From: Nitrospiria bacterium
GTDB taxonomy: Bacteria; Nitrospirota; Nitrospiria; DASWJH01
Direction of reading: 5' to 3'
Assembly (NCBI GenBank): GCA_036397255.1
Contig: DASWJH010000064.1
Location: 1-41,739 of the forward strand
Length of the DNA stretch: 41,739 nucleotides
Part shown: one piece after another, positions 1-41,739 of the stretch
Layout: each line of letters opens with the position of its first letter
Numbering within the stretch: the first letter of the stretch is position 1
Notes under the pieces: model-generated
The model's database searches: none
What the model was told of the DNA's origin: nothing
What the model saw: only the letters and a program-made list of their open reading frames with translations
Made by a program: the position numbers and the translations under genes

Positions 1-2
1 AT

Positions 3-53
3 TGCCATAAGCACAGGGTGGGCTGGAAGTTCAAGGGGCAGGAGCAGGAATAA
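3..53 (+). CDS. C-terminal tail of an upstream gene, probably a multiheme cytochrome c (partial)
   Basis: The window opens inside a reading frame that gives CHKHRVGWKFKGQEQE and then a TAA stop at 51-53. The leading Cys-His-Lys looks like the end of a CXXCH haem-binding motif followed by a short basic tail, as is common at the C-terminus of multiheme cytochromes. The next gene is an 11-haem cytochrome in the same orientation, which supports this reading. Only 16 residues are visible and the first half of the motif lies outside the window, so identification rests on the CH dipeptide and on context. Confidence 0.4.
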   Translation, partial: CHKHRVGWKFKGQEQE

Positions 54-102
54 ATATGAATTTGGGTATGACCGAAACGATTCTTCTTAGCATTAAAAGA
101 AA

Positions 103-151
103 TACCCCCTCACCCTAACCCTCTCCCACAAGGGGGAGAGGGTAAAAGGGT
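103..151. repeat. REP-like palindromic repeat upstream of the cytochrome gene
   Basis: CCCTCTCCC (119-127) and GGGAGAGGG (134-142) form a perfect 9-bp stem with a 6-nt loop. Flanking ACCCTAA and TAAAAGGGT extend the pairing imperfectly. The C-rich/G-rich arrangement is that of a dispersed REP-type element seen in many bacterial genomes. It ends 12 nt before the start codon at 164, so it would lie in the 5' leader of the cytochrome mRNA. It belongs to a different family from the GTCATTCC repeats elsewhere in the window. Confidence 0.7.
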
Positions 152-163
152 CGAGGAAAAGAA

Positions 164-1978
164 ATGAAAAAAGGAATTTTAATTGGAGCGGTTTTCTTAA
201 TGATCGGTGTAGCGATTGGCGGAAAAATGATATTGGATGAAATAAAAAAACAGAAAGAAGATGATCGGCTTCTGTTTGCAAGCGGGAAGACGGAGGCCTG
301 TTTGAGCTGCCATGAGGGAAGCGAGGAGGCCCACCCCAAGGCCCCGCTTCACTGCACGGCCTGCCATCTGGGAAATAAAGACTCAAGCGAAAAAAGCGCA
401 GCCCACCAGGGGATGATCGAAAATCCTGGAGATTTAACCGTGGCCGATCAGACTTGCGGGACCTGCCATAAAGAGATCGTCGATCGGGTCAAACGCTCAT
501 TGATGGCCACCCGGTCCGGAACGATGAGCGGATTTCTTTATTTGAACGGATTTCAGGAGAAAAAAGAGGAAGCCCAATATGCCTTTTCAAAGTATGAGAT
601 TTCTGCGCTTCCCGGATATGAACCGGATCGACCGGGGACGACCGACCGGCTCTTGCCCTTTCCGACCTATGCCACGACGAAGAATGTTTTCTTTGATCTC
701 ACCCGAAAAGCCTGTATGCAATGCCATCTCTGGACGGAAGGGGTCCAGCGAAAGGCGGACTACCGGGGAACGGGCTGTTCCGCCTGCCACATGACCTATG
801 ATACCGAGGGATTGAGCCAAAGCGCCGATCCTACCATTCCCAAAAACAAGCACGGCCATCCCGTCAAACATCAACTGACGACAAAAGTTCCCATCTCCAC
901 CTGTGCCACCTGCCATGCGGGGGGAAACCGAATCGCCATGGCCTTTATGGGAAAAATGGAACAGCCGGGGCGCTATGATGTGCTGTTTCAGGACCTGGAG
1001 CATGGCCATACCTATTCCGATCAGGTTCCGGACATACATTATGAAAAAGGGATGGTCTGTATCGATTGCCACACGATCAACGAAATCCACGGGGATGGGA
1101 ATATCTATTTGAAAAAGGTCTATCAGTTGGAGATTCGGTGCGAGACCTGCCACGGAACGGCCCAAAGCTTTGGCACGGGCATCACCGCCATGGGAAACAG
1201 ACTGCCGAATTTAAAGATTGAGAAGTCCCCCGGTAATGAAAAGGGACTGGCGAAGCTCACGCTGACCTCCAAGCTGGATGGAAAAGAGCACCCGGTTCCT
1301 CAGATTAAAGAGGGGTCCGGAGAGGTGTCTGTGAAGGCCCATCAGATTCAAGGCCACATAGAGAAGATGGAATGCTACGCCTGCCATTCGGCATGGGTCC
1401 CGAAATGCATGGGATGCCATATCCAGATGGACCTCACACAGCAGGCCAAACCGATTCATGTCTCCTACGATCATCTGGAGAAAAAACAGAGTGAATTCGG
1501 TCTATATACCCTCATCGACGGGGTCCGGGAGGCAGAGAAGGACTACCTGTTGGGGATCAACCACCGGGGAAAGGCGGCCCCCTTTGCGCAGAGAAGCTCC
1601 GTCGTCTATACCCTCATCGATGAATCGGGGAAAGTGGTCTATAAACGACGTCCCCAAAGGACGGGAGAAGATAAACTCGGCTTCGCCCATAACCCGACGA
1701 TCCCCCACACCGTCAGGAAAGAGACACGAAGCTGTGCAAGCTGTCATGAAAGCGAAAAGGCGCTGGGTCTTGGGGCCTCTCCCACGAAAAACTATCCTAA
1801 ATTGACCGGCTTCATGCCGGAGGAATTCCTTTGGGACCGGATTGTGGATGAAAGGGGAAACCCCGCTCAGGAGACCTCGTTGGAGTCGGCAAGGCCGTTC
1901 AATCGAGAAGAGATGCAGCTAATTCGCCAAGCGGTGACGAAAAAAGTCTATGTCGAGTCCGTTTCGGCAGGGAATTAA
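164..1978 (+). CDS. Membrane-anchored 11-haem cytochrome c
   Basis: The 604-residue protein has one N-terminal hydrophobic segment (about residues 4-20), probably an uncleaved signal anchor. It then has eleven CXXCH haem-attachment motifs, whose first cysteines are at about residues 46, 64, 98, 184, 205, 247, 299, 326, 404, 415 and 524. Extra histidines between motifs could serve as distal haem ligands. Haem c is attached outside the cytoplasmic membrane, so the protein should carry electrons in the periplasm or toward the cell surface. GAGGA lies 6 nt before ATG 164 and fixes the start. The preceding cytochrome tail and the two following exported proteins suggest a redox locus at the envelope. 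The electron donor and acceptor cannot be read from sequence. Large multiheme cytochromes of this kind are typical of metal-cycling and nitrogen-cycling bacteria. Confidence 0.93.
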   Translation: MKKGILIGAVFLMIGVAIGGKMILDEIKKQKEDDRLLFASGKTEACLSCHEGSEEAHPKAPLHCTACHLGNKDSSEKSAAHQGMIENPGDLTVADQTCGTCHKEIVDRVKRSLMATRSGTMSGFLYLNGFQEKKEEAQYAFSKYEISALPGYEPDRPGTTDRLLPFPTYATTKNVFFDLTRKACMQCHLWTEGVQRKADYRGTGCSACHMTYDTEGLSQSADPTIPKNKHGHPVKHQLTTKVPISTCATCHAGGNRIAMAFMGKMEQPGRYDVLFQDLEHGHTYSDQVPDIHYEKGMVCIDCHTINEIHGDGNIYLKKVYQLEIRCETCHGTAQSFGTGITAMGNRLPNLKIEKSPGNEKGLAKLTLTSKLDGKEHPVPQIKEGSGEVSVKAHQIQGHIEKMECYACHSAWVPKCMGCHIQMDLTQQAKPIHVSYDHLEKKQSEFGLYTLIDGVREAEKDYLLGINHRGKAAPFAQRSSVVYTLIDESGKVVYKRRPQRTGEDKLGFAHNPTIPHTVRKETRSCASCHESEKALGLGASPTKNYPKLTGFMPEEFLWDRIVDERGNPAQETSLESARPFNREEMQLIRQAVTKKVYVESVSAGN

Positions 1979-1985
1979 AGGACCA

Positions 1986-3038
1986 ATGAATACGCCCGGA
2001 AAAAGTATTTTAAATTATCGTAAATCAGCCATCGGATGGGGAATGGGCCTGATTCTCTTTATTTTATTGTTTCCATCCGTAGTGAAGACCGATGAAGCGC
2101 GGTATTTTTACGATGATTTGGGGCGATTGATCGGTGTGGTGGACGGGCAGGGGGATGTTGCGGTTTACAACTACGATGCAGTGGGAAACCTCCTTTCGAT
2201 CGAGCGTTTTGCCTCAAGCGGGACCGATATCGGGATCCTGGCCCTTTCCCCTTCAAAGGGAGAGGTCGGCATCGATGTGGAGATCCAGGGCTACGGGTTC
2301 AGTCCAACCCCCGCCGACAATCAGGTGGCTTTTAACGGAACCGCGGCGACGGTTTCATCATCCACCCCCAATATCATTATTGCCGCCGTTCCGTCCGGTG
2401 CGACAACGGGCCCCGTGACGGTCACCAATTCCAACGGCACTGCCACAAGCCCGGAACCTTTTACCGTTGTTGCTGCTCCCACCATTTCCGGAATTGATCC
2501 CGATCGGGTGGGACAGGGAACGACCATCACAGCTGTGATATATGGGGATAACCTGTCCGATTCCCAGGCGGTTACTTTTTCCGGGGGAGGGATTTTAGCG
2601 GAGATCCTCCCCGGTGCAACATCCGACAGCCTTCCGATCCAACTCACGGTGGGCTCCAACGCTCCGGTGGGAGACTATACGTTTACGATCACCACTTCGG
2701 GAGGCGAGGCCCAGAGCGATCCAATCACGGTTACCGTTGCCCCTGCCATGGGCTCTTTTTATAACGCAAGGCTGAGTGTCTTTATGCCGCTGATCACCGA
2801 TGTCCCCGGAACCGTTTCACCTTCCGGGCCCACACAATCGGCCGCACCTCCGGTCAGCGTTCGATTACCGGTGATCTCAGAGGTCCCGGCGGCTGTTGCG
2901 CCCTCAGGGCAGGGTTATGTTTCCCACGGTCCCACGAGTGTGGAGATGCCGATCACTGGTACGGTTCCAGCCACCAGCGCGCCATCGGGGAGCACCATGA
3001 GCGTTGCACCGCCTGAAAGTGTCTTTATGCCTGAATAA
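1986..3038 (+). CDS. Exported YD-repeat / IPT-TIG protein with C-terminal 27-residue repeats
   Basis: I chose ATG 1986 because AAGGA sits 5 nt upstream; an earlier in-frame start at 1950 would overlap the cytochrome gene. The product is about 350 residues. Residues 15-35 are a signal or membrane segment. Two YD (RHS-type) units follow (YFYDDLGRLIGVV and YNYDAVGNLLSIE), then two Ig-like IPT/TIG domains (about 65-165 and 165-255). The C-terminal 90 residues are three degenerate 27-residue units with the pattern VSVxxPxIxxVPxxxxPSGxxxxxxPP, and a fourth unit begins at the end. Such proteins are extracellular and usually structural or adhesive. The gap to the cytochrome is 7 nt, implying co-transcription. 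The very short YD section makes this look like a minimal relative of RHS proteins, without a toxin domain. Confidence 0.8.
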   Translation: MNTPGKSILNYRKSAIGWGMGLILFILLFPSVVKTDEARYFYDDLGRLIGVVDGQGDVAVYNYDAVGNLLSIERFASSGTDIGILALSPSKGEVGIDVEIQGYGFSPTPADNQVAFNGTAATVSSSTPNIIIAAVPSGATTGPVTVTNSNGTATSPEPFTVVAAPTISGIDPDRVGQGTTITAVIYGDNLSDSQAVTFSGGGILAEILPGATSDSLPIQLTVGSNAPVGDYTFTITTSGGEAQSDPITVTVAPAMGSFYNARLSVFMPLITDVPGTVSPSGPTQSAAPPVSVRLPVISEVPAAVAPSGQGYVSHGPTSVEMPITGTVPATSAPSGSTMSVAPPESVFMPE

Positions 3039-3060
3039 TTATTTTCGAAAGGAGTGAAAG

Positions 3061-4440
3061 ATGAAATCAAAGAAAATCATTCAAGGGATCAGCGAAGTAG
3101 GCGTCCTACTGCTTCTGCTTTGGGCAAGCCAGGTCTCCGCTCAAACCTTCAGCAGCGGGAGCACCGGGGCGGATGGGGCTTTCAACCCGTCCTCCAACGT
3201 AACGGTCACGCTTCCCCCCGATGGAATCCTCAATTACACGACCGTCAACATTGCATCGGGAAGAACCGTGACCTTTCAACCAAATGCCGCCAATACCCCG
3301 GTGACGATATTAGCCACGGGGGATGTGACGATCGCGGGGACCACCAGTGTCAACGGATCCAAAGGGTCCAACTTTTCCACTGTAAACCTGATTAATCCAG
3401 GCGGGGCTCCCGGTCCCGGCGGATTTGTTGGAGGGCAGGGAGGCTCTCGCGGATTGGCCAATAATTCCGGATCCGCGGGCCAGGGGCCGGGGGGAGGAAA
3501 TCCTGCGTTGAGGACCTCCGGGGGAGGAAATTACGGCGCGCCCTCCTCTTTTGAATCCCTTATTCCTCTGTTTGGAGGCTCCGGGGGTGGGGGAACGAGC
3601 GGAGATTCCAATAATGCAGGTGCCTCCGGGGGAGGCGGTGGCGGTGCCATTGTCATTGCCTCCACCACCAAGATAACCGTAACGGGCACGATCACCGCCA
3701 ATGGGGGTGCGGAATCCCTACAATTTCAGCAAAGCGGCTGCGACGGTGTAGCAGGAGGAGGAAGTGGTGGGGCCATCCGTTTGGTGGCTCCGGAAATCAC
3801 GAATACCGGAAACATTCGAGCGCTTAAGTCAGGCGGATCGGCTTTGTGTAGCGGTGGCGGGACCGATGGCCGAATACGCATTGAAGCGTTTGTGACAGGG
3901 AGCATCCTGGCAACCAACCCGCCGGCATCCCTTGTGGATACCCCCGGACCGATAACCGCCAACAGCACCCCGTCGTTGATTGACTTGCCGATCCTCACGA
4001 TCAGTTCGGTGGGCGGGGAGACTTCACCTCCGAACCCAGGCGGCTCTTTTACATCAGCCGATGTCTCTTTGCCGAACGGAACGACAAACCCCGTGCCGGT
4101 AACATTAACGGCCAACAATATTCCGGTCGGCACCGTGTTCACGGTCAAACTGATTCCGCCCTTTGCCAATCCAACGTCCGTAAACAGCTCGGCATCCACG
4201 GGGACTTTTTCAAGCGCCACAGCCACGGCCAACATCAATTTTCCTCAAGGGCAGATCAGTGTGCTCAATGCGTTTGGCAGCTTCACGCTTCCCCAAATGG
4301 CCTCCAATCCTTTCCCTGTCTTTGTGGAAGGGGAGAAGGTGGAGAAAATCAAAGTGGCGGCGGTGTACGGAGGGGATTCTTCGATTTATCTCGTCACCGA
4401 ATCGGGCCGGGAAGTGCCGTATCGATTGCTAATGCAGTAG
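3061..4440 (+). CDS. Secreted Gly-rich protein of unknown function
   Basis: The 459-residue protein starts at ATG 3061 behind a strong AAGGAGTG ribosome-binding site. A Sec signal peptide ends at about residue 27 (VSA|Q). The mature part opens with beta-rich Thr/Val/Asn repeats. It continues with a glycine-rich core (about 100-240) containing runs such as GGGGGGAIVIAS and GGGSGGAIRLVAP, and ends in a beta-sandwich-like C-terminal half. This Gly-rich pattern recurs in exported proteins of deltaproteobacteria and myxobacteria whose function is unknown. The gene is 22 nt downstream of the YD/IPT gene and probably shares its transcript. Two cysteines in the Gly-rich core could form a disulphide. 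There is no enzymatic motif, so a matrix or surface role is inference only. Confidence 0.75.
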   Translation: MKSKKIIQGISEVGVLLLLLWASQVSAQTFSSGSTGADGAFNPSSNVTVTLPPDGILNYTTVNIASGRTVTFQPNAANTPVTILATGDVTIAGTTSVNGSKGSNFSTVNLINPGGAPGPGGFVGGQGGSRGLANNSGSAGQGPGGGNPALRTSGGGNYGAPSSFESLIPLFGGSGGGGTSGDSNNAGASGGGGGGAIVIASTTKITVTGTITANGGAESLQFQQSGCDGVAGGGSGGAIRLVAPEITNTGNIRALKSGGSALCSGGGTDGRIRIEAFVTGSILATNPPASLVDTPGPITANSTPSLIDLPILTISSVGGETSPPNPGGSFTSADVSLPNGTTNPVPVTLTANNIPVGTVFTVKLIPPFANPTSVNSSASTGTFSSATATANINFPQGQISVLNAFGSFTLPQMASNPFPVFVEGEKVEKIKVAAVYGGDSSIYLVTESGREVPYRLLMQ

Positions 4441-4446
4441 AGTATA

Positions 4447-4474
4447 GATTCCTCGCTTCGCTCGGAATGACAAC
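4447..4474. repeat. GGAATGAC-type dispersed repeat fragment
   Basis: ATTCC and GGAAT arms flank a TCGCTTCGCTC core, followed by GACAAC. The element matches half of the GTCATTCC-containing repeat found nearby at 4531-4597 and at three other sites in the window. Confidence 0.5.
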
Positions 4475-4530
4475 TTAATCTGTTAAAGACTCGAGGTTGA
4501 GAGGTTGAAGATATTGAAAATCTCCATGGC

Positions 4531-4597
4531 TGTCATTCCCAAATATTATTATCGGGCACCCTGCCGGACAGTCAGGGGCAGGCAGGCGGGAATGACA
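4531..4597. repeat. GTCATTCCC inverted repeat (REP-like)
   Basis: TGTCATTCCC (4531-4540) is the exact reverse complement of GGGAATGACA (4588-4597). The 47-nt interior contains a second pairing, CCTGCC with GGCAGG. The element lies between convergent genes and could also act as a weak transcript end, but no T-run follows either arm. Confidence 0.65.
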
Positions 4598-4656
4598 ATC
4601 CATTGTGAACTTTGGTGTAACCCTGAAGGTTGAAGCAAGACGAGGTTTAATCTTTT

Positions 4657-5151
4657 TTATTGTTTTCGCTTTTCCCGCCCCGCTTTTAAAGCATTTCTTC
4701 GTTCTCTTCGCCGTTCCGCCTCTTGGTACCGCTCCTTTTCATCATCGGTATTTAGAACGAGCGGGGGAATCTGGATGGGGGTTCCCGAAGCGTCCACGGC
4801 CACATAGGTGAGGTGGGCGCTGCTGGTATGGCGCCGGGAGCCCGTCAATGGCTCTTCGGAAAATACCTCCACCTGAACCTCCATGGAAGTTCTTCCCACA
4901 TACGTTAAGCAGGCTTTTAAGATCACCAGGTCCCCCAATCGAATGGGGGAATGAAAATCCAACCGCTCCATGGAAGCGGTAACCACGGGTTTACGGCTGT
5001 GCCGAAGAGCCACCATGGCCCCAACCAAGTCAATCCAATGCATGACGCGTCCTCCTAAGATATTTCCAAATATATTGGTATCATTCGGGAGGACCACTTG
5101 GACCATTTCGGTTGCAGAATCACGAATGGGTTTTCCTGGGGTTTTTGGCAT
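4657..5151 (-). CDS. Hot-dog fold acyl-CoA thioesterase (YciA/YkhA-like)
   Basis: The 164-residue protein carries the family signature NDTNIFGNILGG (about residues 23-34) followed by MHWIDL. This is the N-x-x-G-x-x-x-G-G loop and long hot-dog helix of acyl-CoA thioesterases that hydrolyse acyl-CoA to free acid and CoA in the cytoplasm. A conserved strand, RLDFHSPIRLGDL, follows. The last 30 residues are a charged Arg/Lys/Glu tail not needed for the fold. The start at 5151 has AAAGGA 6 nt upstream. The upstream gene on the same strand is a peptidyl-prolyl isomerase, with no obvious pathway link. The physiological acyl chain cannot be told from sequence. Confidence 0.9.
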   Translation of the reverse strand: MPKTPGKPIRDSATEMVQVVLPNDTNIFGNILGGRVMHWIDLVGAMVALRHSRKPVVTASMERLDFHSPIRLGDLVILKACLTYVGRTSMEVQVEVFSEEPLTGSRRHTSSAHLTYVAVDASGTPIQIPPLVLNTDDEKERYQEAERRRERRNALKAGREKRKQ

Positions 5152-5164
5152 AGGATTCCTTTGT

Positions 5165-5356
5165 TTATGAAATGACCTTTAAAATTTCCTTTTCAAAGGC
5201 TTTTCTCCCCGTCAGTCTATCCAACTGAGCCTGGACCGTTCCCCCCCGTTCAATTGGGGAGAAGAGATCCGTTTCCTTTTGTCCTTTTTTTAGTATCTTA
5301 TTATGACTCAATATGGTCTTTTGGCCCTTTTTGGGAATTGCGGGTTTTGAGGACAT
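5165..5356 (-). CDS. Doubtful 63-residue ORF between foldase and thioesterase
   Basis: This basic ORF begins inside the 3' end of the peptidyl-prolyl isomerase gene in another frame (56-nt overlap). It ends 13 nt before the thioesterase start, so the thioesterase ribosome-binding site follows its stop directly. Translational coupling would be possible. There is no Shine-Dalgarno sequence before its ATG and I recognise no family. It may be chance, or the remains of a longer C-terminus of the upstream gene after a frameshift. Confidence 0.25.
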   Translation of the reverse strand: MSSKPAIPKKGQKTILSHNKILKKGQKETDLFSPIERGGTVQAQLDRLTGRKAFEKEILKVIS

Positions 5357-6437
5357 TTTGAAGGGACGTATGATGAGTTAGATAATCAGGGTCAATCTGA
5401 ATGGAAGCTTTCTCTTTTAACCCGTTAATCCAGCTTTCCCGTTGAGCATACCATTTTTGCTGACGGATGATTTGGGAAATTTTCTCCCGAACATCCTTTA
5501 AGGAAATTTCTTGGGCTGATTTTTTGCCTAAAACTTGGACAATGTGATACCCATACCTTCCCTTGACCGGAGGGCTGATGGATTGCGGTTCCAGGGAAAA
5601 AACAACTTTTTCAAAATCTTCAAAAGAACTTCCCCGAAGTATCCACCCCAGATCCCCTCCAATATTCCGACTCATGGGATCCACAGAGAATTGTTTGACT
5701 GTTGATTCAAAAGGTGTTCCCCTCTTCAGGGAGGCCAAAACCTGTTTTGCCTCAGCTTCCGTTCGGGTGAGAATATGCCGGGCGTGTACCTGGTCTTTTC
5801 TAAAAGAAACCTGATAGGACTCCCAATAGTTCTGAATTTCATTTTCCGGGACTTCAATATCCTTTGAAATGGATTCTTCCAATTTCTGAATGATAAAGGT
5901 TTCCCGTGCCCCTTTTTTCCATAAGAGTGGGTTTGTTTTTCCTTTTTTAAGAACTTCCAGAAAAGCCTCCTCGGATGGAAATGAAGATTGTAATGCAAGA
6001 TACTCATGATCGACCAATTCGTCTGGGATTTCAATTCCTGCCTCCTGAGCTTTTTGGAGAAGAAGTTTTTTGGTTACCAAGTCGTTGAGTATTTTTGAGA
6101 AAAACTCCTTTTTTTCAATTTCTGACATTTTCCCAAAGCCCTCAGGATTCATGGATTCGTATTGACTGGCAAGAAGATCAAATTCTTTACTGCTGATTTT
6201 TGCAGTGTTTACAATCGCAACGGTTTCTGGGGAAAGAGGGCTTTGGGAGTCTAAGGATAAAGAAGGGGGGGGTGTTTTTTCCTGGTTTCCGTTTTGTGTA
6301 GAGGAAGAACCCTCACATCCCTGGCCCTGAAAGGATAAAAGCAGGAGGGTTCCTAACATAAGATAAAAAGTGAGTTTTTTGAGGCGTTTCATTAAGGGGG
6401 GGATCAGCAAGGGCATTTTTAAAAGAAAATTCCTCAT
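5301..6437 (-). CDS. Periplasmic parvulin-type peptidyl-prolyl isomerase (SurA/PrsA-like)
   Basis: The product is 378 residues from ATG 6437. Internal starts at 6416 and 6392 exist, and the last gives a classical basic n-region (MKRLKK) before the hydrophobic segment. That segment ends in GQGC, so the protein may be a lipoprotein, although the lipobox is imperfect. A helical SurA-N-like chaperone region (about 70-190) precedes one parvulin domain (about 215-310). The parvulin domain has the typical ARHIL, GGDLGW and GYHIVQV elements. Such proteins help newly exported outer-membrane or secreted proteins to fold. The window encodes many such clients. No Shine-Dalgarno sequence precedes any of the three starts. 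A TATAGT box lies 17 nt before 6437, but its -35 partner is poor. Confidence 0.88.
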   Translation of the reverse strand: MRNFLLKMPLLIPPLMKRLKKLTFYLMLGTLLLLSFQGQGCEGSSSTQNGNQEKTPPPSLSLDSQSPLSPETVAIVNTAKISSKEFDLLASQYESMNPEGFGKMSEIEKKEFFSKILNDLVTKKLLLQKAQEAGIEIPDELVDHEYLALQSSFPSEEAFLEVLKKGKTNPLLWKKGARETFIIQKLEESISKDIEVPENEIQNYWESYQVSFRKDQVHARHILTRTEAEAKQVLASLKRGTPFESTVKQFSVDPMSRNIGGDLGWILRGSSFEDFEKVVFSLEPQSISPPVKGRYGYHIVQVLGKKSAQEISLKDVREKISQIIRQQKWYAQRESWINGLKEKASIQIDPDYLTHHTSLQNVLKTRNSQKGPKDHIES

Positions 6438-6640
6438 TTGCCAAAATTTTTTTTACTATAGGCATTCTAACATTCCATCGAATAGGGGTGCAAGTCTTGA
6501 AAAATTAGGATGAATTGGACCTGAAAATCTAAGAAAAGGAAAACCTGGGGAGACTTGACAAAATGAATTTGGCTGCTAATCTTACCTCTAGTAATTGTGA
6601 AACAAGCAGTCATTCAGGAATTAAAAGGAAAAAAGTATAT
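6438..6640. other. Intergenic region before the riboswitch
   Basis: This is the first half of a 432-bp gap between divergent genes. It contains no credible ORF. Apart from the promoter at 6555-6582 and a possible minus-strand TATAGT at 6455-6460, I see no structure in it. The second half of the gap is the riboswitch, terminator and ribosome-binding site described separately. Confidence 0.5.
6555..6582 (+). promoter_or_regulatory. Sigma-70-type promoter for the riboswitch transcript
   Basis: A perfect TTGACA (6555-6560) is followed after 16 nt by TAATCT (6577-6582), which is preceded by TG to form an extended -10 (TGCTAATCT). Transcription would start near 6589, about 55 nt before the riboswitch core. 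Confidence 0.55.
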
Positions 6641-6757
6641 AGCATCACCACCGATAAGGGCACACCCTGGCGAAAGCGGGGGTCGCAAAGTCCTTGACCT
6701 ACGTTCCAAGCCCGTTGGTTTGGAATAGGGTTTGAAGGTCCGCCGAAGTGGTAGGTT
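6641..6757 (+). promoter_or_regulatory. c-di-GMP-I (GEMM) riboswitch aptamer
   Basis: The class hallmarks occur in the right order. P1 is formed by ACCAC (6647-6651) and GTGGT (6748-6752). AGGGCACACC (6657-6666) matches the AGGGCAAACC of the Vibrio Vc2 aptamer. A GAAA tetraloop (6672-6675) closes P2. GTCGCAAAG (6682-6690) matches GACGCAAAG and contains the A that stacks between the two guanines of the ligand. TTCCAA (6694-6699) and TTGGAA (6719-6724) form P3. GCCGAAG closes the fold. The residue equivalent to Vc2 G20 is G, which favours c-di-GMP over the cGAMP-binding GEMM-Ib variant. Inference: it controls the 868-residue lipoprotein gene at 6870 through the terminator downstream. Confidence 0.85.
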
Positions 6758-6776
6758 TTTTATCCTATCCAATTAG

Positions 6777-6813
6777 GCCTGCATCTCTTAAACGGGGTGT
6801 AGGCTTTTTTTTT
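6777..6813 (+). terminator. Intrinsic terminator in the riboswitch expression platform
   Basis: GCCTGCATC (6777-6785) pairs over nine positions, with three G-U wobbles, to GGTGTAGGC (6796-6804). It is followed directly by nine T residues (6805-6813). It lies between the aptamer and the regulated start codon, as expected for a transcription-attenuating riboswitch. GGTAGG at the aptamer's 3' edge (6750-6755) can instead pair with CCTATC (6764-6769), a possible switching helix that would compete with P1. Confidence 0.75.
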
Positions 6814-6869
6814 CAGGTGGTGGAGCTGTTGATGACAAAGGGACCGCAAAATAAAGGAGGATTTGTACA

Positions 6870-9476
6870 ATGCATAGCCCATGGCAATTAAAAAGAATCG
6901 CCACCGGAAGTTGCATGGTGGCAACCATTGTCTTCTCCATCTCCTGTTCAGGGGGGGGAGGATCCAACTCTCTTACCAATTCAGATGGGGAGGTCCTTTC
7001 CAGTAAAACCACAGGTTATGATGTTCCAACCGAAATCTCTGCTGTTTCGACAAATAACAGCTCGAGCAACAAACCTACGAATGATGCATCGAACTCAGGA
7101 AGCGGATTCGGAGCGAAATTCAAAGCGCTTCGAATGGCAGCGACCGATGCCGGGACCGATTATTCCAATGCGAAAACCAAACGGTTTGTGGAAGATCGGA
7201 CGTTGGAGCAGTTCGAAATCATCGAAGAAGTGCTCAATGCCTTGAACCAGACCCATTATTCGGATCCGGCGAATATTAATCTGGGGCCGTATAAGGCGAT
7301 GGTGGCCTGGGAAGAGGAGTCCAACGGGATCGATGTCAAGCAGCTCCAGCCTTGGGTGGTTGATTCCAGGATGATCGTAGAGAATGGGCAGGATGTGAAC
7401 CGGGTCCTGGTGTGGATTGAGGAGGCAGGCCCTGATGGGGTAGAGCTCATTAAGGCCCAATTTAAAGCCTATCAATCTGCCACACAAAATAGCGATGGCT
7501 CCTTTGCGGATTACGGCGTTTGGAACATGGATGTAAAATTTGGAGATTCTTTAACCGATTTCTTTGTGGCCTCCGCGACTATAGAAAATGGGGTTTCCGT
7601 CATTAAACTTCAGGATGTATTTCCGGAAAATGGAACCACTTTCTCTCACAAAGGAATCATTTACCGAACGGATACCACCGGTTACGGGAAGGTTGAATTT
7701 CCGGATTGGGAAGCTGTGGATTGGGGAAACTGCGGTAACAATTGTATTCCCATTACCACGGATGCCATTTATGCCTACAATGCTGATTTTTTAGCGGTAC
7801 AGAAGGGCAGCGATTCGGTCCTGTCTTTTGATCGAAACAGTTCCACTGAAATGACCCATCGCTATGGATTATTTGATGGTGCCACCGGTCAAAATGTCAA
7901 TAAAAGCAAAACGTTTGGTTTTCCCATTACGTATTCCCTCAACAACATCAACCAGTTTGGTTACTATGGCGCTTGGCAGGGGAGACATGAGATCTGGGGT
8001 CCCGAGGGAACGATCCCAGAAGGTACCGTGGTGACGCGTCAAGACCGTGGACCGGATCAAACCGCCGAGACCTACACGGTATCGGCACCTTTTACCGGAA
8101 CCTTGGTGAAGCGTTCCACCGTTACCGGCTCATTGGCAGACATTCAGGGAATTCCGGTGGAGACCTGGATCGGGAAATTTTACAATTTAATGTATGACGG
8201 TAACGTTTCCAAGTGGTTTAACTGTGTGAATCCCACCTGGGATCAGAACGGAATGACCTGCGGAAGTCTCGACGATTTTCCTTCCATCATGCTGGCCACC
8301 CTTGAAGTGGGTGCAAACGATAACCGGAAATTTGTGAATATCAACCGATGGGATAACAATTCCCAAACCAATGTGGAATATGTCTACCTTTCATCCGGAC
8401 CGTCAGGGGCAGGTTTCTATGTGGCCACTTTCGATCAACAAACCGGAAAATACACATCTACGGGAACCCTTTATTCCCCCAATCACCAAGAGCAAATTTG
8501 GGCAAACGTCGGCGGATCGATCTACATCGAATACAATGGTCCCGCCTGGGTTGAAAAGGAGCTGGTCTCTTTCGATAACCGGACCTGGACACCGGAATTT
8601 GGGACCAACGATAAAACGTATACCTTGCCGTTGAATGAGGAGCTTTATATCAACAGCAAGGGGACCAATTACATCGTTAAGAGGACCGGAAGCAGTACCT
8701 ATGACGTGAAGCTTGAAATCCAGACGGTTGCCAATCCGGTGAATGCTTCAACATTTGTTTCATCGGGGACGGTTTTTAAATCCCCCTGGAATCCGGACAA
8801 CGATTCGACGTTTACGTTCGATACGGATTCGAACAGCTCAACCTTCATGAAGCTGAAATATCTGACCGTTGGAGAGAATGATAAAGATAACCAGGGAAAT
8901 CCCAACCAAGGGGTTGCGGTCGGGGCGGTTGTAACCAGAGGGTTATGGGGAATTGAGGCCTATGTGAATAATACCGCCACCGGGACCCAATTTAACTGGG
9001 ATTACCCGAGGGAGGGGGAGACCTGGGGAACGTTGAAATACCTGATTGATTCCAATGGGGACTATGTGTTGGTTTCGGATCCGATCCGTTTTTCGACCAT
9101 TACCCTGACCAACGGAGGAGGTCAACAAAAGAACTTGGCTCTACAGTATGATGGGTGGATGCACGGAATGCCCAACTTGTACGAGGAACTCCGTAAAAAT
9201 GATTTTGTCATGAGCTCAACCATCTCTGACAAAATCATTAACATTCCCGCGGGGACTCAAGTTGACGATGCTGATGTCTCCGGTCAGAGTTATTTGATCA
9301 AACCTCTTGAAACCAGCCTTTTCTTGGCAGCGGTGTCGAATCCCTCCGATCCACCGGATCTGACCTTGGCCAATGCGTTGGACCTTTCGGCGATTCCTTC
9401 CTTTGTGGATCACGGAATGGGAGCGATGCCTTCTACAACAGGAGTCAGATACTCTGAAGGAAAGTTGATCGAATAG
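6870..9476 (+). CDS. Large putative lipoprotein of unknown family under riboswitch control
   Basis: The 868-residue product starts at ATG 6870 with AAGGAGG 9 nt upstream. The N-terminus has a basic n-region, a hydrophobic stretch and ISC at residue 26 followed by SGGGG. This is a lipoprotein-like signal, although position -3 is Ser rather than Leu. A low-complexity Ser/Thr/Asn linker (about 30-75) leads to a long beta-rich body full of Asn, Gly, Trp and Tyr. Two close cysteine pairs (about residues 290-294 and 450-463) suggest disulphides outside the cytoplasm. I recognise no catalytic motif or named domain. Being the sole gene between a c-di-GMP riboswitch and a strong terminator, it is a one-gene c-di-GMP regulon member. 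A role in adhesion, matrix or surface polymer binding is inference. Confidence 0.8.
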   Translation: MHSPWQLKRIATGSCMVATIVFSISCSGGGGSNSLTNSDGEVLSSKTTGYDVPTEISAVSTNNSSSNKPTNDASNSGSGFGAKFKALRMAATDAGTDYSNAKTKRFVEDRTLEQFEIIEEVLNALNQTHYSDPANINLGPYKAMVAWEEESNGIDVKQLQPWVVDSRMIVENGQDVNRVLVWIEEAGPDGVELIKAQFKAYQSATQNSDGSFADYGVWNMDVKFGDSLTDFFVASATIENGVSVIKLQDVFPENGTTFSHKGIIYRTDTTGYGKVEFPDWEAVDWGNCGNNCIPITTDAIYAYNADFLAVQKGSDSVLSFDRNSSTEMTHRYGLFDGATGQNVNKSKTFGFPITYSLNNINQFGYYGAWQGRHEIWGPEGTIPEGTVVTRQDRGPDQTAETYTVSAPFTGTLVKRSTVTGSLADIQGIPVETWIGKFYNLMYDGNVSKWFNCVNPTWDQNGMTCGSLDDFPSIMLATLEVGANDNRKFVNINRWDNNSQTNVEYVYLSSGPSGAGFYVATFDQQTGKYTSTGTLYSPNHQEQIWANVGGSIYIEYNGPAWVEKELVSFDNRTWTPEFGTNDKTYTLPLNEELYINSKGTNYIVKRTGSSTYDVKLEIQTVANPVNASTFVSSGTVFKSPWNPDNDSTFTFDTDSNSSTFMKLKYLTVGENDKDNQGNPNQGVAVGAVVTRGLWGIEAYVNNTATGTQFNWDYPREGETWGTLKYLIDSNGDYVLVSDPIRFSTITLTNGGGQQKNLALQYDGWMHGMPNLYEELRKNDFVMSSTISDKIINIPAGTQVDDADVSGQSYLIKPLETSLFLAAVSNPSDPPDLTLANALDLSAIPSFVDHGMGAMPSTTGVRYSEGKLIE

Positions 9477-9513
9477 GGAGGCATAAGAGGGTTTTAACCC
9501 CTTGATGTCTTCG

Positions 9514-9547
9514 GGGGCGCGTATAGTATGACGCGCCCCTTTTTTTG
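9514..9547 (+). terminator. Strong intrinsic terminator after the riboswitch-controlled gene
   Basis: GGGGCGCGT (9514-9522) and ACGCGCCCC (9531-9539) form a perfect 9-bp GC-rich stem with an 8-nt loop, followed by TTTTTTTT. It separates this gene from the convergent PHP-domain gene. Confidence 0.92.
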
Positions 9548-9583
9548 TGCGCCCGGCAGGGCACATTCACTTGGGAGTTTTGT

Positions 9584-10789
9584 TCACCGTATTTCGACCG
9601 GGCTGTTTTTAAGGATATAAATGGGATTGGAATAAATCCATGTGTACCGATGGGGAATAAAGAAAGGGGATATCCATTCAACCTCCACTTCTACACGGTA
9701 GATCCCCGGCTCGGTTGTTTCGAAATCAAGGGGGCCATTCTCCTTTTCCTTGATGACCATTCCATTATGAATGAGCTTGATTCGGTAGGTTTGAAAGGGG
9801 GAATCAGGTCCGGTGGAGGCCTCCAATCTCACAGGGTTATGGGAAACAATTTGATCACCCATAATCACCTGTTTCCCGGTTTGGGTCAACCCCCGAAACA
9901 TGAATCCCCTGGGGTCCCCCAATAAATCCAACGCCAGATAAAGGTGACCTTTTTTAAGCGCCCCGTAGAGGTTTTTTTTATCCTGTGACAAATCTCCGGT
10001 GAAAGGTTGGGAGAGCAGGAGGTGATTGCTGACGAGGGGCATTGTTTTTTCCCGGGGAGGGAATTTGAGGTAATAACCCTTTGTTATACGAACCTGATCG
10101 TGGAGGTCCGGGGAATAAATGCCTACCACTGGTTTTTTTGAAGTCAACCCATCCCATAGGCTCATCACATCATGGGGCTTGCTTAGAATTTGGAGTAAGG
10201 CATAGGAGGGATTCAATGGAAAAGTCATCATGCCCCAAAAAAGATATAAGGGATTTGTTTTTCTCCATTGATCATCAAGGTCAATAATTTCCATTCCAAT
10301 GGTTCCGTCTACATCCCAATTTTTCCATTTGAATCGATCGTTCAATGGATGGGAGATGAACGCCATCCCCCCCTGGTCTATGACCTCATTTACCACTGCC
10401 TGGGGTTCCTTTTTCCTTCCCTCCTCCACGGCTTGGGTAATATTAATCGCTAAAATATAGCCCCCCTCCATGCTGACCTCTTCTCCCACTAAAAATAGAA
10501 GGCGGTTATACCACCCCTCTTTTTGGGCCAAAAGAGGTTTTAGTGTGTTATGGTCGGTTGAAATTAGAAAATCCATTCCTACGGCGTTACCTGCTTTTGC
10601 CACTTCTTCTACGGTACCTTCACCATCGGAATAAGTGGTGTGCAGGTGAATCAAACCCCGGTAATCAAAAAAACCATGAGGGAGTCTTTTGTGTTTTGGA
10701 TGGTATTCAGGAAAGGACACCGAATCTATTCGAAATCCAATGCCTGCCAAAAGAAGAACCAATAGGATTAGCGTTCTTTTGAATTTCAT
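9584..10789 (-). CDS. Membrane-anchored PHP-domain metal-dependent phosphoesterase
   Basis: The product is 401 residues. A hydrophobic N-terminus (about 5-20) is a signal or anchor. The PHP domain follows, with HLHTTYSDGEG at residues 48-58 (His48 and His50 are predicted metal ligands), STDHN at 77-81 and an ISHPLND motif near residue 160. PHP proteins are metal-dependent phosphoesterases found in polymerases, histidinol phosphatase and stand-alone nucleases or phosphatases. An exported version would act in the periplasm. The last 110 residues look like a beta-sandwich and lack PHP motifs. The substrate is unknown. The gene stands alone, convergent with the lipoprotein gene and divergent from the haem-oxygenase-like gene. 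There is no clear Shine-Dalgarno sequence; the start was chosen because the signal begins there. Confidence 0.87.
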   Translation of the reverse strand: MKFKRTLILLVLLLAGIGFRIDSVSFPEYHPKHKRLPHGFFDYRGLIHLHTTYSDGEGTVEEVAKAGNAVGMDFLISTDHNTLKPLLAQKEGWYNRLLFLVGEEVSMEGGYILAINITQAVEEGRKKEPQAVVNEVIDQGGMAFISHPLNDRFKWKNWDVDGTIGMEIIDLDDQWRKTNPLYLFWGMMTFPLNPSYALLQILSKPHDVMSLWDGLTSKKPVVGIYSPDLHDQVRITKGYYLKFPPREKTMPLVSNHLLLSQPFTGDLSQDKKNLYGALKKGHLYLALDLLGDPRGFMFRGLTQTGKQVIMGDQIVSHNPVRLEASTGPDSPFQTYRIKLIHNGMVIKEKENGPLDFETTEPGIYRVEVEVEWISPFFIPHRYTWIYSNPIYILKNSPVEIR

Positions 10790-11020
10790 TTGCTTATCTT
10801 TTTGTTGAAATACATTAAATTGGAATGAGATAATCTATCATAAGTGGAGAGTTATGAAAATATGTTTCCCCGGGTGGTAGGTGACCCTTAAAGAAATTTC
10901 TGAAACCTTTTGGCAAAGAAGGTAAGGGGTTACCCCGTCTTGAATTTTGAAAATGGGTTTCCCTTAGGTTAATTTTCCTGTTTGCTTAGGGGTTTTACAA
11001 AAAACGGTTTGTGAATTGAG

Positions 11021-11048
11021 TTGACGTCTGCCAATTTTTTGGTACCCT
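11021..11048 (+). promoter_or_regulatory. Promoter of the haem-oxygenase-like gene, placed for a leaderless transcript
   Basis: TTGACG (11021-11026) is separated by 16 nt from TACCCT (11043-11048), a weak -10. The -10 ends 6 nt before ATG 11055, so transcription would begin at or next to the start codon. No Shine-Dalgarno sequence is present. Confidence 0.4.
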
Positions 11049-11054
11049 TAAAAT

Positions 11055-11858
11055 ATGCCGGGACAAAAATCACTTCCCCGTGAACCGTTGATAAAAAACG
11101 ATCTCTGGAAAAATTACAAAGGGCCTCTTCCTCCTGGAGATTTTAAAGAACTGCTTCTTCAGGTCATGGACCAAAAAGACCACTGGGCATGGAATCACTT
11201 CTCTGGAAATCACATTTCCAAAAAACAGTTAAAAATTCATTTTCAGCAGGAATATGAGGTTTATGTAAGAGATTTTCCAATTTTTTTAAGCCGAATTCAC
11301 TGTAAAAATCCCCCCATGGAAGTCCGTCAAGACCTGGTTTCCAACCTTTACGAAGAGGAAACAGGGGGGTTAAGCCTGGGTCGACCCCATCCTGAGCTTT
11401 TTTTGGTCATGATGGAAGGACTGGGGTATCCTCTTTCGGAATTTTCCAATATTCGGATGCTTCCCAGTAGCCGACGTTACCGAAAATGGTTAGATCAAGT
11501 TACGACCGGCCCTTCCTGGTTACTGGCTGCCAGTGTAGTGACCATTTTTGTTGAAGGAAGTATTAAAGATCGCAAAGAGTGCGAACCTTCCTGGCGTGCT
11601 GACCCTATGGACATAGAAGAGAAAATCAAAAAACATCCCCTAGTCGCATTTCATGGGTTAAACCCCTCCCGTATGGATTTGGTGAGAGCTCACCACCATA
11701 TAGAAGGGAGTCATCGCTTAGCGGCTTGGCGAATGGTTTTGGACCACGCAAAAGATGCCCGCATTCAAAAAGAAATCTATCAAGTACTGTCAAAATCTCT
11801 TCGGCTTTGGTTGTCCTACCGAGATGAAGTTGCCCTAGCTTGCCAATTGGCCCTCTGA
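11055..11858 (+). CDS. Haem-oxygenase-like diiron oxidase/oxygenase (HDO; PqqC/TenA/CADD fold)
   Basis: The 267-residue protein is predicted to be all-helical. It shows the scattered metal-ligand pattern of the HDO group: Glu cluster YEEETG at 99-104, His112 in HPELF, Glu167 in VEGS, and the third-helix signature H213-xxx-E217-xx-H220. The last is the H-x3-D/E-x2-H spacing of CADD- and UndA-type enzymes. Members use two irons and O2 for varied oxidations such as para-aminobenzoate synthesis, fatty-acid decarboxylation and N-oxygenation, so the exact reaction cannot be assigned. It has no signal peptide and is cytoplasmic. It is longer than CADD by about 35 residues. It is a single gene with its own promoter; the neighbouring genes give no pathway clue. 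Confidence 0.75.
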   Translation: MPGQKSLPREPLIKNDLWKNYKGPLPPGDFKELLLQVMDQKDHWAWNHFSGNHISKKQLKIHFQQEYEVYVRDFPIFLSRIHCKNPPMEVRQDLVSNLYEEETGGLSLGRPHPELFLVMMEGLGYPLSEFSNIRMLPSSRRYRKWLDQVTTGPSWLLAASVVTIFVEGSIKDRKECEPSWRADPMDIEEKIKKHPLVAFHGLNPSRMDLVRAHHHIEGSHRLAAWRMVLDHAKDARIQKEIYQVLSKSLRLWLSYRDEVALACQLAL

Positions 11859-11945
11859 GAGGCTTCCTTTTCTCTTGAAACAAAAAAACATTTTGTGATA
11901 AACTTTTGTTTTTAAGGGAGAATTCTGTCTTTTAAACTCTTTTTT

Positions 11946-11970
11946 AACCCATAAAAGGGTTTTGTGTTTT
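11946..11970 (+). terminator. Possible weak terminator after the haem-oxygenase-like gene
   Basis: AACCC (11946-11950) and GGGTT (11957-11961) form a 5-bp stem with a 6-nt A/T loop, followed by the T-rich TTGTGTTTTT. The stem is short, so efficiency is doubtful. Confidence 0.3.
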
Positions 11971-11974
11971 TACC

Positions 11975-12115
11975 ATGAGAACCGTTGGAGGGGATCTTTT
12001 TACCCTTGCATTTTTTTCGCTGGGTTATGGATGCTCAGGTAAAACCATGCAGAAGAGGGAGTCCGAAAAGGTGACAAACATTTTCATGAAAGGAACAGGT
12101 GAATATGTCGGATGA
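11975..12115 (+). CDS. Possible 46-residue small lipoprotein
   Basis: ATG 11975 opens a 46-codon frame. It has a short hydrophobic segment (LFTLAFFSLGYG) ending at Cys20, then a charged tail, resembling a tiny lipoprotein. Its stop (12113-12115) overlaps the start of the DUF1844 gene, which would allow coupled translation. There is no visible Shine-Dalgarno sequence and no family match I can name. It could be a chance ORF in the leader of the operon. Confidence 0.3.
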   Translation: MRTVGGDLFTLAFFSLGYGCSGKTMQKRESEKVTNIFMKGTGEYVG

Positions 12116-12512
12116 GGAAAAAAGTTTTACGGTTCGAGACCGGCGTTTTAAGGATGAAGGAAAGGATCATGAAAAAGTGGAACCCCCCCGTTCAAAAGAG
12201 GAGCCCAACCGTTCCCCAACCGAAAAGTCTTCTGAACAGTATGGGCCGGTCGAAATTAATTTTTCGACATTTCTTTTTTCTTTAGCCAGCTCTGTTTTTA
12301 TTGCCCTTGGCGAGGAGCCCAATCCGATTACACGAGAAAAATCCATCAACCTTTCTCAAGCCCAAGAAACCATTGACCTCTTGAGCATCCTACAAGAAAA
12401 GACCCGTGGAAATCTTACCCAAGAGGAGGAGGGTCTTTTGAGTAACCTTCTTTATAGTGTCCGGATAAAATATGTGGAAATGGCTCGCAAAAAAGACCAA
12501 TCTAAAGGGTGA
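12105..12512 (+). CDS. DUF1844 domain protein
   Basis: The product is about 135 residues. The first 50 residues are charged and probably disordered. The conserved block follows: INFSTFLFSLASSVFIALGE, NLSQAQETIDLLSIL, then EKTRGNLTQEEEGLLSNLLY. This is the DUF1844 pattern, of unknown function and frequent in Nitrospirae and deltaproteobacteria. I favour ATG 12105; a GTG at 12099 in the same frame is possible, and AGGA at 12091-12094 could serve either. Its 3' end is fused to the TamB-like gene region (stop at 12510-12512, next Shine-Dalgarno at 12512-12518), so it looks like the first main gene of an envelope-assembly operon. Family function is unknown; a link to envelope assembly is inferred from position only. 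Confidence 0.85.
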   Translation: MSDEEKSFTVRDRRFKDEGKDHEKVEPPRSKEEPNRSPTEKSSEQYGPVEINFSTFLFSLASSVFIALGEEPNPITREKSINLSQAQETIDLLSILQEKTRGNLTQEEEGLLSNLLYSVRIKYVEMARKKDQSKG

Positions 12513-12523
12513 AAGGAGTCCCT

Positions 12524-15500
12524 TTGGTTAAACGGTGGGTCCTTGGAGGAGGCTTGTTTCTGGTCATTCTCCTTGTCGTCATTTGGTTTTTATCAAAAGG
12601 TTTCCTGTCATCTGCCATAGAAAAACGGCTTCTTGGTGAGCTTGAAAAAGCAACAGGTCAAGAGGCCGTGATTCAGAAAATCGATTTTTCGCTTTTCCCT
12701 CCGTCATTAACCCTGGGTGAATTAGACATTTCTGGAAGCGGGTCAATAAATAGAAGGGATCTGTTTACCGTGAAAAAGGCCCACCTTCGCTTTAGCCCGT
12801 GGTCTTACTTTACAAAGCTATTGGTCATTGACCGACTGGAATTAAGCGAACCCCATCTTTATTGTTCCAAAGAGGAGGGGGGGCGTTCCCAAATTGAAGA
12901 TATCCTTGAAAATCTTTTTTCAACAGAATCTTCTTCCCCGGAAGTTAAGATCCCGAAATTTAACATTAAAAAATTACTCATTCACCGAGGGAGAATAAAT
13001 TGCCAGATCGAAAAATTTTCCATCAACCTTTCTGGGATCGATGTTAGTTTACAGTCCGGTTTTTTAATGAGAAGGTTCAATGGTCGGATTCAGACCACCA
13101 ATGGCTCTTTCCTATGGAAGGAAAAAACAGTCCCTTTTGACCGCATGGAGGGGAGGTTTCTGGTTACGTCAAGTCATCTCACCATTTCCCATTTTAAAAT
13201 TGAACAGGAAAAAACCCAAATTACCCTCCAAGGGACCGTGAATAATTTCCAAGATCCTCAAATGGAGATTCAAATTGAAAGTCAGGTTGACCTTGAAAAG
13301 GTGTCGCCTTTCCTTCCTTTGGCTTTACCGGTCTCAGGGGTGCTTGAATTCAACACCGGTTTTAAAGGTTATCTTAAGGACGCAAAGGGGAAGGGTCATT
13401 TTACATTGGATCCATTATTTCTGGATGAGCATCCAGTCGACCCCTTATCCATTCAATTCGCCTATCAGGTTAGCGAGCGTACCCTTTCCATAACCGGGAT
13501 TGAAGGACAAGGAATGGGGGGAAACCTTACGGGCCATTGGGTTTTTCCCTGGGATCAGGGTCTATCTGGTATGGAATTGGATTTTAATCTGACCCAAATA
13601 GATCCTTTGCCCATCTTAGCCTATTTTTATCCTGAAATTCGTTCCTTCGGAAAGGCGGTTGGGGTTAATCTTTCCATACAGGGAAAAGGCCTTGATCTTT
13701 TTTCATATCAAGGTGAGGGAACCCTAACGGCCAGGTCCCCTTCCACGGTTCCTTTCCCTATCCCTTCCCCTACCCAAAAAAAGTCGGAATGGGTTAAAGA
13801 TCTTATTTTGCTCTCAGGCCAAGTCGAAATCGCCTTTCAATTTTCTAACCAAACCCTTTGGATCTCTTCTGGCCGTTTTTCTAGTCCCCATTCTCAACTG
13901 GTGTTTTCGGGAACCATTGATCGCAAATTGGAGATGGCTTTGGCTTATCAGACCCAACCGGCAGACTTGGGAGAGCTTCTTCCCCTTTTTGGGGTACATG
14001 GTCTAGATGGGAAGGGTAAACTATCGGGCCTTTTGGTTGGGAATCCGAGCAACCCCCGCTCCCACGCCCATCTTGAACTCCAGGACATAACCTATCGCGG
14101 AAATCCCGTTGGATTTTTAACCTCCCGCCTTTTATTCAAGGAGGGAGTTCTTGAAATTTATCCTACCGTCCTCAGGGCCGGGAATTCAAGGTATGAAGTG
14201 GGTGGAATCATGAGGATTTCCCCTGACGACGACTTTTCCTTTTCGGGCTTATCCAACCCTTTTTTTGATTTATCTTTAAAAATCGACCAAGGGGTTCCCC
14301 GGGATGTGGTTTCCCTTTTTTATAAGGAATTACCGGTGATGGGTGTTGCCGATGGGGATTTGAAGTTTCTCGGCACCCCTCGGGATTTTGAACTGAGAGG
14401 TTCTTTTGATGTTGGGGCGGGGTCTGCCTACGGCCAGGCTTTTGATAGCGGTTTGGTTTCTCTTATCGTAAAAAGGGATGGGATTACCTTTGAGCAGGTT
14501 GAAGTGTGGAGAAATGAAAGTTTGTTGACGGGCAAGGGAACCCTTTCTTTTGATAAATCTTTTTCGGTTGAGATATCTACAGAAAGTTTGGAATTAGAAG
14601 AAATTGATTTTATTTATGATCGTCTCCCCTATTTTGAGGGGAAAATTGCCGGGGTCATTCAGGGACATGGACCCTTTAATGATCCGCGGTTTTCACTGGC
14701 TGCGGGGGTGACCCGAATCGCCTACCAGGAAAAAGATCTGGGTCAAGGCCGGATTCAGGGGGTGATTGAAGGCAAAGAATTTAAAATTGATTCCGAGTTT
14801 TTTGATCATACATTGCATCTTAATGCCCAGTTAGGATTGGAGTCCCTTTTTCCCTTTCAGATAGACCTGTCGCTTATTCAGGCGAGAATTGATCCCGTTT
14901 TAGGTTTATTTATGCCAAAACTGTTTAGTTCCCTTCCCATTCGCTCATCGGGAAGAATTTCCGGGGGTGGAAATTTAAAAGCCCTCGATGGAGCCTCTTT
15001 TCAAATTGCGTTATCGGATCTCAGCCTTCAATTAGGAGACCACCTTGTTAAAAATGATGGAGATATTCATTTTAAATTTCAAACTGGTGTTTTTGAAATT
15101 GGGGAATTAAAGCTTAAAAGTGAAGAAACGATTCTATCTATTGACGGAAGTTTAAAACCTTTCTATTTCTATAACCTTTTTGTTCGGGGGGAAACCGATC
15201 TCAGTGTTTTGTCACTCTTTACCCGTGAAATTAAGCAGGCCAAAGGAAAGGCCTATCTGGCGATCCGGATTTTTAATGAATGGAATGATCCAAAAATCCG
15301 TGGAGGATTATCCTCTTCAGGGGGTACTATCCGAAGCGAAACCCTTTCCCAAACGGTTAACCTGAAATCCCTTGGTCTTCTTTTTAATGAAAGGCAGGTT
15401 TTACTGGAATCTTTTGAAGGGGAGGTCGGGGGAGGAACCTTAAGTGGGTCCGGAAAATTAAAACTACACAATTTCTCCTTTGTGGATTTTGGGCTTTTAT

Positions 15501-16453
15501 TGGAGTTAAATGACGTTCGTTTTAAAGTGCCCGATGGGTTATCGAGTATCGTAAATGGGACTCTTTTTTTTCAGGGAAATCCGGAGACTCGAGATTTAAA
15601 AGGTGAGATTTTAATTCAGCGTGCTACGTATTCCAAAAAAGTGGAATGGAAAACCTGGGTAACCGAAGTGGTGACCGGAAAAATCCAAAAGGAACAATCC
15701 ACCATTCCCTTAATCGGAAATACCCGCCTAAACCTTCATGTCCTTGGGAAGAACAATATCCGAGTGGATAATAACCTTTCTAAATTTCCCCTGACCGTGG
15801 ACCTTTTTATTCGTGGAACCTTGAATCAACCCCTGGTGCTGGGCAGAATGGAAACCGGAGGGGGCACCTTTTTTTTCAGAAGAAATACATTTGATATCAA
15901 AAGCGGGGCCATCGATTTTATCAATCCAGAAAAAACTAACCCGATATTTGATGTTCAGGCCGAAACAAAGATTCGGGACTATAAAATTGATTTAAATTTA
16001 ACAGGGAGTTTGGATTCTTTTAATATAGTGTTCACCTCCAATCCATCCCTGAGTGATACGGATATTCTCTCCCTGCTATTGACTGGAAAAACAGCGGAAG
16101 AAGTTGCCGAAGCCCAGGGGGGCATCGGGACCACCGAGTTGGTCTCCATTGCGACAGGAGGAGTTCAGGAGGAGGTTGAACACCAATTTGAGGAGATTAC
16201 TGGTTTTGACCGAATTCAAGTGGATCCGTATTATTCAGGTTCAAAAGCGGCCGGAGGTGTGCTCATCACTGTATCGGAGAAACTTTTAGATGATGATTTA
16301 ACAGTGACCTATTCGGTTACCCCAATGGACGTCTCTGAACAGCAAACCGTTCTCATTGAGTACCTACTCCACCGAAACATTTATTTGGTTGGGCGACGTG
16401 ATGAATTGGGGAATGTCAGTGGGAACATTAGATTTCGCTTTGAATATCGGTGA
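12524..16453 (+). CDS. tamB: TamB-like translocation/assembly protein (AsmA-like/DUF490)
   Basis: The product is about 1309 residues. A TTG at 12524 has AAAGGAG 5 nt upstream and is my preferred start; a GTG at 12509 overlapping the DUF1844 stop is the alternative. A single N-terminal membrane helix (about residues 3-22) anchors the protein. It is followed by a very long repetitive beta-strand region, AsmA-like at first. The C-terminal 350 residues carry the TamB/DUF490 domain, with GTRLNL-type strands, LSDTDILSLLLTGKT and a terminal barrel-interacting strand. Known TamB proteins span the periplasm as a hydrophobic groove, aid outer-membrane protein insertion and are implicated in phospholipid transport. 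The stop overlaps the start of the Omp85 gene (TGATG), so partner proteins are translationally coupled. Confidence 0.92.
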   Translation: MVKRWVLGGGLFLVILLVVIWFLSKGFLSSAIEKRLLGELEKATGQEAVIQKIDFSLFPPSLTLGELDISGSGSINRRDLFTVKKAHLRFSPWSYFTKLLVIDRLELSEPHLYCSKEEGGRSQIEDILENLFSTESSSPEVKIPKFNIKKLLIHRGRINCQIEKFSINLSGIDVSLQSGFLMRRFNGRIQTTNGSFLWKEKTVPFDRMEGRFLVTSSHLTISHFKIEQEKTQITLQGTVNNFQDPQMEIQIESQVDLEKVSPFLPLALPVSGVLEFNTGFKGYLKDAKGKGHFTLDPLFLDEHPVDPLSIQFAYQVSERTLSITGIEGQGMGGNLTGHWVFPWDQGLSGMELDFNLTQIDPLPILAYFYPEIRSFGKAVGVNLSIQGKGLDLFSYQGEGTLTARSPSTVPFPIPSPTQKKSEWVKDLILLSGQVEIAFQFSNQTLWISSGRFSSPHSQLVFSGTIDRKLEMALAYQTQPADLGELLPLFGVHGLDGKGKLSGLLVGNPSNPRSHAHLELQDITYRGNPVGFLTSRLLFKEGVLEIYPTVLRAGNSRYEVGGIMRISPDDDFSFSGLSNPFFDLSLKIDQGVPRDVVSLFYKELPVMGVADGDLKFLGTPRDFELRGSFDVGAGSAYGQAFDSGLVSLIVKRDGITFEQVEVWRNESLLTGKGTLSFDKSFSVEISTESLELEEIDFIYDRLPYFEGKIAGVIQGHGPFNDPRFSLAAGVTRIAYQEKDLGQGRIQGVIEGKEFKIDSEFFDHTLHLNAQLGLESLFPFQIDLSLIQARIDPVLGLFMPKLFSSLPIRSSGRISGGGNLKALDGASFQIALSDLSLQLGDHLVKNDGDIHFKFQTGVFEIGELKLKSEETILSIDGSLKPFYFYNLFVRGETDLSVLSLFTREIKQAKGKAYLAIRIFNEWNDPKIRGGLSSSGGTIRSETLSQTVNLKSLGLLFNERQVLLESFEGEVGGGTLSGSGKLKLHNFSFVDFGLLLELNDVRFKVPDGLSSIVNGTLFFQGNPETRDLKGEILIQRATYSKKVEWKTWVTEVVTGKIQKEQSTIPLIGNTRLNLHVLGKNNIRVDNNLSKFPLTVDLFIRGTLNQPLVLGRMETGGGTFFFRRNTFDIKSGAIDFINPEKTNPIFDVQAETKIRDYKIDLNLTGSLDSFNIVFTSNPSLSDTDILSLLLTGKTAEEVAEAQGGIGTTELVSIATGGVQEEVEHQFEEITGFDRIQVDPYYSGSKAAGGVLITVSEKLLDDDLTVTYSVTPMDVSEQQTVLIEYLLHRNIYLVGRRDELGNVSGNIRFRFEYR

Positions 16454-19233
16454 TGTCCCGGAACTTTACAACTCTGTGGGTGAATCTCTTCAACCTTAAA
16501 AAAATTTTTTATTGGGTTTTGGTTCCTCTACTCGCCGGAATTCTTCCTTTTCCGCAAAAAGATAGTTTCGCTCAGGATTATTCCCAATGGGAAGGAAAGA
16601 TAATAGACCAAATTTCATTACAATTTCCTTTGCCCATTCCTATACAAGAATTTAATCAAGCACTTCTCATTCAACCAGGGGAACCTCTCAATTTTAATCG
16701 GATTCGGGAAAGCGTGGCCAACCTATACCGTCTCCAGAAATTCCAGAATGTTCGTGTGGAAGTTCAGAAGGGCGAAGAGGGCCTAACGGTTATATTTTTC
16801 CTGTATCCTAAAATTTTTTTGGAGGGGATATTTTTTGAGGGAAACCAAACCCTTGCCACTTCCTTTTTAAGAACCCATGTTACGTTTAAGGTCGGTGAAG
16901 AATGGTTTTCAGAAGATCTTTCAAAATTAATTGAAGCAGTGAGTGTCCTTTATCAAAAGGAAGGTTTTTTTCAAGCGTCCATTGAAGTTATGGAGAAAGT
17001 AGATGTTCAGGCTCAAAAAGCGGTTTTGTTTGTTTCCCTTCATGAAGGAACTCCTGCAAGGGTTTCCGAATTGCAATTCAGGGGGGAGTTGTCTTTTTCT
17101 GAAGAAAAAATAAGAAAGCGTTTTAAAACGAAAAAAGGAAAAATTTATCGCGCTGTTCAGTTTGAAAAAGATATCCAAAACCTAAAAAGTTGGTATGTTG
17201 ACCATGGTTATATCGAAGTGGCTATTGAAGATCCCTTTTTGATTTATAATATAAAAAATAATCAGGTTGAATTGTTCCTCTCCATCCGGCCAGGTCCAAA
17301 AGTGGAAGTTTTGTTTCAAGGGAACGAGAAAAAATCAAACAAAAAACTTTTGGAGCAAATTTTGGTGTTTGCAGACCGTAGCCAAGATGAGGCTGTCTTG
17401 AGGGACAGTGTGGAACGGTTAATCGAATTTTATCGCCAATCAGGGTACCCGTTTTCATCGATTACTTATCAGAAAGAAGAGCCTGAACCGGGGTTGGTTC
17501 GGGTCATTTTTCAAGTTTTGGAAGGTCCCCATGCGCTTCTGGAAGAAATCACTTTTGCAGGAAACATATTTTTAAATTCCAAGAATCTCAAAAAACTGAT
17601 GAAAACCAAAACCGGGGGGATCTTTTCAAGAGGTATTTTTCTTGAAGCAGTTTTAAAAGAAGATATTGTGGCCATCCAAAATTTTTACCGGAAAAGCGGT
17701 TTTTTGCAGACACAGGTGAAGTGGGAAATGGTTTACCCCAAAGAGAAAACATCGCTTTCTCTTCAATTTAACATAGAAGAAGGTGTTCGAACCTTTATCC
17801 GCGGAATCCATTTTGAAGGAAATTTGAGTTTTTCCCCCGATCTTCTTAGAAAAAACATTCAATTAAAAAAAGGTCTTCCTTTAAATTCTAGCCTTCTCCG
17901 GGAAGACCTTAGGTCTGTTCTTTCGTTCTATTCCAAACGAGGTTATATCTATGCTAAGATCGACCAAGAAGTGAATTTTCGAGATGACCGCCAACAAGTG
18001 GACATCATTTATCGGATATCTGAGGATCAAATAGCGTATGTGAGTGACATTCAACTCAAGGGGAATGACTATACTCAAGATCATGTTATTTTACGAGAAC
18101 TATTGGTGAAAAAAGGGGATGTTTATAACTATGAAAAAGTTCTTAAAAGCACACGTCGCCTTTACCGTTTAGGTTATTTTAAAGAGGTCCGATTTGAACC
18201 AATACAATCTGAAGGGAAAAATTATTTTCGCGCTATGGATTTGAGGATTAAAGAAAAATTTACGGGTTCCCTGGAGTTTGGGGGGGGGTATGGGGAAGCG
18301 GAGGGTGTCGTTGGTTTTGTCCAAATTTCCCAAAATAATCTGTATGGCACGGGACGCAAAGCTGTTCTTCGGGCGCAGGCGAGTTTTGAGAACTCTGAAT
18401 ATACACTTAGTTTTCTAGAACCCTGGCTTTTTAACTATGATCTGGATGCACGGGTTGGTTTGACCTATCAGATACAAGAGCGTACCTCTTATAAATTAAA
18501 CACGTATGGAACCACCATCGGTCTTGAAAAGGATTTTGGTGATCATATTAAAGGAACACTTTCCTACCAGTTTGAGCGCAATAAGACAGATGTGATTTCA
18601 CCGACTTTGGTTCCTGATGATGAAGATCGTTTTAATATTGCAACCATCAATCCGGGGCTGGTTAGGAGTACACGTAACGATTTGTTTAATCCCACATCGG
18701 GGTCCCTTAATGGAATACAGTTTCGGCAGGCCGCTCGGATTTTGGGTTCAGAGGAACAGTTTAGCAAGATTACCCTGCGGAGCTTGTGGTATTTTCCCTT
18801 GGTTTCCTGGACCGTTTTTGCAGTGTCTGGATCCGGTGGGATGGCGAATGAGTTTGGGAATTCTAAACAGGTCCCGATTACAGAGCGGTTTTTTCTAGGA
18901 GGTCGAGAAACCGTTCGAGGCTACAAACAAGACTCTCTTGGACCCAGGGCTCAGGATGGAACCTTAACGGGCGGGGATGTGATGGTCAACCTCAATTATG
19001 AGGTGCGTTTTTTCCTTCCCTTTAAATTCGGGCTTGTAGGCTTTGTGGACAGTGGAATGGTTTGGAACGAACCCAGGGAAATTAACTTTTTGGAACTCAA
19101 TTATTCAGCCGGGTGGGGAGTCCGGTACTTTACCCCCATTGGTCCTCTTCGGTTGGATATCGGTTATAAACTGGATCCAGAGGGCGGGGAAGATCCCTAC
19201 GAAATCCATTTCACCCTGGGTCAAATTTTTTAA
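16453..19233 (+). CDS. Omp85-family outer-membrane assembly protein with seven POTRA domains
   Basis: ATG 16453 overlaps the TamB stop; a GTG at 16450 is also possible. The 926-residue product has a signal peptide ending near residue 41 (FAQ). Seven consecutive POTRA units follow at about 45-120, 121-200, 201-283, 284-360, 361-447, 448-528 and 529-600, each with the helix-rich LYRLQKF/YQKEGF/YVDHGY-like element. A 16-strand barrel covers about 602-926. The loop-6 motif VRGY is at about 821-824, and the protein ends in Phe. BamA of Escherichia coli has five POTRAs and TamA has three, so this is an extended version. It could act as TamA for the adjacent TamB, or as the genome's BamA. Confidence 0.93.
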   Translation: MSRNFTTLWVNLFNLKKIFYWVLVPLLAGILPFPQKDSFAQDYSQWEGKIIDQISLQFPLPIPIQEFNQALLIQPGEPLNFNRIRESVANLYRLQKFQNVRVEVQKGEEGLTVIFFLYPKIFLEGIFFEGNQTLATSFLRTHVTFKVGEEWFSEDLSKLIEAVSVLYQKEGFFQASIEVMEKVDVQAQKAVLFVSLHEGTPARVSELQFRGELSFSEEKIRKRFKTKKGKIYRAVQFEKDIQNLKSWYVDHGYIEVAIEDPFLIYNIKNNQVELFLSIRPGPKVEVLFQGNEKKSNKKLLEQILVFADRSQDEAVLRDSVERLIEFYRQSGYPFSSITYQKEEPEPGLVRVIFQVLEGPHALLEEITFAGNIFLNSKNLKKLMKTKTGGIFSRGIFLEAVLKEDIVAIQNFYRKSGFLQTQVKWEMVYPKEKTSLSLQFNIEEGVRTFIRGIHFEGNLSFSPDLLRKNIQLKKGLPLNSSLLREDLRSVLSFYSKRGYIYAKIDQEVNFRDDRQQVDIIYRISEDQIAYVSDIQLKGNDYTQDHVILRELLVKKGDVYNYEKVLKSTRRLYRLGYFKEVRFEPIQSEGKNYFRAMDLRIKEKFTGSLEFGGGYGEAEGVVGFVQISQNNLYGTGRKAVLRAQASFENSEYTLSFLEPWLFNYDLDARVGLTYQIQERTSYKLNTYGTTIGLEKDFGDHIKGTLSYQFERNKTDVISPTLVPDDEDRFNIATINPGLVRSTRNDLFNPTSGSLNGIQFRQAARILGSEEQFSKITLRSLWYFPLVSWTVFAVSGSGGMANEFGNSKQVPITERFFLGGRETVRGYKQDSLGPRAQDGTLTGGDVMVNLNYEVRFFLPFKFGLVGFVDSGMVWNEPREINFLELNYSAGWGVRYFTPIGPLRLDIGYKLDPEGGEDPYEIHFTLGQIF

Positions 19234-19276
19234 GGGTCCCAAGGAACCGGGTATTTAAGAATTAAAACAGGGCGAA

Positions 19277-19852
19277 ATGAAGAATTTTTTCTTCAAGGCT
19301 GGGTTTAGTTTTTTATTTCTGGTTTTGTTCCTTCCTTTAAAAGTTTTTGGGGAGGATGGCCGGATTGCGGAACTTTCGGTCGTTGATAGCCAGGAAGATA
19401 TTTTGGTTTCTGCTCGATTGGAACGAGGATTTCATCAAAACTTCGAAAGGGATATTCATAATGGAATTCAAAAAGATCTGTTCTATTATGTTTTACTAAA
19501 ACGGCGCCAGACCTTTTGGATGGATGAAGAAGTTCTTTCAAGGACGATTAAACATACCATTAAATATGATATTCTTAAAAAACAGTATCTGCTGATTACG
19601 CGTACTGAACAAACCCCTCAAGAGCAAAAAATTGAGAATTACGAGGAGTTACTTCGTTTGATCTCCGAAATTAATAATGTTAAAATAACTCCCATTTCAT
19701 TTTTGGATCCTCGTGAGACCTATTACATCAGTGTCAAAGCGGAAATGCGTGCAACCAAACTTCCGTTTTACTTAGAATATCTGCTTTTCTTTATCCCATT
19801 TTTAGAGCTGGATACTCCGTGGGCCGATTCCTCTCCCTTCTATGGCCATTGA
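19277..19852 (+). CDS. DUF4390 exported protein
   Basis: The 191-residue protein has a Sec signal (about 1-25, ending VFGE). It matches the DUF4390 pattern: a beta-strand start (ISELSV-like RIAELSVVD), then LERGF, a YYVLLKRRQTFWMDE block and an RETYYISVKAEM strand near the C-terminus. Function is unknown. The family is often found directly upstream of NtrY-type kinases, as here. That makes a periplasmic input or accessory role for the kinase plausible but unproven. It lies 43 nt after the Omp85 gene and 142 nt before the kinase. The predicted location is periplasmic; the last hydrophobic stretch (about 165-178) could touch the membrane. Confidence 0.85.
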   Translation: MKNFFFKAGFSFLFLVLFLPLKVFGEDGRIAELSVVDSQEDILVSARLERGFHQNFERDIHNGIQKDLFYYVLLKRRQTFWMDEEVLSRTIKHTIKYDILKKQYLLITRTEQTPQEQKIENYEELLRLISEINNVKITPISFLDPRETYYISVKAEMRATKLPFYLEYLLFFIPFLELDTPWADSSPFYGH

Positions 19853-19994
19853 ATATCTTTTTCATCTCGTTTTTCCAAAACTTTTTATCGTGTAAGGATG
19901 ACTGATAGGATTTCTTAAAGGGATGTTTTGGGTAATACCCGATGGGTTATTGGGGCCAATGAGGTGAAAATGAAAGGCAACCAAAGGTTCAGAT

Positions 19995-22196
19995 ATGGAT
20001 TTTAAGGAAAAAAAACCAAGGCGCTTTTTACCTATTTTACTCACTTTAGCTGCTCTGATTCTCACCATTGGTTTAACCACTGTCTATTTTGAAGGAATTC
20101 AGGACCCTTCTCTTTTTCCAAGCAATATTCTTGTCCTAACATTGGTCAATGTCAATCTGATCCTTGTTGTTCTTCTCCTTCTTCTTTTGTCTAGAAATTT
20201 AATTAAACTTTACTTTGAGCGCCGCCATAAATTATTGGGGGCTACATTCCGGATTAAGCTCATTTCCGCTTTTGTAGGTCTTTCCCTGATCCCATCAGTT
20301 TTATTGTTTATTGTCGCCAGTAAGTTAATCAATGATTCTATCGAAAACTGGTTTAGTGGGCAGATCGAAAAATCCCTGGGCACTTCTTTAGAGGTTGCCC
20401 AGACCTACTACCAGGAAACCCAACAGTCCACTTTGGAACTGGCAAGAAATATTCAAAAAGGTTTAGTCCAAAATAAAAGCCTTTCGGTAAAGAGCGGAAA
20501 GGGTGTGAACCGGTTTCTTGAGGAAAAGCGCCTGGAATATAAGGTTGATGCCATCGGATATTATTCGACCGATTTTAGTTTGAAAAACTTTTCCGACAAC
20601 CCCAATGGGGAAGGGTCAGCTCTGGTCCCCCCACCCGAGCATCTGTTAACGGGGGCACTCAAGGGGGAGCAAGGGACCCATATCCTTTCAAAAGGGAGAG
20701 GGGATTTGGTTCAAGTCGCGGTTCCCATTTTGTCACTTGATGATCAGAAGCCCCTAGGGGTTTTAGTCGTTAATCGGTTAATTCCACGGCTTTTGGTAGA
20801 TAAAATGGGCAATGTAACCAAGGCGTTTGAAGATTATAAGCTCCTCCAAACCTTTAAAAATCCAATCCGATGGAGTTATCTTTTGTCTTTTTTGATCATG
20901 ACCCTTCTTATCATTTTTTCTGCCACCTGGTTTGGCTTCTATTTGGCAAAAGGAATTACCGTACCCATACAAAAACTGGTGGAAGGAACCCAAGCGGTGG
21001 CCCAAGGGGATCTGGATTTTCGAATCGATGCCAAAACCAGCGATGAGATTGGACACTTGGTTAATTCATTTAACCAAATGACAGAGGATTTAAGGGTCAG
21101 TAAAACGGGTTTAGAAAGCGCGAATCAATCATTAAAAAACTCAAATTTGGAGCTTGACCAAAGACGCGCCTATACCGAGACCATCCTGGAAAATGTTGCC
21201 ACGGGGGTTATTTCAATAAATAATGAGGGACGGATTACTACATTCAATCGATCAGCTGAAAAAATTCTAGAGATCAAAGCAGATGATTTGAAGAACCAAC
21301 CCTATGAGGAAACATTACGCTCTCTGCAATTATCCCTCATCAATGATTTGATTCATCAGGCTAAATCTCAGAAAGGCAAACTGATTCAACAAGAAGTTCA
21401 GATTGATTACCTTCAAAAGGCCCTCACACTCCGGGTAAAGATTTCAAATTTGGTAGATGATTTGGGTCAACCCCAAGGAATTGTCGTAACCTTTGATGAT
21501 CTCACGGAACTGATTAAAGCCCAAAAAGTGGCTACTTGGCAGGAAGTGGCTCGCCGAATGGCCCATGAAATTAAAAATCCATTAACCCCGATACAGCTTT
21601 CCGCTCAGCGCTTAAGGAAAAAATTTTTGGAGGGAGCACCTGATTTTCCAGCAGTTATGGATGAATCCACTCAAATCATTATTAAAGAAGTCAGCGGTTT
21701 AAAAACCCTGCTAGACGAGTTTTCCAATTTTGCCCGGATGCCTGCCCCCACCCTTCTCCCATGCAATCTGTTTGAGATTATTCAAGAGGTTATAAATTTG
21801 TACCAAGGGATTCATCGAAACGTGAAGGTCATTTATCATGGCCCAAACCAATTTCCATTGATTCATCTGGACCGAGAGCAGATTAAAAGGGTATTTATTA
21901 ATTTATTTGAAAACGCCATTCACGCTATGAGGAATCAGGGGAGACTGTGGATTACCGCTTCATTGGAAGAAAAAGAGCAAAAGGTAAGGGTAGAAGTGGC
22001 GGATGAAGGAGGTGGTATCCATCAAGAGGATTTTGATAAACTTTTTATTCCTTATTTTTCAAAGAAAAAAGCAGGAACCGGTTTAGGCCTGGCAATTGTT
22101 CACCGGATTGTTTCTGACCATAACGGTCATATTCATGCCACACGAAATATTCCCAAGGGGACCAACTTTGTTATAGATCTTCCTGTTATGTCCTAG
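19995..22196 (+). CDS. ntrY: NtrY-like transmembrane sensor histidine kinase
   Basis: The 733-residue protein has the full NtrY layout. Three N-terminal membrane helices lie at about 14-30, 44-66 and 90-112. An extracytoplasmic sensor region covers about 120-285 and a fourth helix about 290-315. HAMP (about 315-367), PAS (about 395-495) and HisKA domains follow, with His524 in ARRMAHEIKNPLTP. The HATPase domain has Asn640 in NLFENAIHAM and DEGGGI. NtrY autophosphorylates and passes phosphate to NtrX. It was first tied to nitrogen metabolism, but in several proteobacteria it also controls envelope and redox genes. The start has AAAGG 7 nt upstream. Its position behind TamB, Omp85 and DUF4390 suggests an envelope-related signal. 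Confidence 0.92.
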   Translation: MDFKEKKPRRFLPILLTLAALILTIGLTTVYFEGIQDPSLFPSNILVLTLVNVNLILVVLLLLLLSRNLIKLYFERRHKLLGATFRIKLISAFVGLSLIPSVLLFIVASKLINDSIENWFSGQIEKSLGTSLEVAQTYYQETQQSTLELARNIQKGLVQNKSLSVKSGKGVNRFLEEKRLEYKVDAIGYYSTDFSLKNFSDNPNGEGSALVPPPEHLLTGALKGEQGTHILSKGRGDLVQVAVPILSLDDQKPLGVLVVNRLIPRLLVDKMGNVTKAFEDYKLLQTFKNPIRWSYLLSFLIMTLLIIFSATWFGFYLAKGITVPIQKLVEGTQAVAQGDLDFRIDAKTSDEIGHLVNSFNQMTEDLRVSKTGLESANQSLKNSNLELDQRRAYTETILENVATGVISINNEGRITTFNRSAEKILEIKADDLKNQPYEETLRSLQLSLINDLIHQAKSQKGKLIQQEVQIDYLQKALTLRVKISNLVDDLGQPQGIVVTFDDLTELIKAQKVATWQEVARRMAHEIKNPLTPIQLSAQRLRKKFLEGAPDFPAVMDESTQIIIKEVSGLKTLLDEFSNFARMPAPTLLPCNLFEIIQEVINLYQGIHRNVKVIYHGPNQFPLIHLDREQIKRVFINLFENAIHAMRNQGRLWITASLEEKEQKVRVEVADEGGGIHQEDFDKLFIPYFSKKKAGTGLGLAIVHRIVSDHNGHIHATRNIPKGTNFVIDLPVMS

Positions 22197-22226
22197 GGAA
22201 TTCTATTAGATTATGCGGATGTTGTT

Positions 22227-23600
22227 ATGGCAGAAAATATATTAATTGTTGATGACGAACGGAATATTTTAACAACCCTTTCAGCAGTTTTGAAAGATGA
22301 AGGATACGATATTACGGTATGTGAAAATGGCATGGAAGCTCTAAAAATTGCAAAACAAGATCCCCCTGCCCTGGTCCTTCTGGATATTTGGATGGAGGAG
22401 TGGGATGGGTTGGAGACCCTCAAACGACTTAAAGAAGTTGTTCCGAAATTAATAGTGATCATGATGTCAGGACACGGATCCATTGAAACGGCCGTCCGGG
22501 CCATCAAACTAGGGGCCTATGATTATATCGAAAAACCGCTTTCTTTAGAAAAAGTTACCCTTATGATCAGGAATGCTCTGCATCAACAGCGGTTGGAAGA
22601 AGAAAATTTTAGACTACGAGAACGGATGCACCAACGGTTTGAAATGATAGGGAAAAGTCCGGTGATGGAAGAATTAAAAGAACAAATTCGAATTTCCGGA
22701 CCCACCAATAGTCGAGTTCTGATTTCAGGGGAAAACGGAACGGGAAAAGAACTGGTAGCCCGCAACCTCCATGACTGTGGTCTTAGAAGAGATCAACCGT
22801 TCGTAGAGGTCAATTGTGCAGCCATCCCCGAAACCCTCATTGAAAGTGAATTATTTGGGTATGAAAAAGGAGCGTTTACCGGAGCCCAAGGGACTCGGAA
22901 AGGGCGCTTCGAGCTGGCACATCAAGGAACCCTGTTTTTGGATGAAATTGCGGATATGAGCTTACCTACCCAAGCTAAGGTTTTACGGGTTTTGCAAGAA
23001 CAGCAATTTAACCGGGTGGGTGGCGGTCGCCTAATCCAAGCAGATGTCAGGGTGATTGCGGCTTCTAACAAGGATCTTATGGAAGAAATTGAGAAAGGGA
23101 ATTTCCGAGAAGATCTTTTTTACCGATTAAATGTCATTCCCCTTTCCGTTCCTCCGTTGAGAGAGCGGGGAGCGGATATTCCCCTCCTGACTGACTACTT
23201 TTTAAAACAGTTGTCAGGAGAACAAGGGATAAAGGTCAAAACCATTTCCCCTGACGGGATGAAATTACTCCAGGAATATTCCTGGCCTGGAAATGTAAGG
23301 GAATTGCGGAATGTAGTGGAAAGGCTTCTGATCATGGTCCCCAGTTCCGTCATTTCAGGTGAGGCGGTTTCCAATGTTTTCAAAGGGGCCTCACTATCCA
23401 AACCCGGTCCAGAGACGAGCTCCCCGGAGCATGTTTCATCCCTTCGAGAGGCCCGGGCAGAATTTGAACGGCGTTTTATTCATAAAAAGCTTTGCGCCAA
23501 TAATTGGAATATTTCAAAAACGGCGGAAGAACTCCAAATAGAGCGGAGCAATCTTCACCGGAAGATAAAGAGTTTGAATATTGAACAAGAACACAAATAG
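22227..23600 (+). CDS. ntrX: NtrX/NtrC-type sigma-54-dependent response regulator
   Basis: The 457-residue protein has a receiver domain (about 1-120, phospho-acceptor Asp53), a sigma-54 AAA+ domain (about 140-380) and a Fis-type helix-turn-helix (about 415-455). The AAA+ domain includes Walker A GENGTGKE at 168-175 and the sigma-54-contacting loop GAFTGA at 215-220. The HTH contains NWNISKTAEELQIERSNLHR. Receiver phosphorylation by the adjacent kinase should switch on ATP-dependent activation of RNA polymerase-sigma-54. The gap to the kinase gene is 30 nt, so they form one operon. I saw no clear -24/-12 promoter in the window, so its targets probably lie elsewhere. Confidence 0.93.
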   Translation: MAENILIVDDERNILTTLSAVLKDEGYDITVCENGMEALKIAKQDPPALVLLDIWMEEWDGLETLKRLKEVVPKLIVIMMSGHGSIETAVRAIKLGAYDYIEKPLSLEKVTLMIRNALHQQRLEEENFRLRERMHQRFEMIGKSPVMEELKEQIRISGPTNSRVLISGENGTGKELVARNLHDCGLRRDQPFVEVNCAAIPETLIESELFGYEKGAFTGAQGTRKGRFELAHQGTLFLDEIADMSLPTQAKVLRVLQEQQFNRVGGGRLIQADVRVIAASNKDLMEEIEKGNFREDLFYRLNVIPLSVPPLRERGADIPLLTDYFLKQLSGEQGIKVKTISPDGMKLLQEYSWPGNVRELRNVVERLLIMVPSSVISGEAVSNVFKGASLSKPGPETSSPEHVSSLREARAEFERRFIHKKLCANNWNISKTAEELQIERSNLHRKIKSLNIEQEHK

Positions 23601-23645
23601 GTTCTTTTTTGTGGAATTTTACCGCACCCTTGAGAAATCGTTTTG

Positions 23646-24854
23646 ATGACCATAGGTTATTTTGACTGCTCTTCCGGTGTTAGCGGAGATATGGTGTTGG
23701 GGGCACTGGTGGATGCAGGCCTGCCTTTTCCCCTCCTCAAAAAACAGGTGGCCCAATTAAATCCCAGAGGGTTTCGACTTCGTTGTCAAACGGTGAAACG
23801 GGGGGATTTTCGAGGGGTTAAAGTTCATGTGATCCCTTTAAAAACTCCCCAACGGTATCGGGGTTTAAAAGAAATCCAAGCCCTGATCCAGTCCAGCCGT
23901 CTTTCTCATTCGGTCATTGAAAAAAGCCTAAAGGTTTTTAAAAGACTGGCTGAGGCTGAAGCCAGGGTCCATGGGAAAACCGTTTCCCGTGTGCATTTTC
24001 ACGAGGTCGGAGCGGTGGATACCCTGGTAGATGTGGTTGGAACTGTTGTTGGGTTAGAGCAGTTGGAAATTGAGAAAGTTTTTTTTTCACCCATTAATAC
24101 CGGGCTTGGATTTCAAAAAAAGACCCCGTCCAAGGCCGAAGGGTCAACAGAAGGATTTTCTTCCAGCCCCGCCCCCGCTACCGCGGAACTATTAAAGGGT
24201 GTTCCCTGTTTTTCAACCCATGTTAACTTTGAATTAGCCACCCCAACCGGAGTGGCTCTACTGACTACCCTAGGGGCACCCGCTTCTTCCCTTCCGGTAT
24301 TTTCCATTTCCTCAATTGGTTATGGAGCGGGAGATTGGAACCCGCCCTCCCATCCGAATCTCCTCCGGTTTTTCATAGGGCAAAGACAGAGAAAAAATGA
24401 ATCTCAGGAAGAAAAATTGTCTCTTCTTCACACCAATATTGATGATCTGAATCCTCAAATTTATGAATATTTAATGGAACGCCTATTTCATCAAGGGGCT
24501 TTGGATGTTTATTTAACGCCTATCATTATGAAAAAAGGGAGGCCCGCAACCCTCTTGAGTGTTCTCTCCGATGCAAAAAAAATATCTTCTCTTTTAAAAA
24601 TAATTTTTCATGAGACCACAACACTTGGCGTACGGGTCCAAGAAATCTCTCGCGTTAAATTAAAACGCCGCAAAAGTTCTCTTCAAACCCCATTTGGTAA
24701 AATGAAGGGGAAAAAAATTTTTCAGGATGGAACAACAGATCGAATAACACCGGAATATGAAGCGTGCAAGCGTATGGCTAAGGAAACCGGTTTTCCTTTA
24801 AGGGATATCCTGGCAATCTCCCAGTCTCTTCCCTACCGGAAAAAAGGAAAATAA
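23646..24854 (+). CDS. larC: LarC nickel-pincer cofactor insertion protein
   Basis: The 402-residue protein has the LarC start (GYFDCSSGVSGDMVLGALVDAG) and the metal-site-like VHFHEVGAVDTLVDVVG. It also has LELATPTGVALL-like and LHTNIDDLNPQIYEYLMERL blocks. LarC inserts nickel into the pyridinium bis-thiocarboxylate precursor to complete the nickel-pincer nucleotide used by lactate racemase-type enzymes. In some lactobacilli LarC is split by a programmed frameshift; here it is one continuous frame. I chose ATG 23646 over an in-frame TTG at 23643. No larA, larB or larE is in the window, so partners must be elsewhere. The gene follows ntrX by 45 nt and precedes a cation exchanger by 3 nt. Confidence 0.92.
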   Translation: MTIGYFDCSSGVSGDMVLGALVDAGLPFPLLKKQVAQLNPRGFRLRCQTVKRGDFRGVKVHVIPLKTPQRYRGLKEIQALIQSSRLSHSVIEKSLKVFKRLAEAEARVHGKTVSRVHFHEVGAVDTLVDVVGTVVGLEQLEIEKVFFSPINTGLGFQKKTPSKAEGSTEGFSSSPAPATAELLKGVPCFSTHVNFELATPTGVALLTTLGAPASSLPVFSISSIGYGAGDWNPPSHPNLLRFFIGQRQRKNESQEEKLSLLHTNIDDLNPQIYEYLMERLFHQGALDVYLTPIIMKKGRPATLLSVLSDAKKISSLLKIIFHETTTLGVRVQEISRVKLKRRKSSLQTPFGKMKGKKIFQDGTTDRITPEYEACKRMAKETGFPLRDILAISQSLPYRKKGK

Positions 24855-24857
24855 AGC

Positions 24858-25850
24858 ATGATTCTGATGGGGATTATCTTAATCTCTTCCATCGCCGTCA
24901 TGCTGCTTGGGGCAACTCTTTTTACCAATGGAATAGAATGGTTTGGAAAAAGAGTTAATGCTTCCGAGGGTGCGGTTGGATCTATTTTTGCAGGAGTGGG
25001 AACCGCCCTACCGGAGACGGTGATTCCAATTGTTGCCATACTGTTTGGGACCACCCAAGAGGAGTTGGATGTGGGGGTGGGGGCGATTATCGGCGCCCCT
25101 TTTATGTTGACAACGCTTACCCTTCCTTTATTGGGTGCGGGTTTGTTAATCTTCGCATCTCTTCAAAAGCGGTCCCCCTCATTTTCTTTGGATTATGATC
25201 ATGTAAAACGAGATCTTCGATATTTTTTGGTTCCCTTTGGTTTGGCCATTCTTGTAACTCTTTCCCCCCATCCCATCTTACGAATAGGTTTGGCGGTTTT
25301 TTTGATTTTGATTTATGTCCAGTATCTCAAAGGAATTTTGGGAAAAGGAGAACACAGCGGTGGGGAAATCGGGGCTCTGTATTTTTACAGTGGACACAAT
25401 CCTCCTCCCTACTGGGCCATTTCCCTTCAAATCTTATTGAGTCTAGGGGTAATTATCGGAGCGGCCCATTTTTTTGTCCATGGGGTTACCGATATCTCGA
25501 AGATTTTGGGGGTTTCTCCTCTCATTTTGTCTCTGCTCATAACACCGGTGGCAACGGAACTGCCTGAAAAGCTCAATAGCCTCATATGGATTTATCAAAA
25601 AAAAGATACACTGGCTGTAGGGAATATCACCGGGGCAATGGTTTTTCAGGGAACCTTTCCTGTTTCCATCGGCCTAATTGGTACTTCCTGGCAGCTCAAT
25701 CATTTTGCCATTACCAGTGCCAGTTTGGCTCTCCTTTCCGCCCTTATCTTTTATTTGTTTTTAAAATTTCGTGGCCATTGGAAACCTGTTTTTCTAATAG
25801 CAGGGGCCCTTTTTTATCTTGTTTTTGGACTTTATCTTCAGTTCCATTAA
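24858..25850 (+). CDS. CaCA-family sodium/calcium (cation) exchanger
   Basis: The 330-residue protein is mostly membrane helices (about 10). It contains the two inverted alpha-repeats of the family: GTALPETVIPIVA with GAIIGAPFM near residues 49-80, and PVATELPEKLNSLI with GNITGAMVFQ near 230-260. The two acidic residues in these repeats normally bind the cation. The family exchanges Ca2+ or other cations for Na+ or H+ across the inner membrane. AAAGGA precedes ATG 24858 by about 9 nt. It begins 3 nt after larC, suggesting co-transcription. Ion specificity cannot be decided; nickel or cobalt is conceivable given LarC but is only inference. Confidence 0.88.
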   Translation: MILMGIILISSIAVMLLGATLFTNGIEWFGKRVNASEGAVGSIFAGVGTALPETVIPIVAILFGTTQEELDVGVGAIIGAPFMLTTLTLPLLGAGLLIFASLQKRSPSFSLDYDHVKRDLRYFLVPFGLAILVTLSPHPILRIGLAVFLILIYVQYLKGILGKGEHSGGEIGALYFYSGHNPPPYWAISLQILLSLGVIIGAAHFFVHGVTDISKILGVSPLILSLLITPVATELPEKLNSLIWIYQKKDTLAVGNITGAMVFQGTFPVSIGLIGTSWQLNHFAITSASLALLSALIFYLFLKFRGHWKPVFLIAGALFYLVFGLYLQFH

Positions 25851-25933
25851 AGAATTTGAGGTTGAACATTAGGGTTAAGGCCCTTTCATGGATAAAAGAA
25901 GGCTCAGTTTTTTCTATTTCTCAAAACGACCAA

Positions 25934-25962
25934 TTGTTTTTTATTTTTTCCCCCCCTATAAT
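25934..25962 (+). promoter_or_regulatory. Promoter of the CDF gene with a very short leader
   Basis: TTGTTT (25934-25939), a 17-nt spacer and a perfect TATAAT (25957-25962) end 11 nt before ATG 25974. The leader would be about 5 nt long, and no Shine-Dalgarno sequence is visible. Confidence 0.5.
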
Positions 25963-25973
25963 CTTGCCTAATC

Positions 25974-26861
25974 ATGTCCGAGGTCTACTCTCATTATTAT
26001 AAGGTCCGGCGGGTGCTCTGGATCACGTTGGGCTGGAATCTCCTGGTTGCCGTTGCCAAGATTACCTATGGTTACATGACTTCCTCCCTGAGTATGGCAG
26101 CCGACGGATTCCACTCTCTTTTTGACGGGACATCCAATCTGGTTGCCCTGATCGGGATTTGGGCGGCTTCCCATCCGCCAGATGATACCCATCATTACGG
26201 ACATCGAAAGTTTGAAACCTTTGCTGCGGTCGGAATTGCCATTCTTCTTTTTGTTACTTGTTACAATATTCTGCGCAGTAGCTTTACGCGCCTTTCCGAT
26301 CCTACCCCTCCAGAGGTTACCCCCATCAGTTTTATAATTATGGGTCTTACATTAGCAGTTAACTATTTTGTAATGCGGTACGAGCAGAGAAAAGGCCGCG
26401 AATATGAAAATAATTTGCTCCTTGCAGATTCTGAACACACCCGAAGCGATATTTTAGCTTCCTGTTCTGTTTTAATTAGCCTGATTGCGGTCAAATTGAA
26501 TTATCCCGTTTTAGATCCTATTGCCGCCCTTTTTATTGCAGTGTTAATCGGGCGGGTTGGAATTCAGATTCTTTTAGAAAGCTCTAAAGTTTTAAGCGAT
26601 TACTCGGTTCTGGAACCAAAAATCCTTCGAGAATTAGCCATGAAGGTAGATGGGGTTGAAGAATGCCACCAAATTCGAACTCGAGGATCCAGCAACCACA
26701 TTTACATTGACCTCCATATTCATGTCCCCCCGGAAATGACAACCCTCAAGGCCCACGAAGTGGCCCATCGGGTAGAAGCCACCATTAAGGACCAATTTCC
26801 AGAGGTTGTGGATATTGTGGTCCATGTTGAACCCCATATTCCCAACTTAGAAAACGATTGA
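25974..26861 (+). CDS. Cation diffusion facilitator (CDF) metal efflux transporter, probable zinc type
   Basis: The 295-residue protein has six membrane helices (about 12-200) and a cytoplasmic ferredoxin-like C-terminal domain (about 205-290). The transport-site residues align with YiiP D45/D49/H153/D157, offset by two: His47 and Asp51 in HSLFD of helix 2, His155 and Asp159 in HTRSD of helix 5. An H-D/H-D site is typical of Zn2+-type members. His and Asp residues in the C-terminal domain (HIHVPPEMT, HVEPH) could bind regulatory metal. The protein exports divalent cations from the cytoplasm by proton exchange. It appears to have its own promoter and is followed by pdxA with overlapping stop and start. 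Confidence 0.93.
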   Translation: MSEVYSHYYKVRRVLWITLGWNLLVAVAKITYGYMTSSLSMAADGFHSLFDGTSNLVALIGIWAASHPPDDTHHYGHRKFETFAAVGIAILLFVTCYNILRSSFTRLSDPTPPEVTPISFIIMGLTLAVNYFVMRYEQRKGREYENNLLLADSEHTRSDILASCSVLISLIAVKLNYPVLDPIAALFIAVLIGRVGIQILLESSKVLSDYSVLEPKILRELAMKVDGVEECHQIRTRGSSNHIYIDLHIHVPPEMTTLKAHEVAHRVEATIKDQFPEVVDIVVHVEPHIPNLEND

Positions 26862-27880
26862 TGAGGACGATGAAGGGGACAAAACCGTTTATTGCGATAA
26901 CAATGGGAGATCCCTCTGGAATTGGACCGGAAATTGTTCTCAAAATTTTTTCAAACCCAAAAGTTTTCCGGTTTTGCTGTCCCCTGGTAATTGGAGATCT
27001 TTCCGTCATGCAAAGGGTAAAGAAGCTATGCCCTTTAAGAATAAAATTTAATACGATAACAAAAGTAAATGAAGGGGTTTTTCGTTTTGGTACTTTAGAC
27101 CTTTTTGATCTTGGGAATATCAAAGGCGGGTTTAAGTTTGGTCGCCCCATTCCATCCTTAGGTCGGTCCATGGTGGAATATATTCTCAAAGCGGTGGAAT
27201 TAATCCAAAAGGGATATGTTCATGCAATGACGACGGGGCCCATTAACAAAACATTAATCAATGGGGCTGGGTTTTCCTACCCGGGGCACACGGAATTATT
27301 GGCTGATGTAACCGGTGCCCGAAAAGTGGCAATGATGTTGGTGGGTGGGCCTTTTCGAATTACATTGGTTACGACACATCTCTCGATTGAAAATGTTCCA
27401 AAATCCCTTTCCAAGGAAAAAATTTTTGATTCGATCCAGTTAACGGATAGAGCCCTTCGCGAAAAATTTCGAATTAGAAATCCAAGAATTGCTGTTGCCA
27501 GTTTAAACCCCCATGGGGGAGAAGAGGGACTTTTAGGGAAGGAAGAGAAGCAGTTCATTCGACCCGCTATTGACAAGGCCAAAGGGTTGGGGTTAAACGT
27601 TTTGGGTCCATTGCCACCGGATACGCTTTTTTATAAAGCGAAGGACGATAAATTTGATGCCGTGGTGGTGATGTATCATGATCAGGGATTGATACCCTTG
27701 AAGATGGTGGCCTTCGGAAGGGCGGTGAATGTGACATTAGGACTACCCATCATTCGAACTTCGGTAGACCATGGGACCGCCTATGACATTGCCGGATGTG
27801 GGAAGGCAGATCCCTCCAGTCTTTTCCATGCGGTTTCTCTTGCTGCAGATCTGGCAAGGAAGGGTAAAAAAAGAAGTTAA
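26861..27880 (+). CDS. pdxA: 4-hydroxythreonine-4-phosphate dehydrogenase PdxA
   Basis: The 339-residue protein has the diagnostic ITMGDPSGIGPEI near its start. Its three metal-binding histidines are His173 (TTHLS), His218 (NPHGGEEG) and His273 (MYHDQGLIPLK). These sit at the Escherichia coli positions (166, 211, 266) plus seven. The C-terminal block TSVDHGTAYDIAG is also conserved. PdxA oxidises 4-phosphohydroxy-L-threonine with NAD+ in the deoxyxylulose-5-phosphate route to vitamin B6. ATG 26861 overlaps the CDF stop (TGATG); an alternative ATG at 26870 has GAGG just upstream. Its 3' end overlaps the stop of the convergent barrel gene by a few bases. Pairing with a metal exporter may be only operon convenience, although the enzyme needs a divalent metal. 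Confidence 0.96.
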   Translation: MRTMKGTKPFIAITMGDPSGIGPEIVLKIFSNPKVFRFCCPLVIGDLSVMQRVKKLCPLRIKFNTITKVNEGVFRFGTLDLFDLGNIKGGFKFGRPIPSLGRSMVEYILKAVELIQKGYVHAMTTGPINKTLINGAGFSYPGHTELLADVTGARKVAMMLVGGPFRITLVTTHLSIENVPKSLSKEKIFDSIQLTDRALREKFRIRNPRIAVASLNPHGGEEGLLGKEEKQFIRPAIDKAKGLGLNVLGPLPPDTLFYKAKDDKFDAVVVMYHDQGLIPLKMVAFGRAVNVTLGLPIIRTSVDHGTAYDIAGCGKADPSSLFHAVSLAADLARKGKKRS

Positions 27881-28524
27881 AACTCAACAACGATTCCCCC
27901 CAGATAACTCCATCCCCCCAGATTGATCGAATCACTTCCGAAATCGTCTGCGCGACTATATTGGGCCTCCATAATAAAATAGGTGTTTTTAACCCCCCAT
28001 CCTATGTTAAAAGCGTCTGCCCCTACGGGATCAATTATATCTAAAAGGATCTTAAGACCCCCACGGCCATGAAAACCGCTACGATCTCCGGAAATGGTAC
28101 TTTGACCATCCAAAGATTGCAGGAAAATGACATGACTGTATCCTCCCCCGGCAAAAGGTACAAGAAGTTGGCTTTTTTCGAAAATGGCATTAAAAATGAA
28201 AAAAACTTTTAATGGGAATAGCTGGATTTTCTGTCTAAGGGTGCTTATTCCTCCAGAGGGGGTTCGAGAAGATCCTTTTTCGGTAAAATAACCTCCCTCA
28301 ATCCCAATGTCCCATTTCGGGGATATTTTGAGCCCCCCCTGTCCGACAAATTCAACGTTTCCATCCCCGTAAATGTCATCCCAGCCATCTTCCTGTGGAC
28401 TAAAATAACCCGCTTTGAATCCTAGGAACCAGCGGGTATCTTCCTCAGCTGATACTGGCGAAAGCGTCAGCATACCGATGGTCAATATGATAAAAACAAG
28501 GGTTGGTTTAATTTGACGCTCCAA
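27877..28524 (-). CDS. Small outer-membrane beta-barrel protein
   Basis: The 215-residue product begins with a Sec signal peptide (cleavage near PVSA|E, residue 26). It continues as alternating beta-strands rich in Gly and aromatic residues (GFKAGYF, IGIEGGYF, VPFAGGGYSHV) and ends in VVEF, a typical C-terminal barrel signal. It resembles 8-stranded OmpA/OmpW-like barrels in size, but I cannot name a family. The only start that keeps the signal peptide is TTG 28524, which overlaps the upstream gene by 17 nt; no good Shine-Dalgarno sequence is visible, so translation may be coupled. It is likely co-expressed with the beta-helix/CFI-box protein. Confidence 0.75.
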   Translation of the reverse strand: MERQIKPTLVFIILTIGMLTLSPVSAEEDTRWFLGFKAGYFSPQEDGWDDIYGDGNVEFVGQGGLKISPKWDIGIEGGYFTEKGSSRTPSGGISTLRQKIQLFPLKVFFIFNAIFEKSQLLVPFAGGGYSHVIFLQSLDGQSTISGDRSGFHGRGGLKILLDIIDPVGADAFNIGWGVKNTYFIMEAQYSRADDFGSDSINLGGWSYLGGIVVEF

Positions 28525-30283
28525 GTTTTAAAAATACCTTTGGCCTTATAAAAAATTTCTGCAGAAAAAACAACATTAGGGTTCCCAAGGTCAATGTCCA
28601 AATAATTGGACCGGACATCCAAATTGAAATGATCCATACCATGGGATAAAGAAGAATCCTAAAATAGGGTTTAAATACTTGGTTTTGTTCCAACCACTGA
28701 TGGGCGGAGGGGCTAACCTGGTAATACAGTTTGGTCAGTTTTCTCCCTCCACTATTTTTTAAAAGGAATTGATCTCTAAAATTCCTAAGGGTTTTTAAAT
28801 AGGTTTCCAGGGGTGATCCGAAGGCCAGGCTGGCAATAAAGCATCCTCCCTCATCATCAAGAGCGGGAAATCGAACGGCGGGCTCCGGGGTCGCGCTGAT
28901 TTCTGGGGATAAAGAGCTTTCTGAAGCCGGGGTAGTCAGAAACCCCTCCACCTCGGTAGCAAATTGACTTTCATTGGGTTGTGTATTAGGGCATTCAGTG
29001 TCCGTGGGTTCATTGCTGAGAGCGGTTACCGTTACAAAAAAGGGGGGTTTTGCTACGGTTGAGATTTGGAAAATGTAAGTGGTAAAATTTTCAAGGTTGG
29101 TGACGGTGGATGACGCGTTTCCCCTTCCTGGGACGGTTATTTGTTGATTGGTGGATTCTGATGATTTCCTATAATACACCGTATATTCTGCCACACTTAA
29201 AATCCTCGAAAAGGGGGTCCAATTTAACGTAATTTCTTGATTTCCAATCCCGGCTGAAAAATTTGACGGAGGTGGGGGAGTGGCCACTGTTCCACTCAAA
29301 TTTGTTATTTGATATGAAGGGTTGGTGATTTTACATACCGAATTTGAATAGGGAGGCCCGTTTACATCGGAGTCATAGAGGATCTTGTACCCTTTTACGG
29401 TATGGGCCAAATTTGGATCCCAGGCAATGGAAATTGAATTTGTATCTTCATTGGTTACCCTAAGATTTAAAACCGGAAATAAGGTGAGGTCGGCTGTATT
29501 TCCACCAAAGGCGCCTATTTCTCCCCCATTACTATTTTTTCCTATGGCCGCGGAATTAACCTTTAGGTGGAAATCTTTTGCCGAGGAATCGACATAAAGG
29601 GGATCCTGATCCAAGATATCAGTGATATCATTCGTGTCTTGGGTCCGGATGTTGGCATCTGCATAGGAGGTCAAAGAATTTCCGAAAAAAAGATTGTAGC
29701 CAACATTAGGGTTGGTTGAATTATTCAGGATGAAATCATTGGTATTATTGGTTATGAGATTATCTTTGATGGTTACCCCACTGGAGTTGGTACAACTAAT
29801 TGCTATTCCGTTCTGATGCAAAGTATTATTTGTTATTATTGCGGAATTTGCATTTTCACATTGGATTCCAAAGGTTCTTTGTTGGGTTATTATTACATTA
29901 TTTAATGTAACGTTGGTGTCGATGGGTATTAAAACCCCTACATCCCCATCGGTAACAGTTAGGTTTTGAATACTACTCCCATCAGCGGCGGTTATCACCG
30001 TTCCCGTCCCGCTCCCTTTAACCACAGCATTGGCCCCTTTATCTCCTTTTAAGGTGACTCCGGATATTAAAACCACATTTTCTCGAAAGGTTCCCTTCTG
30101 AAGGAGGATCGTGTCATTGGGCGAGGTGTTATTCTCCGCCTGGGTTAAAGCATTCGCAATGGTTTTAAACGTTTCCTGAGGGCCTACTTTAATTTCTGCC
30201 CCTTCTACAATCTCTGAAACTGCAAAACCGTGGAAAACGCTTAAAATCAAAAATGGGAGAATTACCTTTAATTTTAATTTCAT
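28508..30283 (-). CDS. Exported beta-helix / fibronectin-III / CFI-box-CTERM membrane protein
   Basis: I set the start at ATG 30283, where AAGGA lies 6 nt upstream; the frame extends to 30325. The 591-residue product has a signal peptide (about 1-30). A right-handed parallel beta-helix of NosD/pectate-lyase type (about 33-250) contains many IxxNN/ITNNT rungs. One or two fibronectin-III domains follow (about 265-440), then a linker. The CFI-box starts at CFIASLAFGSPLETYLKTLR with FRDQFLL and YYQVSPSA after it. One or two terminal membrane helices close the protein. CFI-box C-termini are a known sorting-like module of surface proteins. The beta-helix suggests polysaccharide or surface binding. 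There are no obvious catalytic residues. Confidence 0.82.
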   Translation of the reverse strand: MKLKLKVILPFLILSVFHGFAVSEIVEGAEIKVGPQETFKTIANALTQAENNTSPNDTILLQKGTFRENVVLISGVTLKGDKGANAVVKGSGTGTVITAADGSSIQNLTVTDGDVGVLIPIDTNVTLNNVIITQQRTFGIQCENANSAIITNNTLHQNGIAISCTNSSGVTIKDNLITNNTNDFILNNSTNPNVGYNLFFGNSLTSYADANIRTQDTNDITDILDQDPLYVDSSAKDFHLKVNSAAIGKNSNGGEIGAFGGNTADLTLFPVLNLRVTNEDTNSISIAWDPNLAHTVKGYKILYDSDVNGPPYSNSVCKITNPSYQITNLSGTVATPPPPSNFSAGIGNQEITLNWTPFSRILSVAEYTVYYRKSSESTNQQITVPGRGNASSTVTNLENFTTYIFQISTVAKPPFFVTVTALSNEPTDTECPNTQPNESQFATEVEGFLTTPASESSLSPEISATPEPAVRFPALDDEGGCFIASLAFGSPLETYLKTLRNFRDQFLLKNSGGRKLTKLYYQVSPSAHQWLEQNQVFKPYFRILLYPMVWIISIWMSGPIIWTLTLGTLMLFFLQKFFIRPKVFLKLGASN

Positions 30284-30315
30284 CAAAAATCCTTCCAGAA
30301 CATTTCGCAATTTAA

Positions 30316-30345
30316 ATCTTACCAATTAATTGACAGGTGAATCAA
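30316..30345 (-). promoter_or_regulatory. Possible promoter for the CFI-box/barrel operon
   Basis: On the minus strand TTGATT (30340-30345) is separated by 18 nt from TAAGAT (30316-30321), 32 nt before the start codon at 30283. The match is moderate. Confidence 0.35.
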
Positions 30346-30457
30346 GGAATTTAAGGTTTTTTTGCCCTTATAACGTCGGGTAGAAAAGGGTTTTGGGCAA
30401 ATTTTTGGCGGCTTTACAGATTTTTGGTTTGAGATTAGATTTAGCCATAGAGGCCAA

Positions 30458-32752
30458 ATGGATAAAAATGTCATAAAAAAGCATATCCGCGGATTTGAAA
30501 TATTATTTATTTTTGTTCTTTTTTTAGCCGTATCCTCCCTTTATGGATTGGGTTTTTTTGAACGATTTGAACTCATCCTCATTGATTCCCGTTATCGAAT
30601 TTTTCCAGCCCCAAAGGACCCTTCTATTGCCATTGTCGCCATTGACAAATCAAGCCTAAAAGAGCTTCCCCAGTGGCCTTGGCCCCGGACCTTCCACGGG
30701 GGGGTGGTGAATCAACTGAGGGAGAGTGGGGCTCGGGTTATTGGTTTTGATATGGATTTTAGCGCCCACCGGATTTTCGAAGAGGATATGGCCTTTTCCA
30801 GGGAAATCCAAAAAGCAGGAAATGTGGTTTTAGGGGGTTTTTCCGAAATCCGTCTGGTGGCAGACTTAAAAATCCAATCCTCCAGTTTCCCAATCGAAAC
30901 CTTATCAAAAGTCTCTACCGGTGTGGGAACGCTGTCCTTTCCTTCCGATTTGGATGGAGGGGTTCGGCGGGGCTTTCTTGATAGTGAATTAAATGGGGAA
31001 CATTTTTTGGGTTTTGGAGCTGAAATTTACCGGGCCTATAAAGGACTTTCAAGGAATGACATTAAATGGTTAACCCCCCGCACACTTCAGATGGGAAATT
31101 TAGAACTCCCTTCTGATTCCCACCATATTTTTTACGTTCACTATGCGGGACCTGCGGAAACCTTTCCGACTTATTCTTATTCGGATGTTTTAAAAAAAAG
31201 AATTGATCCAGCGGTTTTCCGCGATAAAATTATTTTGGTTGGCGCTTCATCCGTAGAGTTACAGGATTTATGGAACACTCCTTTTCAAGGTTTAATGCCG
31301 GGGGTGGAAATCCAAGCCAATGTGGTCAATTCATTATTAACGGGAAGTTCTCTTTATCGCATTCCTTCTTTTGGGTCCATTTTAATACTGCTGGGATTTA
31401 CTCTGATTTGGGTTAGTTTTTCTTCTTTTTATGTCTGGAAATATGGGCGATGGAAATCGCCCATTTTTTCCTGTTTTGCCCCTGTTTTTATTCTTTTTTC
31501 TCTTTCAATGGTTGTCTCACTTAGACTTTTTTCCCATCATCAATTGATTTTAGATACATCACCGATTATAAGCCAACTATTTGGAATGTTTATGGTTTCA
31601 GCTATTATGTTGATGATCAAATCCGCCCAAGAAGTCGATGAGAAGGGCCTGAGTCTCACCACCCTTCAATCCGTGGGAAGTCTTTCACATGAGAACAGGT
31701 CCTTGGAGGATTCAATCAATTTTATTCTTTCCATGCTTCAGGAAACCATGAAAGTCGACTACAGTGTGGCGGAAATACTGGGCGAAAAGGAAAACCGCAG
31801 CGTCATCACAAAAGGGAAACCTCCCGGTAATGTTGATGGGATGGCCCCTTATTGTAAAGGTTGGGTAGAAAGGGTTTTCGCAGAAAAGAAAAGCTACAGC
31901 GTTAATGGCGGGGTGATATTTGGTTCCGAAAAAGGGAAAAGGAAAAAACCTCCGATCTCAAGCCTTTTTTCCCCGATTTTAACCCATGGTAAAACTTTTG
32001 GCGTTTTGCATGTTCACCATCTGGGAAAACGAAAATTCCAAGAAGATGATTTGAAAATGCTTTTTACCATTGCCAGTCAATTGGCACTGGTCATTGAATA
32101 TGAACATTTGCTTGGGGAGATGAAGGAGCTTTTCCTGAACACCCTGGAGGCATTCTCTTCAGCTTTGGATTTTAGAGACAATGATACCGCGGGTCATTCC
32201 CAAAGGGTTACTGCCTATTGTATGGAAATTGGGGAAGAACTGGGCCTTTCTCCCCCAGATTTAGAAGTGGTCAAACAAGGGGGTTTGCTTCATGATATCG
32301 GAAAGATTGGAATTCCCGATTCCATCTTGAATAAACCTGGTCCTTTAACCGAGGAAGAATATACGGTCATGAAGCAACATGCTGAATACGGTTTTGGAAT
32401 GCTAAAAAATATTAAACAATTACGGGAAGCCTCGCAAATCGTTTATCACCATCAAGAGCGATTTGATGGAAGAGGATACCCCCAAGGGTTGCGGGGAGAA
32501 GAAATTGTAATCGGAGCCCGAATATTTTCCGTGGCCGATACCTATGACGCGATGACATCCGATCGAGTTTACCGAAAGGGAATGTCGGATGAGGAGGCCA
32601 GAGAGGAGATTTTAAGATGTTCAGGGTCCCAATTTGACCCTAAGGTGGTCGAGGCATTTATGCGTTTGCCCAAGGAACGAATGTTTTCCATCCGGGAGGA
32701 TGTAAAAAAATTAATGCAACGTTCTTCCCGACATACCCTCCTTTTCCGGTAA
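30458..32752 (+). CDS. CHASE2 sensor with HD-GYP c-di-GMP phosphodiesterase domain
   Basis: The 764-residue protein has an N-terminal membrane helix (about 12-32) and an extracytoplasmic CHASE2 domain (about 35-310, with IAIVAIDKSSL and WPWPR typical of the family). Three membrane helices lie at about 312-400. A GAF-like domain covers about 410-550, and an HD-GYP domain about 555-745. The HD-GYP domain has HSQRV, LLHDIGKIGIPD (His612, Asp613), HHQERFDGRGYP (GYP at 673-675) and DTYDAM. Complete HD-GYP motifs predict hydrolysis of c-di-GMP to GMP, controlled by a periplasmic signal through CHASE2. GAGG is 5 nt before the start. It heads a group with a FecR-domain protein and an outer-membrane barrel. 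The predicted enzyme would lower the ligand of the riboswitch at 6641-6757. Confidence 0.94.
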   Translation: MDKNVIKKHIRGFEILFIFVLFLAVSSLYGLGFFERFELILIDSRYRIFPAPKDPSIAIVAIDKSSLKELPQWPWPRTFHGGVVNQLRESGARVIGFDMDFSAHRIFEEDMAFSREIQKAGNVVLGGFSEIRLVADLKIQSSSFPIETLSKVSTGVGTLSFPSDLDGGVRRGFLDSELNGEHFLGFGAEIYRAYKGLSRNDIKWLTPRTLQMGNLELPSDSHHIFYVHYAGPAETFPTYSYSDVLKKRIDPAVFRDKIILVGASSVELQDLWNTPFQGLMPGVEIQANVVNSLLTGSSLYRIPSFGSILILLGFTLIWVSFSSFYVWKYGRWKSPIFSCFAPVFILFSLSMVVSLRLFSHHQLILDTSPIISQLFGMFMVSAIMLMIKSAQEVDEKGLSLTTLQSVGSLSHENRSLEDSINFILSMLQETMKVDYSVAEILGEKENRSVITKGKPPGNVDGMAPYCKGWVERVFAEKKSYSVNGGVIFGSEKGKRKKPPISSLFSPILTHGKTFGVLHVHHLGKRKFQEDDLKMLFTIASQLALVIEYEHLLGEMKELFLNTLEAFSSALDFRDNDTAGHSQRVTAYCMEIGEELGLSPPDLEVVKQGGLLHDIGKIGIPDSILNKPGPLTEEEYTVMKQHAEYGFGMLKNIKQLREASQIVYHHQERFDGRGYPQGLRGEEIVIGARIFSVADTYDAMTSDRVYRKGMSDEEAREEILRCSGSQFDPKVVEAFMRLPKERMFSIREDVKKLMQRSSRHTLLFR

Positions 32753-32811
32753 ATTTGTCAGGGTTTGGCTATCGGTGTTCACCCTATGGGACGATTATTT
32801 TTTACAGGACC

Positions 32812-32839
32812 TTGACTTTGCTCAATGGGGATTTATACT
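32812..32839 (+). promoter_or_regulatory. Promoter of the FecR-domain gene
   Basis: TTGACT (32812-32817), a 16-nt spacer and TATACT (32834-32839) are each one mismatch from consensus. The start would be near 32846, 25 nt before ATG 32871. The promoter lies inside a longer open frame from 32775, which argues for the downstream start. Confidence 0.6.
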
Positions 32840-32870
32840 TAAATCAATGCTTGATTTCAGGAGGAATAAT

Positions 32871-34046
32871 ATGAAAAAGGCCAAAAAATATTTCTGGGCA
32901 AGGTTGATCGGAGTTGGATTGGTTTTCCCGGTGTTTTTTGTGTTGACGGTTCCAAGTGCAAATGGAAAAGAGCCCATTCGGCTCCTCAACTTCTCAGGAA
33001 ATGTTGAAATTCAAACCTCAGGAAAGTCCACTTGGGAAAGGGTTGCCTCTACGGTCACGCTGAATCCGGGTGATATCCTAAGAACGGGGGTACGTTCGCA
33101 GGCCGAAGTTGGTTTTAACGGGGGAATCATACGAATGTATGAAAACACCCTTCTAAGGCTTCCCAAAATTGGGATGGAGGTTTCCGATGAATCTTCGATC
33201 AAATCTCAGCAGGCTTTCTTAACGTACGGTAAAGCGATCTTTAATATCGTAAAGCGGTCATTTGCAAATTCATTTGAAGTGGTCACACCCAGTTTGATCG
33301 CAGGGGTCAAGGGAACCGTGTTTAGGGTGGTGGAAGAACCTGAAGAACAAACGGTTTCGGTTTTCGAAGGAGTGGTTCAGGTTTCCAGGAGCGGAAAAAC
33401 CGGAGAAACCGTGGAATTGGTGGAAAAACAGATGGCACGATTGACCGATGGATCTTTGATGGGGCCCCTTCCTGTGGATCCAAGAGATCAGGGCTGGAAT
33501 GAATGGCAGTCCTTTCCCGTTCAAGAAACCGCGGGAGGAGCACCTTTAAATTCCATTCCGGAGAGAAACCAGGAAACTTTAGACAATGGGGATATGTCGT
33601 TTGAATCGGCGGAAAAGGGGTTGAATGAAACCGAGGAAATGTTTGCGCAAAGGATTGCAGACCGTCGAAACGAACGGTTGGGAGATTTGCTTGAAAACAG
33701 CAATGATTTTAGAAGAGAGGTTCAAACCGGCGCCATCCGGTATCCTTCTTTGACCGTTGAAAAAGTAGAAGAGGCCGTTCAAACTATATTATCATCTGCG
33801 GATCGTACGCTCGGTACAGATACCGGTTCAATCGTGAACGTGGACAGCACGATCACGGGCCTGACGGGATCCGTCGATAATACCGTCACCGGTCTGACAG
33901 GAACCGTGGATAATACCATCACCGGTGTAACGGGAACCCTCGATAATACGATTACGGGTGTAACGGGCACTGTTGAGGACACCACATCCGGCTTGCCGGA
34001 GACCCTCGATAGCACTATCTTAGATTTACCCTCTCTACTTCCGTAG
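32871..34046 (+). CDS. Exported FecR-domain protein with C-terminal 11-residue tandem repeats
   Basis: ATG 32871 has GAGGA 6 nt upstream and opens a clear signal peptide (cleavage near SANG, residue 32). The frame extends to 32775, but the better start and a promoter support 32871, giving about 391 residues. The FecR-type domain (about 35-180) contains LNPGDILRTGVRSQAEVGF and TPSLIAGVKGTVFRV. A charged helical middle (about 230-310) leads to five 11-residue repeats of the form STITGLTGSVD/NTITGVTGTLD (about 326-380). This domain in stand-alone exported proteins usually senses or binds an envelope component. CHASE2 proteins and FecR proteins are frequently neighbours, so it may be the periplasmic partner or ligand carrier of the phosphodiesterase upstream. 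Confidence 0.85.
   Translation: MKKAKKYFWARLIGVGLVFPVFFVLTVPSANGKEPIRLLNFSGNVEIQTSGKSTWERVASTVTLNPGDILRTGVRSQAEVGFNGGIIRMYENTLLRLPKIGMEVSDESSIKSQQAFLTYGKAIFNIVKRSFANSFEVVTPSLIAGVKGTVFRVVEEPEEQTVSVFEGVVQVSRSGKTGETVELVEKQMARLTDGSLMGPLPVDPRDQGWNEWQSFPVQETAGGAPLNSIPERNQETLDNGDMSFESAEKGLNETEEMFAQRIADRRNERLGDLLENSNDFRREVQTGAIRYPSLTVEKVEEAVQTILSSADRTLGTDTGSIVNVDSTITGLTGSVDNTVTGLTGTVDNTITGVTGTLDNTITGVTGTVEDTTSGLPETLDSTILDLPSLLP
33846..34010 (+). repeat. Five tandem 33-bp units coding 11-residue repeats
   Basis: Five consecutive 33-bp units in frame encode variations of NTxTGxTGTVD. Units 2-4 are closest; unit 5 (DTTSGLPETLD) is degenerate. Synonymous differences between units show that the array is not freshly duplicated. 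Confidence 0.85.
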
Positions 34047-34077
34047 ACACGTTAAAGAGGAGAATTTCCTTTGAGTT

Positions 34078-35244
34078 ATGTGGAGAATTCGACTTTTCCT
34101 TTTCGCGCTAATTCAAAAGCTCCTGGTTGCGATCCTTTTTACGGCATGTAATTTTTTTTTGACCCATAACGTCTATGGAGGCGATTTAAAACTTGAACAT
34201 CGGCTGATTGGCCAAATCAGCTATGGTTTTGAGACCAACGTGTTTCAAAGCCAAGAAAACCCAAGGGATGATTTTTATATCCTGGTTGAGGGATCCACTC
34301 ATTTTCTTATTCGTCCTTCCTCGCGGGACACCATTTATGTTGATATTCTAGGCTCCTACCAAGCTTTCCAACGGCTGAAAAATTCAAACCAGTTTTTTAT
34401 TGATACCGCAATAGACCTCCAACATAAAATAAACTCCTTTTGGGACGTTGGATTTTCCCAAATCTTTTCTTACAACGATTTAAAGCTTTTGGATACCGAG
34501 GGAGAACCTCTCCCCGGGTCAAAAATTGGGTCTGTCAATTACCAGTCGAGATTTTACGTTCTCCTGTTCCCGGGCGATGATTGGGTGGGAGAATTAGGTG
34601 GGGGTTTTCGTAGAAAAGATGTGGAAGAATCCGAAGGGTTGATTTCGTTGGACCTAAATGCTTTTTTTGGGGATGCGGCGCTTCGTTATTATTTTACACG
34701 CTCGAGTTTGATTCGGCTCAAATATGTCGGAAGTTACTTCGATTACGACCGGTTAAAGGCAGGAACCGCCCCCACCGGCATTCCCAGTGAGGTCAGTCCA
34801 GGTCTTGCCTTTAAACGGCACGATATCAAATTTAAAGTTTATATAAGGGAGTTTGAAAAAATCCAAGCCATCGGCATTGGAAAGTTTCGCTATAACGAAG
34901 ATCCCTATCAGCAGGATTTAAGCTATGACCAATATGAGGGTGTAGGCCAGGTTAAGGTCAAAATCTTTTGGAATATTTCCGTGAATTCTTCGATGGCCTA
35001 TCGTATTCGAGATTACCGGACCCGGGCTTCCAATGTGTTTGTGGATCCAAACAGCGGGCAGATCCTGCCCGCCCGGGCAAAGCTCAAGGAGAACTTTTTG
35101 ATTTTTGAGGCCTCGGTCTACAAAAAACTCTTTTCTCCCATCGATCTATCCCTTCGGTATGTTTGGATCAAGAAAAATACCAACGCCATCGGGGGAGATT
35201 TTGAAAGCGCCCAAGGGACCATCGGTCTTCGGGCCACCTTTTGA
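34078..35244 (+). CDS. Outer-membrane beta-barrel protein
   Basis: The 388-residue protein has a signal peptide (about 1-35) and a body of alternating amphipathic strands with long polar turns. It ends in GLRATF, an outer-membrane barrel C-terminal signature. Size and strand pattern suggest about 14-16 strands. It resembles the BBP2-like outer-membrane proteins that commonly follow FecR genes, but this is a pattern judgement. A stop lies just upstream in frame, so ATG 34078 is the first possible start. GAGGAG is 15 nt away, which is longer than usual. It lies 31 nt behind the FecR gene and so is very probably in the same operon. A transport or anchoring role for the FecR protein is possible. 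Confidence 0.8.
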   Translation: MWRIRLFLFALIQKLLVAILFTACNFFLTHNVYGGDLKLEHRLIGQISYGFETNVFQSQENPRDDFYILVEGSTHFLIRPSSRDTIYVDILGSYQAFQRLKNSNQFFIDTAIDLQHKINSFWDVGFSQIFSYNDLKLLDTEGEPLPGSKIGSVNYQSRFYVLLFPGDDWVGELGGGFRRKDVEESEGLISLDLNAFFGDAALRYYFTRSSLIRLKYVGSYFDYDRLKAGTAPTGIPSEVSPGLAFKRHDIKFKVYIREFEKIQAIGIGKFRYNEDPYQQDLSYDQYEGVGQVKVKIFWNISVNSSMAYRIRDYRTRASNVFVDPNSGQILPARAKLKENFLIFEASVYKKLFSPIDLSLRYVWIKKNTNAIGGDFESAQGTIGLRATF

Positions 35245-35266
35245 CCCCACCATCCTTCGTTGACTA

Positions 35267-35295
35267 TTGAATACAGGGCTGAATCCCAGTATGAT
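35267..35295 (+). promoter_or_regulatory. Promoter of the O-methyltransferase gene with a short leader
   Basis: TTGAAT (35267-35272), a 17-nt spacer and TATGAT (35290-35295) place the transcript start near 35302, 9 nt before ATG 35311. No Shine-Dalgarno sequence is visible. The promoter overlaps the longer reading frame from 35260 and so favours the internal start. Confidence 0.5.
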
Positions 35296-35310
35296 GATGA
35301 ACCTGATAAA

Positions 35311-35991
35311 ATGAATAAAAAGGACATCCAGAAAAGTTTTTTTGATCAAGGAGATCCGCAATTGGATATCATTCATCCCCAAATAGAGGGATATCTATTA
35401 TCGCTGTTACCGAAAGAGGATTCCGTCCTGTCAACGTTGGAAGCAGAGGCGGAGCGTCGCCGTTTTCCCATAGTCGGTCCTTTGGTAGGAAGGATTCTTG
35501 AGCAGTTGACCCGAATGACGGGGGCCGCCCGTGTATTTGAAATGGGGTCCGGATTTGGGTATTCTGCCTACTGGTTTGCCAAGGGGCTACGAAGGGATGG
35601 CACCGTTATTTTAACCGACGGGTCTTCTGAAAATATAAAGGAGGCAATGAAGAATTTACCCCCTACATTTCCGGATCGAAAATTTATCGGGGAAGTGGGG
35701 GAGGCTATTGACATTTTAGGGCGATACCCAGGTCCTTTTGATATTATTTTTAATGATATTGATAAGGAAGCCTATCCCGATGTGATTCAGGTCGTACTTC
35801 CAAAACTGAAAAAAGGCGGGTTGCTGGTTTCAGATAATGTGTTATGGTTTGGATCGGTCATCTCAAAAAGTGAAAAACCCGATGTCCAAGCCATTCAAAA
35901 ATATAACCAAATGATTTATAATGAAAAAGGCCTATTGACCACTATTCTTCCCATTCGAGATGGGCTTTCCATCAGCCAAAAGATAGTGTAA
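35311..35991 (+). CDS. SAM-dependent O-methyltransferase (class I, caffeoyl-CoA/COMT-like)
   Basis: The product is about 226 residues from ATG 35311; the frame is open from a TTG at 35260. The fold shows the family order: N-terminal helices, the SAM motif VFEMGSGFGYSAYWFAKGL, an acidic end of strand 2 (ILTDGSS), FDIIFNDIDKEAYPDV (the metal-site aspartate region) and KKGGLLVSDNVLWFGSV. These enzymes methylate catechol-like or other hydroxyl substrates and often need a divalent metal. The substrate is unknown. Usual family members carry D-x-D-K-x-x-Y here; the observed NDIDKEAYPD fits. A probable own promoter and short leader precede it. It is followed 56 nt later by a DUF2203 gene. Confidence 0.9.
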   Translation: MNKKDIQKSFFDQGDPQLDIIHPQIEGYLLSLLPKEDSVLSTLEAEAERRRFPIVGPLVGRILEQLTRMTGAARVFEMGSGFGYSAYWFAKGLRRDGTVILTDGSSENIKEAMKNLPPTFPDRKFIGEVGEAIDILGRYPGPFDIIFNDIDKEAYPDVIQVVLPKLKKGGLLVSDNVLWFGSVISKSEKPDVQAIQKYNQMIYNEKGLLTTILPIRDGLSISQKIV

Positions 35992-36047
35992 ACTTATCAG
36001 TTCATCATGGGGTTCTAATCAATGAAAGGAGTATTGTTTTAAAGATT

Positions 36048-36446
36048 ATGGAAGAGGAGGACCAAACATTTACACTGAAGGAAGCCAACCAGATGATTCC
36101 TGATTTAGAAGTCCTCCTGAAAGATATTCAGAAAAGCCAACTGTGCCTAGGGGGGATGAAAGAGGAAATCAAAAAAGCCGGTGACAATGCCTTGGCAAAC
36201 GGAGGAAGTCCCTGCGGTCCCCGTTTTATCCTTACCTTTGAACGTATTTTAAAAAACATAGAGAAAATACAAGATTTAGGGGTTTTGGTGAAAGACATGG
36301 AGCGAGGACTTTGTGACTTTCCATGTTTTTATCAAGGACGGGTCATTTATCTTTGTTGGAAATTAGGAGAGTCTGAGATTAAATGGTGGCATGAGGTTCA
36401 AGATGGTTTTAAAGGCCGCCAAAAAATTGAAAAAGAATTTTATTAG
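36048..36446 (+). CDS. DUF2203 family protein
   Basis: The 132-residue cytoplasmic protein matches the DUF2203 pattern. It has FTLKEANQMIPDLEVLL at the N-terminus, then a helical region with GPRF, followed by LGVLVKDMERGLCDFPCFYQ, VIYLCWKLGE and IKWWHEVQDGFKGRQ. Function is unknown. The strictly conserved His and acidic residues near the C-terminus hint at metal binding, but this is untested. AAAGGAG lies 18 nt before ATG 36048, rather far. It probably shares the methyltransferase transcript. Confidence 0.9.
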   Translation: MEEEDQTFTLKEANQMIPDLEVLLKDIQKSQLCLGGMKEEIKKAGDNALANGGSPCGPRFILTFERILKNIEKIQDLGVLVKDMERGLCDFPCFYQGRVIYLCWKLGESEIKWWHEVQDGFKGRQKIEKEFY

Positions 36447-36666
36447 CCCCCTACCAAATTTTTTAAATCACTTTTTTGCCTGGCTCATTCTTTCCTAACT
36501 AAAAAAATTTATTTAACACTTTGGTTTTTTGCTCCCGAAATCCCTTGAATTAATAAAGGCCGTCATTCCCGCGGAGCTTGTCCCCGTATGCTCAAAGCGG
36601 GGAGCGGGCATCCGGAAAAAAATCAAAACAATCATGGGATGGCACAACGGAAATGTTTTAGTTTTT
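36447..36666. other. Convergent intergenic region
   Basis: This 220-bp gap lies between the DUF2203 gene and the end of the minus-strand sigma-factor gene. It holds a REP-like repeat at 36561-36615 and AT-rich sequence. Reading frames in it look like chance. No T-tailed hairpin was found. Confidence 0.5.
36561..36615. repeat. GTCATTCCCGCGG repeat, long variant
   Basis: CGTCATTCCCGC at the left end and GCGGGCATCCGG at the right end are the arms also seen at 39129-39156. The interior holds a second inverted pair, TCCCCG with CGGGGA. It lies downstream of two convergent genes. Confidence 0.7.
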
Positions 36667-37563
36667 CTATTTCTCTTCCTGTTGATGAAATTCCTTTTTC
36701 AAAAACGATTTCAGGCGCTTGGAGATATTGGATTCTAATTGCCGAACGCGCTCTTTTGAAATGTGGAATCGGTCTGCTAGATGTTGTAGGGTTTCCGGAG
36801 TTTCAGAGAGTATTCTTTTCTCCAATATTTCGCAGTCTCTGTCTTTTAATTTTTTCTTGTATTGTTCGATTTTTTGGGTTAGAAGGTCTTTCAGTTCTTT
36901 TTCTTCGATCTCCTCATCCGCCCCTTTGATGGATGCGGGAAGGATGGCTTCCAATCCCGTCTCCGATTCCCCATGGGGTTCACTGAGCGAGAGTTCAGGG
37001 TCTGCCAGACGTTGTTCCATTTCAATTAACTTCATTTCATCGACCTTCAGGCGACTGGCCAACAACCTGGGCCCACTTTCCTGGCCCTGTGCTTCCAGGA
37101 GTTCTTTTTCTTTTCGAAGCTGGAAAAACAGCCTACGTTCTTCCTCTGTGGTTCCAATCTTGACCAATCTCCAATTTTTCATAATGTAGCGAAGAATGAA
37201 CGCTCTGATCCACCACGTCGCATAGGTGGACAGGCGTGTTCCGCGGTAGGGGTCAAATCGTTTTACGGCGTGCATTAGACCAATATTCCCCTCCTGAATA
37301 ATATCCAGCAAGGGAATGGAAACACGTTTGTATTCCCTTGCAATATTTACTACAAATTGAAGATTGGCCATCACCAGTTGGGCAACCGCATCTAAATCCC
37401 CTTTTTCTATGTACCGAACGGCTAACTGATACTCCTCCTCTCGGCTGAGAAAAGGAAAACGACGAATTTCAGTCAGGTAAGCCCGGAGCGGATCAAAGGC
37501 AACCACTGACCGTTCGGTAGGGGCTTTTTCCTCAAGATCTTGATTTTTCCGGCTATTTCCCAT
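36667..37563 (-). CDS. rpoH: RpoH-type (sigma-32) RNA polymerase sigma factor
   Basis: The 298-residue protein has sigma region 1.2 (DPLRAYLTEIRRFPFLSREEE) and region 2 (NLQFVVNIAREYK, DIIQEGNIGLMHAVKRFDP, RLSTYATWWIRAFILRYIM). Regions 3-4 end in an HTH (TLQHLADRFHISKERVRQLE). The stretch RRLFFQLRKEKELLEAQG is the RpoH box, absent from the housekeeping sigma, so this should be a heat-shock-type sigma directing chaperone and protease genes. ATG 37563 is preceded by a -10 box 7 nt away and no Shine-Dalgarno sequence. The upstream genes on this strand are mutT-like and thrB, but it appears to have its own promoter. The PPIase in this window is a plausible client, not shown. Confidence 0.93.
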   Translation of the reverse strand: MGNSRKNQDLEEKAPTERSVVAFDPLRAYLTEIRRFPFLSREEEYQLAVRYIEKGDLDAVAQLVMANLQFVVNIAREYKRVSIPLLDIIQEGNIGLMHAVKRFDPYRGTRLSTYATWWIRAFILRYIMKNWRLVKIGTTEEERRLFFQLRKEKELLEAQGQESGPRLLASRLKVDEMKLIEMEQRLADPELSLSEPHGESETGLEAILPASIKGADEEIEEKELKDLLTQKIEQYKKKLKDRDCEILEKRILSETPETLQHLADRFHISKERVRQLESNISKRLKSFLKKEFHQQEEK

Positions 37564-37570
37564 TTCCCCG

Positions 37571-37599
37571 ATTATAGTAAGACCCTCTATTCAAATCAA
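37571..37599 (-). promoter_or_regulatory. Promoter of rpoH placed for a leaderless mRNA
   Basis: On the minus strand TTGATT (37594-37599), an exact 17-nt spacer and a perfect TATAAT (37571-37576) end 7 nt before ATG 37563. Transcription should start on or within a base or two of the start codon. Confidence 0.65.
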
Positions 37600-37680
37600 C
37601 TTTTGGGGAACAGACTCATTTTAGAACGGGATGGAATGATATTGAAAGTTTCAAAAAATTGGGAAGAAAAACCAGCAGCT

Positions 37681-38094
37681 TTAATTGATCCGGAGGGAAT
37701 TTTTTTCTAATTCCTTAATTAAAAGGTCATTGGCAGGAGGGAAAGTGAAGGATTTAAAATGTGAGGGGGTGACCCATCGAATTTCTTTGCAGCCCATGGG
37801 TTTTGGAATTCCCGTTTTGATGGAACAAAGATAAGGGTGCAGGGAGATCTTTCCAATTGAATACTGATGGGTAAAGCATTTTATTTTTCGGTGGACCTTG
37901 ACCTCGACACCGACCTCTTCTTTAATCTCTCTCTGGAGACATTCCTTTAATTTTTCATGGTCAAGACGTTTCCCTCCTGGAAATTCCCAGACCCCCCCCA
38001 GGTGGACATTTTCCATCCTGCGCGCAATTAAAAACTGACCATTTTTGATAATAATCCCGATGGCCACCTGAACGGTTTTTTTCTCTTTTTTCAA
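37681..38094 (-). CDS. Nudix hydrolase, MutT-like (8-oxo-dGTP diphosphatase type)
   Basis: The 137-residue protein contains a perfect Nudix box (G-x5-E-x7-REIKEEVGV) starting at about residue 39 after FPGGKRL. The VxVAIGIIIKNGQFLIARR start and a C-terminal KEIRWVTPSHF strand complete the MutT-like fold. MutT enzymes sanitise oxidised dGTP using Mg2+. Nudix specificity is hard to read from sequence, so other nucleoside diphosphate derivatives are possible. Its start overlaps the homoserine kinase stop by 4 nt (ATGA), so the two are co-translated. Confidence 0.9.
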   Translation of the reverse strand: MKKEKKTVQVAIGIIIKNGQFLIARRMENVHLGGVWEFPGGKRLDHEKLKECLQREIKEEVGVEVKVHRKIKCFTHQYSIGKISLHPYLCSIKTGIPKPMGCKEIRWVTPSHFKSFTFPPANDLLIKELEKNSLRIN

Positions 38095-39041
38095 AGGATC
38101 TTCCCCTTAACCATTCTAACGCCATGACGATCCATACTTGACACGGTTACGGTGGCCTTTAAACCTTTACGCTGAAACGCCTGCTGCATGGCCCTTCCAA
38201 TCTTTTCCCCCTTTGTCGGGTGGTCTGTGATCGCGAAGAGGGTAGACCCTGCCCCGCTGATGGAACATCCAAAAGCCCCATTTTTTAATGCCGCTTTTTT
38301 TACCTCAGAAAAACCAGGGATTAGTACCGACCGTTTAGGTTCGACAATCACATCTTCAATGGCTTCTCCAAAAGCGCGGACATTTTTTTGGCCCACCGCT
38401 GCAACCAAGGCGCAGCTGAACGCCATATTTTGAATAAAATGGGCCATGGGGATTTTTAGAGGAAGAACTTTTCTTGCGCGTTTGGTCAGTAAAGGAAAGT
38501 GGGGGGTCACCAGTACCACCACCAGATTGGGAATAACCCCTAAAGGGACAGTTTTTTTTGTTTTTGGATTGCTGATGACCACCCCTCCGAAAAGAGAGGC
38601 AGAGATATTATCCAAAAAATAGCCACCGCTGACCCGGCTTTCCGCCTTTGCACAGGGAATGAGGAGCTCTTCTTTTTTTAAAGGTTCCCCGAAAAGAATA
38701 TTCGTGGCGAAGCCTCCTGCAACTGCACTGGCAGCGCTGCTTCCGAGGCCGTTCCCGGGAATGTTCTTGTGCAGCCAGAGATCCACTCCCTTTTTTATTC
38801 CTAATCTTTTCCGTACTTCTTGGGCGGCAATTCCAACCGTATTTTTTCTCGCATCTTTTGGGATTTGGGTTTGGGTTCCCGAGATCGAGTGGATCCTGAT
38901 TCCGGAATCGGAAGATAAACTTGCTGTAACCCAATCTCCGATTCCGGTCACGGCGCAACCCAGGACATCAAAACCCGGCCCAATGTTTCCCACCGAAGCG
39001 GGAGCAAAAACAGTGACTATTTTGGGTTGTTTTTTAGACAT
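38091..39041 (-). CDS. thrB: Homoserine kinase ThrB
   Basis: The 316-residue GHMP-kinase protein has PASVGNIGPGFDVLGCAV (the ThrB N-terminus), the ATP-binding loop IPGNGLGSSAASAVAG (about 93-108) and the C-terminal GCSISGAGSTLFAI. It phosphorylates L-homoserine on its hydroxyl group in threonine synthesis, in the cytoplasm. AAAGG lies a few nt before ATG 39041. It is translationally coupled to the downstream Nudix gene. The length is near the usual 300-310 residues. No thrC or hom is in the window. Confidence 0.94.
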   Translation of the reverse strand: MSKKQPKIVTVFAPASVGNIGPGFDVLGCAVTGIGDWVTASLSSDSGIRIHSISGTQTQIPKDARKNTVGIAAQEVRKRLGIKKGVDLWLHKNIPGNGLGSSAASAVAGGFATNILFGEPLKKEELLIPCAKAESRVSGGYFLDNISASLFGGVVISNPKTKKTVPLGVIPNLVVVLVTPHFPLLTKRARKVLPLKIPMAHFIQNMAFSCALVAAVGQKNVRAFGEAIEDVIVEPKRSVLIPGFSEVKKAALKNGAFGCSISGAGSTLFAITDHPTKGEKIGRAMQQAFQRKGLKATVTVSSMDRHGVRMVKGKIL

Positions 39042-39128
39042 TCTGCCTTTAAATCCACCTTATTAAAGGGAGCTTTAAAAGTGAGATAAGTTTTTTCTAC
39101 TCAAAGTGAAAGTGTTGGGGTTAAATTG

Positions 39129-39156
39129 GTCATTCCCGCGGAAGCGGGAATCCAGG
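39129..39156. repeat. GTCATTCCCGCGG-type REP element
   Basis: ATTCCCGC (39132-39139) and GCGGGAAT (39144-39151) form a perfect 8-bp stem with a GGAA loop, flanked by GTC on the left and CCAGG on the right. It is nearly identical to the copy at 41376-41404. Confidence 0.85.
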
Positions 39157-39378
39157 CTTATTTTGAACCCATCTAAAAAACCCGCGTAAGGGGAAATCCC
39201 TTCCACTTTCACAATCGATTACACAAAAAAAATTTTTTTTCCCCCCGTCACTATATCACATTGAATCCTGATCTCCAATCCTGGAATTCTTTTTTGAAAG
39301 GGGGAAGAAGGTGAAATCAAATGGGGTGGAACCCCTTGCAAAAAGAGGCCTTCGGAGAAATTAGGAGTGAATTGATGG

Positions 39379-39407
39379 TAGACAGGGGTTATCATTTGGG
39401 GTAGAAT
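39379..39407 (+). promoter_or_regulatory. Promoter of the S9 peptidase gene
   Basis: TAGACA (39379-39384), an exact 17-nt spacer and TAGAAT (39402-39407) differ by one base each from consensus. The leader would be about 40 nt and ends in a normal ribosome-binding site. Confidence 0.6.
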
Positions 39408-39454
39408 TTTGAGTTAAACACTTTTAAATTTGAAATTCAGAGGAGATCTAAACG

Positions 39455-41308
39455 ATGCCACAAAAAAAGCCTTCCCCCTCTAAATTGATTCCCAGAAAAG
39501 TCTTGTTTGGAAATCCGGTGAAGACCAGCCCCAAGATTTCTCCTGATGGGAAAAGAATTGCATTCCTGGCCCCGGTGGAGGACGTTTTGAATGTGTGGGT
39601 GGGGGCCATCGGCGGGGATGAATTTAAGGCGGTGACCAAGGACCGTGACCGTGGGATTCAACTGTTTTTTTGGGCCGATGATAATAAGCACATCATGTAT
39701 CTCAAAGATGTTGGGGGAAATGAAAACTGGAATCTTTTCGCGGTGGATTTTGAAAAGGACGATATCCGGGAACTTACTCCGTATAAAGATGTCCAGGTGC
39801 GTGTCATCGATCGGGACAAGCATTTCCCCAATGAGTTATTGATCGCAATGAATAAAGATGATCCTCAGGTCCATGATGTTTATCATTTGGATTTAGTGAC
39901 CGGTGAACTGAAAATGATTGCGAAGAATCCCGGAAATGTCGCCGGATGGTTGACCGATCCCCACTTTAAAGTCAGAGGTGCTTTGGCGGCCACACCGGAT
40001 GGGGGGTTTGATTTATTGTTTCGTGATCATGAAGAGGACGAGTGGAACAAATTAATTTCATGGGATTCGGAAGACAGTTTAAGCAGCGGCCCGGTGGGTC
40101 TTTCAAAAGATGGAAATATTTTATATTTGGAGGATTCAAGGGGGGTGAATGCCAGCCGTTTAATCAAACTCAACATAAAAACTGGAGATCAGGAGGTGAT
40201 GGCGGAGGACCCCCATTTTGATGTGGGAGGGGTGATGGTTCATCCCGATACCTATGAAATCCAGGCCGTGTCCTTTGTCAAAGAGCGAACGGAATGGGTG
40301 ATCTTTGATCAATCGATCAAGGAAGACTTTGAGAAAATTAAAGCCGTGGATCATGGGGACTTTTTTATCCTGAGCCGGGACAATGAGGATCAAAAATGGG
40401 TGATTGGTTTTACCCGGGACAATGGTCCGGTTCCTTATTACGCTTATGACCGAACCACAAAAAAAGCCACCTTTCTATTCGACAATAAACCGGATTTAAA
40501 ACAGTATGAGCTGGCGCCGATGGAACCCGTTTCTTTTAAAACGAGGGATGGGTTGACGGTCCATGGGTATATCACCTTTCCCCCTGGTGATCAGAAAAAA
40601 CAGCTGCCCATGGTATTGAATGTTCATGGAGGGCCATGGAGCCGGGATACTTGGGGGTATGACGGCGAGGCCCAATGGTTTGCCAACCGCGGCTACATCT
40701 GTCTTCAGGTGAACTTCCGCGGTTCCACCGGCTACGGTAAAGAGTTCCTCAATGCCAGTATTAAAGAATGGGGCGGCAAAATGCATGATGACCTGGTGGA
40801 TGCGGTCCACTGGGCCATTAAAAAAGGGTATGCGGATCCGAAAAGGATTGCGATCTATGGAGGATCCTACGGCGGGTATGCGGCTTTGGTGGGGGCAACG
40901 TTTACGCCGGACCTGTTTTCCTGTGCGGTGGATATTGTGGGGCCCAGCAATTTGATAACGATGATTAAATCCATCCCTCCCTACTGGTCCACCTTATTGG
41001 CCATCGAGCATAAACGGGTGGGAAATCCCGATACCGAGGAAGTGTTTTTAAAATCCCGTTCCCCCTTGTTTAAAGTGGACCAGATCAAAATCCCCATCCT
41101 CATAGGCCAGGGGGCCAATGACCCCAGAGTGAAGCAGGCCGAATCGGAGCAGATTGTTCAAGCCATGAAGGAAAAAGGAATCGATCACGAATATATGCTC
41201 TTTCCCGATGAAGGCCATGGTTTTGCGAAACCCGAAAACCGGATTAAGTTTTACGCCCATGCGGAAAAGTTCTTGGCCAAACATTTAGGTGGGCGCTTTG
41301 AGAAATGA
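39455..41308 (+). CDS. S9 prolyl-oligopeptidase-family peptidase (acylaminoacyl-peptidase-like)
   Basis: The 617-residue protein has an N-terminal beta-propeller of WD40-like PD40 units (about 1-340, beginning KTSPKISPDGKRIAFLAP). A C-terminal alpha/beta-hydrolase domain (about 360-617) follows. The catalytic triad is Ser471 in GGSYGGY, Asp556 in GANDPRV and His588 in DEGHGF. The oxyanion-side motif VHGGPWSRD is also present. No signal peptide is seen, so it is probably cytoplasmic. Such enzymes cut short peptides or release acylated N-terminal residues. AGAGGAG is about 10 nt before ATG 39455. It stands alone, downstream of its own promoter and divergent from thrB. Confidence 0.94.
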   Translation: MPQKKPSPSKLIPRKVLFGNPVKTSPKISPDGKRIAFLAPVEDVLNVWVGAIGGDEFKAVTKDRDRGIQLFFWADDNKHIMYLKDVGGNENWNLFAVDFEKDDIRELTPYKDVQVRVIDRDKHFPNELLIAMNKDDPQVHDVYHLDLVTGELKMIAKNPGNVAGWLTDPHFKVRGALAATPDGGFDLLFRDHEEDEWNKLISWDSEDSLSSGPVGLSKDGNILYLEDSRGVNASRLIKLNIKTGDQEVMAEDPHFDVGGVMVHPDTYEIQAVSFVKERTEWVIFDQSIKEDFEKIKAVDHGDFFILSRDNEDQKWVIGFTRDNGPVPYYAYDRTTKKATFLFDNKPDLKQYELAPMEPVSFKTRDGLTVHGYITFPPGDQKKQLPMVLNVHGGPWSRDTWGYDGEAQWFANRGYICLQVNFRGSTGYGKEFLNASIKEWGGKMHDDLVDAVHWAIKKGYADPKRIAIYGGSYGGYAALVGATFTPDLFSCAVDIVGPSNLITMIKSIPPYWSTLLAIEHKRVGNPDTEEVFLKSRSPLFKVDQIKIPILIGQGANDPRVKQAESEQIVQAMKEKGIDHEYMLFPDEGHGFAKPENRIKFYAHAEKFLAKHLGGRFEK

Positions 41309-41375
41309 AATAACCCTTCCATCCCTTCCCTTTCTTGGTGAACAGCCAATAAGGCAGGTATGATCCTCTAAAACC

Positions 41376-41404
41376 CGTCATTCCCGTGGAAGCGGGAATC
41401 CAGG
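41376..41404. repeat. GTCATTCCCGTGG-type REP element near the IS110 transposase end
   Basis: ATTCCCGT and GCGGGAAT form an 8-bp stem (one G-T wobble) around GGAA, with GTC before and CCAGG after, differing by one base in the stem from the copy at 39129-39156. It is 113 bp from the transposase stop codon. Confidence 0.85.
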
Positions 41405-41517
41405 TTTATCTATTTTCCCTAACCCTTTACCCCTTACCTTTCACATGCTTTAAAAAGACTCCCCTCTAACCTCCAACCTTTTATGCTCCCCTCATTTGTA
41501 AGCAACTGTCTTAAAAG
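41405..41517. other. Possible IS110/IS1111 end region
   Basis: This stretch between the REP-like element and the transposase stop has no ORF. If the element is of the IS1111 type, its right end and possibly its bridge RNA would lie here. I could not recognise terminal repeats or an RNA fold by eye. Confidence 0.35.
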
Positions 41518-41739
41518 TCAAGGGGAGATTATAAAATTAGTTTTCCACGGGGTTCCATGTTTCAACATAGCATTCAGAATGACCAACAATTTTCTCATAC
41601 AAGCGGTAAGGGCCACCTTTTTAGCTTTTCCCGCTACCAGCAGCCTTTGATAGAAAGCCTTGATCACCGGATTGAAACGAAGCGCTGCCAAGGTACTCCT
41701 ATAGAGAGTAGAAGGAACATGTGCTCTACCACCCCAGAC
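41518..41739 (-). mobile_element. IS110-family transposase, C-terminal end (partial, cut by window edge)
   Basis: Read on the minus strand from the window edge, the frame gives 73 residues: VWGGRAHVPSTLYRSTLAAL, then RFNPVIKAFYQRLL, AGKAKKVALTACMRKLL, VILNAMLKHGTPW and a TGA stop at 41518-41520. This matches the C-terminal half (Transposase_20 region) of IS110/IS1111 transposases. The catalytic Ser lies within this conserved region in family members; here Ser10 of the visible part sits in the segment after WGGRA. The reading frame is intact to its stop. Whether the full element is functional cannot be seen. Confidence 0.85.

Follow-up and report, generated by a model that had tools for sequence, protein, structure and literature searches.

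The leader of a conserved lipoprotein gene in a Nitrospiria bacterium carries a class-I c-di-GMP (GEMM-I) riboswitch, which probably acts as a transcriptional OFF switch for this one gene. The leader belongs to GEMM-I by both sequence and structure, its linkage to the lipoprotein gene is conserved, and mutually exclusive helices are conserved among the orthologous leaders. The decisive evidence for the aptamer is comparative and comes from these orthologous leaders. The switch itself is well supported and of a known and ordinary type; its conserved target family is new. The DNA analysed (the window) is contig DASWJH010000064.1 of assembly GCA_036397255.1, positions 1-41,739 of the forward strand, and the features of the locus are collected in Table 1.

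Table 1. Features of the riboswitch locus in the window
Feature	Position	Strand	Details and basis
Putative promoter	6555-6582	+	-35 TTGACA 6555-6560, 16-nt spacer, TG 6574-6575, -10 TAATCT 6577-6582
P1 5' strand	6647-6653	+	Pairs with 6749-6756, A6753 bulged; partial-transcript folds
GEMM-I (c-di-GMP-I) aptamer	6649-6747	+	Rfam RF01051, 37.0 bits; ortholog-only model, 37.3 bits
Antiterminator strand GCC	6742-6744	+	Holds ligand-pairing C6743; pairs with GGC 6776-6778
P1 3' strand	6749-6756	+	Folding; 6749-6755 doubles as 5' strand of anti-P1 hairpin
Anti-P1 strand CCUAUCCA	6764-6771	+	Pairs with UGGUAGG 6749-6755, U6768 bulged
Intrinsic terminator	6775-6813	+	Stem 6775-6787/6794-6806, U-tract 6805-6813
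Ribosome-binding site GGAGG	6856-6860	+	Sequence; 9 nt before ATG 6870
Lipoprotein gene	6870-9476	+	ORF, 868 aa, single gene

The Aptamer and the Expression Signals

At curated thresholds, Rfam gives exactly one match in the whole 41.7-kb window, RF01051, which spans the full-length model and lies above the cut-off of 35 bits (E 8.5e-4 over all families); when the whole genome is searched with this family alone, the E value of the window aptamer is 1.6e-5. The margin over the cut-off is small and, of the genome's 16 GEMM-I copies, this aptamer scores lowest. It is recovered at 6645-6748, with an E value of 2.6e-8, by a covariance model of the orthologous leaders from which the window was left out, and the window leader folds better than all of 200 shuffled sequences (z -3.5). 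The preliminary description of this DNA had assigned the leader to GEMM-I, proposed a covariance search as a check and listed the hallmark segments; the search is significant and all segments are seen at or near the places given, with AGGGCACACC at 6657-6666, the GAAA loop of P2 at 6672-6675 and GTCGCAAAG at 6682-6690. G at aligned position 20, also named there, is confirmed by the Rfam and ortholog alignments, which place the ligand-site bases at G6659, A6687 and C6743; we take these to be G20, A47 and C92 in Vc2 numbering. P1, P2 and P3 all form in the folds. P2 has its GNRA loop and one G-G mismatch, and the P3 element CCUACG/AAUAGGG resembles a tetraloop receptor in sequence.

Compared with the Vc2 and Cd1 representatives of RF01051, the window shares the aptamer core, the ligand-site bases, the GAAA loop and P1, but differs in its low score, in its P2 internal loop and in its target, a lipoprotein with no family match. 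The internal loop has C and U (GCACACC ... GUCGC), in place of the A and purine seen in nearly every other copy. These coupled changes, A24C/A43U in Vc2 numbering, are found in the window (6662-6664 and 6682-6684), in another copy of the same genome (L005) and in L068; one never occurs without the other in these three cases, so that a tolerated structural pair is favoured over random decay. The related c-di-GMP-I-GGC family (RF03167) belongs to the same clan as RF01051, but in its consensus the A47 position is G, and the window and its orthologues have A there. Assignment of the window to RF03167 was rejected (33.5 bits against a cut-off of 59, with A6687 at position 47). Ten orthologous leaders (L026, L028, L029, L032, L035 and L040-L044) do pass the RF03167 cut-off and, since they lack the G47 that appears to define it, these matches are likely an annotation trap.

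The expression signals and the single-gene target of the preliminary description also hold. The terminator has its stem and its nine T residues, GGAGG precedes ATG 6870, and the gene stands alone between a divergent upstream neighbour (5301-6437, SurA/PPIase-like) and a convergent downstream one (9584-10789). A plain consensus promoter scan of the window did not find the promoter at 6555-6582 because its -10 element is poor; the promoter is assigned from the comparison of leaders, as all 21 leaders have TTGACA separated by a 16-nt spacer from a TAnnnT-type -10 element, which mostly follows TG-n.

The Lipoprotein Gene and Its Linkage to the Riboswitch

The lipobox-type cysteine of the encoded protein is residue 26, in register with the orthologues, which are 35-64% identical. 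The family is present in 25 of 270 genomes of the class, counting the source genome and one marginal match. No sequence match to the protein was found in Pfam, NCBIfam, PHROG or PDB, and weak calmodulin rows in the sequence search were rejected as not significant. Its predicted structure is mostly β (mean pLDDT 79.5), and a Foldseek comparison of the model with PDB gave nothing at E ≤ 0.001. Gene neighbours at L017 and L020, checked for hints of function, are housekeeping genes without a common theme.

All 20 orthologous loci with enough upstream sequence to be scanned have exactly one GEMM-I aptamer upstream of the lipoprotein gene on the same strand. One further locus (L038) starts inside the gene; two others, L045 and L046, gave no GEMM match in 351 nt and about 417 nt of upstream sequence, respectively, and their genomes have no GEMM-I anywhere. 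In five gammaproteobacterial homologues, the 3.7-5 kb of upstream sequence scanned contains no GEMM, by which a universal linkage of GEMM to the lipoprotein is rejected.

The window leader from 6640 to 6760 is closer to two A20 copies of its own genome (L005 and L001) than to the orthologous leaders, although its promoter matches those of the orthologues. It is possible that the leader was replaced by a paralogous copy, as judged from these short sequences.

The Switching Helices and the Direction of Control

Terminators are present in 18 orthologous leaders, and in these the 3' strand of the aptamer (UGGGCYRC) is complementary to the 5' arm of the terminator (GYRGCCCA). Across 17 distinct rows, 97.1% of the cells in this 8-bp antiterminator are paired, compared with 26-48% after sliding of the partner, and 12 cells are changed on both sides in a compensatory manner, a level reached by none of 500 shuffles, although, the rows being related, the shuffle control cannot be read as a probability. 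Likewise, none of 20000 permutations reaches the summed own-strand duplex energy of these leaders. The 5' arm is shared by antiterminator and terminator, and the terminator itself contains no aptamer strand. The last antiterminator pair contains the base aligned with C92, which makes ligand binding and antitermination mutually exclusive. A second hairpin nested inside the antiterminator re-uses the P1 3' strand, as it does in the window. Two leaders of one family (L039 and L043) keep the aptamer without a matching terminator, and that of L043 has no U-tract; their regulation may be translational.

In the window, constrained folding gives P1 as the lowest-energy fold for transcripts ending up to 6775, the antiterminator for ends at 6778-6802, and P1 together with the terminator at 6804-6806. 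At transcript ends 6787-6797, the anti-P1 hairpin (6749-6755/6764-6771) has a pair probability of 0.95-0.99 and the GCC 6742-6744/GGC 6776-6778 contact one of 0.93-0.98. The preliminary description had GGTAGG alternating between P1 and CCTATC as the switch. The alternation holds, with P1 exchanging for CCTATCCA (6764-6771), but the hairpin by itself misses the terminator stem, and it was rejected as the whole switch: the GCC/GGC contact is also needed. As modelled, the hairpin would be half of the antiterminator, and the terminator would be reached by the GCC/GGC contact.

The mechanism we propose starts with the folding of the aptamer and P1 on the nascent RNA. When ligand binds, P1 and C6743 would be held in the aptamer and the 5' arm of the terminator (6775-6787) would stay unoccupied; the terminator hairpin (6775-6806) and its U-tract would then halt transcription ahead of the gene. 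In the ligand-free RNA, the 3' strand of P1 would fold forward (6749-6755 with 6764-6771), and GCC 6742-6744, including C6743, would pair with GGC 6776-6778. This pairing would occupy the terminator at its base, letting RNA polymerase read through into the gene. As the terminator would be favoured by ligand, high c-di-GMP is predicted to lower the lipoprotein. In the Cd1 OFF switch the antiterminator pairs the ligand-binding cytosine (PMC9262584); the window resembles it in terminator layout and in silico likewise has a terminator free of aptamer strands and an antiterminator that captures the ligand-pairing C. Since only 2-4 kcal/mol separate the constrained folds and at 6813 the ensemble is ambiguous, the direction of control in the cell is one that we infer.

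GEMM-I leaders of both directions exist, and in the ON switch of the Geobacter pilM leader the terminator requires an aptamer strand (PMC9262584). That ligand would raise lipoprotein expression here as in pilM is very improbable, as the terminator is separate both in the window and in the orthologues, with the aptamer strand forming part of the antiterminator instead, a strand layout that disfavours an ON switch. It is also rather improbable that the switch has decayed, keeping its fold but having largely lost regulation, so that the terminator would merely set a constant level of read-through. The lowest score among the 16 copies, the P2 mismatch and an antiterminator contact of 3 bp in place of the 8 bp of the orthologues would fit decay, and cross-species duplexes are at least as good as the one formed by the aptamer strand and terminator arm of the window itself. 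Yet the ligand-site bases are kept, the A24C/A43U pair recurs at two other loci, and P1, the anti-P1 hairpin and the terminator are all intact, and they replace one another in the order that a working device would require.

The Choice of Ligand

G20 together with A47 favours c-di-GMP as the ligand of the OFF switch, an identity that we infer from these aligned bases. A at position 20 is reportedly, from papers of 2015 on cGAMP riboswitches, the marker of a preference for cGAMP. The GEMM-Ib criterion is this A20, and the window has G6659 there; the G20A change is discussed in PMC6274999. The same switch with 3',3'-cGAMP, or both nucleotides, as its natural ligand is nonetheless an alternative to be weighed, though an unlikely one. 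The genome encodes a cyclase with the Ser/GGDEF signature of the Hypr type and seven of its GEMM-I copies have A20, so that sequence alone cannot settle the ligand; the window leader resembles two of these copies (L005 and L001), and a change of the equivalent G in Cd1 had no large effect (PMC9262584). Against cGAMP stand G20 in the window and in the whole supported clade of orthologues to which it belongs, all of which have G20.

The other nine copies in the genome have G20. G. sulfurreducens has 17 GEMM copies per genome (PMC6456294), and the present genome resembles Geobacter, with its GEMM-Ib leaders of pilM and pgcA, in aptamer fold, in copy number (16) and in having a Ser/GGDEF cyclase, but the window differs from these leaders in having G20 instead of A20, and its terminator layout is OFF, unlike the ON layout of pilM. 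Three clusters of three GEMM-I copies each occur in the genome (G000), at C46 (22996-23524), C48 (464-1487) and C17 (5579-10048), comprising loci L002-L004, L008-L012 and L015; the C46 trio precedes one secreted Fn3-like protein and fits into 530 nt.

The genome has 35 GGDEF and 14 EAL matches. One cyclase (L100/L135, C96:22903) combines Ser at the selectivity position with a GGDEF signature, the active Hypr combination, while another protein (L102, C99:276) has Ser with GGEEF, which is reported to be inactive (PMC6456294). Given the former gene, cGAMP may be present in the organism. Proteins with the Ser/GGDEF (Hypr) signature were found in 22 of the 24 related lipoprotein-bearing genomes searched (loci L112-L141). 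In the window, a CHASE2-GAF-HD protein with an HD-GYP-like motif (30458-32752) is a candidate cyclic-dinucleotide phosphodiesterase. The window also encodes a multihaem c-type cytochrome (164-1978, Cytochrom_c3_2 and C7 matches), followed by secreted repeat-like proteins (1950-4440).

Base 20 and the Evolution of the Switch

Most of the orthologous leaders have G as base 20, while L034, L037 and L039 have A and L027 has C; at least three changes of this base have occurred. In the protein tree, three changes are needed to account for the A20 state across all bootstrap ranges; A20 may have been gained three times, or gained once and lost twice. The organisms with drifting base 20 probably make both signals, judging from their cyclase genes. 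It is conceivable, though doubtful, that one ancestral riboswitch-lipoprotein unit, kept throughout this Nitrospira-related class, has repeatedly swapped c-di-GMP (G20) for cGAMP (A20) and back while keeping its target, with both signals being made by canonical and Ser/GGDEF cyclases. This apparent drift of base 20 in orthologous leaders, as read from the sequences, would be the surprising part of the finding. A literature search returned no paper joining Nitrospirota, riboswitch and c-di-GMP, and a fixed pairing of riboswitch and lipoprotein across the class, with repeated changes at base 20, appears to be undescribed.

The present analysis assigns a conserved lipoprotein family without a recognised domain to the cyclic-dinucleotide regulon of a bacterial class that has been little studied, and the link to the riboswitch is the first functional handle on this family. 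As a guess, the lipoprotein may belong to the surface of cells in a motile or dispersed state, a role that its loss at high c-di-GMP would suit. With base-20 changes occurring beside Ser/GGDEF cyclases, a swap of ligand in the riboswitches of one gene becomes directly testable and, if true, it would amount to a natural experiment, outside Geobacter, in the rewiring of second messengers.
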